A model generated the notes under the pieces. That model saw nothing but the letters and a program-made list of their open reading frames with translations. It had not been told where the DNA came from and made no database searches. From Pseudomonadota bacterium (GTDB lineage Bacteria; Desulfobacterota; Binatia; Binatales; Binataceae): DNA of 64,000 nt. Every line of letters begins with the position of its first letter. The stretch's first letter is position 1. Location of the stretch: assembly GCA_021324855.1 (NCBI GenBank), contig JAJPIG010000022.1, positions 121,777-185,776 of the forward strand, given 5' to 3'. The translations under genes were made by a program, and so were the position numbers. Shown here one piece after another: positions 1-64,000 of this stretch.

Positions 1-226
1 TTCCTTGTTTACATCAAGCATGATTTCTCACCGCTCCGGTCGTCTACCTTCTTGTTACCGGTAGCTGTGCCAGCCCCATTGGACAATCCCCCATACGGGT
101 GACCCGCTTGAACGGCGGCAGCCGGCCGTGCGGCCGGAGTACAATGGTGTTTGGATTCGCACTTTCCCCGCAAATCGGCCTATCTTACATCAATAATTTT
201 GACGCATTACCCGGAGGTCACATCCG

Positions 227-949
227 ATGCCCTATGAACTCTACTACTGGCCGACCATCCAGGGACGCGGCGAGTTCGTGCGCCTCGCCCTTGAAGAGGC
301 TGCCGCCGAGTACGTCGATGTCGCGCGGACGAAGAACGGGATGGCCGCGATGACGCGCATGATGGAGTCGCGCCAGGAGGTCCATCCGCCGTTCGCGCCG
401 CCGTTCCTGAAATCGGGACGGCTTCTGATCGCGCAGACCGCGAACATTCTGCTGTTCCTGGGCGCGCGCCATCGCCTGGCGCCGGCCGACGATGCGGGCC
501 GCCTCTGGACGCATCAATTGCAACTGACGATCGCCGACTGGCTGGTCGAGATTCACGACACGCATCATCCGATCGCCAGCGGGCTCTACTATGAAGATCA
601 GAAGAGTGAGTCGCGCCGCCGCGCCGCGGACTTCATCAAGAATCGGTTGCCGAAATATCTCGGCTACTTCCAACGGGTGATGGATGCGAATCCGCGGAGC
701 GACGTCTACTTGGTCGGCGCGCGTCTGACCTATGCCGATCTCTCGTTGTTTCAGACGGTGGCCGGGCTCAACTTCGCGTTTCCGCGCGCGATGGCGCGTA
801 TCGCGCGGCGCTACCCGCGCGTGATTGCGCTGCACGACCGCGTCGCCGAACGGCCCCGCATCGCATCGTACCTGGCCTCTGAGCGGCGCATCCCGTTCAA
901 CCAGCAAGGCATCTTCCGGCATTACCCGGAGCTTGATTCGAGCAAATAG
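227..949 (+). CDS. glutathione S-transferase family protein
   Basis: MPYELYYWPTIQGRGEFVRLALEEA is a GST N-terminal thioredoxin-like fold; helical C-terminal domain (LTYADLSLFQTVAGL). Confidence 0.9.
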   Translation: MPYELYYWPTIQGRGEFVRLALEEAAAEYVDVARTKNGMAAMTRMMESRQEVHPPFAPPFLKSGRLLIAQTANILLFLGARHRLAPADDAGRLWTHQLQLTIADWLVEIHDTHHPIASGLYYEDQKSESRRRAADFIKNRLPKYLGYFQRVMDANPRSDVYLVGARLTYADLSLFQTVAGLNFAFPRAMARIARRYPRVIALHDRVAERPRIASYLASERRIPFNQQGIFRHYPELDSSK

Positions 950-953
950 CGAT

Positions 954-1769
954 TTACGGCAGGATTGCGAAGGCGCGGGCGGGGAAGCCGAGGCCATGAC
1001 GCGGCTTCGGCCAGGTCACGACGATCAACGCACCGGTTGCGGGCACGCGATCGAGATTCGCCATCACCTCGATTTGCCAATGGCCGTGCGTGAGAATCCA
1101 GGTCTCGGACTTCATGTCGTCAGTCGTGTCGGTGTCCATCGATTCGTGGCCGTTGGCTACGATCCCGCGCTGTTCGTAAAGGAACTTGATCGCATCGAGC
1201 GACCAGGCCGGGAACGGTGAGCGTTTGAAGCGTTCCGGATTCGTATCCCAGTCCTTGTACATGTCGGTGCGGAGCGCGGCGAACGAGCCGGCCGGGACGC
1301 GGCCATGCTGATGCTCCCAGTTCCTGATGTCCTCGACCGTCAGCGCATGGTTCGGATCGCGCGCGAGGAGCGGCGTAATATCGAACACCACCAGCGGCAG
1401 AATCATCTGTTTGAGCGGAATCTGGTCCATCGTGATCCCTTTGGGATCGAAATGCGCCGGCGGGTCGATGTGCGTGCCGTACTGCCCGACCAACGAATAG
1501 AAAAAGCTTCGGAAATGGTCCTTCTCGATCGTGTAAGGCTCGCCGGTTTCCGGATCGGCAGCGCGCGAAAAGGTTGCCGAACCGAACCCCTTCCATACTG
1601 GGGTCGTCGGGCTGAACGAGTGGGTGAGATCGATGAACTGCTTCGAGGCAATGATTTGGTAGGCTTCGGCGAGAGATCGATCCGCGGCGAGTGACACGGT
1701 ACCGGCGCCAAGCACAGCGGCTGCAAGCAGCACGATCCGGAGAATTGAACCAGCCCGGTTCGGTCTCAT
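954..1769 (-). CDS. cyclase family protein (kynurenine formamidase-like), secreted
   Basis: FIDLTHSFSPTTPVWKGF..., GQYGTHIDPPAHF metal-binding motif of the cyclase family; signal peptide if started at MRPNRAG (ORF extends to 1877). Confidence 0.85.
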   Translation of the reverse strand: MRPNRAGSILRIVLLAAAVLGAGTVSLAADRSLAEAYQIIASKQFIDLTHSFSPTTPVWKGFGSATFSRAADPETGEPYTIEKDHFRSFFYSLVGQYGTHIDPPAHFDPKGITMDQIPLKQMILPLVVFDITPLLARDPNHALTVEDIRNWEHQHGRVPAGSFAALRTDMYKDWDTNPERFKRSPFPAWSLDAIKFLYEQRGIVANGHESMDTDTTDDMKSETWILTHGHWQIEVMANLDRVPATGALIVVTWPKPRHGLGFPARAFAILP

Positions 1770-2038
1770 CTGGGCCACCTCCATCCGAGCAGAGACGGTG
1801 CGAACCGTAACATAGATCGTGTCGGAAGAATTCAATCGATAACCAGACCCGGCTAAACCGACCGATACCTCCATCACCGATTACGATATGGCCTCGCAGA
1901 CGCTCGCGAATCGTCCGTCGTCCCCTGACATCTCCACATCAGGAGGCGGACCCAGCTTTTTCTGGTCTTCACAAGACTGAAGAGGAGCATCGATCACCGG
2001 TTCGCCATGGAGGCCGTGGGAACGCTAAGATATTTGCG

Positions 2039-3364
2039 ATGACTTTTCTGGCAGTACTGCTGCTGGGCGCCTGCGCCGTGCCGGTGCTCTATTTTTCGAT
2101 GCGGGGTACCGGGGCGATGCTCGCGATCTTCTCGCTGGAGTTCGCCGGCTATTACGCCGCGCCGGTGCTGATGCTGCATCGAGTGCAGATCGGCGATTTT
2201 CCCGCTCGTGATCTTCCGCCGCAAACGGTCTTCAAGGCGCTCGAACTTTCGCTCGCGAGCTTCATTCTCACCTGCCTCGGTTATTACCTGATTCCAAAAA
2301 GTTCAACGCTGATCCCAAGAATAAAATGTGCCTGGTCGAATCCGGGGATAATTCGGATGGCAGCGGTTGCGATGTGCGGGACGGGAATGGCCGCAAGCTA
2401 TGCACTCCTGCTCCTTAGGGGCGCTTCAGGGCCGAGTCAGTTTGTCGCGGTACCGGCTGAACTGCTGATGTACGGGGTGGCTCTGCTCTTCACCCTGCAA
2501 TTGATGCATCGCCTGAATCCGCTCTACCTGATCGCGCTCTGGGGAATTTTCATCCCGGCGCGTATGGCGCTCGGGCTGGCCGCGGGTGAGACCGCCGCCG
2601 TTCTGAGCGTTGGTTTGACTCTGTTGCTGTTGTATTGCGAACTGCGGGGCAGGATGTGGTGGTCTGCGATGATCATCGGAGCGTTTTCAGTCATTGTGCT
2701 GCGCCCTCTGATGACGCCGTTCCGCACATTAACCAGGGGGTCCGGTGTCGAGTCCGATGCTGGTGCTGCCGAGCGGCTGATAGTGTTCGGAAGAATCGCG
2801 CGCGGTGCGACGGAGGGGCGCTACGGCGACTTCGATCATCTGGAGCAATTCGCCGCCAGACGGCTCTGTGTAATCTGCACCTTCGCGGACGTGGTTCGGC
2901 AGACCCCAAGAATCGTTCCTTACTGGAACGGGGCTACGTACTACCCGATTCTGTTAAAGCCCATCCCCCGGCTGCTATGGCCCGACAAACCGCTCGATAT
3001 CTCCGGGCAGGACTTCGGCCATCGTTATGGTTACCTGGACCGAAGCAACTACGAAACCTCATACAATCTGCCTCAGACCGTCGAGCTGTACGCGAACTTC
3101 GGCACGATTGGTGTGCTGATCGGCTCCCTTCTGTTCGGCTTTCTGTATCGGTTCATCGAGTTGATGTTTTTTCATCCGAACAGCGGTATCGGAGCGGTTG
3201 CGATTGGGGCGGTGGCGTTGACCAACCTTCTGGCGATCGAATCAGGCATATCGCTCGCAATCGGCGGACTCATCCTGGCGATGATCGCAGTCTTCCCTGT
3301 GGCGCTGGTCGTCGATTTGACGGACCTATGGTCGGAATCGCGGCGTTGGATCAGCGCCGCTTAG
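2039..3364 (+). CDS. multi-TM protein, O-antigen/oligosaccharide polymerase-like
   Basis: Many hydrophobic segments; long hydrophilic loop (PRLLWPDKPLDISGQDFGHRYGYLDRSNYETSYNLPQT) resembling Wzy/EpsG-like polymerases. Confidence 0.55.
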   Translation: MTFLAVLLLGACAVPVLYFSMRGTGAMLAIFSLEFAGYYAAPVLMLHRVQIGDFPARDLPPQTVFKALELSLASFILTCLGYYLIPKSSTLIPRIKCAWSNPGIIRMAAVAMCGTGMAASYALLLLRGASGPSQFVAVPAELLMYGVALLFTLQLMHRLNPLYLIALWGIFIPARMALGLAAGETAAVLSVGLTLLLLYCELRGRMWWSAMIIGAFSVIVLRPLMTPFRTLTRGSGVESDAGAAERLIVFGRIARGATEGRYGDFDHLEQFAARRLCVICTFADVVRQTPRIVPYWNGATYYPILLKPIPRLLWPDKPLDISGQDFGHRYGYLDRSNYETSYNLPQTVELYANFGTIGVLIGSLLFGFLYRFIELMFFHPNSGIGAVAIGAVALTNLLAIESGISLAIGGLILAMIAVFPVALVVDLTDLWSESRRWISAA

Positions 3365-3407
3365 CATCGTCGCGGCTGCGGCTTTCTATCAACTTGCGAG
3401 GTTAACA

Positions 3408-5387
3408 ATGCTGACAGTGCGCAGCCGAGTATCGGAACGATGGGTTCCGTTCGCAGTCGCTGCGGCCGCAATGGCCGTCATCGTGGCTGGTCCCGGCTCG
3501 GCCTTCACTCAATCCGACGTTCTCACCGCGCTCGCCAACCAACGGTCAGGACGCGTTTTCAACGTCAGGACCTTCGGCGCGAGCGGCAGTCTGCGGACGG
3601 TGGATGTGACGGTCACGGCTGGCAGCACGATCGCGATTGTCCGAGGCGATGTAGCCGATTTCATTGTCGGCCAAACCGTCACGATTCTTCAGGCTGGCCG
3701 TCCACCGGCGGTCACCGCACCAACCGGCTTAACCGGGAGCGCGATTAGCTACGATAAGAGCGGGCGGATGGGACAGCCGTGCCGGGTCGATTCTGGAAAC
3801 GCGCGATGCGATGCGCGCTGGACCTGGCGAATCATCGCGGTCGACTCGCAACACGGCTCCAGCGCCCCGAGTGCGCCGCTTTCCATGGATCGCGCACCAG
3901 CTACTCCTAACCCTGCAAACCGCATCCATCTCATCTGGAACTCCGATGCCTCAGCCGTCAGTTACCTCGTTTACGGATGTCAAGGCGACGGGTGTACGCC
4001 GACGCTCCGCGCGGTTCTGCCCAACAACTGGTACACCTCCAAGGCGGGGCTCGAATGCGGTGGATGCACGCGGCCGGAGTTCATGATCTACGACTATATG
4101 GGGCACGACTTTGGGACCGACGAACTCAGTGGCAAGTCGATGCCGCCCGGGCCACGCAATCAAAGTTTCCACGCGCGAATCCGCTCGATAAGTGGCCGGA
4201 ATATCTCTCTCTCGGCTCCGCCTGCAGTGACGGTAAATACGAGGATGATTCACGATGACGCGCCGGCTTTTCAGGCTGCGATCGATCGCCTTCGGTTGGC
4301 CGGGGGCGTGCTCGCAGCCGGGGGCTTAATCCTGATTCCGCCCGGAGAGTACCCGATCGGAGAGACGCTCGATTTCTACCTGGCCTCCGGCGTGCGGCTT
4401 GCGGGACTTGGCTCAGCCTCTTCAACCCAGCTCGTATGGCATGGGGGCGCCGGCGGCATAATGATGAGCCTGAACCAGGCGCGCGACTGCATTCTCGAGA
4501 ACTTTACCCTCACATCTTTCTATGGTTCCACGCCCGGCGTCTTCATCGACATCGATCGATACGATCAGGGGCAGGGCATCAAATCGCCTGCGAGCCACGA
4601 CACGTTACGCAACCTCAGCCTTGAGCGGGCCGGGGTCGCCATCCGGCTGGGGAATCGCAGCAACGAGAACGGTGAATTGATGGAATTCCGCGACGTGGTC
4701 ATCGGCCCGGGCCCCAATGGCGAGGGTGGGTGGTACGGCTATTACATCGCGGGCGGGGGCGAGAGCTACGACGAGCGGATTGACGGCGGGACCGTCGCGA
4801 TGCGCGACGTCGGGGTTTATCTAAACCGTGTGGGTTCCGTCGACAGCTATGTGTTCAACCTGTCCCATAATTTAATCGACTGGTACGTCAACGATTTCGT
4901 CTCGTCGCACGTAGTCGAGATCGGATCGGACAGCGAGTTGGCGGCGCATCATCTGTTCGTTTCTTTTTCCCATCCACACGGAATCCACTTCGTGATCGCG
5001 AGCTCGCGATTGGTCACCGGCGGGAGAGCGATGGCCTCGGACGGATACTACATCGTCGATAACGCCAGCTTGGGGCTTCAGATCGTCGGCAATCTCATCA
5101 GCCAGCAGGTGGGCGCGCCGTGCAAAGTGATGTTTTCCAACGGCGATCAATCGCCGGCGCCGTTGCTCTCATCGCAAAACTTCTACGGTGATCCCCGTCC
5201 GTTCGCGACTCCGCCGGGGATAAGGCCGGCGCTGCTGTCGGTGATGGATACGAGCATGGTGCCGCATGCTCCTGCGATAAGCGGCGTAATCGATCCGGGA
5301 GTTGCGAATCTGATTGCCTCGATGATGCGCGCGGGAACCTCACCAGTGCCCGTCGGCGGTGCGCGGACGAAGCGCGTTGCGCCCTGA
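3408..5387 (+). CDS. secreted pectate lyase-like / right-handed parallel beta-helix protein
   Basis: Signal peptide; FNVRTFGASG..., DDAPAFQAAIDRLRLAGGVLAAGGLILIPPGEYPIGETLDF typical of Pectate_lyase_3-type beta-helix proteins. Confidence 0.75.
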   Translation: MLTVRSRVSERWVPFAVAAAAMAVIVAGPGSAFTQSDVLTALANQRSGRVFNVRTFGASGSLRTVDVTVTAGSTIAIVRGDVADFIVGQTVTILQAGRPPAVTAPTGLTGSAISYDKSGRMGQPCRVDSGNARCDARWTWRIIAVDSQHGSSAPSAPLSMDRAPATPNPANRIHLIWNSDASAVSYLVYGCQGDGCTPTLRAVLPNNWYTSKAGLECGGCTRPEFMIYDYMGHDFGTDELSGKSMPPGPRNQSFHARIRSISGRNISLSAPPAVTVNTRMIHDDAPAFQAAIDRLRLAGGVLAAGGLILIPPGEYPIGETLDFYLASGVRLAGLGSASSTQLVWHGGAGGIMMSLNQARDCILENFTLTSFYGSTPGVFIDIDRYDQGQGIKSPASHDTLRNLSLERAGVAIRLGNRSNENGELMEFRDVVIGPGPNGEGGWYGYYIAGGGESYDERIDGGTVAMRDVGVYLNRVGSVDSYVFNLSHNLIDWYVNDFVSSHVVEIGSDSELAAHHLFVSFSHPHGIHFVIASSRLVTGGRAMASDGYYIVDNASLGLQIVGNLISQQVGAPCKVMFSNGDQSPAPLLSSQNFYGDPRPFATPPGIRPALLSVMDTSMVPHAPAISGVIDPGVANLIASMMRAGTSPVPVGGARTKRVAP

Positions 5388-5506
5388 TTCGTTTCAAGTG
5401 TCAATTTGAAGCTCTTGGTCAAAAGCGCAACTCAACTAATTAGCGGATCTATTTGAGATGGCGCCTACTCAGGCTAATCTGCTATTGGCCAAGGGCAAAA
5501 AATCAG

Positions 5507-5911
5507 ATGACGGCGCTGTTCAAGAAGATCCTCTGTCCCGTGGATTTTGACCGGGTCTCGATTCCCGCGCTCGAGCTGGTCCATCAGCTCGCGCTTCAAA
5601 ACGAAGCGACGGTCTACTTGCTTTACGTGGTTCCCGGTCAGTCGCTGCCGATGGACCTGGAGAAAGTTGCCCGTGACAATCTGCGCGGCATCGCGCAAAA
5701 ATGGCTGGCTGACAGGATTCCCCACGAGATCGTCGTGAGTTCCGGCAAAGCCGCCGCCGGCATTGTTAATGCCCAACAGACCCTGAATGCCGACCTTATC
5801 GTTATGGCGACTCATGGGCGGACCGGCGCTGACCATGCTCGGTTGGGAAGCGTCGCTGAGCAGGTCATCCGGTATTCGTCCTGCCCCGTCATCACGGTCA
5901 GGCCGCGTTAA
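5507..5911 (+). CDS. universal stress protein (UspA family)
   Basis: FKKILCPVDFDRVSIPALELV...DLIVMATHGRTGADHARLGSVAEQVIRYSSCPVITVR; internal ATG at 5507 is the likely start of ORF 5453-5911. Confidence 0.92.
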   Translation: MTALFKKILCPVDFDRVSIPALELVHQLALQNEATVYLLYVVPGQSLPMDLEKVARDNLRGIAQKWLADRIPHEIVVSSGKAAAGIVNAQQTLNADLIVMATHGRTGADHARLGSVAEQVIRYSSCPVITVRPR

Positions 5912-6065
5912 GGCCTCACTCGGGGCCGCATCGAGAGGACACAGACCACCGATTCATTGGCTCCGATCGGGGCATCTCGGCCCCTCCGCGGCCTGTTGGC
6001 CGGCCTGAAAACCCGATTATCAACCTGATGCCTCGCGGTACGCTTTATGCCACATTTATTGGGCC

Positions 6066-6764
6066 ATGCGCGCAGCGGGACACCGGCAGGCAGCGGCGTT
6101 CGCATTCGGACTGGTTTGTCTCGCGCTTCAGCTCCCGTTCGCGAGCGCGCAGGATGTACCGCCATCCGACGCTCTGCCCCCGCCCAGCACAACTGAAATT
6201 CCTTCGGCGGTGATGCCGTCACAGAGCGCCGGAGCCCCCGACCTCTACAATTCTGGAATCGGCACACCTGCTCCGCAGGAGCCGACGCCGCCCGCGGAGT
6301 TACGCCAGGAAATGCAGGACCTGCACGACTTCATGGAGGACAGCGACGGGACATCATCGCTCGGGATGGTTTTGCACGAGGACCATCGCGCGATCGACGG
6401 CAATGGCGAAGTGGCGGGCCTGCTTATCGTCGAGGTAATGCCGGGGACGGCGGCGGCGATGGCTGGGCTGCGCGGCCTGCATGCGGGGATCGCGAACGCA
6501 TTGACGGGAATTGCATTCGCCGCGTCGCTCTTCTTCCCGCCCGCATCGCTGGCAGCGGCGGCCGTAAGCGGCTCGCGGATCGGCGAGTCCTACGACATGA
6601 TCATCGGCGTCGACAGCGAGCGAGTGACAAATTTCCTCCAATTCTCGGATCGGATGCGTTTTGCGCGTCCCGGTGAGTTGGTCTATCTGAGCATCTCGCG
6701 CAACGGCCGGCGGATGCAGGTGCCGGTCACGGTTCCCGTCGGCGCAGTTCCAGGCTCCCCTTGA
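6066..6764 (+). CDS. exported PDZ-like domain protein
   Basis: Signal-peptide-like N-terminus; GLLIVEVMPGTAAAMAGL...YDMIIGVDSERVTNFLQFSDRMRFARPGELVYLSISRNGRRMQVPVTV resembles a PDZ fold. Confidence 0.6.
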   Translation: MRAAGHRQAAAFAFGLVCLALQLPFASAQDVPPSDALPPPSTTEIPSAVMPSQSAGAPDLYNSGIGTPAPQEPTPPAELRQEMQDLHDFMEDSDGTSSLGMVLHEDHRAIDGNGEVAGLLIVEVMPGTAAAMAGLRGLHAGIANALTGIAFAASLFFPPASLAAAAVSGSRIGESYDMIIGVDSERVTNFLQFSDRMRFARPGELVYLSISRNGRRMQVPVTVPVGAVPGSP

Positions 6765-7092
6765 AACGGGTGACTTTCAGGCATTCATGTCGTTCGGCTG
6801 GTCACACGGTAAAAGCGGAGCAGTCGTTTCCAATTAGGTTGTAACCCAGGCCGCGCCACGTTTGCGTTCAGACTCGATCGCTGTCAAAAAACAGCGAGAC
6901 GCGAGGTTTGAATGCGCAAGGAAGTCCTGCGGACGCCGTCCTAAGGGGACTCGCTGCGCTCGGGATGACGGCCGAAAAAGCGCGGCCAGCTTCAGAGGAA
7001 ATCGACCGCCGTCCACGAAAAATTCACAAACTATGTTCACAAACTCTGAATGACGAAATGAGTTCTGCAGAGCTTCCCGAACGGAGATCACA

Positions 7093-7971
7093 ATGGCGAT
7101 GAAGAAGACGGGCTACTACGACAACTGGGTTCTGGCCAACGGCGTTCGTACTCATTACTCGTGGGCCGGTACCGAAGGTCCGGCGATCATCCTGCTGCAC
7201 GGCGGCGGACCTGGATCGTCCGGCGAGGCCGGCTGGCGCTTCATGATGCCGGCGCTGGCGCAGGCGGGCTTCCGCGCGATCGCTCCGGATCAAATCTCGT
7301 TCGGGATGACCGACGGACGTCCCCACGCCTGGCCGGTCCTCGGTCATCAGAGCCTCGTCGATCACGTCGCCGACTTCATCGATGCGCTGTGCCTCGATGA
7401 AGTCTGCGTAGTCGGCAACTCGCAGGGCGCATACGTCGCCGCCAAGTATGCGCTCGATCATCCGGAGCGTGTACGGCGGCTCTTTCTGATCGGCAGCGGC
7501 ACGATCGCCGGCGCGATGAAGGTCGAATGGCCGGGGATGGAAACCAACCCGGGGCTGCTGGCGATCCGCAACTATGACTACACCGAAGAAGGGATGCGCA
7601 AGTTTTTGCTCGCGATCGTCAACGACCCCTCGACCGTGACGGACGAACTCGTGCGTTACCGCACCGAGCTCAGTAGACGCCCGGGAATGCGCGAGGCGCG
7701 CGAGGCGTTCGATTCGTACGTGGCGCGGATGCGCCGCGAGCCCAAGCTGTGGGCGCGTTACAGCCTGCAGGATTCGCTGCCGAAGCTCGCGATCCCGACC
7801 AAGTTCATCTGGGGCAAGCAGGACAAGTTCGCGCCGGTCTCGATGGGTCACAAGCTGGCTGAGCTGCTGCCGAACATACAATTCGAATTCATCGACGCCG
7901 GCCATCAAGCGCAGACCGACAATCCGGAGGTGGTAAACCGCCTGGTGATCGAATTCATGCGCGCGGGCTGA
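7093..7971 (+). CDS. alpha/beta hydrolase (MhpC/meta-cleavage hydrolase-like)
   Basis: LLHGGGPGSSGEAGWRF, VVGNSQGAYVAAKYAL nucleophile elbow, IDAGHQAQTDNPE catalytic His region. Confidence 0.88.
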   Translation: MAMKKTGYYDNWVLANGVRTHYSWAGTEGPAIILLHGGGPGSSGEAGWRFMMPALAQAGFRAIAPDQISFGMTDGRPHAWPVLGHQSLVDHVADFIDALCLDEVCVVGNSQGAYVAAKYALDHPERVRRLFLIGSGTIAGAMKVEWPGMETNPGLLAIRNYDYTEEGMRKFLLAIVNDPSTVTDELVRYRTELSRRPGMREAREAFDSYVARMRREPKLWARYSLQDSLPKLAIPTKFIWGKQDKFAPVSMGHKLAELLPNIQFEFIDAGHQAQTDNPEVVNRLVIEFMRAG

Positions 7972-7974
7972 ATC

Positions 7975-8742
7975 ATGGACGTCGAAACAAGCTGGATAAC
8001 GTTTCGCAGCGGCAACGAGGAGATCGGCGGTTTCGTCGCGCGTCCGCGATCGAAAGGCCGGTGGCCCGGCCTAGTAGTCGGTCACGAAAATCTCGGCCTG
8101 ACCGAGTATCGCCAGAACGAGACCGCGCAGATGGCCGCGCATGGAATTGTTGTGCTGGTCACGAACCTTTATTCGAGAATCGGCGGCAAAGCGCCGGCCG
8201 GTCCGTTCGTCACCCCCGATGATCGCCGCCGCGCCGCGTTCCTCTCGATGCCCGATGAGCGCAGCGCGGAAGATTTTCTCGCCAGCGCCGGATGGCTGCG
8301 CGCTCAAAACTACGTCGATTCCAGCGCCGTGGCGTTGCTCGGCTTCTGCTCGGGCGGCTCGCTTGCGTTCTATACCGCATGCACGCGGCCGGGCGTGTTC
8401 CGCTGCCTGGTATCGATCTATGGCAACATTATCCTGCGCGGTGAATTCACCGAGGATCGCCAGCCCAAGTCGCGCATCCCGCTCGCGCCTTCGTTAAGCT
8501 GCCCGATGCAGGGGCATTATGGCGCGAAGGACTCTGAGATCCCTCCCGCCCATGTCGCGGAACTGTGGCGCGTCCTCGCCGAGCACGACAAGCAGTTTGA
8601 GTTTTACAGTTATCCGGGAGCGAATCACGTTTTTTCCGATTCGAGCCATCCCAATTACCAGCCCGAGGCGACGCGCCTGATGTGGTCGCGAACCTATCGC
8701 TACCTTCGCGAACAACTCGGGCATTCAATAGAGACGTCCTAG
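7975..8742 (+). CDS. dienelactone hydrolase family protein
   Basis: DLH fold: GLVVGHENLGL, VALLGFCSGGSLAFYTA, GHYGAKDSEIPP, YPGANHVFSD. Confidence 0.9.
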   Translation: MDVETSWITFRSGNEEIGGFVARPRSKGRWPGLVVGHENLGLTEYRQNETAQMAAHGIVVLVTNLYSRIGGKAPAGPFVTPDDRRRAAFLSMPDERSAEDFLASAGWLRAQNYVDSSAVALLGFCSGGSLAFYTACTRPGVFRCLVSIYGNIILRGEFTEDRQPKSRIPLAPSLSCPMQGHYGAKDSEIPPAHVAELWRVLAEHDKQFEFYSYPGANHVFSDSSHPNYQPEATRLMWSRTYRYLREQLGHSIETS

Positions 8743-8759
8743 CGGCGGAACTTCCCGAG

Positions 8760-10874
8760 ATGGCCTACTTCATCGGCACTGATATCGGCGGCACCTTCAC
8801 CGACCTGACGATGTTGTCGGACGCCGGCGACGTGATGATTGTCAAGGCGCCAACCACTCCCGAAGATCGTACGCGCGGCGTGCTCGACGCGCTGGACCTC
8901 GCCGCCGCGGCGCTCGGCGTACCAAGCGCCAAGTTGGTCGCCGAGCTCGCCTACTTCGCCCACGGCACGACTGCAGCGACCAACGCGTTCATCGAACGCA
9001 AGGGCGCGCGCACGGGACTGCTCACCACCCAGGGCTTCGGCGATATCCTGCGCATCCAGCGTTCGATGTCGAGCTGGGCGGGAATGGCAGTTCACGAGCT
9101 GTCGCATTTCTCGGCGCGCTCGACGCCGATCCCGATCGTGCCGCGCGATCTTATTGAAGAGATTCCCGAACGCATCGATTTTCGCGGCGCGGTGATCGCG
9201 CCGCTCGACGAGCAGGCGGCGCGCTCCGGCATCGAACGTCTGCTGGCGAAAGGCGTCGAGGCGATCGCCATTTGCCTGCTCTGGTCGTTTCGCAATCCGG
9301 CTCATGAACGGCGGCTCGCTGAGATCGTGCGCGAGATGGCGCCGCGCGTTTTCGTTACGGTCTCTTCTGCGCTGGTGCCGATTCTCGGCGAGTATGAACG
9401 CACTTCGACCACGGCGATCAACGCTTATCTCGGTCCGGTCATCAACCGGTACATAAACGGGCTTGAGAGCTCGATTCGCGGCCTCGGATACCGCGGGCCG
9501 ATCTCCATCATGGAATCGGGCGGCGGCGTCCTGCCCGCTTCCGAAGCCGCTTTCCAGGCGGCGAATCTTCTGACCTCGGGACCTGCGGGCGGGGTTCTGG
9601 CGTCGCAAAAGCTCGGCGAGCTGCTTGGCATGAAGAACATCCTGACCACGGATATGGGCGGGACGAGCTTCGATGTCGGCTTGATCGTGAATGGGCAGCC
9701 GCTGCTTGAGACGGTGCGCGAGGAGGGACGGTTCCACGTTGCGCTGCCGTCGATCAAAGTGACGGCGATCGGTTCCGGTGGCGGTTCGATTGCGCGCGTC
9801 AGCAACGCACACCTTACCGTCGGTCCGGAGAGCGCCGGCTCGGCGCCCGGTCCGGCCTGCTACGGGCGCGGCGGAACGGACGCGACCATCACGGATGCCG
9901 ATGTCGTCCTGGGCATCATCGATCCGGATTATTTTCTCGGCGGACGGATGAAGCTCGACCCGGCGCTGGCGGCGCAAGCCGTGCGCGTCAATGTCGCCGA
10001 GCCGCTGGGGATGGATCTCCACGAGGCCGCGGCCGGCATCCGCGAGATCGCCAACAATCAGATGGCCGATCTGTTGCGCCGCGTCACGCTGCGGGCCGGT
10101 TACGATCCGCGGCAGTTCGTGTTGTTCGCATACGGCGGCGCGGGGCCGACTCACGCTTATCAGTACGCCTCGATCGCGGGCATCTCGCGGGTGGTCGCTC
10201 CGAGCACAGCCTCAGGACATTCGGCATACGGCGCGGTCACCGCCGATCGTCATCGCTCGTATTCGTTCTCGGTTGGGTTGCATGCGCCCGCGCGCTTCAA
10301 GCGCGCTTCGGATCACGTCGATGCGAAAGTGCTGAACGATGCGTTCGCCCTGATTGAATCGCAATGCCGCGCGGCGCTCGGCGATGGCGCAGAGTTGCGG
10401 CGCTTTATCGACATGCGCTTCCGTCAGCAGGTTCACGAAATCGGCGTCGAGGTGCCGCTCAAGACACTCACCGCAGCAGACATCGACGAGCTCGTCGATC
10501 GCTTCGAACAGCAGTACGAACAGATTTTCGGCGCCAACACCGCGCTGCGCATCTCGGGCGTCGAGTTCACGATCGTCAGGGTCGGGGGTATCAGCCCGGT
10601 GCACAAGCCCCAGCCGATGCGGCTTGCAAGGGCGACCGGCGCATGCCGCCCGGTCGCGACGCGACGCGTCTATTTCTACGGGCTCGGATTTCATCCCACG
10701 CCGGTCTACCGATGGGACGCGATTGCGCCGGACCATAGCTTCGAGGGTCCCGCGATTATCGAGCGTCCCGACACGACGATAGTAATCGGACCGGGGCAGC
10801 GCGCGGAGATGGAAGCGTACGGCAACGTGATCATCGATCTGAGGAGCGGCCACGATGAGCAGCGCGGCAACTGA
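8760..10874 (+). CDS. hydantoinase/oxoprolinase family protein, A subunit (HyuA / acetone-acetophenone carboxylase-like)
   Basis: MAYFIGTDIGGTFTDLTMLSD, FAHGTTAATNAFIERKGA, TTDMGGTSFDVGLI, FAYGGAGPTHAYQYA. Start at ATG 8760 preferred. Confidence 0.92.
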   Translation: MAYFIGTDIGGTFTDLTMLSDAGDVMIVKAPTTPEDRTRGVLDALDLAAAALGVPSAKLVAELAYFAHGTTAATNAFIERKGARTGLLTTQGFGDILRIQRSMSSWAGMAVHELSHFSARSTPIPIVPRDLIEEIPERIDFRGAVIAPLDEQAARSGIERLLAKGVEAIAICLLWSFRNPAHERRLAEIVREMAPRVFVTVSSALVPILGEYERTSTTAINAYLGPVINRYINGLESSIRGLGYRGPISIMESGGGVLPASEAAFQAANLLTSGPAGGVLASQKLGELLGMKNILTTDMGGTSFDVGLIVNGQPLLETVREEGRFHVALPSIKVTAIGSGGGSIARVSNAHLTVGPESAGSAPGPACYGRGGTDATITDADVVLGIIDPDYFLGGRMKLDPALAAQAVRVNVAEPLGMDLHEAAAGIREIANNQMADLLRRVTLRAGYDPRQFVLFAYGGAGPTHAYQYASIAGISRVVAPSTASGHSAYGAVTADRHRSYSFSVGLHAPARFKRASDHVDAKVLNDAFALIESQCRAALGDGAELRRFIDMRFRQQVHEIGVEVPLKTLTAADIDELVDRFEQQYEQIFGANTALRISGVEFTIVRVGGISPVHKPQPMRLARATGACRPVATRRVYFYGLGFHPTPVYRWDAIAPDHSFEGPAIIERPDTTIVIGPGQRAEMEAYGNVIIDLRSGHDEQRGN

Positions 10875-13086
10875 ATCCGTGAGCGCGACCGGCGCGGCGC
10901 GCGAAACTTCCGAGTACCGGCGGCGCGAGGTCGATCCGGTCACCTTCGAGGTGATCCGGCACCGCCTGCTCGCGATCACCGACGAACAGGCCGCCGCGCT
11001 CGCCGCGACCTCCGGCTCTCCGCTGGTGAACGAGGCGACCGATTTCAATACCGGGCTCTATCGTTCGTATGGCGAGGTCGTGACAATGGGCCGCACGGTG
11101 ATCTTTCACGCCGCGTCAGCAGCCGAGATGGTCAAGTACGTCATCCAGGATTGCGCTGAAGACCCCGGCATCAATCCCGGCGATGTGTTCATCGTGAATC
11201 ATCCGTACAAGGGCGCCCTGCACGCGCCCGACTTCGGCCTGCTCGCGCCGATCTTCTTCGACGGAATGCGCATCGGATGGACCGGCGTCTGCGCGCATCA
11301 GCTTGACGTTGGCGGAATGGTGCACGGGGGCTTCGCCTCGCACGCCGAAGATGTCTACCAGGAGGGCATCCTGGTGCCGCCGGTGAAAATCGTTGAGAGC
11401 GGAAAACTCCGCACCGACGTGTGGTCGATGATCGTCGGAATGTCGCGGCTGCCGACCAATATGAGCCTCGACTTCAAGGGGATGCTGGCCGCGAATCACG
11501 TCGGCGTCCGCCGGCTCGGCGAGACAATCAAGCAGTACGGGCTCGACACCGTACTGACCGTGATGGACGAGATGATCGAACTGTCGGAGGCGCGCGTGCG
11601 CGCGCGGCTGCGGCAACTTCGCGACGGACGCTATCGCGCGCAGAGCTTCCTCGATCATGACGGGAAGCAGAACCGCCTCTATCGCGTGCATGTCACGCTT
11701 ACCAAGCGCGGCGAGCGATTGAGCTTCGACTACTCCGAATCTTCGCCGCAGGTGTCGGGTTTCGTCAACACGACGCGCACCGGCCTGCTCGCCGGCACCT
11801 ACGCCGGCCTGCTGCCGATTCTCGCGTACGACATTCCGTGGAACGAGGGGGTTTTTCGGCCGGTCGAGGTCATCGCAAAGCCGGCATCGATCGTTCAGGC
11901 GCAGTTTCCCGCGCCGGTCAGCCAGGGACCGCTCGGGACGATGTGGCTGGTCGAAGTGGTCGCGACGGAAGCGCTCTCCAAGCTGATGGCGGCGAGCGGC
12001 GAGTTCATGCGCGAGAGCCAGGCTTCACCCAAGGGCGGCTGCGATCTGTTCAACGTTTCGGGGCGCAATCAGTACGGCGAGCATTTCGGCGGCACGCTGC
12101 TTGATCAGACCATCGCGGGCGGCGGCGCCTATCAGCATCGCGACGGCATTTCCGGCCAGGGCCATCGGCACATCACGGCGGGTCGGATGCCAAACGTGGA
12201 GTCGATGGAACTGATCATGCCGGTGCTTTATCTCTACAAGAAGTATATTACGGATTCCGCCGGCCCGGGTCGCAATCGCGGCGGCCTGAGCGCCGGCGCC
12301 GCGTACGTCGCGCATTGCACCGATCATTTGCGCGCGCTCGTTGCTTGCCATGGCTACGAATCGCCGAACGCGCGCGGCCTGTTCGGCGGATACCCGAGCG
12401 GATGCAACCGGCGGCGATTCCTCAAGGAGACCAACGTCCGCGCGTTGCTTGAACGGGGCGTGATGCCGCACAGTCTCGATCAGTTGCGCGGACGCGAGGC
12501 GCCGCTGACGGCGAAACCGCCAATGCTCGAGATCGAGCCCGACGACGTTTACGAATGGGGACCGCAAGCGGGCGGCGGATGGGGCGACCCGTTGGAGCGT
12601 GAACCGGAACGCGTGGCCGAAGACGTGCGCTCCGGCGCTCACAGTCTTGCGACTGCGCGCTCGATTCACGGCGTCGAGCTTCGCGCCGATGGCTCCGCCG
12701 ACCTGCGGGCGACTGACGCCCTGCGGCGCAGGATTCGTGCCGAACGGCTGCGCTGGCCCCGAAAACAACGCCTGGCGCGTGAAATTCACGCACCGGAAAA
12801 TGCTGAGGCGATCGGCACATTCGGCGATGTGGGGACCTTCGTGAGGATCGATGGCGTCGCCTATCTGCGCTGCGGATGCGGCTTCGTTATCGCGCCCGCC
12901 TCCGAAAACTGGAAGCTTTATGCCTGTGAATCCGAGGCAAAAGCCGAAGAACTCGGACCGCGCGTCGCGTTGCACAGCGACCTGATCGCGACGCGCTACG
13001 CCTGCCCCGCCTGCGCGCGCCTGCTGGACGTCGAGATCAGGATGCGCACCGACCAGCCGCTGTTCGATATCGAAATTGACTCGTGA
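10855..13086 (+). CDS. hydantoinase B/oxoprolinase family protein fused to a C-terminal acetone-carboxylase-gamma-like Cys-rich domain
   Basis: DPVTFEVIRHRLLAITDEQAAAL... HyuB hallmark; C-terminal ~90 aa with YLRCGCGFVIAPASENWKLYAC...YACPACARLLDVEI. Confidence 0.88.
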   Translation: MSSAATESVSATGAARETSEYRRREVDPVTFEVIRHRLLAITDEQAAALAATSGSPLVNEATDFNTGLYRSYGEVVTMGRTVIFHAASAAEMVKYVIQDCAEDPGINPGDVFIVNHPYKGALHAPDFGLLAPIFFDGMRIGWTGVCAHQLDVGGMVHGGFASHAEDVYQEGILVPPVKIVESGKLRTDVWSMIVGMSRLPTNMSLDFKGMLAANHVGVRRLGETIKQYGLDTVLTVMDEMIELSEARVRARLRQLRDGRYRAQSFLDHDGKQNRLYRVHVTLTKRGERLSFDYSESSPQVSGFVNTTRTGLLAGTYAGLLPILAYDIPWNEGVFRPVEVIAKPASIVQAQFPAPVSQGPLGTMWLVEVVATEALSKLMAASGEFMRESQASPKGGCDLFNVSGRNQYGEHFGGTLLDQTIAGGGAYQHRDGISGQGHRHITAGRMPNVESMELIMPVLYLYKKYITDSAGPGRNRGGLSAGAAYVAHCTDHLRALVACHGYESPNARGLFGGYPSGCNRRRFLKETNVRALLERGVMPHSLDQLRGREAPLTAKPPMLEIEPDDVYEWGPQAGGGWGDPLEREPERVAEDVRSGAHSLATARSIHGVELRADGSADLRATDALRRRIRAERLRWPRKQRLAREIHAPENAEAIGTFGDVGTFVRIDGVAYLRCGCGFVIAPASENWKLYACESEAKAEELGPRVALHSDLIATRYACPACARLLDVEIRMRTDQPLFDIEIDS

Positions 13087-13100
13087 CGGAGAGCTGAGCG

Positions 13101-13925
13101 ATGAGCGCGATCATATGGGGTGCATGTACCGCGCATACCGCCGCGATGCTCCGCGTGCCTCCGACCGGCGACGACGCCGTTCGGGCGCAGCGCGTCTTCG
13201 ATGGATTCGCGAGCCTCAATCGCTCGCTCCTCGAAGCGCGCCCTGACGTGCTCGTGGTGATCGCCACCGATCACTTCCAGAGTTTCTCCTACGACGCCGT
13301 CCCGATCTTCGCCATCGGTCATGGCGCGCGCTTCGAGACGTGGGGCGAGTTTGGTTCGCCGCACGCCTCTTACGCTGGAATCGAGGAGTTATGCGAGGCC
13401 GTGCTGAGCACGATGATCGAAGCCGGCTTCGACGTTGTCTCAGTGGCCGAGATGCGCCTCGATCATTCCTTTTCCTGTCCGCTGGGTTTCATTCTCAAGG
13501 ATGCCGCGATTCCGATCTTGCCCGTCTTCGTGAACTGCAATGTGCCGCCGCTGCCGACGCTCGCGCGTTCATGCGCTTTCGGCCGCCGTCTCGGCCAGGT
13601 GCTGCGCGCGCAGGCGATCGCGCCGCGGGTTGCGATCCTCGGAACCGGCGGCCTGAGTCATTGGGTGGGGATGCCCGAGACCGGGCTTATCAATCAGCGA
13701 TTCGATCGCCGCTTTCTGGAACTGTTCGAAAGCGGCGAGATCGACACGCTTGCGCGATGGGATGCGGACCGCATCGTCACGGAAGCAGGAAACGGAGCAG
13801 CCGAGGTGCGCAACTGGCTGATCGTCGCAGCCGCGCTCGACGGCGCGCGCGCGCATCGTCTGGCCTACGAGCCGGTGGGCGCCTGGAAGACCGGCATCGC
13901 GCTGGTGCGGATGGCGTGTGTATGA
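13101..13925 (+). CDS. extradiol ring-cleavage dioxygenase, class III, LigB-type catalytic subunit
   Basis: VLVVIATDHFQSFSYDAVPIFAIG, LDHSFSCPLGFIL, LGTGGLSHWVGMPETGLIN typical of the LigB superfamily. Confidence 0.9.
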   Translation: MSAIIWGACTAHTAAMLRVPPTGDDAVRAQRVFDGFASLNRSLLEARPDVLVVIATDHFQSFSYDAVPIFAIGHGARFETWGEFGSPHASYAGIEELCEAVLSTMIEAGFDVVSVAEMRLDHSFSCPLGFILKDAAIPILPVFVNCNVPPLPTLARSCAFGRRLGQVLRAQAIAPRVAILGTGGLSHWVGMPETGLINQRFDRRFLELFESGEIDTLARWDADRIVTEAGNGAAEVRNWLIVAAALDGARAHRLAYEPVGAWKTGIALVRMACV

Positions 13926-14191
13926 GACGGCGCGCGCTCGAAAGATTTCTTTTCCGAATCGACAAGGATCGGGACCTTCAACAACGGTTCGAGACCGATC
14001 CGGAGACCGCGATGCGGCCGTTTTCAATGACCGACGAAGAGGTAGCGGCGCTCAGGAATCGGGATGTCGCGGCGCTCTGGCGATGGCAGGTTCATCCGCT
14101 CCTGATCCGGAACTTCGCCGGCACATTCAAAATCGATTACGTCGCCGCGTACCACCGGGCAGGCATCGTTGCCCGCTCCGTGGGAGACTGA
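13922..14191 (+). CDS. LigA-type alpha subunit of extradiol dioxygenase (protocatechuate 4,5-dioxygenase alpha-like)
   Basis: Starts at ATG 13922 inside ORF 13340-14191, overlapping the LigB stop (ATGA). MRRRALERFLFRIDKDRDLQQRFETDPETAMRPFSMTDEEVAALRNRDVAALWRWQVHPLLIRNF. Confidence 0.82.
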   Translation: MRRRALERFLFRIDKDRDLQQRFETDPETAMRPFSMTDEEVAALRNRDVAALWRWQVHPLLIRNFAGTFKIDYVAAYHRAGIVARSVGD

Positions 14192-14212
14192 AGCGCGATT
14201 TCGCCCCATCGT

Positions 14213-14758
14213 TCACGGCAGCGGTTGTCGGCCGCCGGGCACCGGCGCATCGAACGCGTTGATGACCATCGCAGCCATCGTGTAGAAGCCAGCGGCGGTG
14301 ATTGCTTCGATCAGGACCTCAAGATCGAAGTGGAGTCGGGCGCGTTCGAAGCTGCTGTCGGACAGCCGCCGGGATTCATAGAGCTCTGTCACGATTTCAT
14401 AGATCACCCGTTCATCGTCGCGAGTGAAGTTCGGGACGCGGCGATTGCGCAGCGCCTCCACGAGCTCGGGCGCGAGTCCCGCCGCGAGCGCAGCCTGCTC
14501 GTGCGCAAACCATGCGTATTGGGCCGACCAGTGGCGGGCGGTGATCAGTACGATCATCTCGAACAAACGCTTCTCGAGCTTGCCTTCGAGCCGAATCGCG
14601 TTGCCCAGTTGATTCGCGCCCTCTGCGAGTCGCGGGGCGTGCAGCCAAATCGCGAACGGACCGGCGACCATGCCGCCGCGAGCCTGCGCGATCTGATCGT
14701 AAATCGATTTTTGGACCGAGGTCAGTTTTTCGGTTTTGATTTCCGGCACGCGGCTCAT
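14213..14758 (-). CDS. carboxymuconolactone decarboxylase / AhpD-like family protein
   Basis: FEMIVLITARHWSAQYAWFAHEQAALAAGL motif; preferred start MSRVPEIKTEKL at 14758. Confidence 0.85.
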   Translation of the reverse strand: MSRVPEIKTEKLTSVQKSIYDQIAQARGGMVAGPFAIWLHAPRLAEGANQLGNAIRLEGKLEKRLFEMIVLITARHWSAQYAWFAHEQAALAAGLAPELVEALRNRRVPNFTRDDERVIYEIVTELYESRRLSDSSFERARLHFDLEVLIEAITAAGFYTMAAMVINAFDAPVPGGRQPLP

Positions 14759-14784
14759 GAATTGCCTCTCCGTCGATTGCGGGA

Positions 14785-16578
14785 TTAGTGATGCGGGACT
14801 TCCAGCGGGCGGTCGCGATGCGTGACGACCCACTCGCCGTTTTCAAGCAGGGCCTGCGCACCGAGCCACTGGAGCGTCGGGCCGAAGCGGGGATGGGCGA
14901 CGTCGGTCATGTGTTCGCGCGCGGCTGCATAAAGCAGCTTCATCCGCTGATACATCCGCACGTGAGAATGGAGCGCGAGCTTGTCGAGGCGGAAATGGCT
15001 GAGCGCGGCGGCCACCGCGGTCATTGTGATAGCGACCAGCACGATGCCGTGGGCGCGATGTTCGCCGATCAAGTACCGCTCCCATCTGAGATCGTTGTAA
15101 TGCAGCGCGAGCAGCGCACCCGCGCCGACCGCGGCCGCCAGCGAAAGGCCGGCGGCGAGCAAGAGCCAGTTCGCCAGTTCCCAGCGCCGCAGCACGCGAT
15201 GCTGCCGGCGGATTGCATTGGTGAAATAATCGCACTGCGCCTGTACCCAGTAGCGGCGCACGATTTCAGCCGTGCCGGCGGTGAGCTTCCCAAGCGGCCA
15301 ACCCGCGGCAACCAAAGCATCTCGGCATAGGTCGCGAATCCAGTCGAGTTCCCATCGATGACGCCCGACGTAGTGGTCGGACACGGTGTCATCCACCCCC
15401 GCAAGCCGCCAAAAGAATTGAACCCGCAGGCCCTCAGCGAGCGCGCGGAAATCCTGGTAGCGATCCTGCAACTGGTCGCGTTTGACGCGCCACCAGAGCA
15501 GGAATGCTGCCATCATCAACGTCGGATAACCGATCATAGTGAGCGCCTCGGCGCGCGGCCACGCGATCACGTTGAACACGTGCATCGAGAGGTCAACTAG
15601 AAGTGCGGCGAGGAATACCAGCGCCATAAGCTCCCAGAGCGTCCGTCGCGTGCGATCGCGATTTTGCTGCGCGATCGCGTTGGCGATTCCGAAGCGGCGG
15701 CGAATCAGCATGAGACCGTCGCGCAGCGGCGCGAGTTCCGGATCCATCAGGACGGCGTCGGGGACAAGGTCACGTTCGCTCGCTTCGATCTCGGCGAACT
15801 CCGCGGCCTCCAGCGCGCAAACCTCACGATTGAAGCGTTCGAGCGGCGCGAAGATATGGCGCCTGCATGAGTCAGCCGGCGACTCGGCTTCAAACTCGTC
15901 ATTCTGCGGAAGGAGATCACAGCGCTCGACGGGCCGGCGCATGGCATGACGCAGACGCGGCGTTACGATTTGAAAGACCGGGCCGGCGACGTTGAAGGTT
16001 TTCGCCGCCCCGTCTCCGCTGTCGCTCGCGGACCCCCGTGTCAGCATCCGATCGACCACTTCGGCGGTGCCGCCGGGCTGACCTCGCTCGCCGTCCCACA
16101 GGGCGACCATCACGTGACAGCGTGACGCGAGAAACCGCCCTAGTCGCTGATATGCGAGCATGCGCGCGTCGTTGCCGGGGTCTGAATTGGTCGAACCGCC
16201 ATGGAGACTGCGGTCGAGTGTGATGATTTCGCGCGCCCGGCCGATGAGCGTATCAAACTCGGCGATTGATTCCGGCGTCTCGAAGTCATGGATGTAAGTT
16301 TCGCGATCCATCGGCAGGACCGCGATCAGTTCCGCATCGATCCCGGCAGCGAGCGCCGCACGGGCGATCAGCCGGTCAGCGCCTTCCGCCAGTCCGGACA
16401 TCACGACGATCGGCGTGTACGGCGAGTTACGCCGCAATTCAAGAAAAATCTCGTGAACCTTGGCGGTCAGGTCAGGGACTGCATCAGGATCGAGGTCGCG
16501 ATGACCGGTTGCGCCGACCATCAGCGGCAGCAACAAATCGCGCCGCGAAGAACGCAGGGCCGCATGCGCGTCGATCAT
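14785..16578 (-). CDS. SLOG (Rossmann-like nucleotide sensor) domain protein with C-terminal multi-TM SLATT-like region
   Basis: N-term LMVGATGHRDLDPDAV...TPIVVMSGLAEGADRLIARAALAAG...AVLPMDRETYIHDF is SLOG-like. C-term has four hydrophobic segments separated by RYQDFRALAEGLRVQFFWRLAG and YWVQAQCDYFTNAIRRQHRVLRRW, SLATT-like. Confidence 0.7.
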   Translation of the reverse strand: MIDAHAALRSSRRDLLLPLMVGATGHRDLDPDAVPDLTAKVHEIFLELRRNSPYTPIVVMSGLAEGADRLIARAALAAGIDAELIAVLPMDRETYIHDFETPESIAEFDTLIGRAREIITLDRSLHGGSTNSDPGNDARMLAYQRLGRFLASRCHVMVALWDGERGQPGGTAEVVDRMLTRGSASDSGDGAAKTFNVAGPVFQIVTPRLRHAMRRPVERCDLLPQNDEFEAESPADSCRRHIFAPLERFNREVCALEAAEFAEIEASERDLVPDAVLMDPELAPLRDGLMLIRRRFGIANAIAQQNRDRTRRTLWELMALVFLAALLVDLSMHVFNVIAWPRAEALTMIGYPTLMMAAFLLWWRVKRDQLQDRYQDFRALAEGLRVQFFWRLAGVDDTVSDHYVGRHRWELDWIRDLCRDALVAAGWPLGKLTAGTAEIVRRYWVQAQCDYFTNAIRRQHRVLRRWELANWLLLAAGLSLAAAVGAGALLALHYNDLRWERYLIGEHRAHGIVLVAITMTAVAAALSHFRLDKLALHSHVRMYQRMKLLYAAAREHMTDVAHPRFGPTLQWLGAQALLENGEWVVTHRDRPLEVPHH

Positions 16579-16595
16579 GACGCTTCACACCTGGC

Positions 16596-17813
16596 TCAGC
16601 TTACGCGCTTCCATTCCATCGCGGGCATCGCCGGTCCGGTCAGCGTGGTGCTCGTGGTGCCGGCAATTTCAACGGTGTTCGCATTGATGAAACGATAGGT
16701 CCCGTCGAAGAGCATCCCCTTGCTCTCCGAGTTCGAGGTCCATCGGCCGCCATGTGCGGTCGTGATCGTGCCAACGTCTTCGGCGCTGGCCGAAAACTCG
16801 TAAGTCCCACCGGGATAAAACTTGAACTGCATTCGCCACGGAATCCTGCCCAGGGTCGGATTGAATGTGAAGAGCGCGGGACGGTCGGCGGCTCCGGTTC
16901 CCGAAGCCGCGGCGGAGACCAGCTTGAAGGCTTTGCCGGTCAGAATTTCGGGGGGAAATGTCGTCGTCGTGCTGGAGAAACCGATCATCACCGTCCAGAC
17001 ACCGTTGGGAACACCAGTGGTCGGATTCGCAACCATCGGCGGATACGATCCAGGGGCGACCCCGCCCACCAGCCGCGACGCGCCATCGGCAGTGACGAAA
17101 TAGACCAGCGTGTCCTTTACCACTACCCTGCCGGTCTCCGTGTAATCGATATCAAGCCGGTAGTTGCCGCGATGATCGACGAAGAGCGAGAAAGCGATGT
17201 TGTCCGGGCCCATTACCTGGGAGGCTGTCCACTTGCCAACCAGTCGATGGTCGACTGGACCGCCATACATCAGCCACCAAATGAGCGCCAGCACTGCGAT
17301 TAGAACGGCAGTCCCGATACCGGCGCGAACCAGCGTGCGTCGATCGAGACCGCGCGTGACCGGTCGGGTGACTGCGCGTGGCGGCGGTTCGATCGCTCTT
17401 CCGGTGCGGCGCGCCTCGAGGATCGCGTGGACGGTGTCCGCGATGTAATCGAGATGCTGCGCGAACGGCGGCGTGATGGCATCCAGCCAGTGCGGTGTGC
17501 TGAGGAAATATTCCAGATTGCGGCCGGGCTTGGCGTCCTCGATCCGGATCGGGACGATCAGCACTTCTTTGTTAACGGCGCGTTCGACTTCGCGTTTGAT
17601 TTGTGGGGAGGCGTCGGCGTTGCGCGAGAAGACCAGCGCCATTACCTGCGAACCTTCGATCGCATCGATAATCGCGCCGCCCCAATCCATACCGGGCAGG
17701 ATGTCGCGCGGGGCGATCCAGCATCGGATGCCGCGCGATTCGAGCTTGGCGCAGACCGCATCCGCCGCCGGCTTATCTTGCGAGGAATACGAGATGAAAA
17801 CGTCGTGCGCCAT
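16596..17813 (-). CDS. TIR domain - single TM - extracytoplasmic beta-rich (lipocalin-like) domain protein
   Basis: N-term MAHDVFISYSSQDKPAADAVCAKLESRGIRCWIAPRDILPGMDWGGAIIDAIEGSQVMALVFSRNADASPQIKREVERAV = TIR; TM TAVLIAVLALIWWLMYGG; C-term LVGKWTASQ..., GGRWTSNSESKGMLFDGTYRF. Confidence 0.85.
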   Translation of the reverse strand: MAHDVFISYSSQDKPAADAVCAKLESRGIRCWIAPRDILPGMDWGGAIIDAIEGSQVMALVFSRNADASPQIKREVERAVNKEVLIVPIRIEDAKPGRNLEYFLSTPHWLDAITPPFAQHLDYIADTVHAILEARRTGRAIEPPPRAVTRPVTRGLDRRTLVRAGIGTAVLIAVLALIWWLMYGGPVDHRLVGKWTASQVMGPDNIAFSLFVDHRGNYRLDIDYTETGRVVVKDTLVYFVTADGASRLVGGVAPGSYPPMVANPTTGVPNGVWTVMIGFSSTTTTFPPEILTGKAFKLVSAAASGTGAADRPALFTFNPTLGRIPWRMQFKFYPGGTYEFSASAEDVGTITTAHGGRWTSNSESKGMLFDGTYRFINANTVEIAGTTSTTLTGPAMPAMEWKRVS

Positions 17814-17909
17814 ATTAGCCGGGCACAGATGTAATCAAACCGCTACGGCTGAATCCAGCACACTACTGTGATTATCGGTCGGTAAGGTAGCACCGAGGAA
17901 CCCGCAAAT

Positions 17910-17950
17910 AACGGAGCCCGGCCAGCCTGTATGGCCGGCCGGGCTCCGTT
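17910..17950 (-). terminator. intrinsic terminator downstream of the 1434-aa gene
   Basis: Perfect 14-bp inverted repeat AACGGAGCCCGGCC ... GGCCGGGCTCCGTT; on the minus strand it is followed by ATTTG. Confidence 0.7.
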
Positions 17951-17969
17951 CTGTTACTCCCGCGTCTGC

Positions 17970-20900
17970 TTATGGCAGGCTCAGGACGAGATTCTGATCG
18001 AAGTCGCAGGTCCCGATGCTGAACTGCGCGTTCCTGCTCTTCATCTTATTTCCGACGTGGGTCGTCACGGTCAGAACATAGATTCCGGTCCGCAACGATT
18101 TGTGCGTCGTGACCGTTCCATACTCATACTGATACTCGAACGACGGACAGGGCGGCGTGCCGGTGACGACAGTCAGCGGCGCGTTGACCCTGCGGTCGAT
18201 CAAGGTAAGCGGTGAGATGTCCTCGCTCGGCGCGTTAACCCGCAGCAGCGCGATCCTGTCCACGTGTGCAGCGGGCGTTCCGTTGACGAGGATCAGCGCG
18301 CGGACGCCGCGGCCGGTGCTCTCACCGCACATCGGCACCGGGGTCGTGGCCGTCGTATGCAGAATCGGATCGGTCTGGTAGGTCACGTTGACCTGAGCGG
18401 TGTTGGTCCGCGCGATCGGCGAATTCGGCGAGAACACCGCGTCGAGGTCTCCCGCTCCGAGCTGTTGGCCCGGACCAAGCGTGATCGGCAGCGTCGGCTG
18501 CCCCGCCAGCGAGTACTCGTTGGCGTTCGTGCCGCTGATGCCGAGGTTGGTGATCGTCACTCCGCAAGCGTTGCTGGCATTCGCGATCGGCAGTCCGAGC
18601 GACGAGTGGCATACACCGCGGTTCTTGATCACGGTGGGCGGGAACGTCAGCCCATTGGTCACCAGCGAGATACCGGGGCTCGGCGTGTCGCCCGTCAGCG
18701 ACTCCTGGAAAACCGGCGTCACCGGGTCGTCGCTGTTGATGGTCAGCGTGCAGTTCTTCGCGCCGACCGACGTAGGCGTGAACTTCACGATCAGGTCGAG
18801 GTTCGAGTCCGGTGAAACCGGGTTCGGGAACGGATCGCTCGTAATCGTGAAATCGGAGCAGTTGACCGTCGCGCTGGTGACGTTCAAGTCGCACTTGCCT
18901 ACGTTGTTCACCTCGAACGTCTGCTGTTCCGTGTTCTCGGCGCAGACGTTGCCGAAGTTCGCGGTACCGGTAACCGCGATCTTGCCCGGCGCGGAGCTGC
19001 CCTGGACGGCCACGGCCAGCGTCGGATCGCTCACGTCGCTCGACATGATGTCGATATTCCCGGTGTCAGGCGACGAGGTGATCGCCGTTGGCGTGTACCG
19101 GATCGGCACCGCGACCGAGGTCCCGGGACTCAACACCAGCGGATAGGTGATCACGGAAGCCACCGTGAACAGCGGGTTGGTCGAACTGATGCCCGTCGTG
19201 TTCAGCGGGCAGGCTCCGTTGTTGGTGATCGTCAGGTTAAGGTCACTGAACGAGCCGCGGCACACATTGCCGAAGTCGCCATTGGGAGCGATCGAAGCCG
19301 CGATCTTGCCCGACGTCGAAGTCCCACTCACAGCGACCAGCGAGATCGGATTGACCGGATCGTTGGTAGTGATCGTGATGTTGGCCGTATCGGGAACACT
19401 GGTTACCGCGGTCGGCGTGTACCGGATCGGCAGTTCAATCGAAGTCCCTGCGTGCACCACAATCGGGAACGAAAGGACCGTGGGCGGCGCAAACAGCGGA
19501 TTGCTGGACGCGACATTGGTAATCTGCAGATCGCAGGTCCCGCTGTTGGTAACCGTCAGCGCCAGGTCCTTGAACGAATTGAGACAGACGTTGCCGTAAT
19601 TGCCGCTCTGCGCAATCACGGTTCCCACCACCGGTGCGCCTGAAGTCGCCGTGTAGGTGACCTGCAGCGCCGGCTGGAACGGATCATTGCTGTTGATCTG
19701 GAAAGTGGCCGTTTCAGTCACATTGGGCTGCGATGGCGTGTAGACGATGTTGTAGTCGACCTCGCTGCCCGCGGCCACCGTCACCGGCGCTGATGGCGGG
19801 CTTAGCGCAAAATTGTTGCTCCCCGAAATCCGCGCGATGCTCGAGATGCTTAGGTCGCCTGCGCCTACATTGAAGATCTGCAGTTTCGATGTAAACGGGC
19901 CGTTGCCGCAAACCGTCCCGAAACTGAAATTCGAGTTTACCTGGATCAGGGGCACAGTCGGCGGATCCAGCTCGAAGACACTGCGGCCATAGGTACCAAC
20001 GCGCAGCAGCTCGGGCGATGCGTTCGGATCGAGCTGGACGGAAGTGACCTGGACCGTCGGCAGTCCAAGGCCCAGCACTTGCCAGCTATTGCCGTTGTCG
20101 GCGGTCTGGAAAACGCCGGCATCGGTTCCGATGATAATCGTATGCGGGTTGGTGTTCGGATCGATCGTTACCGAATTGACCGGAATATCCGGCAGGTTCT
20201 GGATGCCGCCGCCCGCCGTGCCGCTGATATCGGTCCATGTGGCGCCGCTGTCAGTGCTCCGGAATACATGCTTGGTCGGCAGCAGATCCGGATTGATGCC
20301 GGTAAAGCCCGGATAGGTGACAACTATGGTGTTCGGCGTGGTCGGATCGATTGCGACCGCCGATACGCCCACTCCGGAAGGCGCGCCCGGTATCGTGACG
20401 TTGTTCCAGGTTGCCGACGCGCCCAGCAACGCGTTGGTCGTGAACGTCAGGGTGCCGTCGTTCAGGCCGAGCCACACCGTATTGCCATCGGCCGGCGTGC
20501 CCGCGATCGCGTTAATGCCCACGTCGTTCGGGACGAGATGCATCGCGGTCCAGGTAGCGCCTTCATCGGTGCTCTGGTACAGCGTGGTATCCGGACTGCT
20601 GAAGCTTGAGGCGTAGGCAATCTTGTCACTTGCGATCGGATCGAACGCCACTGCACCGATGCTTCCTGGCAAGCTCGGGATGCCAAAGGTCCATCCCACG
20701 CCGCCGTTTGTGGTCAGAATCGAGGTTCCGTCGTCGTTCCCGATCGCGATATTCGGATTGCCCGGGTCAACCGCCACCGGACCGCCGTCACCGTCGATGC
20801 CGAGATGCCAGTTCGCAGCCGAAAACGACGGCTGCATCTCGACCGTACCGGTGTCCTGTGTCCCGCCGTATGTATAAGCATTGTTCGACACGCTGTTGCG

Positions 20901-22274
20901 GCCGATGTCGATACCGCGGAACAGATTGGTCGCGATCGCTCCCACGCCGCCGGTATTCGTCGGACCGTTGATGTTTTTCCAGGTCGAGCCTCCATTACTC
21001 GAGGTTGCGATGCCGCCATCCTGACCGACGTAAAGCGGTGTCGGCGGGCCGGAAACGTGAGTAGCCGGACTGAAGACCAGCGCATGATGGTCCCAATGGA
21101 CCTGGTTCAAGGTAATGGCAGGCGAACTGAAGGTGACTGAAGTGTTCGTGGTAGTGCCGTTGGTCGAAAGCCACAGTTCCTGGAATCCAATGTAAACGCG
21201 ATCGGCGTTCAAGGGATCCACGCCGACCGTCTGATCGTAGCCGCATTGGCAGCCACTGCCGGCATTGCCATCCTGATCGCCAGGACCGCTGGTGGGCGGA
21301 TTCGATTCCGCACCGCCGGCCGCCGGAATGTTCTGCCAGGTCGCGCCGTAGTCAGTTGAACGCCACATCCCGAGGAAGCGCGACGGCGAAGGTTTGGTGT
21401 TCTGCACCGTGGTATAGATCACGTGATCGTTCGGCGCCGTCGACTGCCCGAACGCGATATAGCCAATCTTGGTCGGATCGTTCGGCGACTCCAGTGGAGA
21501 ATTGTTGCTTGTGGTCCACAGGTTCGCGCCGAAGGTCTGGCCGCCGTCGTTGGAAATGAAAATCCCAAGTCCGTACACGGCCGCGATGACCGTGTTGGGC
21601 GCCGTCGTATCGAGCTTGAGGTCCGTGATATAGCTGGTCGCGGTGGCTCCGGGTGGAATGATGTTGGTGAAAGAATTGCCGCCGTCTGCCGAACGAAATA
21701 GTCCCGCGGTGGTCGCCACCACCAGCACGTTCGCCGCCGGCGAGACCATCCGGATGATGTCATGGCCGGCCAACGTCTGCGAACCCGGCACCAGCGTCCA
21801 GGAGCCACCCTGGTCGGTCGACTTGTAAATGCCGATCGGGTTGTCGAATCCGTTGCTGAAGTTGTTGCCGGTTCCAAAATAGACGATCGACGGATTACCG
21901 AAATCGAGCGCCACCGCGCCGCCTGACAGCGACGCCAGCGAATCGGTCATCGGAAACCAGGTGTTGCCGCCATCGGTGGTTTTCCAGATGCCGCCGTTGT
22001 TGGTCGAGATGTACATCACCTGATCGGTGCTGCCGCGCGGATCGATCGCGATTTCGGTCACCTCGCCCGAGTCCGGTCCGGCGCCCTGGTAATTATAGTT
22101 GGCATCGATAGTGAGCGGGGCTGGTCCGACCTGGTTCCACTGCACGCCCGTAAGTCCGCCGGCTCTTGAGATCCGGGTGGTCGTGGCGAAGATTGCCGTT
22201 GCAACGACGGCGCACGCTATAGTTCCGATCGCAAACTTTTGGAATCGATACATTTGATAGTCCCCCCGTTCCAC
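17970..22274 (-). CDS. large exported protein: sialidase/VPS10-like BNR repeats plus tandem choice-of-anchor-D/ASH-like beta domains
   Basis: Repeated STDQG(G/A)SWT, TDSGATWTDI, TADNGNSWQVLG BNR motifs in the N-terminal ~750 aa; four ~105-aa repeats (GNVCLNSFKDLALTVTNSGTCDLQITNV...) in the C-terminal part. Confidence 0.85.
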   Translation of the reverse strand: MERGDYQMYRFQKFAIGTIACAVVATAIFATTTRISRAGGLTGVQWNQVGPAPLTIDANYNYQGAGPDSGEVTEIAIDPRGSTDQVMYISTNNGGIWKTTDGGNTWFPMTDSLASLSGGAVALDFGNPSIVYFGTGNNFSNGFDNPIGIYKSTDQGGSWTLVPGSQTLAGHDIIRMVSPAANVLVVATTAGLFRSADGGNSFTNIIPPGATATSYITDLKLDTTAPNTVIAAVYGLGIFISNDGGQTFGANLWTTSNNSPLESPNDPTKIGYIAFGQSTAPNDHVIYTTVQNTKPSPSRFLGMWRSTDYGATWQNIPAAGGAESNPPTSGPGDQDGNAGSGCQCGYDQTVGVDPLNADRVYIGFQELWLSTNGTTTNTSVTFSSPAITLNQVHWDHHALVFSPATHVSGPPTPLYVGQDGGIATSSNGGSTWKNINGPTNTGGVGAIATNLFRGIDIGRNSVSNNAYTYGGTQDTGTVEMQPSFSAANWHLGIDGDGGPVAVDPGNPNIAIGNDDGTSILTTNGGVGWTFGIPSLPGSIGAVAFDPIASDKIAYASSFSSPDTTLYQSTDEGATWTAMHLVPNDVGINAIAGTPADGNTVWLGLNDGTLTFTTNALLGASATWNNVTIPGAPSGVGVSAVAIDPTTPNTIVVTYPGFTGINPDLLPTKHVFRSTDSGATWTDISGTAGGGIQNLPDIPVNSVTIDPNTNPHTIIIGTDAGVFQTADNGNSWQVLGLGLPTVQVTSVQLDPNASPELLRVGTYGRSVFELDPPTVPLIQVNSNFSFGTVCGNGPFTSKLQIFNVGAGDLSISSIARISGSNNFALSPPSAPVTVAAGSEVDYNIVYTPSQPNVTETATFQINSNDPFQPALQVTYTATSGAPVVGTVIAQSGNYGNVCLNSFKDLALTVTNSGTCDLQITNVASSNPLFAPPTVLSFPIVVHAGTSIELPIRYTPTAVTSVPDTANITITTNDPVNPISLVAVSGTSTSGKIAASIAPNGDFGNVCRGSFSDLNLTITNNGACPLNTTGISSTNPLFTVASVITYPLVLSPGTSVAVPIRYTPTAITSSPDTGNIDIMSSDVSDPTLAVAVQGSSAPGKIAVTGTANFGNVCAENTEQQTFEVNNVGKCDLNVTSATVNCSDFTITSDPFPNPVSPDSNLDLIVKFTPTSVGAKNCTLTINSDDPVTPVFQESLTGDTPSPGISLVTNGLTFPPTVIKNRGVCHSSLGLPIANASNACGVTITNLGISGTNANEYSLAGQPTLPITLGPGQQLGAGDLDAVFSPNSPIARTNTAQVNVTYQTDPILHTTATTPVPMCGESTGRGVRALILVNGTPAAHVDRIALLRVNAPSEDISPLTLIDRRVNAPLTVVTGTPPCPSFEYQYEYGTVTTHKSLRTGIYVLTVTTHVGNKMKSRNAQFSIGTCDFDQNLVLSLP

Positions 22275-22336
22275 GGGACGGCGCCTGGCCGCCCCGCCCG
22301 TAGCGTCGAAAATGATTCGCCCTACGCGCAGGCCGA

Positions 22337-22645
22337 TTAGCTATGCGGTGCGGCTTTGGTAACGGGTGGCAGCGGCGGCGGATGTGAACCGATCGACGGC
22401 GCGATCTGCATCCGCTTGGTGCGCTCCGCGGCCGCTTTAATCAGATCCGGCCGGAATTTGCCGGAGGCATCGGAATGTGCCCGGATGAATTCCTGCTGAT
22501 GCTGGACGCGGAATTGAGTTTCGTTGGTCAGGCCGCCGATACTTGCACTGTTCGCGCGCGCCTGAGAGACCGGCGCGATTGCCGCGCCAACAGGCAGGGC
22601 TAGCATTATCGCTGCTCCGCCGATCCATTTCTTGAGGTCGCCCAT
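22337..22645 (-). CDS. small exported protein of unknown function
   Basis: Signal peptide (IGGAAIMLALPVGAAIAPVSQARA), co-directional with the downstream 1434-aa gene. Confidence 0.55.
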   Translation of the reverse strand: MGDLKKWIGGAAIMLALPVGAAIAPVSQARANSASIGGLTNETQFRVQHQQEFIRAHSDASGKFRPDLIKAAAERTKRMQIAPSIGSHPPPLPPVTKAAPHS

Positions 22646-22960
22646 ATATCCCCCCGCGACGTTAGAAACAGCCAGGCTGTCTGTTAACTAATAATGTCCA
22701 ATATCATGCAAAATTTAAAAAAATGCAAGTCTAGAGAACAGAAATTAGCTGCGAACATTTTTCATCGTCTATTGTGCGCTTTTTTATTACGCCCAGCACG
22801 CGCCCGCAGAAGCTCCGCCCTGCAAGGAATATTACCGATAAAAAGAAGTTGATTTTGACAGACGTATTAATCGGCGGGACAGTACGACGTCGATCGGTGA
22901 CGCGCGCACCGATCAGGCTACAGTACGCTATCGAATACAGAAGGTTCGCGGCGCGACGAC

Positions 22961-23752
22961 TCAGGCCGGCGGGTCGAACAAGCGATGACGCTGCAGAAAG
23001 CTCAGCACGTGCCGGTCCCACTCAACGGGGTTGTCGAGATTCGGAACGTGCCCCGCGCCATTAATGATCGCGAGTTCGGCATCGCGGATTCGCCGCTGCA
23101 TGTCGAGCGCGCCTGGATGCGCCGGATCTTCGGTGCCCGTGATGATCAGGCACGGCTTATCGATCCGATCGTACACCGCTTCCGGCTCGGGCTCTTCGAG
23201 CGCATGGAAAATTTGCCGGATGCCGCGCACGTCCATCCGCTCGTTGGTCTCGAGGAACATCTGATGGAGATAGTGCGTTAGCGGCTGATCGCGAAGTGCT
23301 GAACTCGTGAAGAACTCGAAGGTCTCGCGGCGCGCATCGATTCCGAGCTCGTCCCACTGCGCGCCGCCCTGGCGCGCAAAATCGCGATTCGGCCAGTAAG
23401 CGCATCCGGTGACAATCAGGGCCCGTACCTGCTGCGGCCGAAGCCCAATCATATAGATGACCGTGGTCGCACCGACCGAGTTGCCAACCAGGATCACCGG
23501 TTCACGCGTGACTTCATCGACGACTTCCCAACACGCCTCTGCAATGTCGGTCAGGGTCAATCCGGGTGTTGGTGAGGGACTCCGTCCGTACGGCGGCACA
23601 TCGACCGCGATGGTCCGGAACCAGGTCGAGAAGTGCGCCGTCTGGTACAGCCACAAGCGATGGTCGTACGGGTTGCCGTGGATGAAAAGCATCACGGGGC
23701 CATGCTTCCCGTGCTGCTCGTAGTGCAATTTTCCAAGGATGTGCGCGGCCAC
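22961..23752 (-). CDS. alpha/beta hydrolase
   Basis: VMLFIHGNPYDHRLW, ILVGNSVGATTVIYMIG, INGAGHVPNLDNPVEWDRHVL. Confidence 0.9.
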   Translation of the reverse strand: MAAHILGKLHYEQHGKHGPVMLFIHGNPYDHRLWLYQTAHFSTWFRTIAVDVPPYGRSPSPTPGLTLTDIAEACWEVVDEVTREPVILVGNSVGATTVIYMIGLRPQQVRALIVTGCAYWPNRDFARQGGAQWDELGIDARRETFEFFTSSALRDQPLTHYLHQMFLETNERMDVRGIRQIFHALEEPEPEAVYDRIDKPCLIITGTEDPAHPGALDMQRRIRDAELAIINGAGHVPNLDNPVEWDRHVLSFLQRHRLFDPPA

Positions 23753-23790
23753 GTCTCACCTCCCCAGCCGCTCGGCGACGGCGCCTGACA

Positions 23791-24138
23791 TTAGCGACCC
23801 GGAAAAAATCGTTCGCGTTCGCGGCCGTTGATCACCCGCGGCTGCCGATAGCGTTCGACCGCGATGCTCACCTCGTTCAGCGCAAGCGCCATGTTGAGCA
23901 GCCGCTGCGCCTCCACCGGCATCCGATCGAGCGGGAACCGATTCAGGTACTCGACGATCGCCGGCATCCGGCGCAGCATCGCGTCGTAAAAAACCTGCAG
24001 CTCTTCAATCGTGCTGGTCTCGCGCGCCGCCATCCGCTCCGGCTCGCTCGGAAGCGCCCAATGGAGGAACGGCTCGAGGTCTTTGAACGGTTCGGGCAGC
24101 GCGCCGCTCGCCTTCGCGATACTGTTTTCGCCCGCCAT
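23791..24138 (-). CDS. small conserved-looking protein of unknown function, immediately downstream of a Rieske oxygenase gene
   Basis: 115 aa, good coding character, 6-nt gap to the upstream Rieske gene. Confidence 0.6.
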   Translation of the reverse strand: MAGENSIAKASGALPEPFKDLEPFLHWALPSEPERMAARETSTIEELQVFYDAMLRRMPAIVEYLNRFPLDRMPVEAQRLLNMALALNEVSIAVERYRQPRVINGRERERFFPGR

Positions 24139-24144
24139 CGTCTC

Positions 24145-25323
24145 TCAGCGGCCGTTATGGGTCGCCATCTCCGCATCCAGTACATCGTGAAAGTGCCGGA
24201 TTGCGATCTCCTCGTCCTGCAGCAGGAGGAATTTCTTCGCGCGCGATTCAAGCCCCGCCTGCACCGTCTCGTGCGCGGACGCGTCCTCGTCGAACACCAC
24301 GCGATTGAAGACCTGCATGAAGTCCTGGCTCAGCAGTTCGGCGGCGTTGAGCGGATCGGGCGCATAAAACCTGATCTCCCACATCGTGCGGTCGACGGCG
24401 ATCGGCCAGAAATTGTGCGTGATGCAAAAGTCGTTGGTTGGGTAGCGGAAAAAGAGCATCGCGAAGTTTGGAAAGATCAGGTGGAATTCGAAGCTGTGTT
24501 GCATCGGCAGACGGCATCGCGACGGTCCGTTATCGATCTGGAACATCAAGCCTTCCACCGGGAACGGCTTGTAGTCCGGGCTGATGCTGCTGCCAGAGAC
24601 GCTATGCCGTCCGAAGAAGGTCATCTCCGCCGAACGGAAGCATCCTTCCCCAGTGGTGACGAACAGCTTCGGCATCAGGTATCGATGCTGTGAGACGACG
24701 TGGTAGCCCTCGTTCTGCGCGTCCATCGAGACTTTCCAATTGGACCGCTCCTCGAAGCGATACATCCGCTGCAGCCGGAGCTGATCGAAGCCTTCGGGCT
24801 TCATCCGCTCAGTCACGCCTTCCAGATATTCGGTGAGCGTCTGCTCCGGAGCGAAATTGATAAAGATGAACCCGCGGAAAACGTCGGTCGCAACCGGTGT
24901 CAGGCCGAGCTGGCGCTTGTCGAGATCGAAGAAATTCGCCTCGTCCGGAATCCATTTGAGCTGGCCGGCCGAGTCGTAGCCCCAGCTATGAAAATTGCAG
25001 GTCAGGTAGCCGCGGCATTTGCCCTTCGCATCCCACGCCAGCGTGTTCCCACGATGCGAGCAGACGTTATGGAACCCGCGCACCACGCCGTCATTGCCGC
25101 GGATGATCAGGATGTTCGCGTCGCAGATCGCGACTTCGCGCACGATATAGTCGCCGCGCTCCGGGATCTCGCAGACGTTGCCGACACAGAGCCACGAACG
25201 CCGGAAGATTCGTTCCCGTTCGAGCGCGAAGTACTCTGGTAAGATGCATGAATCGGCCGGCACCGGCGCGGTGCTCATGTTGGGATACCGTTGCGCCCAG
25301 CGCTTGTAGACGTCGACGCTCAT
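24145..25323 (-). CDS. aromatic ring-hydroxylating dioxygenase alpha subunit (Rieske 2Fe-2S)
   Basis: CSHRGNTLAWDAKGKCRGYLTCNFHSWGYDSAGQL = Rieske CxH...CxxH; NEGYHVVSQH-type mononuclear iron site. Confidence 0.93.
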   Translation of the reverse strand: MSVDVYKRWAQRYPNMSTAPVPADSCILPEYFALERERIFRRSWLCVGNVCEIPERGDYIVREVAICDANILIIRGNDGVVRGFHNVCSHRGNTLAWDAKGKCRGYLTCNFHSWGYDSAGQLKWIPDEANFFDLDKRQLGLTPVATDVFRGFIFINFAPEQTLTEYLEGVTERMKPEGFDQLRLQRMYRFEERSNWKVSMDAQNEGYHVVSQHRYLMPKLFVTTGEGCFRSAEMTFFGRHSVSGSSISPDYKPFPVEGLMFQIDNGPSRCRLPMQHSFEFHLIFPNFAMLFFRYPTNDFCITHNFWPIAVDRTMWEIRFYAPDPLNAAELLSQDFMQVFNRVVFDEDASAHETVQAGLESRAKKFLLLQDEEIAIRHFHDVLDAEMATHNGR

Positions 25324-25400
25324 GATTCGACCCCCGGCGATTCTGCCCTTTTATTAGTAACAACCCGCCCGCTTCACAAGATGAAATTTCCCCGGATGGC

Positions 25401-26468
25401 TCAGTACTTCGCGATCACCTCGCGGCTCAGCTCCTCGATCATCTCGCGCGAGTTGCCCGCAACCTGGAACCCGACCTGCTTCACGCCCAGCGCCTCCGCC
25501 GCGCGAATCCGCGCGATCACCTCGTCCGCGCTCCCGGTGCATGAGAAATTCCTCACCAGCTCCTCATCTACGAAGCGCTCTTCGCCGGGCTTCAAATAGA
25601 TCAGATGGCCTTCATGGACCTCCAGGTAGCGCCGGTCGGCCGGGGTCTTCATCTTTTCGACGTACTCCTCGCGATAACGTGTGAGCCGCTCGCCGAGCGG
25701 CGCTTCGAGCGCGCCGACCAGCCCGAGATTGCGCTCCCATAGCGCATGGAACAGCAGCACGACCGAAGGACCGACGCGCTCGAGCACGCGCGGTGAAACC
25801 GGCGACTCGCCCGGGCGCAACACGCATGCCGTGATCATCGAAACCGTCGGAATTTCCGCGGCATTGCGCCCGGCCTTCTTCGCGCCCTTTTCCAGCGCCT
25901 CGCGCCCCGCTTTCAATTGTCCGGGATCGATCGTCGGCGTGATCCAGCCGTCGGCGATTTCGCCGACCAGCTCTGTCACCTTCGGCCCCGAAGCCGCCAT
26001 GTAGATCGGGATCGGATCCTTGAGATTGATATAGCCGTGGTCGGGATGGACGAAGCGCATCCACCCGCGATGCTCGCCTTCCCGAAACGGCACTTCCTCG
26101 CGCGCCAGCAAACGCCGCGTCGTCTCGACGTAGCTCCTGAGCGTCGCGACCGGCAGCGGCGGCAGTCCCATAGTGTTGCGTCCGGTGAAGCCGCTGCCGA
26201 TGCCGAGGATCACCCGGCCCGGCGCTATCTGATTGATGGTCGCGATCGAATGCGCGGTCACCGGCGCGATGCGGCTCGACGGGATCGCGACCGCGGTGCC
26301 GAGCTTCATTTTTTTCGTATGCTCCGCCGCCAGCGCCATGCAGACGTAAACGTCGCTGTAGAGCAGTTGCGAATCGAAGAACCACGCGCTCGTGAAGCCG
26401 CAATCCTCGGCGATCACAAGGTCTTTCCAAGCCTCGGGAAACGGCGGGTAGACCAGTGCGAATTCCAT
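25401..26468 (-). CDS. LLM class (luciferase-like) flavin/F420-dependent oxidoreductase
   Basis: Luciferase-like fold: LGTAVAIPSSRIAPVTAHSIATINQIAPGRVILGIGSGFTG. Confidence 0.9.
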   Translation of the reverse strand: MEFALVYPPFPEAWKDLVIAEDCGFTSAWFFDSQLLYSDVYVCMALAAEHTKKMKLGTAVAIPSSRIAPVTAHSIATINQIAPGRVILGIGSGFTGRNTMGLPPLPVATLRSYVETTRRLLAREEVPFREGEHRGWMRFVHPDHGYINLKDPIPIYMAASGPKVTELVGEIADGWITPTIDPGQLKAGREALEKGAKKAGRNAAEIPTVSMITACVLRPGESPVSPRVLERVGPSVVLLFHALWERNLGLVGALEAPLGERLTRYREEYVEKMKTPADRRYLEVHEGHLIYLKPGEERFVDEELVRNFSCTGSADEVIARIRAAEALGVKQVGFQVAGNSREMIEELSREVIAKY

Positions 26469-26478
26469 AGCTCCCCCT

Positions 26479-27558
26479 TCAACGGCGCGCGGCCAGCGCC
26501 GGCATCACCTTGCTCACGAACAGCTCCAGCGAGCCCATCGACTCCGCCGCTGTGAGACTGCCGAATTTCATGTTCATCAGGATGTAATTGAAGCCGGCCT
26601 CGGCGTGCTGATGCGCAATTTCGTCGAGCACGCGCTCCGCCGATCCCACGATCATCGCGCCCGCCTCGCGCATCACGTCGTACGGGATCGTCACGCGCAG
26701 ATCGCTCAGCCCGTAATCGTTGACCAGCTTATTGATGTTGCGCTCGTAAGTTTCATACGCGGCCCGCGCCGTGCTCTCCGCGCGGCGCTCGTTCTGATCG
26801 AGATACACAAAGCGCAGCGGGCCGATCTTCGGCTCCGCAATATGCGGCTGCAGGTTCTCCGGCGAGTTCGCATACTCGGCGCGCGTCCGCCGATACAGCT
26901 CGATCCAGCGCTTGAGCGCGGGCGTCGGTCCGCCGCTCCCGACGTTCATCCCGCGGCGCGCCGCGAACGCGATCGAATTGTCGTTGAGCGCGCCGTACCA
27001 CAGCCCCGGATACGGGCGTTGCATCGGCCGCAGGTCCATCACCGGGACATCGTCGAATCGGAAATGGGCGCCATGATGCTTCAATCGCTCGTGCGTGAGG
27101 CCCTTCAAAATCACTTCGAGCGATTCCTCGAAAATCTCGCGCGCCTCGAGCGTATTGATGCGGTAGAACTGATGCTCGTATACGTTGATGCCGCGGCCGA
27201 CACCGATCTCGAGGCGCCCGCCCGAAAGATTGTCGAGCATGCAGATTTCGTAAATCAGCCGCAGCGGATTGTAGAACGGCAGCAGGTAGACCATCGGGCC
27301 GAGCCGGATGCGCGAGGTTTCCCTCGCCAGCGCGGCAAGAAACAGCCCGGGCGACGGCGTCATCGAAAGCGGCGTCGCGTGATGCTCCGCGAGATGGTAG
27401 CCCCAGAAGCCGGCGCGCTCGGCCTCCTTGATAAACGCTATATGCTCGTTGTAGAGCACGTCGAGCGCGGGGCTGCCGCTCGATTTCTCGATATGGCTGA
27501 ACAATCCAAATTCCAGCTTCGCGCCGAACTCCAGCTTCGCGCCCACATGTTCGCTCAT
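26479..27558 (-). CDS. LLM class flavin-dependent oxidoreductase
   Basis: AEHHATPLSMTPSPGLFLAALARETSRIRLGPMVYLLPFYNPLRLIYEICMLDNLSGGRLEIGVGRG. Confidence 0.92.
   Translation of the reverse strand: MSEHVGAKLEFGAKLEFGLFSHIEKSSGSPALDVLYNEHIAFIKEAERAGFWGYHLAEHHATPLSMTPSPGLFLAALARETSRIRLGPMVYLLPFYNPLRLIYEICMLDNLSGGRLEIGVGRGINVYEHQFYRINTLEAREIFEESLEVILKGLTHERLKHHGAHFRFDDVPVMDLRPMQRPYPGLWYGALNDNSIAFAARRGMNVGSGGPTPALKRWIELYRRTRAEYANSPENLQPHIAEPKIGPLRFVYLDQNERRAESTARAAYETYERNINKLVNDYGLSDLRVTIPYDVMREAGAMIVGSAERVLDEIAHQHAEAGFNYILMNMKFGSLTAAESMGSLELFVSKVMPALAARR
27508..27543. repeat. 18-bp tandem duplication in the 5' end of the LLM gene
   Basis: Two adjacent 18-mers (aaattccagcttcgcgcc / gaactccagcttcgcgcc) encoding GAKLEF-GAKLEF. 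Confidence 0.85.
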
Positions 27559-27775
27559 TTGCTCTTTATCCGCCTGTCAGTCTACCTGCCGCTTTCGTTA
27601 TAGCGGCACGAAGGCTGCATTCGTCAAGGCAGGCGCCGCTGGGCGAAGCCGCCGACTAGCTTGAGATGTACCGCAAGTTCTGAGACGAGCGGATGGAAAG
27701 TCTAGCTCGATATCTCGAAAAAACCGTTCCCAAGGTCGACAAAGACAAGAGGAGAAAGCGATAGGCGAGCACACC

Positions 27776-28005
27776 ATGAAAATCGCACGCAAATTCTCCG
27801 CGCCGCGTGAACGGGTCTTCGAGGCCTTCACGCACAAAAAAGCGCTTCAAGGCTGGTTCGGTCCCCAGGGCTTCACGGTTCCGAGCGTGGCCCTCGATCC
27901 GTGGCCCGGCGGGAGCTACCGAATCGAGATGCATTCGCCGAACGGTGGCAACACATCGTGGTCGGCGAGTATCGGGAGGTGCGTTCGATAAGTTACTGTC
28001 GATAA
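27776..28005 (+). pseudogene. frameshifted, truncated AHSA1/SRPBCC-domain gene remnant
   Basis: MKIARKFSAPRERVFEAFTHKKALQGWFGPQGFTVP...GGSYRIEMHSPNGGN then the next frame reads (H)IVVGEYREV, the expected SRPBCC continuation; stops soon after. Confidence 0.7.
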
Positions 28006-28105
28006 AGGAATCACTCAGCCTAATGCATATCAATCAGTTTTGTGCTTGTATCTGAAACGATTAACGGGTTATCGGAGCTAACGCTGTCCTCGGGGAAGGT
28101 GCGCG

Positions 28106-28531
28106 GTGACTCTGCTCAAGATGTACACCATTACGACAATCGTGCTGGCGCTTAAGATGGCGTCGCTTGCCATCGTGCAAGGGCGTAGCCGCGTCTCAAC
28201 CGGCATCTTCGTTAACCCCGAGGACGCGGTTACCTTTGGCGGCCGGGAAGCACCAGAAGAGGCGCCGGAGGTGCAGCGCGCCGCGCGTGCATGGCGCAAC
28301 GATCTTGAGAACATCCCGATTTTCCTGATTCTCGCGTGGATCTACGTCGCGGCCGGACTGTCACTGACCGCGTTCATCGTCTATTGCATCATTTTCATGG
28401 TTTGCCGCATCGGCCATACGATTTGTTACCTGAATTCGATTCAGCCGTGGCGTACGATTTTCTTCACCGTTGGCGCGCTCACGATGCTAGCGCTGATCGT
28501 CCATCTGTTCATCGGTGTCGTGCTGGCTTAG
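28106..28531 (+). CDS. MAPEG family membrane protein
   Basis: VQRAARAWRNDLENIPIFLILAWIYVAAGLS motif and four TM segments; GTG start. Confidence 0.85.
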   Translation: MTLLKMYTITTIVLALKMASLAIVQGRSRVSTGIFVNPEDAVTFGGREAPEEAPEVQRAARAWRNDLENIPIFLILAWIYVAAGLSLTAFIVYCIIFMVCRIGHTICYLNSIQPWRTIFFTVGALTMLALIVHLFIGVVLA

Positions 28532-28571
28532 GATCAAGGCAGTAACTGCACTGGTCGGCGGTTTGCGATGT

Positions 28572-29258
28572 ATGAGTTATCGAGCCAATCGGCTGCTTGT
28601 CTTTGTACTCTCTGCAATTGTCGGCGCGGGGTCGTTAGCCGTAGCGAGTGATGCGCCGAGGAAGGCCACGGCTCCGGCGACCGCGGTGTTTGCAGGTGGA
28701 TGTTTCTGGGGCGTCGACGGGATTTTCAAGCACGTCAAGGGCGTGACCGGGGTCGTCTCGGGATATGCCGGCGGAGAAGTTGCGAATCCCAGCTACGAGC
28801 AGGTCAGCACCGGCACGACCGGGCACGCCGAGTCGGTCGAGGTTACCTATGATCCGTCGAAGGTTACGTATCGCGACCTGCTGAAGGTTTTTTTCACGGT
28901 CGCCCATGATCCTACCGAACTGGATCGCCAGGGGCCCGACGAGGGCACGCAGTATCGTTCAGTCGTTTTCTATTCAGACCCGCAGCAGAAGAAGGCCGCC
29001 GAGAGTTACATCTCGCAGCTCGATCGCAGCAAGGCGTTTCCCGATCCGATCGTCACCCAGGTCGTGCCGCTCAAAGCCTTCTATCCCGCCGAAGCGTATC
29101 ACCAGAACTTCCTTGAGCGGCATCCTGACTATCCGTACATCGTGCACAACGATCTACCGAAGCTCACGAATCTCCGCGAAAAACTGCCGAATCTTTACAG
29201 CGCGACGCCGGCCGGGCTGCCGCCGAGCATCGCCGCCGGCGACAAAGCGACGGATTAA
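28572..29258 (+). CDS. msrA: peptide-methionine (S)-S-oxide reductase MsrA, exported
   Basis: AVFAGGCFWGVDGIFKHVKGVTGVVSGYAGG; signal peptide when started at ATG 28572. Confidence 0.95.
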   Translation: MSYRANRLLVFVLSAIVGAGSLAVASDAPRKATAPATAVFAGGCFWGVDGIFKHVKGVTGVVSGYAGGEVANPSYEQVSTGTTGHAESVEVTYDPSKVTYRDLLKVFFTVAHDPTELDRQGPDEGTQYRSVVFYSDPQQKKAAESYISQLDRSKAFPDPIVTQVVPLKAFYPAEAYHQNFLERHPDYPYIVHNDLPKLTNLREKLPNLYSATPAGLPPSIAAGDKATD

Positions 29259-31271
29259 TTAGGCGCGCGCAACTTCGACGAATGCATCGTAGCGCGCCGC
29301 GCCGCTTTGCGGGAATGCCGCGACAGCAGCATCGGGAACTGCGCGCGCCGAGCTGGTCAGCCGATTGATCCCGAGCCATCCGTCGCGCATCCACACCACA
29401 CCCGCCGGAATCCGATCGCTCAGTTTCGCGCGCGCCGTCATTTCGCCCCCACGGTTGAAAAGTCGCGCCGTGTCCCCGTCGGTAATCCCGCGATGGTTTG
29501 CATCGTCGGGATTGATCCACAGAATCGGCTCGGGGTCGGCCTTCGCCAGCGACGGCAGCGCCCGGCCATGATCGTAAAAGGCGTGGAAGTGCGTAAGGGT
29601 GCGGCCCTGGACGAATGCGAGCGGATACGTCGAGTCGCTTTGCGGCGGTTCGTAGATCGGCAACGGCGGCAGGCCCATCGCGCGCGCCCGTTCCGAGTAG
29701 AACTCGACCTTCCCCGATGGGGTCGGAAATTCGAGCGATGCATAGGCATGGCTCGAATTGACGGCGCGCCGGCTTCCGCCTGCGGCGCGCAGATCGCCAA
29801 TCTTCAGATGGCCGATCTGATCGTTATCGAGCATAGTCTCGACCAGGCCCTCGATCGATCCCCAGGGGAAGAAATCGTCGAGGCCGAGGCGCTTCGCAAG
29901 CCCGATGAAGATGCCGCCGATCGGGCGGGCCGCGCCGGGCGCATCGAGCGCTCGATCGATCAGATGAACATGCGTAGGGCCGAACTTGAGTCCGTTCTCT
30001 TCGAGCCAGGCGGTGCCGGGCAGCACGATGTCGGCGCACATCCGGGCCGTGTCGCTCATGAAAAGATCGGCGCAGACGATGAGCTTGACCCGGGTCAGCG
30101 CGCGTTCGAGCCGCGCGGTGTCGGCGAATGAGGAGAGCATGTTCGTGCCGGGCAGGATCAGCACGTCGATGTCACCGGCCTCCATCCGCGCCAGGATCGT
30201 ATCCATCTCGCCCGGCACGGCGGTTCCCGGCGCCTTGCGATCCGGCGGAATAATTCCGCCAAATGACGTGTACCAAACGCCCGCGCCGTGCCGCGGCCCC
30301 ATCCCGGCGCCCGGCCGTCCGAGATTTCCGGTCAGAGCGGGCAGGCACGAGATCGCGCGCGCCGCGTACCATTGATTGGCGGTTTTATTCATCGAGCTGC
30401 CGCCCAGAAGGAGCGTCGCGCGGCGCGAGGCCGCGTACTCGCGGGCGAACGCGACGATCGAATCGGCGGGAACGCCGGTCTCCGCTGCGGCCCACTCGGG
30501 CGTACATGCAGCGACCTGCTTCGCTAGTTCATCGAACCCGACCGTATAACGCGCGACGAACTCGCGATCGTGAAGTCCCTCGCCGATGATGACGTGCATC
30601 ATCGCCATCGCGAGCGCTGCATCGGTGCCCGGCCGCACGATGAAAAATTGATCGGCGTGATCGCAGGCTTCGCTGCGGCGCACCTCGATCGCGATCACGC
30701 GCGCGCCGCGCCGGCGCGCCGCCGTGAGTCGTGACGCAGTGGTCGGCTGGCTGGTGAGGTTCGCGCCCCAAAGAACGATCAGTTCGGCGCTCTCCGCGAG
30801 ATCGTCGGCGGAATTGACCGATGGCAGTCCTGTCAGCCAGACGCCGAAGCCGCCGAGCCCCCAGCACACGATTGACGGAATCCACCACTGCGCTCCGAGC
30901 AAATTGGCGAACCGCCACGCGAGCAGCATGTTGATCACGTTGACGATCGCTCCGTGCCCGGCCCAGATCGCAGTGCGATAGGGCGGCGCGGAACGAATCG
31001 CTTCCGCGATTCGATCCAGCGCGGCGTCCCAGCTCACATCGCGCCAATCATCTGAATTTCTCTGCTCGCGAATCCGCGGCTGGAGCAGGCGGCGCGGATT
31101 GTCGATGATCTCGGCCGCCGCATGGCCCCGCATACAGAGAAAGCCCCGGCTCTCGGGATTGTCCGGATTGCCGCGGATGCGCGTGACGCGTCCGTCTTCC
31201 ACGTCGACCAGCATCCCGCACACGGTCGGCAGGCAATTCATCGGACACATCGTGCGAATAGTCTGTATCAC
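29259..31271 (-). CDS. molybdopterin-dependent oxidoreductase with N-terminal 4Fe-4S site
   Basis: MCPMNCLPTVCGMLVDVEDGRVTRIRGNPDNPESRGFLCMRGHAAAEI; GTG start at 31271 (the ORF extension to 31532 overlaps the upstream gene). Confidence 0.92.
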   Translation of the reverse strand: MIQTIRTMCPMNCLPTVCGMLVDVEDGRVTRIRGNPDNPESRGFLCMRGHAAAEIIDNPRRLLQPRIREQRNSDDWRDVSWDAALDRIAEAIRSAPPYRTAIWAGHGAIVNVINMLLAWRFANLLGAQWWIPSIVCWGLGGFGVWLTGLPSVNSADDLAESAELIVLWGANLTSQPTTASRLTAARRRGARVIAIEVRRSEACDHADQFFIVRPGTDAALAMAMMHVIIGEGLHDREFVARYTVGFDELAKQVAACTPEWAAAETGVPADSIVAFAREYAASRRATLLLGGSSMNKTANQWYAARAISCLPALTGNLGRPGAGMGPRHGAGVWYTSFGGIIPPDRKAPGTAVPGEMDTILARMEAGDIDVLILPGTNMLSSFADTARLERALTRVKLIVCADLFMSDTARMCADIVLPGTAWLEENGLKFGPTHVHLIDRALDAPGAARPIGGIFIGLAKRLGLDDFFPWGSIEGLVETMLDNDQIGHLKIGDLRAAGGSRRAVNSSHAYASLEFPTPSGKVEFYSERARAMGLPPLPIYEPPQSDSTYPLAFVQGRTLTHFHAFYDHGRALPSLAKADPEPILWINPDDANHRGITDGDTARLFNRGGEMTARAKLSDRIPAGVVWMRDGWLGINRLTSSARAVPDAAVAAFPQSGAARYDAFVEVARA

Positions 31272-31309
31272 CCTGATGCCTCCTACGGTCGCGGGCGGCG
31301 CATTAGGCG

Positions 31310-32329
31310 TTATGCGGCTGCGCTCGCGGGCGCGCGCTTCACGCGAGCGAGCGCGGCCGCGGCGTTGCTGTCGAGAATCGCGTGCTTGTCGGCCTCGCTG
31401 ATGCGCGCCTCGGCGATCGCGTCGCGCGACCATTTCATCCCGAAATCGGTGCCGTCGGAGCCGAGCACGATCCGATCCGCGCCATAGACTTCCACCGCAC
31501 GCTCGATCGATCGCGCGCCGAACGAGTTGCAATCGACCATCACGCGCGCCGCGCGAATCCGGCGCGACGGCAGCTCGTCGCCCGGACGATCGACGAGTAT
31601 CCGATGGTCCAGGCGCTCGACCTCGAACGGCAGATTGCCGCCGAGGTTGTGGCTGAGCACGGTGACGTTCGGATACTCCTCGAGAAAATCGCTCATACAG
31701 AAGGTGATCATGTTCGAAGAGAGACGGGCCTGCATATCGAGCGTGCCGATCCGGGCATGGGCATTGTCGGTGATGTCCGCATGCGGCGCGTCGGGATCGT
31801 CGACAAGCTTTCCGTAGTGAATCAGCAGGATCGAGTTGCGGCGGTTAGCCGCGCTGAAAATCGGGCGAAAACGCTCGGCGCGCCTCAGCGTAAGGAAGCC
31901 GTCGCCAGGCAGCAGCGCCCCGACCATTCCCGGCAAGTCGCTGGCGCGTTCGAACTCGGAGAGCATCGCTTCCAGGTCGGCGCCCGGAAGCGCGGCGAGC
32001 CCGGAGAAGCGCTCCGGATGAGCCGCGCATACTTCGGAGATCGCGTCGTTGTAGAGGCGGCAAAGCTCGATCGAGTCGGCGAGCGGCAGGGTTTCAACGC
32101 CATACACGGTCGAGAGCGACAGCACGCCGTGGGTGATTCCGTTGCGCTCCATACTGTCGAGCCGTGTCGCCAAATCGTCGAAGCCTTTCGGCACACGCAG
32201 CGACGGCAGCTCGCAATCGATGAACTCCTGGCCGTCGTTGGTCAGTCCGATGCGTGGCGGTGCGGTCCGCTTGCGCAGGACATCGGCGAGCGCCTTGGGA
32301 ATCCAATGAGCGTGCATATCGATTGGCAT
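31310..32329 (-). CDS. amidohydrolase family protein (ACMSD-like)
   Basis: MPIDMHAHWIPKALADVL (HxH), VLSHNLGGNLPFEVERLDH, RIVLGSDGTDFGM. Confidence 0.92.
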   Translation of the reverse strand: MPIDMHAHWIPKALADVLRKRTAPPRIGLTNDGQEFIDCELPSLRVPKGFDDLATRLDSMERNGITHGVLSLSTVYGVETLPLADSIELCRLYNDAISEVCAAHPERFSGLAALPGADLEAMLSEFERASDLPGMVGALLPGDGFLTLRRAERFRPIFSAANRRNSILLIHYGKLVDDPDAPHADITDNAHARIGTLDMQARLSSNMITFCMSDFLEEYPNVTVLSHNLGGNLPFEVERLDHRILVDRPGDELPSRRIRAARVMVDCNSFGARSIERAVEVYGADRIVLGSDGTDFGMKWSRDAIAEARISEADKHAILDSNAAAALARVKRAPASAAA

Positions 32330-32445
32330 AGCGGGTTAACGGCCGTCGGCCGCCCTCATCGTAATTCGTCGCCGGAAGATGGCGACTGTTGGCTGGTGAT
32401 AGTTGTCGCCAATACCGCGATGGTCGTCAACCGGGAAAAACGCCG

Positions 32446-33735
32446 TCAGATTCGCTGTTCGCCGCTGGCCATTGCGACGTAGCAGACCAGACCGGCTGTA
32501 TAGACCATCGCGGTCAAATAAAAGATCGCGGAAAATGAGCCGGTCCGCTGCAGGATAAAGCCGGTCGCGGCTACGCCGATGATTCCCGGAATGGTCGCAA
32601 ACGTGTTCGAAAGGCCCATCAGGATCCCGGCATAGCGCGGTGCGACATCGAGATGATTCACGGCGAAGGCGCCCGAGCCCAGCGCCGAGCCTCCAATCGA
32701 AAGCGTCACAAGCAGGACCGCGACCCCCGCCGACGTCGCCATCGGCAGTGCGAGCAGCGGAAGCGCGCCCAGGAAAAACGCGCTGCCCTGCAAAACCTTC
32801 CGCACGGCGGTTAGACTCATCCCGCGCTTCTGAAGCGTATCGGCAAGCCATCCGGCAACGTTCTGCATCGAAAATGCGACCGCGTAAGGAATTACCGAAA
32901 GCTCGCCGAGCCGCGTCATCGGAACGTGAAAGTTATGGGAGAGATAGCTAGGCAGCCAGAGCAGCAGGATGTAGAAGCCGAAATTGTTGCAAAGATGCGC
33001 GATGACGATCGCCCAGACTGCGGGCTCGCTCAGGATTGCGACCCACGGAATCGATGGAGCGAGTGAGATCTCGGGCCGTCCCGCCGCGATCGTCGCCATC
33101 TCGCCCGTGGTCATCCCCGGGCATTCCTCGGGTGAATCGGCGGCCTTCAACTGCCATGCGACGAGCCAGAGCAGGCCAAGCGCACCGGATATGTAGAACA
33201 CGGCGGGCCATCCGAAGGCGAGCACGATTGCTGGGCTTACCAGCAGCGCGACCATCGTACCGAGGGTCACGCCGCTGAAATGAAATGAGATCGCACGCGC
33301 CCGCTCCGTGACCAGCGTCCAGCGCGCGGCGACGCTATGCACGGCCGGAAAGTTGAGGGCCTCGCCGACGCCGAGCATCGCGCGTGTCGCGAGCAAAACG
33401 CCGAATGAAATCGACGCCGCCGGCGGCGTGAGCGCGGTCGCCAGCGACCAAATCGCCACACCCGCCATCAGGACGCGCTTGCCGCCGAAGCGATCGGCGA
33501 GCCATCCGCCTAGCATCTGCAGCCAGATATAGCCCCAGAAAAATGCCGAGAGGATGAGGCCGCGCGCGGCGTCGTCGTAGCCCTTGTCGCGGGCGAGCGG
33601 GATGATCGCGATCGAGATATTGACGCGGTCGATGTAGCAAAGCGCGGTGCCGAGGGCGAATAGCAGAATGACGGTGTAGCGTCGCGGCCATCGCGCGGTC
33701 TGCGGCGCGTCGAAAATAATCGATGAAGTCGCCAT
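32446..33735 (-). CDS. MFS transporter (anion:cation symporter-like)
   Basis: 12-TM-like; YIDRVNISIAIIPLARDKGY..., WLADRFGGKRVLMAG; preferred start MATSSIIFDAPQ. Confidence 0.9.
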   Translation of the reverse strand: MATSSIIFDAPQTARWPRRYTVILLFALGTALCYIDRVNISIAIIPLARDKGYDDAARGLILSAFFWGYIWLQMLGGWLADRFGGKRVLMAGVAIWSLATALTPPAASISFGVLLATRAMLGVGEALNFPAVHSVAARWTLVTERARAISFHFSGVTLGTMVALLVSPAIVLAFGWPAVFYISGALGLLWLVAWQLKAADSPEECPGMTTGEMATIAAGRPEISLAPSIPWVAILSEPAVWAIVIAHLCNNFGFYILLLWLPSYLSHNFHVPMTRLGELSVIPYAVAFSMQNVAGWLADTLQKRGMSLTAVRKVLQGSAFFLGALPLLALPMATSAGVAVLLVTLSIGGSALGSGAFAVNHLDVAPRYAGILMGLSNTFATIPGIIGVAATGFILQRTGSFSAIFYLTAMVYTAGLVCYVAMASGEQRI

Positions 33736-33892
33736 CGGTCGCCCGGGGGTGATGCGGCAGGATAATGGCGACGCGGCGAGCTTGGCAATCCCGGATGACG
33801 GGCCAGCGAGCCCGCGGCGGTTCAAAAGTGCAAGGCTCGGCGGCGCAATCTGCGCGGCCGAGCCCTGCGTGATTCACTATGCGCCGGAGCGC

Positions 33893-35236
33893 CTACTGCA
33901 TGATCGAACTCAGACCCGACACAGTCGAGTAGAGCTTCACGTCGGTGTAATTAACACCGCCTAGGTTGGCGCATCCCTGGTTGGTGCCGAACGGCGGATT
34001 CGCGATCCAGGCGCTGGCGTGGCTGTTTTGCTGATCCCACAGCCCCACCAGATAGTCGCCCGTATACATGACTGGACCAACTTCCGGCACGTCATGCGCG
34101 ATCTGCTGAAACGAGGTCGATTTCCAGTACTTCAGATTCTCGTCATAAAGATCGGCCCACGACTGCGTCCATTGCTGCTTGTCGACGTAGAGCATGCGCT
34201 TGCCGATGCAATAGCCGCTGCGCAACGCCGGAATACGCCGCACGTCAAGCAAATAAGTGTCGCGCACTTCCCATTTCCCGACCTTGGGGCCCGGGAACAA
34301 CATCGGGTAGTAGTTGTCCATGTTGCTCGAGGCTGCCTCGTCCGCCACCGTGATCGCCAGGATCTTGCGATCGCCGAGGTAGTTCGCATCGAACTTGACG
34401 ATGCCGCCGTTGAAGAGCTGCTTCACGTCGTCCTGGATCCAGTCCGTGCCCACGAACGGCGAGCATCGCGAGGCCGACGACAGACGCAGCGTGCGCCGCA
34501 GCGCCGGGATGAACAGGAACAGGTCTTCATTGCGGGTCGGGTCAGTGTAATAGATCGTAAGCTGAGTCGTATAGCGCGACTGCTCAGGCTGCAGCACCCG
34601 GGTATATTCCGTGTAGTAAATTCCGGGTCCGCTCGGATCGGAGTTGGGCACACCGGGGTCCGTGTTGAAGTTGAATTGACGATAAACGGTGGAGGTTACC
34701 TCGGTAGTCCGATTACCGTAGCGATCGAGTAGGAAGACGTGGTTGTTGGGCGCACAGGTGATATGCGGGACGTACTCGTACCAAGTGTTAACCAAAATCT
34801 CCCACCCTTTGAGCGGTCCCGAAGGGTTGGGGAAAACAAGTCCGCCGACGTAGCCCGTGATGCTGTGGCCGCCGTTGGGCAGCGTCACGATCTGAACGTT
34901 CTTGCTGTATTTCTCGGTGTATTCCTGGAACCGTTTGGGCAGCGGATAGTCGTGGGTCGGCCCGATTTCCATCCTGAAATCGGCCGGGAATTTCCAGAAA
35001 TTGTCGCCTTGGAAGAGCACCTGCAGGCCGTCCTGCATCGCACCCTTGTACTGCTGCCAGTTCTGCATCGTTATGACCGTGCCCGGCGGTGGCACGCCGC
35101 TCTCCTCACCCGCGGCACGGACGTTTGCGGCCAAAGCGAGTGCGAGGAACACCGCCCCCATTAAGGCACTCAGCGCCCTAAGCGGCGCGTTTCGCATGAT
35201 CGTTACCTCCGGATAGATTTTCGGCTGGGGATGCAT
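33893..35236 (-). CDS. DUF1329 domain-containing exported protein
   Basis: Signal peptide; VPPPGTVITMQNWQQYKGAMQDGLQVLFQGDNFWKFP..., GGLVFPNPSGPLKGWEILVNTWYEY. Confidence 0.85.
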   Translation of the reverse strand: MHPQPKIYPEVTIMRNAPLRALSALMGAVFLALALAANVRAAGEESGVPPPGTVITMQNWQQYKGAMQDGLQVLFQGDNFWKFPADFRMEIGPTHDYPLPKRFQEYTEKYSKNVQIVTLPNGGHSITGYVGGLVFPNPSGPLKGWEILVNTWYEYVPHITCAPNNHVFLLDRYGNRTTEVTSTVYRQFNFNTDPGVPNSDPSGPGIYYTEYTRVLQPEQSRYTTQLTIYYTDPTRNEDLFLFIPALRRTLRLSSASRCSPFVGTDWIQDDVKQLFNGGIVKFDANYLGDRKILAITVADEAASSNMDNYYPMLFPGPKVGKWEVRDTYLLDVRRIPALRSGYCIGKRMLYVDKQQWTQSWADLYDENLKYWKSTSFQQIAHDVPEVGPVMYTGDYLVGLWDQQNSHASAWIANPPFGTNQGCANLGGVNYTDVKLYSTVSGLSSIMQ

Positions 35237-35642
35237 CCCCGGACACGATTTTTTAACTCTCTAGGCTTATGGCCGAGGCTGGAAAAAGTCAATTGCGGCT
35301 ACGGACATTTCCGTACTCACATCAGGACCATGGCCGTGCACTGATGGGTCTCGATCGCGACGTCCCCGTTTACTAGTTCATGTCGCTCAAATAGCAGGCA
35401 GAAAGAGCTGAGTGGTGGGAGTACAGTTCCTGCGCGCCAAGCGAATACCGGCCGACAGTTTGCGAACGGTGTAAAAGAGAGCCGCTTTTTTTGCGGTAAA
35501 AAGTGAGCTACCCCCCGAGGCGCTAATGGCTTGACCGGTAATCAGGGTGAACATGCGACGGTTTCAATTCTCGCGGTTTGGGCGCAATCAGTACGCGCGT
35601 TAGCCATGTGCTGACGCAGCTTCGCCACGACCGGTGCGGGAA

Positions 35643-36032
35643 TCATTCACTCCGCAGCTCGATCGTGTTGCCGTCAGGATCGAGGAACCAGAGCTGGCGG
35701 CCGGTGAGACGCCGCTCTGCGTTGCCGATCACCGCGCTGGCCGCACTGCCGTCGAGATATTCGATCCCGAGCCGTTCGAGCTCGGCCTTGGCCTCGTCCA
35801 AATCGTCGACATCGAGCGCGATATGCGGGCTGGTGGGGTCGATCTTGCGGCCCGTGTCGCGGCTTTCGATGACATGAATCATGTTGTGGCCGATTCCGTA
35901 CCATGCGCCGCCGAAGGGGAAGTTCGGCCGCTCCATCATCGGAAGGCCCAGCACCCGCGCATAGAACTCCTTGGTGCGATTCGCGTCGCTTACCCGAATC
36001 CCGACATGGTTCAGCGCTTTCACCTTGACCAT
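35643..36032 (-). CDS. VOC family protein (glyoxalase-like)
   Basis: ALNHVGIRVSDANRTKEFYARVLGLPMMERPNFPFGGAWYGIGHNMIHVIE...WFLDPDGNTIELR. Confidence 0.93.
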   Translation of the reverse strand: MVKVKALNHVGIRVSDANRTKEFYARVLGLPMMERPNFPFGGAWYGIGHNMIHVIESRDTGRKIDPTSPHIALDVDDLDEAKAELERLGIEYLDGSAASAVIGNAERRLTGRQLWFLDPDGNTIELRSE

Positions 36033-36068
36033 CGTGCTTCCTCCCTTGTGTTGAGTATGTTGAGCCTC

Positions 36069-37238
36069 TCAGTCGAAGGCGTTCTCGCCGGTTATATCGC
36101 GTCCCAGGATTAACGTCTGCACGTCGTAGGTGCCCTCATAGGTGTTCACGGTCTCGAGGTTCAGCATATGCCGGATGACCGGGTATTCGTTGACGATGCC
36201 GTTGGCGCCGAGCATATCGCGCGCCATTCGCGCGATCCCCAGCGCCTCGTTAACATTGTTGCGCTTGGCGAACGAGACGTGCTCCGGGCGCATCCGGTTG
36301 GCGTCCTTGAGCCGGCCGAGCTGAAGACAGACGAGCTGGCCCTTAGTGATCTCGGTCAGCATCCGCACCAGTTTGCTTTGAACGAGTTGATATCCGGCGA
36401 GCGGGCGCGAGAACTGCTTCCGTGATTTCACGTAATCAAGCGCGCAGTTGTAGCAGGTGCGCGCTGCGCCGAGCGCGCCCCATGCGATCCCATAGCGCGC
36501 CTGCGTCAGGCATGAGAGCGGCGCTTTTAGTCCGCGCGCTTCGGGCAGATGCGCCTCCGGACCAACACGGACATCTTCGAGGATCAATTCCGAGGTTACC
36601 GATGCGCGCATCGAGAATTTCCCGTGGATGTCATGCGTGCTGAAACCGGACGTGCCCTTCTCGACAATGAACCCGGTGATACCTTCATCGACACGCGCCC
36701 AGACGACCGCGATGTCGGCGATCGTGCCATTAGTGATCCATCGCTTCGTGCCGTTGATGATCCATCCTTTGCCATCGCGGCGCGCCCGCGTCTCCATCCC
36801 GCCGGGGTCTGAGCCATGGTCAGGCTCGGTTAATCCGAAGCATCCCAAGATGCGTCCCTTCGCCATCTCGGGGAGGTAGCGATTCTTCTGCGCCTCGGAA
36901 CCCCAGGCGTAGATTGCGTACATCGCGAGCGCACTTTGTACCGACGCGAACGAGCGGAGACCGGAGTCAGCGGCCTCGAGCTCCTGCATGATGAGGCCGT
37001 AAGCAACATTGTTCATCCCGGCACATCCATAGCCGTGAAGATTGGCGCCAAAGATTCCGAGCTCGGCCATTCGGGGGATAAGCGCGGATGGAAAAGTTTC
37101 GTTCGCGAAATGGCGCTCGATGTCGGGAATCACCTCGCGTTCGACGAACTGCTTGACCGTATCGCGCGCCATCCGTTCTTCCTGGCTAAGCAGCTCATCG
37201 AGGTTGAAGAAGTCGAGATCCTTGAGCAAATCCGCCAC
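36069..37238 (-). CDS. acyl-CoA dehydrogenase family protein (glutaryl-CoA dehydrogenase-like)
   Basis: FGLTEPDHGSDPGGMETRARRDGKGWIINGTKRWITNG; RHMLNLETVNTYEGTYDVQTLILGRDITGENAF. Confidence 0.93.
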   Translation of the reverse strand: MADLLKDLDFFNLDELLSQEERMARDTVKQFVEREVIPDIERHFANETFPSALIPRMAELGIFGANLHGYGCAGMNNVAYGLIMQELEAADSGLRSFASVQSALAMYAIYAWGSEAQKNRYLPEMAKGRILGCFGLTEPDHGSDPGGMETRARRDGKGWIINGTKRWITNGTIADIAVVWARVDEGITGFIVEKGTSGFSTHDIHGKFSMRASVTSELILEDVRVGPEAHLPEARGLKAPLSCLTQARYGIAWGALGAARTCYNCALDYVKSRKQFSRPLAGYQLVQSKLVRMLTEITKGQLVCLQLGRLKDANRMRPEHVSFAKRNNVNEALGIARMARDMLGANGIVNEYPVIRHMLNLETVNTYEGTYDVQTLILGRDITGENAFD

Positions 37239-37396
37239 GTTAGACTCCTGAAACTAAGAAATTCTGAACCATCGAAAAAGTTAATCTTATTTTGATGCGT
37301 ACCGTCCGCTTACATTTCAGGTAATGCCGAATTAACCATACTACTATTTGCGCGAATGCCGCGCATCAGATAATTTTATAACCAGCTAAGCGCGGT

Positions 37397-38353
37397 ATGC
37401 ATATCGAAACGCTCAAGGTCTTCTGTGACATCGTCGAAAGCGGCAGCTTTTCCTACGCCGCTTCGCAAAACTTCGTCACCCAGTCGGCAGTAAGTCAACA
37501 GGTCCGCAGCCTTGAAGAAAAGTATGACTGCCGATTGATAGAACGGGGCCGCGCAGGTGTCAAACCAACGCCGGCCGGTCAGATGCTGTATCATGCGAGC
37601 AAGGAAATCGTGCAACGCTACCTCGATCTGGAGAACCGGCTGCGCGAGATCGGATCGGTCGTCGCCGGCTCAATCCGGGTGGGGACGGTCTACAGCGTCG
37701 GGCTGCACGAATTACCGCCTTTCCTGAGCGAGTTCCTGCGCTCGTATCCTGCGGTCAACCTGCATCTCGAGTATCTCCGTTCGAACCGCATTTACGAGGA
37801 TCTGCTTGAAGGCAAGATCGATCTAGGCGTGGTCGCTTACCCGGCGAAACGCGGACAGATCGTCACGGTGCCTTTTCGCGAGGATGAGCTTGTCCTCGTC
37901 GTCCCGGCAGACAGCGCGCTGGCGCGCAATGGCCGCATCAGCGTGGCCGAGCTCGCGGGTCAGAACCTGGTCGGCTACGAACGTGATGTTCCCACACGCA
38001 AAGCCTGCGATCGCATCCTGCGCGATCATGGGGTCAAGCCGCTGTACGTGATGGAATTCGACAACATCGAGACCATCAAACGCGCGGTCGAGATCGGACA
38101 GGGTCTAGCAATCGTCCCACGGATGGCGGTCGAGCTCGAAGCGGAACGCGGCACGCTCCGGATCGTTGAGTTCATTGAGGGCACGTTCGCCCGCCCGCTG
38201 GCAATCATCTACAAGCGCGGGCGCGAGCTTTCGCCCGCGGTCCGGAAGTTCATCGAGGTGCTCACGACCTCGCGCGATGGCCCGGAACGCCACGAAGCCG
38301 CCGATTCCGGCCGCAACAGTCGTCACGAGAAAGCCGAAAAGCCTAGCGCTTGA
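37397..38353 (+). CDS. LysR family transcriptional regulator
   Basis: MHIETLKVFCDIVESGSFSYAASQNFVTQSAVSQQVRSLEEKYDCRLIERG wHTH. Confidence 0.94.
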   Translation: MHIETLKVFCDIVESGSFSYAASQNFVTQSAVSQQVRSLEEKYDCRLIERGRAGVKPTPAGQMLYHASKEIVQRYLDLENRLREIGSVVAGSIRVGTVYSVGLHELPPFLSEFLRSYPAVNLHLEYLRSNRIYEDLLEGKIDLGVVAYPAKRGQIVTVPFREDELVLVVPADSALARNGRISVAELAGQNLVGYERDVPTRKACDRILRDHGVKPLYVMEFDNIETIKRAVEIGQGLAIVPRMAVELEAERGTLRIVEFIEGTFARPLAIIYKRGRELSPAVRKFIEVLTTSRDGPERHEAADSGRNSRHEKAEKPSA

Positions 38354-38696
38354 ACAATTCCTTCATCCGTGAGCGATCGAACCCCGCGATGATTTCGCGG
38401 CCCGCCACGGTTAGCGGACGCTTGATGAGGTTCGGCTCCTCGGCCATCAGGCTGAGCGCCTGATCAGCGCTCAGCGTCTTGCCTGCCAGTCCGCGTGCCT
38501 TGAAGGCGGGACTTCTCGGATTCAGGAAATCGCGCGGATCCCGTCCCGCGAAAAGCTGCCTGAGCTCGTCGATCGAGAGCGGGTCGCGGGCGAAATCACG
38601 CTCCTCAAGATCGACATCCAGCTCGTTGCGCAAGAAACTTCTTGCGTCGCGGCAGGTGGTTCAGGTTGATTTCCAGAAAAAGCGCGCGCGCTTCAT
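38343..38696 (-). CDS. ArsC/Spx-like thioredoxin-fold protein, predicted selenoprotein (UxxC)
   Basis: Reading through TGA 38661-38663 gives MKRARFFWKSTUTTCRDARSFLRNELDVDLEERDFARDPLSIDELRQLFAGRDPRDFLNPRSPAFKARGLAGKTLSADQALSLMAEEPNLIKRPLTVAGREIIAGFDRSRMKELFKR. U occupies the first Cys of the family CxxC; the ORF track starts at an internal TTG after it. Confidence 0.8.
38629..38646 (-). promoter_or_regulatory. candidate bacterial SECIS hairpin for the ArsC-like selenoprotein
   Basis: CGCAAGA-AGUU-UCUUGCG: 7-bp perfect stem starting at +15 after UGA, loop G at +23. Confidence 0.72.
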
Positions 38697-38743
38697 CTCG
38701 ATGTCCCGCTTCGTCGATGCTTGTCTATGTGGACGACGGTTGT

Positions 38744-39373
38744 CTACTGGATCGACGTGCTCGGCAGCGGCGCCGCCGAAATGCCGCCGTGACGCACCGG
38801 CCCGGACCCGGGATCCATTCGGCCGCTCGATGAACCGCTGCTCGACGACCCCGAACCGCTCGCGCCCATCGAACTGCTGCTGATGCCCGTCGAGGTCATC
38901 CCACTGTTCGCGACGGTCGGGCTGCCGCTGGTCGACGATGACGGCGCGATGCTCCCCGCGTACCCCGGAGGCGCATTCGGCGGCTGCGGCGAGGTGGTAT
39001 TCGGGCCGCTGAAGTACACCGGCGCTTTGCCTTGAATCATCTCAGGCGTAAGCACGTAGTCGCCGCCCAACGAACTCCGCCAGATCGTATCCGCGACCTG
39101 TTTGTTGCCGCCGGTCACCAGATAGCTCCCGCCCCCGACCAATCCACCGCCAGCCGCATACACGATCTTCGCCGGGATGTAGAGCAGATTTCCGAACAGC
39201 GCGGCGGCTCCGTAGCCGGCGCCCTTCCAATCGACGCCGCCCTGCTCGGGCTGCGGCACCTGCACCTGGCTTTGCGGCTGGACGCCGCCCGGCGCGGTCT
39301 GTGCGATGGCGCCCGCCGGGATCATCATCGCCGCCGCGATCAGAATCGCGATCGTTCCTGAGTTGCGTTTCAT
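38744..39373 (-). CDS. exported hypothetical protein with Ser/Gly-rich C-terminus
   Basis: Signal peptide MKRNSGTIAILIAAAMMIPAGAIAQ; low-complexity SSSMGASGSGSSSSGSSSG tail. Confidence 0.7.
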   Translation of the reverse strand: MKRNSGTIAILIAAAMMIPAGAIAQTAPGGVQPQSQVQVPQPEQGGVDWKGAGYGAAALFGNLLYIPAKIVYAAGGGLVGGGSYLVTGGNKQVADTIWRSSLGGDYVLTPEMIQGKAPVYFSGPNTTSPQPPNAPPGYAGSIAPSSSTSGSPTVANSGMTSTGISSSSMGASGSGSSSSGSSSGRMDPGSGPVRHGGISAAPLPSTSIQ

Positions 39374-39416
39374 GACCTCATCCTCCCTGCCCCCTCCACC
39401 ACTGAATGAACACCAC

Positions 39417-40148
39417 CTATTCCGTCCTGAGGACCGCCTCGCGCGGCAAGAGCCCGATTAGATGATCGAACGCGCGATCGAGATAGCCACGGTCCTTGGA
39501 TTCCAGCGTAAGTTTAACCCGATACTCGGCGTCGTCAAATTTTGGATACGAACCGAGCATCAGCTCCGGGTACTGCGCGAGGCAATCGTTGAGATACGCC
39601 GCGATCGCGGATTCGCTTGCCGTCGTGTAAATCGTGCGGATGAAGTAGGGATCGGTCCGGTAGCGGCGCGCGATCATCCTGAGCTTGGTTTCGAAGAGCT
39701 GCGGCACACCCGGCAGGACGTAGACGTTCTCCACCTGGATCGTCGGAAACCAAATCTCCTCGGATTGGTTGAGCACCGCGCCCTCGGGAATCTCGGCCAT
39801 CTTGAGCCGCGCGGGATTCGGTTTGCCCGACGAATGCTCGTTGATCAGCGCCGCGAGCTCATCGCTAACAATGACCTTGCGGCCGAAAGCGCGAGCCACG
39901 CCCTCCATCGTGAGGTCGTCGTGCGTCGGTCCGACACCGCCGGAAGTCACGACGAAATCGAAGCGCGCCGCACATTCCCGGACCTCGGCCGCGATCACGT
40001 CGAGGTCGTCGGGTATAACGGCGATGCGTTCCAAGGCGACACCGGCGCTACGGAGTTCGCGCGCGGCGAAATAGGCATTGCTGTCCGGGATTTTGCCCGA
40101 CAGGATTTCGTTGCCGACCACGACCAGCGCGCAACTACATCGATTCAT
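39417..40148 (-). CDS. CinA-type molybdopterin-binding domain protein (MoCF)
   Basis: CALVVVGNEILSGKIPDSNAYFAARELRSAGVALERIAVIPDD...DFVVTSGGVGPTHDDLTMEGVARAFG. Confidence 0.92.
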   Translation of the reverse strand: MNRCSCALVVVGNEILSGKIPDSNAYFAARELRSAGVALERIAVIPDDLDVIAAEVRECAARFDFVVTSGGVGPTHDDLTMEGVARAFGRKVIVSDELAALINEHSSGKPNPARLKMAEIPEGAVLNQSEEIWFPTIQVENVYVLPGVPQLFETKLRMIARRYRTDPYFIRTIYTTASESAIAAYLNDCLAQYPELMLGSYPKFDDAEYRVKLTLESKDRGYLDRAFDHLIGLLPREAVLRTE

Positions 40149-40292
40149 ACTGCGGCGGATGGCTCGCTCCGCCCATCTCCACCCTACACCCTGCGGAGAT
40201 TATCCCAGCCCAAGGGCTGTGGATACAAGATGGGGTCCGGGCTTGCGCACCCGCGCAGGACCGGCCCCGCGCTTGCGTCTTTGGCTCCAACA

Positions 40293-40313
40293 CGAGAGAG
40301 AGAGAGAAGAGAG
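40293..40313. repeat. GA dinucleotide microsatellite
   Basis: cgagagagagagagaagagag in the intergenic region between the asd-like stop and the cinA-like start. Confidence 0.8.
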
Positions 40314-40344
40314 TTCTTCGACGGGTTATGCAAAGCGATGGCGC

Positions 40345-41424
40345 TCAGGCGAGATAACCAGCCCGTTTCAGGTACTCCGCCAGCAGCACGGCGCCGCGCC
40401 CGGCGCCCATCGCGGCGTTGTGCGTCACCAACAGGTACTTGATGCCGTTTGGGATCACTTCGTCAGCCCGGATACGGCCGACCGAGGTGGTCATCCCGTT
40501 CTCGGCATCCCGATCGAGCCGCGGCTGCGGACGCATCGGATCGCGATGGACCGTGATCATGCGGCGCGGCGCATTCGGCAGGCCCATCGCGCTGAAATCG
40601 CGGCCGAAGTTCTCGAATGCCGCGATCACTTCTTCAATGGACGCAGGACGCTTTAATCCGACGGTCGCGGCTTCGGTATGGCCGTTCAGCACACTGGCGC
40701 GCGTGCAGGTCGCGCTGACTTTAAGCGGTAGCTCCGCGATTCCACCCTCGCCGAGCCGGCCGAGAATCTTGCGGGTCTCGATCGTGACGCGCTCCTCCTC
40801 GCGCGGTATGTACGGGATGATGTTCTCGACGACATCGAGCGCGGCGAGGTCGCGCCCCGCACCCGAAATCCCCTGCATGGTGGTAACCAGCGCCGAATCG
40901 ACGCCGAACTTCTCATCGAGCGCCTTGAGCGTGATTGCGAGCCCGGTCGCGGTGCAGTTCGGCAGCGTCGCGATATAGCCCTTCCATCCGCGACGGCGGC
41001 GCTGCTCCTTAACCAGCGCGATATGGTCCAGGTTTACGCCGGGAATCAGCAGCGGGATGTCGGGCTCCATCCGATGGGGCCGGGCGGTGCTGATGGTCGG
41101 CGCCTGCGCCGCGTAGATCGGCTCGAGCTCGCGGGCCGCGTCGGATTCGACGGCGGCGAAGACCACGCCGATGCCATCGAGGCGGATTGATTTCGCCTCC
41201 TGAACCATCAATTGCATTGCGGCAGCGGGAGGCTCCGTTCCCGCCACGTACCATCGCCGGATGCCGCTCTGCTCGTCAGTTATCGCCGACGCGAAGCTCT
41301 TGCCTGCGGAGCGCTCAGAGGCCGCCAGCGCGGCGATTTCGAAATCAGGATGGTTGTCCAGAGCGGCCAGCACCTGCTGACCGGCAATTCCGGTAGCGCC
41401 TACGATTGCTGCTCGAATTTTCAT
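40345..41424 (-). CDS. asd: aspartate-semialdehyde dehydrogenase (archaeal/fungal-type)
   Basis: MKIRAAIVGATGIAGQQVLAALDNHPDFEIAALAASERSAGKSF; catalytic ATLPNCTATGLAITLKAL. Confidence 0.87.
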   Translation of the reverse strand: MKIRAAIVGATGIAGQQVLAALDNHPDFEIAALAASERSAGKSFASAITDEQSGIRRWYVAGTEPPAAAMQLMVQEAKSIRLDGIGVVFAAVESDAARELEPIYAAQAPTISTARPHRMEPDIPLLIPGVNLDHIALVKEQRRRRGWKGYIATLPNCTATGLAITLKALDEKFGVDSALVTTMQGISGAGRDLAALDVVENIIPYIPREEERVTIETRKILGRLGEGGIAELPLKVSATCTRASVLNGHTEAATVGLKRPASIEEVIAAFENFGRDFSAMGLPNAPRRMITVHRDPMRPQPRLDRDAENGMTTSVGRIRADEVIPNGIKYLLVTHNAAMGAGRGAVLLAEYLKRAGYLA

Positions 41425-41568
41425 CGATATGATTTCACCGGCGGATAATTCGCCCCGCCGCGCATTCCAAGTTAATCCGAAAAGCCTAACAGTTGGCCCG
41501 CAAAGGGGCCATATCAAGCCGGAACCGGCGACGCGTCGCTATCAGCGAAATCGCTCGAGTGAGGTAGA

Positions 41569-42423
41569 ATGAGGCCGATGAAAGCCGAACGATCACCAGC
41601 GGCCTCGGGCCCGGCCGCCGCGCCGCTCACGCTCGAGGGTACCAGCGTCCTCCATCAGATGTTCCGCATCCGACGCGCCGGATTGCGCGAACTTAATTCC
41701 GGGCGTCGAACTGAGATAGCGCGGGAAATCGGTGACGCGCTCGCCGGGATGCAACGCCGCGAGGACGGCGAGAGCGCCGCTTTTTCGATCCTCGGCCACA
41801 AGGCCGATTTGATGCTGGTTCATTTTCGCGCCGGCTTTGAGCATCTGGCGCGCGCTCAGGCGGAAATCGCCGCTCTGACAATCGACAACTACCTGGAACC
41901 GACGACCTCCTACCTCTCGATGGTGGAAATCGGACTCTATGAGGCGAGCGTGCGGCTTTACGAGCGGCTTGCGACCGATGGAATCGAAGCGGGCACGCCG
42001 CAATGGCGCGATGCGGTCGACGCGGCCCTGAAGGAAAATCGCGAGAAGCTGGCGGCGCGTCTGTGGCCGCGAATCCCGGAGCGCCGTTACGTCTGTTTCT
42101 ATCCGATGAACAAGCGGCGCGGCGAACATCGCAACTGGTACCAGCTCCCGATCGAGGAGCGCCAGCGCCTGATGCATGACCACGGGATGATCGGGCGGCG
42201 TTACGCTGGCCAGGTGACGCAGATCATCTCGGGATCGGTCGGCTTCGACGATTGGGAATGGGGCGTCGATCTGTTCGCCGATGATCCGCTGGTCTTCAAG
42301 AAGCTGATTTACGAGATGCGCTTCGATGAGTCGAGCGCGCTCTATGCCGAGTTCGGGCCGTTTTACGTCGGAATTCGGCTCGCCCCCGATGAACTTGCGA
42401 AGACTATCGCGGACTGCGGCTGA
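41569..42423 (+). CDS. hemQ: chlorite dismutase family coproheme decarboxylase HemQ
   Basis: RGEHRNWYQLPIEERQRLMHDHGMIGRRYAGQVTQIISGSVGFDDWEWGVDLFADDPLVFKKLIYEMRFDESSALYAEFGPFYVG. Confidence 0.9.
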   Translation: MRPMKAERSPAASGPAAAPLTLEGTSVLHQMFRIRRAGLRELNSGRRTEIAREIGDALAGMQRREDGESAAFSILGHKADLMLVHFRAGFEHLARAQAEIAALTIDNYLEPTTSYLSMVEIGLYEASVRLYERLATDGIEAGTPQWRDAVDAALKENREKLAARLWPRIPERRYVCFYPMNKRRGEHRNWYQLPIEERQRLMHDHGMIGRRYAGQVTQIISGSVGFDDWEWGVDLFADDPLVFKKLIYEMRFDESSALYAEFGPFYVGIRLAPDELAKTIADCG

Positions 42424-42429
42424 ATTGGA

Positions 42430-42732
42430 TTAGTTGCGGAACTTGTCAGCGAGCCGCTGCAGTATCCCCTTGGAGCCGGTCTCCTGCGGATGCGACGGTG
42501 CGCGGCCCTCGCGGAGCGCTGCGACCTGATCCTCGACCTCGCCCTCGATTGGAAAGCGTCCGGTCTCGCGCTTCGAGAACAGCGTCCGCCCGTCACACAG
42601 GACGTCAAACTGGCCGCTGCTGCCTTTGATCAGCGTCGCGGTCTCCCCAAATCGTTCCTTAAGCGAGGCGGCCAGACTGACCGCCCGGGGCCGGTATTTT
42701 CAGGCTTCGCAGTAGAAGATCTCGATCTTCAT
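42430..42732 (-). CDS. selW: SelW/Rdx family selenoprotein (CxxU)
   Basis: Not in the ORF track. Reading through TGA 42700-42702 gives MKIEIFYCEAUKYRPRAVSLAASLKERFGETATLIKGSSGQFDVLCDGRTLFSKRETGRFPIEGEVEDQVAALREGRAPSHPQETGSKGILQRLADKFRN*, which matches Rdx signatures YCxxU.YRP.A and GxFDV..DG..LFSKRETGRFP. Confidence 0.9.
42667..42685 (-). promoter_or_regulatory. candidate bacterial SECIS hairpin for SelW
   Basis: GGCGGUC-AGUCU-GGCCGCC: 7-bp stem (one U-G) beginning +15 after UGA, loop G at +23. Confidence 0.72.
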
Positions 42733-42746
42733 AAGGATTCCGTCGC

Positions 42747-43310
42747 TCACCTTCCGTTAGGCAGATCGACGAACACCGCGGCGGCGACCACCGATGACCA
42801 CAGGCCGTCGCGATCGCCGATAGCCGACTGAGTAACGTTGCGGGTCGAGACGATCTTGTCCGACACTCGCCAGATATCCTTGCGCTCGTCGTAACTCGCG
42901 TTGGGATCGAAGTCGACGCCGAGGATCGTCGCGAGCATCGTGGCCGCCAGGTCTTCGGCATAGTCGCCCGCCTTCTGCTCGGTCTCGCCATAGCTGTGAT
43001 GCTCGGAGAGGTAGCCGTAATGCGCGGGGTTGGCCGGGATGGCGACGCCGACCGAGGCCGCGATCAGCCGATGCGGCTCGTTGGTCGCATTGTCGCTCAT
43101 GACGGTGAAGACGATCTGTCCCGGCGTAAGATAGCGCAACCCTTCCTGCGGGCTGATCAGTTTGCAGTTTGGGGGAAATATCGATTTAACGCGTACCAGG
43201 TTGTATTCGGCGATACCGGCCGAGCGCAGGGACATCTCGAACGATGTAAGTTTTTCGCGATGCTTCCCGACGCCCTTGGTCAGAAAGACACCCTTCGGAA
43301 GCGGGCCCAT
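42747..43310 (-). CDS. pyruvoyl-dependent arginine decarboxylase
   Basis: MGPLPKGVFLTKGVGKHREKLTSFEMSLRSAGIAEYNLVRVKSIFPPNCKLISPQEGLRYLTPGQIVFTVMSDNATNEPHRLIAASVGVAIP. Confidence 0.92.
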   Translation of the reverse strand: MGPLPKGVFLTKGVGKHREKLTSFEMSLRSAGIAEYNLVRVKSIFPPNCKLISPQEGLRYLTPGQIVFTVMSDNATNEPHRLIAASVGVAIPANPAHYGYLSEHHSYGETEQKAGDYAEDLAATMLATILGVDFDPNASYDERKDIWRVSDKIVSTRNVTQSAIGDRDGLWSSVVAAAVFVDLPNGR

Positions 43311-43426
43311 CCCCGGATTTTCTCCTCGTTGAAAATTGAGTCTGGCGCATGCGGGCGGCTCCCCACTGACCGGCTCCCGCATTCTTTATCGATCAATTCA
43401 TACCGGAGCGACATGGCGTGCGCTAC

Positions 43427-45103
43427 TCATAGCGCGTTTGGCGGCTGATATTCGCCGAATACGCGGCGCATCGCGTCCGCGATCTCGCCCAGCGTGGCGC
43501 GCGCGCGGACCGCTTCGATGATCGGCGGCATCAGGTTCGATCCATCGTGCGCCGCGGCCTCGACCTGCCGGAGCGCAGAGGCGGCCGCAGCCGCATCGCG
43601 ATTCGCGCGGACCTGCGCCAGCTTCGCCCGCTGCCGCTCCTCGATCGCCGGATTGACGCGCAGGATTTCCGGCATCGGCTCGGCCGAGCTGGTGAATCGA
43701 TTCACGCCGACGATAATTCGCTCGCCGCTTTCGATCGCGCGCTGGTAGGCATAGGCGGCGTTCTGGATTTCGCGCTGCATGTAGCCCTGCTCGATCGCGG
43801 CGACCGCGCCGCCGAGGTCGTCGATACGCGCCAGGTACTCGAGCGCGCGCCGTTCCAGCTCGTCGGTCAGAGTTTCGAGATAGTAGGAGCCGCCCAACGG
43901 ATCGACGGTGTCGGCGACATCGGACTCGTAGGCGATCACCTGCTGCGTGCGGAGCGCGAGCAGCGCCGATTGCTCGGTCGGCAGCGCGAGCGCTTCATCG
44001 CGGCTGTTGGTGTGCAGCGATTGCGCGCCGCCCAGCACCGCGGCCAAGCCCTGCAACGCGACCCGCACGACATTGTTGTCGATCTGTTGCGCGGTGAGCG
44101 ACGAGCCCGCGGTCTGCGCATGAAACCGCAGCATCATCGAACGTTCGTCCTTTGCGCCGAAGCGATCTTTCATCAAGCGCGCCCAGATGCGCCGCGCGGC
44201 GCGGAATTTTGCGATCTCCTCGAAGAAATTGTTGTGCACGTTGAAGAAGAACGAGAGCCGGCTCGCAAAGCGATCGATCTCGAGGCCGGCCTTGAGCGCG
44301 GCGTCGACGTAGGCAATTCCGTCCGCGATCGTGAAGGCGAGTTCCTGCGCCGCCGTCGAGCCGGCCTCGCGAATGTGATAGCCGGAGATCGAAATCGTGT
44401 TCCAGTTCGGCACCTCGCGCGAGGCGAAACTGAAGATGTCCGTGATGAGGCGCATCGAGCCGCGCGGCGGATAAATGTAGGTGCCGCGCGCAACGTACTC
44501 CTTCAGGATGTCGTTCTGGATCGTGCCGTTGAGCTGCTTCCACGCCACGCCGCGCCGCTCGGCCACCACCAGATAGAGCGCAAGCAGGATCGATGCGGTC
44601 GCGTTGATGGTCATCGAGGTGGAGATGCGCTCCAGCGGCAGCTCCGCGAGCAGCGTCTCCATATCGTCGATCGATCCGATTGAGACGCCGACCCGTCCGA
44701 CCTCGCCGCGCGCCAGCGGATGGTCCGCGTCGCGACCCATCTGCGTCGGCAAATCGAAGGCGACCGAAAGCCCGGTCTGTCCCTGCGCGAAGAGGTAACG
44801 ATAGCGGCGGTTCGATTCCTCCGCGTCACCGAAGCCCGCGTACTGGCGCATCGTCCAGAGCCGCCCGCGATACATCGTCGGCTGGACGCCGCGCGTGAAC
44901 GGAAACTCGCCGGGAAAGCCGAGTTCGGCGAGATAATCTGACCCGTGGCGATCGGTCGGGTCGTACTCCGGCGCGATTTCGATTCCCGACGTGGTCGTGA
45001 ATCGAGGCCGACGCTCGGGATTACGCTTGATCGCGGGCGCGAGGCGCTCGGCGCGCCATCGTTCGCGCGCCTCGGTGAGTTTGCGATCGCCGTCGTCGGA
45101 CAT
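43427..45103 (-). CDS. methylmalonyl-CoA mutase family protein, large (catalytic) subunit
   Basis: [85 protein letters not shown]. No C-terminal B12-binding domain. Confidence 0.93.
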
Positions 45104-45123
45104 CGATAAACGCCCCGTGGCCG

Positions 45124-45627
45124 CTACTCGATTATGACAAGCAGGTCGTTTTTTTCCACCGTCTGCCCGGCCGCGACCTTGACCTCGATGACGGTGCCCG
45201 CCTTGGGCGCCTTGAGCTCGTTCTCCATCTTCATCGCCTCGACGACCAGCACACCCGCGCCGGCCTCGACCGCGTCCCCCGCCTTGACCATGACGTTAAC
45301 AACCCGTCCGGGCATCATGGCGCGCATCTCGGCGCGTCCGCGCTGACCGGCATGTATCGATGCTCCAGCCGCCGCGCGCCGCGGATCGATAAGCGCGACC
45401 CGTGCGATGCCGGTGCGCGATGCGATTACGATCTCGTCGCCAATGCGTTGCACCTCGAAATCGAACGAGCGCGTTCCGATCAACATCGAAAACGACGCAC
45501 CGCCCACCCGGCGCACATCGATGTCGAAATGATGGTCGCCGACGCGCAGCCGCCAGCCGTTGCCGTCGTTAAGTTGCTCGACGTCGAACTCGTGCTCGAC
45601 GCCGTCGAGAATTGCGACGTAGCGCAT
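45124..45627 (-). CDS. biotin carboxyl carrier protein / biotinyl-lipoyl domain
   Basis: [22 protein letters not shown] biotinylation motif EAMKM. Confidence 0.94.
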
Positions 45628-45630
45628 CGC

Positions 45631-47136
45631 CTAACGCCGCATCAGCTCGAGCCGCGCCGCGGTCTTCCAGGCCGACGCGCGCGCCGGCGGGCGATCGCCG
45701 TCCCGCGCAGTGTCGGCGTGATTACGATGCGCCGCGACCGCGGCCATCAGCGTCGCCGCGAGACGCATCGGATCGGCATCGGTCCGCGCCGCCGGATGAT
45801 ACTCGTTTTCGAGGAACTGATTATCGTAGTCGCCGGCGATGAAGCGCGGATGGTTCATCAGCCATCGATGGAGCTCGATATTCGTGCGCAGCTCGCCGAC
45901 GATCGCGAACTCGTCGAGCGCGCGGCGGGTCCGCGCGATCGCCTCGGCGCGATCGCGCCCCCAGATCGCGAGCTTCGCGATCATCGGATCGTAGTAGATC
46001 GGCACCTCCGCGCCGCTCTGGACGCCGGTATCGACGCGCACTCCCGGGCCGGTCGGGATACGCATCGAGTCGATGCGTCCGGGCGCGGGCGCGAAACCGT
46101 TGACGGGATCCTCGGCATAGATGCGGCATTCGATCGCCGCGCCACGCTGGCTCAAATCGCGCTGCGTAAAGCTCAGCGGCTCGCCTGCCGCGATGCGAAT
46201 CTGCTCCTTCACGAGATCGACGCCCGTCACCAACTCGGTGATCGGATGCTCGACCTGGATGCGCGTGTTCATCTCGAGGAAGTAGAAATTTCGGTCCGCG
46301 TCGACCAGAAACTCGATCGTGCCGGCGTTCACGTAGCCGACCGCCTTCGCCGCCCGTACCGCGACCTCGCCCATCGCTTTGCGCAGCATGGGCGTGATGA
46401 ACGGCGAGGGCGATTCCTCGACGACCTTCTGATGCCGCCGCTGAATCGAGCATTCGCGCTCGAACAGATGGACCGTATGGCCGCGCGTATCCGCGATGAT
46501 TTGGACCTCGACATGATGCGGCTGCCGCAGAAATTTCTCGACATAGAAACGGCTGTCGCCGAACGACGATTTCGCTTCGCCGACCACCGCGCGCAGCGCG
46601 GATGCGATCTCGTCCTCGCGATGGATTTCGCGCATGCCCTTGCCGCCGCCGCCGGCCGACGCCTTGAGCATGATCGGAAAACCGATTTCACGCGCGATCG
46701 CGCGGACCGCGGCTTCGTCCGTCAGCACGTCGGGCGAGCCCGGCACGACCGGCACCCCCGCCGAGGCCATCAACTGCCGCGACGCCACCTTGTCGCCCAT
46801 CGCCTCGATCGCTTCCGGCGGCGGTCCGATGAACACCAGGCCGGCGGCAGCGACCGCGCGCGCGAATCCGGCGTTCTCAGAGAAAAAGCCGTAACCGGGA
46901 TGGATCGCCTCGGCGCCTGTGGCGCGCGCCGCGGCGATAATCTTTTCAATCTGCAGATAGCTCTCGGCGGCGGGCGGCGGCCCGACCGCCACCGCATGAT
47001 CCGCCTCGCGCACGTGCAATGCCGTGCGATCGGCATCGGAAAAAACCGCCGTGGTTTCGATTCCGAGATCGCGGCATGCGCGAATCACGCGCACCGCGAT
47101 TTCACCGCGATTGGCAACCAGGATACGTTTGAACAT
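45631..47136 (-). CDS. biotin carboxylase subunit of acyl-CoA carboxylase
   Basis: MFKRILVANRGEIAVRVIRACRDLGIETTAVFSDADR; HPGYGFFSENAGFA; ASAGGGGKGMREIH. Confidence 0.96.
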   Translation of the reverse strand: MFKRILVANRGEIAVRVIRACRDLGIETTAVFSDADRTALHVREADHAVAVGPPPAAESYLQIEKIIAAARATGAEAIHPGYGFFSENAGFARAVAAAGLVFIGPPPEAIEAMGDKVASRQLMASAGVPVVPGSPDVLTDEAAVRAIAREIGFPIMLKASAGGGGKGMREIHREDEIASALRAVVGEAKSSFGDSRFYVEKFLRQPHHVEVQIIADTRGHTVHLFERECSIQRRHQKVVEESPSPFITPMLRKAMGEVAVRAAKAVGYVNAGTIEFLVDADRNFYFLEMNTRIQVEHPITELVTGVDLVKEQIRIAAGEPLSFTQRDLSQRGAAIECRIYAEDPVNGFAPAPGRIDSMRIPTGPGVRVDTGVQSGAEVPIYYDPMIAKLAIWGRDRAEAIARTRRALDEFAIVGELRTNIELHRWLMNHPRFIAGDYDNQFLENEYHPAARTDADPMRLAATLMAAVAAHRNHADTARDGDRPPARASAWKTAARLELMRR

Positions 47137-47153
47137 CGAGCTTTGCGGCAGCC

Positions 47154-48704
<1,551 letters not shown>

Positions 48705-48796
48705 TCATCATGCGCCCGCATCTAAGGCGGGCGCCTCGTCGGCCAACAGAAATATCGTATGTCATCGGAGGGTGAAAGCTATGCGCCGGGATAGAA

Positions 48797-48827
48797 AAGG
48801 CCCGGCAACCGGAAGTTGCCGGGCCTT
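48797..48827 (-). terminator. intrinsic terminator downstream of the DUF4382-like gene
   Basis: 13-bp perfect inverted repeat AAGGCCCGGCAAC-(5 nt)-GTTGCCGGGCCTT followed by TTCT on the minus strand. Confidence 0.82.
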
Positions 48828-48846
48828 ATTCGCGAAATCGATCAGC

Positions 48847-50367
48847 TCAGTCGCAATTCGTGAAGCTGAGCGTCGGTAGCGCCAGCGGCGACGCGCCCGG
48901 CAGCGAGATTAACTGCGCTGGGCTGCACTCAGGCGTGCTCGTGCCTATCTTATTGGCATTGCTGAGCAGCGAATAATTGGCTGTCCCGGAACCTGACGTG
49001 TAGGACCCGCCGACAGCGCCGGTCACAGGATTGTCGGGCGGCATGAAAAGGTCGAAACAGACGCAATTCGTGCCGACCGGGCAGGTTGAAGGACATCCGC
49101 TGCTGGAAGTGGTCACCGGCTCCGCAGCAGTCCCGCTGTACGGCGGAATCTCCGCCTGATTCAGCCGATTATTGGCCTCGAAGCCTTGGGTACCGAAGAA
49201 ATCAATGTCATCCCCGGAGGCGGCTGTATTTTGAGTCGTCACCTGCGGGCTAACGTTCGGAGACGCCCCGCTGCCTTCAATCACCGGAATCGTGATCCCG
49301 CCGACGCCGTTGTTCGCGGCGACCGTCACTCCGGTTGTAATCGTCGCATCGGCCGGATTTGCGGCGTTAGGCAAACTCTCCGCATCAACCACGATGTCAT
49401 AGTTACCGACCGGCACCGGACAAAAGACAAAATTGCCGCTGCTATCGGTGGTAGCCTCAGCCACGAGTGTATTGGTTGGGACTTGTTCGGTGCTGGGCGT
49501 GGGCGTGCCATCCGTCACGTTCTGGCTCGCTTCGGTCTCAAGCCAGACATTGGCATTCGGAACTGCCACTTGGCCGGGGGTGACCGTCGTCCTGGCACCG
49601 GTATCTGTGCCGACGACGACCTGTCCAGAGATGACCGGGTTCAGCGCGATTTCGCCGCTATGCAGCGTCGGTTTCAGCGAGTAGCTGGTGTTGCCACCGC
49701 CCCCTTTCTTCTTTCCTTTGCCGTTGCCATTCCCGCCGTGGACCACGAGCTCGCGGCACGCATCGATGTCGATATCGAGATCGACGCTCTGACCGTCGGC
49801 GATCTTTAGTCCACCGTGGCCAACCTGGCCGGGCGGAATCTTGAGTCCGGTTTTGCTGCCGCTCGGGATGGTCAACGGCGCAAGCTGCCCGCCAGCATCG
49901 ACGCAGTTGTAGACCGTGTCGCCGAGGGACGCGCACGCGTTCTCATTCGCCGGAATCACCGGCCCGGGTGTGCCGTTATCGACCGTGATTAATCGGAGCT
50001 GCTCATACTTGCCGGGCAGCAAGCCGGTACCGCCGAGACCGACGATCGGGCAGTCAGCGCTACCGATGGGCTCGGTCGACTCGTCGCTGGCGAACATCAG
50101 ATCGAATTGGGCCGGCGTCGGGGTGCCGATCAGCGACTGGAAGCCGCCGCCATTGCCGTTGCGATGCGCCCTCACGTCGGAAATCGTCACATAAACATGA
50201 TCGACGTTGCTGGCCTTGCACGCCGGGCCGTGGGCGCTGCGATTACTGAGATGGACTGCGACCTTGCCAGATGCGGCGAACGCCGTGCCCGCAGCGACCT
50301 GAGCGCAAACCAGCGCGCCTCCGACGAGCGCGCTCTGAAAAAGGCCTCGTCCTAAATTTAACCTCAT
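48847..50367 (-). CDS. exported DUF4382-like / carboxypeptidase-regulatory-like protein
   Basis: KVAVHLSNRSAHGPACKASNVDHVYVTISDVRAHRNG...; SSGNFVFCPVPVGNYDIVVDAESLP beta-sandwich; preferred start MRLNLGRGLFQ. Confidence 0.7.
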   Translation of the reverse strand: MRLNLGRGLFQSALVGGALVCAQVAAGTAFAASGKVAVHLSNRSAHGPACKASNVDHVYVTISDVRAHRNGNGGGFQSLIGTPTPAQFDLMFASDESTEPIGSADCPIVGLGGTGLLPGKYEQLRLITVDNGTPGPVIPANENACASLGDTVYNCVDAGGQLAPLTIPSGSKTGLKIPPGQVGHGGLKIADGQSVDLDIDIDACRELVVHGGNGNGKGKKKGGGGNTSYSLKPTLHSGEIALNPVISGQVVVGTDTGARTTVTPGQVAVPNANVWLETEASQNVTDGTPTPSTEQVPTNTLVAEATTDSSGNFVFCPVPVGNYDIVVDAESLPNAANPADATITTGVTVAANNGVGGITIPVIEGSGASPNVSPQVTTQNTAASGDDIDFFGTQGFEANNRLNQAEIPPYSGTAAEPVTTSSSGCPSTCPVGTNCVCFDLFMPPDNPVTGAVGGSYTSGSGTANYSLLSNANKIGTSTPECSPAQLISLPGASPLALPTLSFTNCD

Positions 50368-50642
50368 TGAATACACCGCCTTTTTGGGTCTCGATTTTGT
50401 CCGGATCTTCAGTGCAAATTCGATGCTAGGACCAAAACCTGGAGAGCTTGGCTTATTATAGATAATATCGACCGTAATCAATCAAGACCCAAGCAAATTC
50501 AGGAAGGTCGTAGATGAGCGGTAGCAAGCCCTACTGACAGCGTCGGCTGCGACGGGTTTTGCTGATACGGACGATGCATGATCGCAGCATCGATGCGAAA
50601 CGGCGACGATCGCGACGGGAAATCGAATCGACGAACAGCCGG

Positions 50643-51164
50643 CTAATCCTTCGCCTCCGGCGTGAAACCCGCAAAGCGCATCCAGTCGCCGGTTGCGATG
50701 CCGTGGCGCCTGCAGAAGCCGCCGTTCACCTCCAGCACGTATTGCGCGGGCTTGCCCGGCCCGACGGTCTTTTCCGAGTACGGCTTCGCCTGCGCAACGA
50801 TCCCGACGATACGGCCGTTTTGGTCGGCGAAAATCATGTCGAGCGGAATCTCCGTATTCTTCATCCAGAAGTAGACCACGCTCGGCGCGCGGAACACGAA
50901 GATCATCCCGGCATCCTCGTCCAGATGCGCGCGGAACATCAGGCCGCGCTCGCGGCTCGCTTCGTTATCAGCGATCTCGACGCGCACGCTCGCGCGCTTG
51001 ACGCCATCGGTCCCGAAAATCGCGACGTGTGGCGACGCATCCGAAGCGGCTCGTGCGCCGCCCGTCAATAGGATTGCGAACAGCATCGCGACGGTAACGA
51101 TCACCGCGCGATACGGTGATCGATCAGGTTGTGGGGATGCTTTGCGAAGTCGCTTCCAGTTCAC
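50643..51164 (-). CDS. DUF192 family exported protein
   Basis: EIADNEASRERGLMFRAHLDEDAGMIFVFRAPSVVYFWMKNTEIPLDMIFADQNGRIVGI. Confidence 0.92.
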   Translation of the reverse strand: MNWKRLRKASPQPDRSPYRAVIVTVAMLFAILLTGGARAASDASPHVAIFGTDGVKRASVRVEIADNEASRERGLMFRAHLDEDAGMIFVFRAPSVVYFWMKNTEIPLDMIFADQNGRIVGIVAQAKPYSEKTVGPGKPAQYVLEVNGGFCRRHGIATGDWMRFAGFTPEAKD

Positions 51165-52440
51165 GTCCAGCCGTCTCCGGAAAAAAGCCGTAGATGATGA
51201 TCGGCGCCATCATGCCGAAAGCTGTCAGCCAACAGATCGAACTCCAATGCGAAGCAAGTATGCCGTACAGGATCGCCTCCAGCATCAGGCCGCTCGCGCC
51301 GCCGAGCGTGCTGGCCACGGTCAAGGCACTGCCGGCCGACGCGCGATACGAAGTCGGAAAAAGTTCGGTCGCGTAAGCGTTGATGATCGTCACCGCGGCG
51401 CTGTCGAAGAACAGCCGCAACACCCAGGCCGGGATAACGGAATTCGTGCCCGTCGCGTACATCCAGATCGTGAACAGCGGGCCCAGGAGCGTAAACAGTG
51501 CTCCCATCGTACGGCGCCCAAAGCGATCGCTCAGGCGTCCGGCGAAGATATTGCCGATGATTCCGACTGCCCCGCCGAAGAAGACCATCGATGAGACCTG
51601 CCCTGGAGTCCACCGATGCGCCTCCTGCAGGTATTTCGCGAACAGGTAGCTGCCCGGATTGTTGCTCACCGAATAGAGAAACCCGGTCCCGACCAGCATC
51701 GCAAGGCGCCGCCGCGAGTACCGGAACAGGTCGGCCACCGGTTCGATTAGACGGATGCGGCGGACTTCCTTCAGATGGTCACGCTCGAAGCGTCGACTTT
51801 CGGGCAGCAAGCGGCGCAGCGGCGCGATCAATAGAAGCGGCAGCAGCGAAAGTGTGTAGAGTCCACGCCACCCGTAAGGAATCGAATGGATAAACGCGAA
51901 GGCGATCGCGGCCAGGCCGTAGCCTGACGCGACCAGCGCGCCGAGCAGGCCGATCATCCAACCACGGACGCCGGCCCGCACCTCTTCGGCGAGAATCACC
52001 AGAGCGACCACACCTTCCGCGCCGGTGAACGCGCGCGCCATGAACTGCGCGGCGACGAAGCTTTTGGGACCCGGCGCGACCGCGCTCAGGCCGGTAAAGA
52101 GCGTGTAGCCGAAAATCGTGTAGAGCAGCAGGCGGCGACGTCCGACCGCGTCAGCCATCGGCGCGATCGCGAGCGACAGCAGATGGCCCAGGCGCACGAC
52201 CGAGAGTATCGCGCCGAGATTGGCATCGGCGATTTCCAGCCCGCGCTGAATCTGCCGGAGCGCAAGGCTCAGCAGCGCGACGTCGTAATTGTCGAAAAAT
52301 CCGGCCGTCGCCGCGATCCCGAAGACGCGCCATTCGCGCCGCGTGAGCGGCGGGAAAAGTCCAAGGAACGATCCGCGCACCACCGGGGCGGGCCTATCGT
52401 GCAAAGCGCCTTCGGCCGCGCTTTCAGGTTCGGTTTTCAC
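51124..52440 (-). CDS. MFS transporter
   Basis: FDNYDVALLSLALRQIQRGLEIADANLG...; GRLSDRFGRRTMG; 12-TM pattern. Confidence 0.92.
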   Translation of the reverse strand: MKTEPESAAEGALHDRPAPVVRGSFLGLFPPLTRREWRVFGIAATAGFFDNYDVALLSLALRQIQRGLEIADANLGAILSVVRLGHLLSLAIAPMADAVGRRRLLLYTIFGYTLFTGLSAVAPGPKSFVAAQFMARAFTGAEGVVALVILAEEVRAGVRGWMIGLLGALVASGYGLAAIAFAFIHSIPYGWRGLYTLSLLPLLLIAPLRRLLPESRRFERDHLKEVRRIRLIEPVADLFRYSRRRLAMLVGTGFLYSVSNNPGSYLFAKYLQEAHRWTPGQVSSMVFFGGAVGIIGNIFAGRLSDRFGRRTMGALFTLLGPLFTIWMYATGTNSVIPAWVLRLFFDSAAVTIINAYATELFPTSYRASAGSALTVASTLGGASGLMLEAILYGILASHWSSICWLTAFGMMAPIIIYGFFPETAGRELEATSQSIPTT

Positions 52441-52455
52441 GGCGCACGATGAGGG

Positions 52456-53661
52456 TCAGCCGATGTCCATCGGAAGTTCGGCGAGGCCGCGCAGGAAGTA
52501 AGAGCCTTTGTATGCGAGCGGCGCGCCGGGCGCGGCGAGCCTGAGACGCGGAAAACGCTCGAGCGCGGCGCCGATCGCGATCGAGCCCTCAAGGCGCGCG
52601 AGCGATGCACCGATACAGAAATGGATCCCCGCGCCGAAGGCCAGATGCTCGTTTGGCGAGCGGCTGATATCGAAGCGATCGGGCTCGGGGAATTGCGCCG
52701 GATCGCGATTCGCTGCGGCCAGCACGACGAATGCCATGCTGCCCGCCGGCACCGCAACGCCCGCAACCTCGGCGGGCGCGTTGGTAAAGCGCACGGCGCA
52801 TTGCGCGGGCGCATCGTAACGCAGCATCTCCTCAATCGCCGATCCCATCAACTCGGGCCGCGCCCGCAGCCGCGCAAGTTGCTCCGGATGCTCCGCGAGC
52901 GCGCGCATCCCGTTGCCGATCAGATTGGTGGTGGTCTCGTTGCCCGCGAGCAACAGCACCACGATGAACGCCATCAGCTCGGCCTCGCTCAGCTTGTCGC
53001 CCGCATCGCGGGCCGCGATCAGGATGCTCACCAGGTCGTCGCCGGGATGTTTACGGCGACGTTCGACTTCGGCCTGAAAGTACTCGACGATCGCGCCGAG
53101 CGCGTCGCGCACCGCGGCCGGAAACGGCTCGGGCGGCAGCGTATTGTCGCCGTCAATCACGATATCGGACCAGGTCTTGAACTTCTCATAATCTTGGGGC
53201 GGCACGCCGAGCATCTCGGCGATCACCATCACGGGCAGCGGATTGGCGAGATCGGCCATCACCTCGAAGCGACCGCGCCGCCCGGCGTCATCGAGCAGGC
53301 GGCCGGCGATCGCGCGGATGCGCGGCTCGAGATCGCGGATTCGTCGGGCGGTGAACGCAGGCGCCACCAGGCGGCGCAGCCGCGAATGCACGGGCGGATC
53401 GGAGAACAACACGGTCGGAGTATCGCCGAATACGTCGCGGCGTCGCTGGAAAAGCGGCGTGCGCGGCTGAACACTGGAGAACTGTTGATGGTCGCGAAGG
53501 ACGGCGGTCACGTCGGCATAACGCGCGACCAGCACCATAGGCATCAGGCCGTCGATCATGCGCGGCGGTCCGGTGAGCAGCGCGCGATAGTGCGGATAGG
53601 GGTTGGCGCGGAACGATTCGTCCCAGGGGTTGAAGTAGACTTCATTCGTCCCCTCGCCCAT
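52456..53661 (-). CDS. cytochrome P450
   Basis: LLLAGNETTTNLIGN I-helix; EEMLRYDAP ExxR; HLAFGAGIHFCIGASLARLE heme-binding loop. Confidence 0.96.
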   Translation of the reverse strand: MGEGTNEVYFNPWDESFRANPYPHYRALLTGPPRMIDGLMPMVLVARYADVTAVLRDHQQFSSVQPRTPLFQRRRDVFGDTPTVLFSDPPVHSRLRRLVAPAFTARRIRDLEPRIRAIAGRLLDDAGRRGRFEVMADLANPLPVMVIAEMLGVPPQDYEKFKTWSDIVIDGDNTLPPEPFPAAVRDALGAIVEYFQAEVERRRKHPGDDLVSILIAARDAGDKLSEAELMAFIVVLLLAGNETTTNLIGNGMRALAEHPEQLARLRARPELMGSAIEEMLRYDAPAQCAVRFTNAPAEVAGVAVPAGSMAFVVLAAANRDPAQFPEPDRFDISRSPNEHLAFGAGIHFCIGASLARLEGSIAIGAALERFPRLRLAAPGAPLAYKGSYFLRGLAELPMDIG

Positions 53662-53687
53662 CGGGGAACTCCGCGCCTTGCCGCGCT

Positions 53688-54488
53688 TCAGCGGCCGGCG
53701 AACCTGGGCGGCCGGCGTTCGAGAAAGGCGCGCACGCCTTCCTGGTAATCCTCGCTTTCGTAGCAGCGCGTGATCATGTCGAGAACCGTCTGAAGATCGC
53801 GTTCGGCGGGATCGCGCAATGCCTCGCGGAGCGTAACCTTGGCCGCGGCCAGCGTGAGCGGCGCGTTATCGGCCATCTTGAGCGCATAGTCGCGGACGAA
53901 TTTTTCGAGCTCCTCGGGCTCCAGCAGCTTGTTGATGAGTCCCATGTGCAGAGCCTCTTCGGCATCGAAGAGCCGCGCGGAAAACAGGATGTCGCGCGTG
54001 TTGGCAGGACCGACCACCTGGCTGAGCGCCATCACGCCGTCGATCGGATAGGCGAGCCCAAGGCGTCCCGCTGGCACGCCGAAGCGCGTCCCCCTGGCGG
54101 CAAAGCGGATGTCGCAGGCGAGAGCCACCTGGACGCCGCCGCCGATGCAGAGCCCGGAGATCATCGCGAGCACGGGCTTGCGGCAATTCGTGAGCGTCGC
54201 GAGCGAATGATCAACCTGCGCGCGATAGGCCCCGGCCTGCTTCGCATCGGCGCGCTGGCTCGGGAACTCCGAGATGTCCGCGCCGGAGATAAAGGCCTTG
54301 GGCGTCGAACCGCGCAGGATGACGACGCGCACGCGATCGTCGGCATCGAGCTCGGCGATTCCGGCGCCGATCCTACGCCAGGTGTCGAGATTGAGAGCAT
54401 TGCGGACCTGAGGTCGGTTGAAGGTCAGCCATCCGAGAGGAGGCTCGGCCTCAACAAGGAGTGGTAAATTCGCTGCCTGATCGCTCAC
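53688..54488 (-). CDS. enoyl-CoA hydratase/isomerase family protein
   Basis: LTFNRPQVRNALNLDTW; LRGSTPKAFISGADISEF; AMISGLCIGGGVQVALACDIRFAA. Confidence 0.95.
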   Translation of the reverse strand: MSDQAANLPLLVEAEPPLGWLTFNRPQVRNALNLDTWRRIGAGIAELDADDRVRVVILRGSTPKAFISGADISEFPSQRADAKQAGAYRAQVDHSLATLTNCRKPVLAMISGLCIGGGVQVALACDIRFAARGTRFGVPAGRLGLAYPIDGVMALSQVVGPANTRDILFSARLFDAEEALHMGLINKLLEPEELEKFVRDYALKMADNAPLTLAAAKVTLREALRDPAERDLQTVLDMITRCYESEDYQEGVRAFLERRPPRFAGR

Positions 54489-54624
54489 GGGTTAACCTTT
54501 CGCTTTTTTTTCGCCACGCATAAGCACCATGGAAACCTTCTGGGAGTATCCAGCATATTTGCCGACCCAGCGTAATAGCCAGCATCGACAGCGCGATGAT
54601 CCGGGTTGCGGAGAATCGCGCGGC

Positions 54625-55683
54625 TCAATGATAGGTGCGCTGCGGATCGACAATCATCGCGGGATCAACGAGACGCCCGCGATCGACGACGACTTCGCCA
54701 TCGAGCTCGATGGTGCAATCGCACATCGGCATATCGATATGGCCGCGCGTCTTGCGCTTCGGACTCGGCCCGGTCGAGAAGAGGAAGCTGCCGGGGAAGC
54801 TGCGCATCGAGGCCTGGAGGTTCTCCATGCTGTTTTCGTAGCGCACGATGTCATCCCAGCGCGCCTTCGGATTGAGGCCCCACCCGAGGTGTGAGATGGC
54901 GTAAGGGTCGAGGTCCTCTTCCGACTTGCGGCAACTCTCGAGCCAGTACTGGAAGATTTTGGCGTCGGCGCCGCCCGAGATGCGGCGGACGTAACCCTCG
55001 CTCACCTCGAGATCGATCGTGCTCTGGACCATCCGCGCGTAGGGCAGAATCCACGCATCGCCGGGCTTTACGACGACGCGGCCGTTGGCAGAGCCATCGA
55101 CCGGAAACATTGCGACCATCCCCTGTCCCCATTGATCCATTTGACGCGGTTCATCGACGGCGCCGTAGTGCACGACGATGCCCGCATCGACGTCGCGCGT
55201 CCAGGAGAAATCAGTGCCGGCCTCGCTGGTCACGCGGACTCTTTGCGTGCGCGCGAGGCGATCGCGCGCGGCGAGTACCGCTCGCTTCAGTTCGGGAGTG
55301 CTCTGCAGGCGCGCGAGCATGTCGGCGGTGTCGAGCAGGTTGAGAATCCGTCCGCCCGCCTCCCGCACCGATTCCTCCCATCCGGAGAAGAAGCCGGCGA
55401 AAAAGGTGATCACGAGATCGACGTGCTTGAATGCTTCGATCAGGGCGCGCGCGTTGAGCGGATTGGAGCCCATGTACTCTTCATTGGGACCTTCGCCGAC
55501 GCGGATTTCGAAGGCGGGATTTCCGATCTCGGCGGCGGCCGCGATTCCGGCTGCAACGATCCCGCGATCGGAGTTCTGATCGGTAAGGAAAGCGATCGTC
55601 TCGCCGGGCTTCACCGCGCAGAGTTCATACTGCCTGCGGAAGATCGCCGTCAGCCGCTCCGGATTCACCATATTTTTGAACAT
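54625..55683 (-). CDS. M29/NicX-like (2,5-dihydroxypyridine 5,6-dioxygenase-like) family protein
   Basis: LCAVKPGETIAFLTDQN...; VTSEAGTDFSWTRD; DGSANGRVVVKPGDAWILPYARMVQSTIDLEVSEGYV. Confidence 0.65.
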   Translation of the reverse strand: MFKNMVNPERLTAIFRRQYELCAVKPGETIAFLTDQNSDRGIVAAGIAAAAEIGNPAFEIRVGEGPNEEYMGSNPLNARALIEAFKHVDLVITFFAGFFSGWEESVREAGGRILNLLDTADMLARLQSTPELKRAVLAARDRLARTQRVRVTSEAGTDFSWTRDVDAGIVVHYGAVDEPRQMDQWGQGMVAMFPVDGSANGRVVVKPGDAWILPYARMVQSTIDLEVSEGYVRRISGGADAKIFQYWLESCRKSEEDLDPYAISHLGWGLNPKARWDDIVRYENSMENLQASMRSFPGSFLFSTGPSPKRKTRGHIDMPMCDCTIELDGEVVVDRGRLVDPAMIVDPQRTYH

Positions 55684-55827
55684 GATGATGCGCTCCTTCT
55701 CGCCGCATGCTCGCACCAACGCCCGTACGAATGCAAAGTGCGAGGGCCCGGCGCAACTTGCCCGGCGCGCATGGCGGTACTAACGTGCACAGCAGATTCT
55801 TCGCGCAAGCGCAAAGGAGCCATCGCG

Positions 55828-56208
55828 ATGCCGATCGTGAACAACAGCGCACAGCCGATGTACGACCTCCCCGGCCTCAAGCATCAGACCTTCGCCGGCC
55901 CCCAGCATGGGATGAAGACCCTCGAGGTCTGGGGCCAGACCATCACGCCCGGCAGCGCGACGCCGGTCCACCGGCACAAGTGCGAAGAGGCGATCGTGGT
56001 GCTTGAGGGATCGGGCACCTGCATCATTGAAGGCGAGGAGATGCGCTTCGGGCCGAACTCGACGCTGGTGATTCCGTCCGATGCGGTCCATCAGATCATC
56101 AACAGCGGCGACACCAACCTGGTGATCATCGCGGCACTCGGGATGGCGCCCGTGCAAGTGCGACACGGCGGCGGCGAGGCGATGGACCTGCCGTGGCAGC
56201 AGGCCTGA
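55828..56208 (+). CDS. cupin domain-containing protein
   Basis: LEVWGQTITPGSATPVHRHKCEEAIVVLEGSGTCIIEGEEMRFGPNSTLVIPSDAVHQIINSGDTNL; start ATG 55828. Confidence 0.92.
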   Translation: MPIVNNSAQPMYDLPGLKHQTFAGPQHGMKTLEVWGQTITPGSATPVHRHKCEEAIVVLEGSGTCIIEGEEMRFGPNSTLVIPSDAVHQIINSGDTNLVIIAALGMAPVQVRHGGGEAMDLPWQQA

Positions 56209-56221
56209 TCGCCCGCGGCGC

Positions 56222-57082
56222 TTACTGTTTGACGATGTAGTCATTCGCGATCTGCTCGCATCCGCGCCTGAACGACTCCGCGTCGAGCCCCGGCGGCGTC
56301 ACGATCAGGCGCGCGATGCCGAGTTCCTCGCATAGGCGGATCGATTCGGGTTTGGCGCGGCCGAGGCATGACCGTTCGATCTCATCGATCTTCCGCCCGC
56401 GTTTTTCGCACTCGACCTTGAGCATTCCCATCAACTCGCGCAGCTTCGCCGCATCCCCGATCGCCGGGAAGAAACCGTCACCGCTGGCGGCCGCCCGGCG
56501 CACCGCCGGCGCCGAATGACCGCCGATATGAATCGGCACGCCGCCCTTCTGCACCGGCTTCGGAAACGATGCGACCGGTCCAAAGTTGAAAATCCTGCCG
56601 TGAAAGTTCGATGGATGCTCGCGCCACAGCACGCGCATCGCCTGGATCGCTTCATCGGTGCGCCGGCCGCGCGTCGCGAAATCAATCCCCAGCGCGTCGA
56701 ACTCCTCCTTGAGCCAGCCGCTGCCGACGCCCAGCATCATGCGGCCGTTCGACAGCACGTCGATCGTGGCCGCCTGCTTGGCGATGTAAAGCGGGTGATG
56801 CTGCGGCAGGATCACGATTCCGGTCGCCAGCCGGATTTTTTTCGTGATCGCGGCGGCGTAGGCGAGCGGCAGCAGCGGATCATTGATCGGCACCTCGTCG
56901 GGTCCGGGAATCTTGCCGCTCGGCGAATACGGATAGGGCGACTTGTAGTCCTTCGGGATGACCACGTGCTCCACGGTCCAAATCGATTCGAAGCCGCACT
57001 CGTCGGCGGTGCGCGCCATATTGGCGAACAGCTCGGGCTGGCTGAACGGTCCCGAGTTGATGAACATCAATCCGAATTTCAT
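56222..57082 (-). CDS. LLM class F420/flavin-dependent oxidoreductase
   Basis: KIRLATGIVILPQHHPLYIAKQAATIDVLSNGRMMLGVGSGWLKEEFDALG. Confidence 0.94.
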   Translation of the reverse strand: MKFGLMFINSGPFSQPELFANMARTADECGFESIWTVEHVVIPKDYKSPYPYSPSGKIPGPDEVPINDPLLPLAYAAAITKKIRLATGIVILPQHHPLYIAKQAATIDVLSNGRMMLGVGSGWLKEEFDALGIDFATRGRRTDEAIQAMRVLWREHPSNFHGRIFNFGPVASFPKPVQKGGVPIHIGGHSAPAVRRAAASGDGFFPAIGDAAKLRELMGMLKVECEKRGRKIDEIERSCLGRAKPESIRLCEELGIARLIVTPPGLDAESFRRGCEQIANDYIVKQ

Positions 57083-57219
57083 TTGAGGCTCCTGGATGGA
57101 TTGGGCTTGCGTTTCGCAATGTAGCGTCTAATCGCGCGCGATGTAAAAGGGGAGCTTGCGGCGACGGTCAGGCAGTGGTCGCCTTGTGCCACTGCATCAG
57201 GTGGATTAATTAGGAAGCC

Positions 57220-58092
57220 ATGGAACTCGGGAAGCTTGGATTATGGTTTTTCCTCGACGCAATGCCCGCGGAAGAGACGCTCAAGTTCGCCCGGATGGGC
57301 GAGAAGCTCGGCTATTCCGCGCTCTGGATTCCGGAAGCGGTCGGACGGCATCCGTTCGCGCACGCCGGTTATCTGCTCGCACAAACCGAGCGGCTGATCC
57401 TCGCGACCGGCATCGCGAACATCTATGCGCGCGATCCGATCACGATGGCGGCCGGGGCACGTTCGCTCGCCGAGCAATCCGACGGTCGTTTCATCCTCGG
57501 CATCGGCGTAAGCCACAAGCATCTCGTCGCCGGTCTGCGCGGCCATGATTACAGCAAGCCATACAGCTACATGGCCGAGTACCTGGGTAAAATGAAGACC
57601 TCGATTTACAAGGCGACGCCGCCGAAGGAAGAGCCACCGATCCTGCTCGCCGCGCTGCATCCGAAGATGCTCGCGCTCGCGGCCAGCGAGGCCAACGGCA
57701 CGCACACTTACTTCACGACGCCCGAGCATACCGCGAAGTTCCGCGCCGCGATCGGCGCGAAGCCGTGGATCTGCGCGGCGCAAGCCGTGATTCTCGAGAC
57801 CGACGCTGCGCGCGCCCGCGCCGCCGCGCGCAATTACATGCAGATTTACCTGCGCGCGCCGAATTACATCCGCAGCGTCAAGAACGTCGGCTTCACCGAT
57901 GCCGATGTCGCAGAGAACGGCAGCGATCGGCTGGTCGATGCGATCGTCGCATGGGGCTCCGCCGACAGGATTCGCGAGCGCATTGACGCGCACCTCAAAG
58001 CCGGCGCAAACCACGTATGCATCCTGCCGGTGCGCGCTGACAATCAGCCGCTGCCCGATCTCAAGGCGGTCGAGGCGCTCGCGCCCCGCTAA
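57220..58092 (+). CDS. LLM class F420/flavin-dependent oxidoreductase
   Basis: MELGKLGLWFFLDAMPAEETLKFARMGEKLGYSALWIPEAVGRHPF...RFILGIGVSHKHLVAGLRG. Confidence 0.93.
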   Translation: MELGKLGLWFFLDAMPAEETLKFARMGEKLGYSALWIPEAVGRHPFAHAGYLLAQTERLILATGIANIYARDPITMAAGARSLAEQSDGRFILGIGVSHKHLVAGLRGHDYSKPYSYMAEYLGKMKTSIYKATPPKEEPPILLAALHPKMLALAASEANGTHTYFTTPEHTAKFRAAIGAKPWICAAQAVILETDAARARAAARNYMQIYLRAPNYIRSVKNVGFTDADVAENGSDRLVDAIVAWGSADRIRERIDAHLKAGANHVCILPVRADNQPLPDLKAVEALAPR

Positions 58093-58145
58093 GTAGCGCC
58101 ATCGACACGCCGGGCAAAGCTGTCTTCGCCGCCTGCGCCGCGACG

Positions 58146-58403
58146 GTGCTGGCGGCAGCCATCGCCGGATGCGGACCATCGCAGGAGCAGCAGGCCGCGA
58201 TGGCGCAGCAGTCCGCGGAGCGCGCCCAGGAATCGGCGGCGCGCGCCGAGGCGGCGGCAAACAAGGCGATGCTCGCTGCCCAGGCAGCCGCGCAAGCCGC
58301 CGATCGCGCGGCCAAGGCGGCGCGTGACGCGAGCGATGAGATCAACCGGGTCTCCAAACATCTCGAACAGATGCACCAGGAGAACTCCGGCGCCGAGCGC
58401 TGA
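58146..58403 (+). CDS. small Ala-rich coiled-coil lipoprotein (Lpp-like)
   Basis: Lipobox-like AAIAGCG; heptad/Ala-rich AERAQESAARAEAAANKAMLAAQAAAQAADRAAKAARDASDEIN; GTG start, true start uncertain. Confidence 0.6.
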   Translation: MLAAAIAGCGPSQEQQAAMAQQSAERAQESAARAEAAANKAMLAAQAAAQAADRAAKAARDASDEINRVSKHLEQMHQENSGAER

Positions 58404-58435
58404 CAGCGCCCGTCCGGCGCTGGCTTTTAGTCGCG

Positions 58436-59452
58436 ATGCGCGAGCTCAACGCCGGTGACAGGCTCGATCAGTACGAGCTCACGGAGCTCGTCGCGCGCAG
58501 TGGAATGGCCTCGATCTTCAAGGCCACGGACACGGTGAGCGGTCAAACCGTCGCCATCAAAATTCCCTACTTGCAGTTCGAAAGCGACATCGTTTTCTTC
58601 AGCCGTTTCCAGCGCGAGGAAGAGGTCGGTCGGCGTCTTGACCACCCGAACATCATCAAAGTGCTGACGCCACAGCGCAAAAGCCGGATGTACATCGCGA
58701 TGGAATTTGTCGACGGCCCTTCGCTGCGCGCAATCATGCGCGACAAGCGGCCGCTCCCGACCGAGCAGGCGCTCGACATCGGGCGCCAACTGGCAGCGGC
58801 GCTGGTCTATATGCATTCGCAGGGCGTGGTGCATCGCGACCTCAAACCCGAGAACATCCTGGTCACCCCAAACGGACAGATAAAAATCATGGACTTCGGC
58901 ATCGCGCTCGATGAGTCCGCGCGCCGCCTGACGTGGTCGGGGCTGTCATCGACGGTCGGCACGCCCGACTACATGGCGCCCGAACAGGTCGGCGGCAAAC
59001 GCGGTGATGCCCGCACGGACATCTACGCGCTCGGCACGATGCTCTACGAGATGCTGACGGCGAATCTGCCGTATTCGGCGGATACCGTGTACGCGCTGAT
59101 GCGCGCGAAAACCAGGCTCGATCCGCAGCCGCCGACGCGCTTCCGGCCCGACCTTGACCCGCATCTGGAGGAGATCATACTGCACGCGATCGAGCGCAAC
59201 CCGCGTGACCGCTACGCGAACGCAGGTGAGATGCTGGCCGACCTGCACAACCCGGCGCGCGTTCGCCTGACCGGCCGTGCGCATCGTCTGCGCCCCGCGA
59301 GCCTGACCGGACAACGGATCAGGATGGCGTTATGGACGGCGGCATTTTTCGTGTCGCTGGTTGGAATTTTTGCGCTGATCATCTGGCTTGCGAATCGTTT
59401 TCCGGCAGGCCCGGCGCCGGCGCATCGCTCATATCACGCGCCGGCCCGATGA
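58436..59452 (+). CDS. Ser/Thr protein kinase with C-terminal TM
   Basis: VVHRDLKPENILVTPNGQIKIMDFGIALDESA; GTPDYMAPEQVGGKRGDARTDIYALGTMLYEML; TM WTAAFFVSLVGIFALIIWLA. Confidence 0.95.
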   Translation: MRELNAGDRLDQYELTELVARSGMASIFKATDTVSGQTVAIKIPYLQFESDIVFFSRFQREEEVGRRLDHPNIIKVLTPQRKSRMYIAMEFVDGPSLRAIMRDKRPLPTEQALDIGRQLAAALVYMHSQGVVHRDLKPENILVTPNGQIKIMDFGIALDESARRLTWSGLSSTVGTPDYMAPEQVGGKRGDARTDIYALGTMLYEMLTANLPYSADTVYALMRAKTRLDPQPPTRFRPDLDPHLEEIILHAIERNPRDRYANAGEMLADLHNPARVRLTGRAHRLRPASLTGQRIRMALWTAAFFVSLVGIFALIIWLANRFPAGPAPAHRSYHAPAR

Positions 59453-59480
59453 TGCGGGAGTGTCAGGGGACGCTTTCGAT

Positions 59481-60176
59481 CTAAACCTTAATCGATCGCC
59501 AGCGCCGGTAGACCTCGCCGCCCGCAGCGCAGAGCAGAATCGATGCGACCGCGAGCACAAACCGCAGCGACGCCGGATGCCACAAGGCGTCGCCTAGAAA
59601 CGCCCATACGATCGTCCCGGGAACCATGCCGATCATGCTGGCCCAGAAATAGTCGCGAAACGCGATCGGTGAAGCGCCGGCGAGCAGGTTGAGCGCGTTG
59701 TAGGGAATGATCGGCACCAAGCGCAAATAGAAGATGATCTGAAAGCCGTGGCGCGCTATCCCCTGCATCACGTGACTGAAACGGTGGCCCACCGTCCGCT
59801 CGACGAAACTGCGGCCCATGAAGCGCCCGGCGCCGAACGCGATCAGCGCGCCCAGGTCAGCGCCGATCAGTGAATAGATCGAACCCCACCAGATGCCGAA
59901 TGCCAGGCCGCCCGCGACCGTCATCATTGCGCCCGGAACCAGGAGCGACGGCCCGACCGCGTAGAGCATCATGAAGACGATTGGACCCCAGATTCCCCAC
60001 GCCAGAACTTCAGCCTTCACCAGCTTGGGATCTTCAAACCATTCCCTATGCGTGAGCATCAGGTAGGCGGTAGCTCCGACCAGCGCGAGCAGCAGCGTGA
60101 CACGAAGCATCCCGCTGGCCGTAAAATTCTGACCGTTTTGCTCCGGAGGATTGTGAAGGGGCGGGGCGGCAGCCAT
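59481..60176 (-). CDS. TVP38/TMEM64 (DedA-like) family membrane protein
   Basis: GPSLLVPGAMMTVAGGLAFGIWWGSIYSLIGADLGALIAFGAGRFMGR...; start MAAAPPLHN (ORF to 60983 is antisense shadow). Confidence 0.88.
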   Translation of the reverse strand: MAAAPPLHNPPEQNGQNFTASGMLRVTLLLALVGATAYLMLTHREWFEDPKLVKAEVLAWGIWGPIVFMMLYAVGPSLLVPGAMMTVAGGLAFGIWWGSIYSLIGADLGALIAFGAGRFMGRSFVERTVGHRFSHVMQGIARHGFQIIFYLRLVPIIPYNALNLLAGASPIAFRDYFWASMIGMVPGTIVWAFLGDALWHPASLRFVLAVASILLCAAGGEVYRRWRSIKV

Positions 60177-60314
60177 CGGAAAATCAATGATATTTGGCAA
60201 GATAGAGACAGACAAGGAATTGCGGCAGGTCATTTTCCCACGGCTTGATTGTGCATTAGAGTTGCGCGCATCCGGTGCATGTTCGGGCCGCAACCAGAGG
60301 GAGGTCGATGAGCG

Positions 60315-61097
60315 ATGAACGAGCTGCGGGACAAGGTCGCGATTATCACGGGCGGTGGCCACGGGATCGGCAAGGCGATAGCGCATGCGTATGCCGGAGA
60401 GGGCGCGGCCATCGTCATCGCGGCGCGGAACGTCCCGGCGATGGAAGAAGCCTGCGCCGAACTCAAGCGACGCGGCGCGCGCGCGATCCACGTTCAAACC
60501 AACGTAGCGAATGAGTCCGATTGCGCCCGGATGGTCGAGCGTACGGTCGAGGAGTTCGGCCGCGTTGACATCCTCGTGAACAATGCGGGCGTAGCAGGCC
60601 CAACCGCGAAGCTGACCGAGATCTCGTTCGCGCAATGGCAGGAAGTGATCGACATCAACCTGACCGGTTGCTGGCTGGCGTCGCGCGCCGCGTTGCCGGT
60701 GATCGCACGCGGCGGTGGCGGTCATATCGTCAATGTTTCCTCGCTCGCCGGACGCGAGGCCTACCCGATGCGCTCGCCGTATGCGGCTTCGAAATGGGCG
60801 ATGATCGGGCTTACGCAGACGCTGGCCGCCGAATGGGGCCGCAGTGGCGTGCGCGTAAACGCGATCTCGCCCGGACCGGTCGCCGGCGCGCGCATCGAGG
60901 AGGTGATCAAGGCGCGAGCCCGCGCCATGGGCCTTGAGGAAGAACAGGTTCGGCGCTCGATTGTCGGGCGTAGCGCACTCCAACGGATGGTCACGGAAGA
61001 GGAATGCGCGCGCGTTGCGCTGTTCCTGGTCAGCGCCGATTCGGCGGCCGTGACCGGTCAGACCATCAACGTCGATGCGGGTATCGCGATGAGCTGA
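60315..61097 (+). CDS. SDR family NAD(P)-dependent oxidoreductase
   Basis: KVAIITGGGHGIGKAIAHAYAGEGA; LVNNAGVAGPT; YAASKWAMIGLTQTLAAEWG. Confidence 0.96.
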   Translation: MNELRDKVAIITGGGHGIGKAIAHAYAGEGAAIVIAARNVPAMEEACAELKRRGARAIHVQTNVANESDCARMVERTVEEFGRVDILVNNAGVAGPTAKLTEISFAQWQEVIDINLTGCWLASRAALPVIARGGGGHIVNVSSLAGREAYPMRSPYAASKWAMIGLTQTLAAEWGRSGVRVNAISPGPVAGARIEEVIKARARAMGLEEEQVRRSIVGRSALQRMVTEEECARVALFLVSADSAAVTGQTINVDAGIAMS

Positions 61098-61100
61098 GGT

Positions 61101-61997
61101 TCAGGTGTTGCGGGCGAGATCGTGATGGCTCGCCTGAACCTCGATGCCTGCGGCTGCGAGCCGCTCCTGAAGCGCGTTGACGAGCGCGGGGGAACGATGC
61201 CTCCCGCCCGTGCATCCTATCCCAATCGTCAGGTAACTTTTGCCCTCGCGCTGATAGAGCGGGAGCAGGAACTCCAGCAGCCGGACGATTTCATCGATAA
61301 AGCGCCGGGCCTCAGCCGCGCCGAGCACGTAATCGCGCACCGCCGGATCCAGTCCGTCGCGCTCGCGCAGCTCGGGAATGAAAAACGGATTCGGTATGAA
61401 CCGCGCGTCGAGCATCAGATCGAGCCCGAGCGGGATGCCGTATTTGTAGCCGAACGACACCAGCGCGACTGACATCTCGCGCCGCCCCTGCGCACCCATC
61501 ACATATGCGGTCACCACCTCGCGGAGCTCATGGACTGTGAGTGTCGTGGTATCGATTACCCGGCTCGCCCGATCGCGCATTTCGGCGAGCGCCAGGCGCT
61601 CGCGCCTGATGCTGTCCGCAACGCTCAACCCGCCCCCGGCCATCGGATGCGGCCGGCGGCTCTCGGAATAGCGCCGCGCCAGGACCTCATCTGAAGCATC
61701 GGTGAAGAGGATTTCTGCGCGCAATCCCATGCGCTCCAGATCGGCCAGAATGCTCGGCCATTGCGGAAAGAACATCCGCTCGCGCGGGTCAATGCCAAAG
61801 GCGATTCCTTTGAGGTTCGGATCATGCTGAACGGCGAGCCTGACGACCTCGGGTGCGAGCGCGACAGGCAAATTATCCACGCAATAGAGGCCAAGGTCCT
61901 CGAGTACGCGCAGCACGGAGGCGCGCCCCGAACCCGAGACGCCGGTGACTACGATCAGGCGCGTATTCAACGTCCGCTTTGGAGCGCGTGACGCCAT
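61101..61997 (-). CDS. rapZ: RapZ-like RNase adapter / nucleotide-binding protein
   Basis: LIVVTGVSGSGRASVLRVLEDLGLYCVDNLPVALAPEVVRLA; GCTGGRHRSPALVNAL. Confidence 0.95.
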   Translation of the reverse strand: MASRAPKRTLNTRLIVVTGVSGSGRASVLRVLEDLGLYCVDNLPVALAPEVVRLAVQHDPNLKGIAFGIDPRERMFFPQWPSILADLERMGLRAEILFTDASDEVLARRYSESRRPHPMAGGGLSVADSIRRERLALAEMRDRASRVIDTTTLTVHELREVVTAYVMGAQGRREMSVALVSFGYKYGIPLGLDLMLDARFIPNPFFIPELRERDGLDPAVRDYVLGAAEARRFIDEIVRLLEFLLPLYQREGKSYLTIGIGCTGGRHRSPALVNALQERLAAAGIEVQASHHDLARNT

Positions 61998-62090
61998 TTG
62001 ATTGCCGGGGGCACCGACCCATCCGAAGGATCCGGGCTGACCGGGGCGATGCCATGAGACGTGAGCCGGCGCGCGTGCGCAGGCGTCATG

Positions 62091-62552
62091 TCAGTAACGT
62101 CCGTCTTCTTCCTTGATCAGGCGATAGATATCGGCCGCGTCCGGAGCCTTGAGCAAACGATCGCGGAAGGCCGCGTCCTTGAGCAGCCGTGAGACGCGGG
62201 CTAGCGCCTTCAGATGGAGGCTGGTCGAATCTTCGGGAGCAACCAGCATGAAGAAAAGATGAGTCGGGTTGCCGTCGAGCGACTCGAAATCAACGCCCTT
62301 CAGATGCCGCCCGAAGACGCCAAGAATTTTGCTGACACCCTTGAGCTTGCCGTGGGGAATCGCGATGCCATCGCCGATCGCCGTCGAGCCCAGCCGCTCG
62401 CGTTCCATCAGCACCGCCGCGAGTTCTTCGGCGCGGATCTCGCGATGCGTTGCAGCCTGGCAATTTGCCAACTCGCGCAGAATCGCTGCCTTGTTGGACC
62501 CCTGCAGGTCGGGCAGGACGCTTTCAGGATTCAGGATATCGGTAATCTTCAT
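62091..62552 (-). CDS. ptsN: PTS IIA-like nitrogen-regulatory protein PtsN
   Basis: RERLGSTAIGDGIAIPHGKLKGVSKILGVFGRHLKGVDFESLDGNPTHLFFMLVAPEDSTSLHLKALARVSRLL. Confidence 0.94.
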   Translation of the reverse strand: MKITDILNPESVLPDLQGSNKAAILRELANCQAATHREIRAEELAAVLMERERLGSTAIGDGIAIPHGKLKGVSKILGVFGRHLKGVDFESLDGNPTHLFFMLVAPEDSTSLHLKALARVSRLLKDAAFRDRLLKAPDAADIYRLIKEEDGRY

Positions 62553-62637
62553 GGACCGGCTTATGGTGTCTACGCTATCAGCAGTCGCCTAAAGTTGCGA
62601 TGGCGGCGGCGCCGATAGCAAGCCCTGAACTTCCCCC

Positions 62638-63090
62638 TCAGGAACGCTCCGGGCCCGCACCGAGCTGGGCTTCTTCTGCGCTCAGAAGCTCGCCCGCGGA
62701 CGGCGCGCGCATCCGCTTGGTGGCGGTCTTTTCCTGATGTTTCTTGAGTTGGCGTCCCACCTTGTCGGCAAGCAGATCGATGACCGAGTAGAGGTCTTTG
62801 GTCTCTTCTTGCGCGGCCACGACGAAATCGCCGGATTTGAAGGTCACTTCGCCGCTTTGCCGATATTTGTCCACCGACAGAATCAGATGGACCTCGCACG
62901 AGCGCTTCAAAAATTTGGATAGATTGGAAAACTTGCGCTCGGCGTACTGACGGATGGCATCGGTCGGCTCGACATGGCGGAAGGTCACCGTCACCGCCGC
63001 ATCGGGCGTTGCGATGCGCCTCACGCGGCGCTGCTGGCGCGCCGCCTCCCGCGTCCGCTTGCCCCGTTTCATATCTTTGCCAATCTTCAT
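62638..63090 (-). CDS. hpf: ribosome hibernation promoting factor / sigma-54 modulation protein, with basic N-terminal extension
   Basis: VTVTFRHVEPTDAIRQYAERKFSNLSKFLKRSCEVHLILSVDKYRQSGEVTFKSGDFVVAAQEETKDLYSVIDLLADKVGRQLKKHQEK. Confidence 0.93.
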   Translation of the reverse strand: MKIGKDMKRGKRTREAARQQRRVRRIATPDAAVTVTFRHVEPTDAIRQYAERKFSNLSKFLKRSCEVHLILSVDKYRQSGEVTFKSGDFVVAAQEETKDLYSVIDLLADKVGRQLKKHQEKTATKRMRAPSAGELLSAEEAQLGAGPERS

Positions 63091-63105
63091 CTCATTCCAA
63101 CCGTT

Positions 63106-64000
63106 TCAGTGCGAACCGTTCTGCTTGAGCTTGGCGTTGATCGCGATCTGCTTGCGGCGCGCCGAAGGCAGAATGCCGAGCGCCTCGCGATATTTGGCGA
63201 CCGTCCGCCGCGCGATGTTGATGTTTTGCGCCCGCAGGATTTCCGCAATCGCCTGGTCTGAAAGCGGGCCTTCGCGGCGCTCACCCGCGACCATTGAACG
63301 GATCTTCTCCTTCACAGTCTCGGCGCTCACTTCGCCGCCGCCATCGTTGGCCCTTACACCCGAAGTAAAGAAGAATTTAAGCTCGAAAATTCCCTGCGGA
63401 GTGTGCGCATACTTGTTGGCGGTCGCGCGGCTGATGGTCGACTCGTGCATCCCGATGTCGTCGGCGACGTCCTTCAGAACCAGCGGCTTCAGGCGGCTTA
63501 CGCCGTGCTCGAAAAATTCGCGCTGGAACTTGACGATCGAGTTGGCGACTTTGAAGATGGTCTGCTGGCGCTGATAGATCGATTTCACCAGCCATCGCGC
63601 CGACCGCAGCCGTTCCTGCAGATAATCGCGGGTCTCATTGTTGACGGCGCTGTCGTTAAGGACGCGCTGGTAGTAGCTCGCCAGGCGCAGTCGCGGAACC
63701 GCTTCCTCGTTAAGCGTCACCAGGAAATTGTCGCCGACCTTTTGGATGAAAACATCGGGCACGACGTAGATCGGTTCCTGACCGCTGTAATCGCGTCCGG
63801 GCTTCGGCTCGAGCAGCGAGATGACTTTGATCGCCTGGCCCGCCATCTCGAGCGATACACCGAGCGCCTTCGCGATCTCGGCATAACGATGCTTCTCGAG
63901 CAGATCCATGTGGTTCGCGACGATCCGCGCCGCGAGCGACTCTTCCATCCCGAGGTTGCGGAGCTGAATCGCAAGGCATTCGCGGAGATCGCGCGCGCCT
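63106..64000 (-). CDS. rpoN: RNA polymerase sigma-54 factor RpoN (5' truncated by window edge)
   Basis: DIGMHESTISRATANKYAHTPQGIFELKFFF; RpoN box ARRTVAKYRE; the reading frame stays open (ARDLRECLAIQLRNLG) to the window end. Confidence 0.97.
   Translation of the reverse strand, partial: GARDLRECLAIQLRNLGMEESLAARIVANHMDLLEKHRYAEIAKALGVSLEMAGQAIKVISLLEPKPGRDYSGQEPIYVVPDVFIQKVGDNFLVTLNEEAVPRLRLASYYQRVLNDSAVNNETRDYLQERLRSARWLVKSIYQRQQTIFKVANSIVKFQREFFEHGVSRLKPLVLKDVADDIGMHESTISRATANKYAHTPQGIFELKFFFTSGVRANDGGGEVSAETVKEKIRSMVAGERREGPLSDQAIAEILRAQNINIARRTVAKYREALGILPSARRKQIAINAKLKQNGSH

Follow-up and report, generated by a model that had tools for sequence, protein, structure and literature searches.

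The window (the whole stretch of DNA that was analysed, 64,000 nt) carries on its minus strand two adjacent genes, of which the first (16596–17813) encodes a 405-aa TIR protein with a predicted transmembrane (TM) helix and the second (14785–16578), 17 nt further downstream, a 597-aa protein in which a SLOG domain is fused to tandem SLATT hairpins, as judged from its predicted fold and its family relatives. Both open reading frames, their strand and the 17-nt gap agree exactly with an earlier, sequence-only reading of this DNA. A probable terminator hairpin on the same strand (17910–17950; about -45 kcal/mol, z = -5.9) lies in the interval upstream of the TIR gene and separates the pair from the gene that precedes it. 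Across the hairpin, the preceding gene (17970–22274, minus strand) encodes a 1434-aa protein that begins with a signal-like hydrophobic segment and contains Sortilin/BNR and repeated ASH/HYDIN-like Ig domains. Downstream of the pair follows a third co-directional gene, CMD-like (14213–14758), which was rejected as an operon member since its homologues in two loci of genome G002 sit in unrelated contexts. An empty-site comparison of the window with G002 showed no synteny, searches for a sigma-70 promoter and for Rfam families gave no match, and no CD-NTase gene, the criterion for CBASS/SMODS, lies beside the pair.

The N-terminal 135 residues of the first protein (17409–17813) match the Pfam family TIR_2 (E = 1.8e-22; 80.6 bits against a cut-off of 28), the modelled domain resembles the TIRs of SARM1, AbTir and RUN1 in fold, and the putative catalytic residue Glu75 (17589–17591) is invariant across 11 aligned TIR partners, all of which bears out the TIR domain that had been read from the sequence. 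The 3.75-Mb genome contains no other TIR_2 gene, and the product of this one is probably an enzyme making an NAD-derived signal. A TM helix is predicted at residues 164–182 (17268–17324; hydropathy 2.26; a low-confidence helix in the model), and the arginines preceding it on its N-terminal side predict that the TIR domain lies inside. The remaining ~220 residues (183–405; 16599–17267) are predicted to form an extracytoplasmic beta-rich domain, modelled at low confidence, for which 247 genomes of the phylum yielded no reliable relatives; we infer that this part may serve as an extracytoplasmic sensor. TIR-TM layouts are also found at loci L034, L061, L069, L075, L078, L093, L099, L103 and L133, while some TIR partners, including those of Burkholderiales, have no TM helix. 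The C-terminal domains of the TIR partners vary, being of beta, WD40/propeller or TPR type.

A SLOG domain fused to tandem SLATT hairpins

Taken alone, the second protein falls under every Pfam and NCBIfam threshold (YAcAr SLOG 0.019, SLATT_1 0.14, DUF4231 0.47) and gives only a marginal DprA-type match in PADLOC, so the earlier call of SLOG and SLATT rested on weak signal. A structure model built on a 66-member alignment (pLDDT 90, pTM 0.90) resolves a Rossmann domain at residues 17–222 (15913–16530, minus strand), followed by two long helical hairpins. With Foldseek, the Rossmann part matches YpsA (E = 3.4e-4, probability 1.00) and also DprA; among phage proteins its fold matches are DprA-like (TMt 0.79) or YspA-SLOG. 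The domain carries the motifs GATGHR, LAEGADRL, ALWDG and GGT, and 13 of the 66 aligned members match Pfam YAcAr-SLOG. With a fold of the YpsA/DprA/LOG type and these glycine-rich motifs, the domain falls within the SLOG superfamily, and the SLOG-like N-terminus that the sequence had hinted at is thereby upheld. Columns conserved at more than 90% in this part are G25 H26 R27, L63 A64 G66 A67 D68 L70, P89, D98 F99, ALWDG (159–163) and G170 T171, and such strong conservation of the SLOG loops would fit a ligand pocket. Only GGT is kept of the LOG-enzyme motif PGGxGTxxE; the position of its catalytic glutamate, valine in the window protein, is variable in the family, which favours sensing over catalysis. 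A profile search of PDB sequences with the family returned membrane-protein noise only. TRPM channels resemble the second protein in having a cytosolic SLOG-related N-terminus followed by a membrane domain, and TRPM2 binds ADPR; the fold matches to TRPM are weak, with low TM-score, which makes the resemblance a lead only.

The four predicted membrane helices of the C-terminal part form two hairpins, a SLATT_3/DUF4231-like unit at residues 280–392 (15403–15741) and a SLATT_1-like unit at residues 434–588 (14815–15279). Among the 66 aligned members, NCBIfam SLATT_3 is found in 34 and SLATT_1 in 27, and several homologues match the full SLATT_1 profile on the second hairpin and SLATT_3 or DUF4231 on the first. 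These separate matches on each hairpin identify the C-terminus as tandem SLATT, an assignment by profile and two-helix hairpin that holds for the family, the window copy itself being below threshold. The four-helix, SLATT-like C-terminus of the sequence-only reading therefore stands, as two modules in tandem rather than one. Residues conserved at more than 90% in the membrane part are R378, E382, R385, W413, W444, Q448, E579 and W583. That SLATT acts as a nucleotide-gated effector is an old idea; Burroughs et al. reportedly predicted in 2015 that SLATT domains are nucleotide-gated membrane effectors. Later papers still call this role a prediction (PMC9503650, PMC7159879).

Repeated pairing with TIR genes

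A scan of genome contigs with the window protein as a single sequence returned no relatives; a profile from a five-member same-phylum alignment confirmed at least 194, and 80 loci were kept. These span about 15–20 phyla and are nearly all full length, and none of Pfam, NCBIfam and PADLOC offers a model specific to the family. The window protein forms a long branch, with identities of at most 33%, in a quick tree whose branches are long and in which its own placement is unsure. No SLOG gene was found in 57 close relatives, including a same-genus genome that was searched, relatives occur in nine of 246 other sampled genomes of the phylum (some of them weak), and a tblastn search of phage records found no family member.

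This patchy distribution bears on a reading in which the pair is not anti-phage and belongs to normal physiology, with the TIR-TM protein as an envelope or stress receptor that senses a ligand outside the cytoplasm and SLOG-SLATT as a regulated channel or adaptor. The predicted TM helix and changing C-terminal domains of the TIR partners would suit such a role, as would the surroundings of the pair, where none of the ten other window proteins tested is a defence protein and the defence-island association named earlier as a check did not appear. A distribution this patchy, together with locations on a plasmid and on a recombinase-bearing element, fits conflict systems better, and we consider the physiological role distinctly improbable.

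Pairing was counted over 85 loci (the window, four same-phylum loci and the 80 scanned loci) with an iterated TIR profile, a gene being called adjacent when directly next to the SLOG-SLATT gene, co-directional and within 300 nt. A TIR gene occurs somewhere in 32 loci, and 15 of the 85 have one in this adjacent position, which is more than 100 times background overall; the fetched stretch has no TIR at 53 loci, many of the contigs being short. In a control comprising the whole genomes of 42 loci (200 TIR_2 genes in 179 Mb), 13 adjacent pairs were observed against about 0.05 expected and 25 TIR genes in the flanks against 0.55 expected, ratios that are inflated because these genomes were chosen so as to cover most of the TIR-positive loci. 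The tree implies no fewer than eight state changes for adjacency, which is seen in about seven separate clades: the window, Chthoniobacterales (L034), a Bacteroidota MAG (L028), Burkholderiales (four loci), two clostridial groups and a mostly gammaproteobacterial group (five loci). Seven genomes, that of the window and six others, have no TIR_2 gene besides this neighbour. The TIR link of the SLOG-SLATT family is not chance and the pairing arose repeatedly, which confirms the expectation that the pair would co-occur elsewhere. In the window genome itself, the long branch, the low identity and the same-genus genome searched without finding a SLOG gene would agree with a chance adjacency of two unrelated genes; the TIR enrichment and repeated pairing speak against this at the family level, and we regard it as highly improbable.

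The converse search, for the nearest relatives of the window TIR gene in the 247 genomes of the phylum, gave as the five closest TIR-TM proteins whose C-termini are of TPR or propeller type (52–61% in the TIR domain; L150, 37%), none of which has SLOG-SLATT beside it. The sixth match, a TIR-CHAT protein in G137, has a SLOG-SLATT gene about 1.4 kb away. At L147 and L149 the TIR-TM-TPR gene directly follows a gene for a RyR-TPR_S-SLOG-cyclase protein (L147:857–4674; L149:5876–9710), the middle region of which is SLOG by profile comparison (hhalign: 95.6%, E = 1.1e-8). Of the remaining close relatives, two are at contig ends and L146 has no partner. Since the closest TIR relatives are often without SLOG-SLATT, the pair is modular and not obligate, and the L147 and L149 sequences read as if SLOG recurs as a TIR partner while the output domain changes. 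The same two loci also place two nucleotide-signal systems within one operon.

A candidate signalling route and its relation to Thoeris

We propose, with a probability of roughly 0.6, that the TIR protein makes an ADPR-type signal, that the SLOG domain binds this signal and that the SLATT part permeabilises the membrane. A cue, possibly acting through the extracytoplasmic C-terminal domain, would be the biological trigger of the membrane-anchored TIR protein, whose predicted NADase activity would turn NAD+ into an ADP-ribose-type signal. Once bound by SLOG in the second protein, this putative ligand would cause the two SLATT hairpins to rearrange in a presumed gating step, and these hairpins, forming a candidate pore, would then permeabilise or depolarise the inner membrane, so that the cell is stopped or killed. 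We count against this model the 53 of 85 loci without a TIR, the partnerless L146, the long branch of the window protein and the lack of defence genes in the tested part of the window. To our knowledge, ThsB and the best-known TIR signallers are not membrane-anchored, which we also count against it.

Among 78 immediate co-directional neighbours of the family, TIR_2 is the commonest Pfam family (14), followed by TPR repeats and then by DUF4062 (4) and RyR (3). DUF4062 has been reported as a TIR-like antiphage NADase, acting via NAD+ depletion in Swarozyc (PMC13174449, a 2026 preprint), and RyR-domain proteins reportedly bind 2'cADPR and 3'cADPR or hydrolyse them (PMC13232231, a 2026 preprint). 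These recurrent neighbours, tied to NAD/cADPR immunity by independent preprints, count for an ADPR-type signal, as does the cyclase-bearing SLOG partner at L147 and L149, where the sensor appears kept and the output swapped. Executioner-type NADases among the neighbours, namely DUF4062 and a TIR-STING gene (a CBASS effector type) directly upstream of SLOG-SLATT at L025 (1458–4372), could also point to the reverse order, with SLOG-SLATT as a membrane-bound sensor or regulator responding to a nucleotide or membrane perturbation and TIR as an NAD+-depleting executioner. We think this order unlikely, for SLATT is elsewhere predicted to provide the output, RyR and SLOG serve in binding, and two of the nearest TIRs pair with the cyclase-bearing SLOG protein in an apparent output swap. 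An extension of the preferred route from TIR to SLOG-SLATT, which we offer tentatively as a possibility, is a logic akin to that of Toll-like receptors: an extracytoplasmic sensor, a TM helix and a catalytic TIR would share one chain, a diffusible NAD-derived messenger would open the SLOG-tandem SLATT pore, and lineages would share the SLOG reader while swapping the output (pore, cyclase or caspase).

By analogy, the pair looks like a cousin of the Thoeris immune systems. As in type I Thoeris (ThsB TIR with ThsA SIR2-SLOG), a TIR gene adjoins a SLOG-carrying gene and an NAD-derived signal is predicted, whereas here the effector is tandem SLATT instead of SIR2, the SLOG domain is N-terminal, the TIR is membrane-anchored and the signal is so far a prediction. 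A TIR gene beside an effector with a putative signal-binding domain, the arrangement that characterises Thoeris, is recurrent in the family. The proteins of the pair contain none of the known ThsA effector types (SIR2, macro, caspase), and the pair is accordingly not classed as Thoeris, though its parts would work alike; no curated Thoeris model exceeds its cut-off, the TIR domain matching ThcB4 weakly (14.4 bits against 220). Of the earlier proposal, the juxtaposition of TIR and SLOG-SLATT is supported, and so is a Thoeris-like logic with a membrane effector; the membrane-anchored TIR is unlike ThsB as generally described. Thoeris with a TM-macro ThsA also combines TIR with a membrane effector and is thought to cause nucleotide-induced membrane disruption (PMC11204291); the sensor of the present pair is SLOG, not macro, and its four TM helices are two SLATT hairpins. 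Surveys by Burroughs and Aravind described phage TIR + SLATT pairs with SLATT as a predicted ADPr-regulated membrane effector (PMC9503650, PMC7159879), whereas the present family joins SLOG and two SLATT units in a single protein, widespread in cellular genomes, and a TM helix together with sensor repeats is frequent in its TIR partners. It is possible, if rather less than probable, that TIR + SLOG-SLATT pairs already figure in a 2025 systematic discovery of TIR signalling systems. If the proposed route holds, an ADPR-gated membrane effector would join TIR immunity and a widespread family with no model of its own would gain a function. With one enzyme, one fused sensor-effector and many related pairs across diverse phyla, the family offers a compact test case.

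Other loci show further arrangements of these domains. On a Caballeronia plasmid, TIR and WD40 genes come after SLOG-SLATT, and at L034 (5336–11771) TIR-TM-WD40, SLOG-SLATT and a SLATT_1-alpha/beta hydrolase fusion form one apparent operon. In Burkholderiales (L048, L055, L059 and L066; 6172–10861 in L048), two tandem SLOG-SLATT paralogues, the first with a divergent SLOG, precede a TIR without TM helix. SLOG-SLATT at L016 (4290–11712) lies amid TrkA-RyR, AAA-RyR, ThsB_TIR and a large TIR-repeat gene, a dense cluster of ADPR-type domains. An IMG/VR sequence (L133, IMGVR_UViG_3300048836_000958; 1–8129) has a RyR open reading frame, SLOG-SLATT, a facing TIR-TM-DUF5050 propeller gene and two large serine recombinases, and is probably a mobile element with three types of ADPR-signal domain. 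TIR-caspase systems resemble the family in that ThsB_TIR-caspase or TIR-caspase operons on two plasmids, B. subtilis pBS72 (L137:4635–6489) and an Agrobacterium pTi plasmid (L138:3642–5483), end in a small SLOG-matching protein, and differ from the pair in having a caspase output and no SLATT. This small third gene is annotated as hypothetical, and its product matches the SLOG of the window family.
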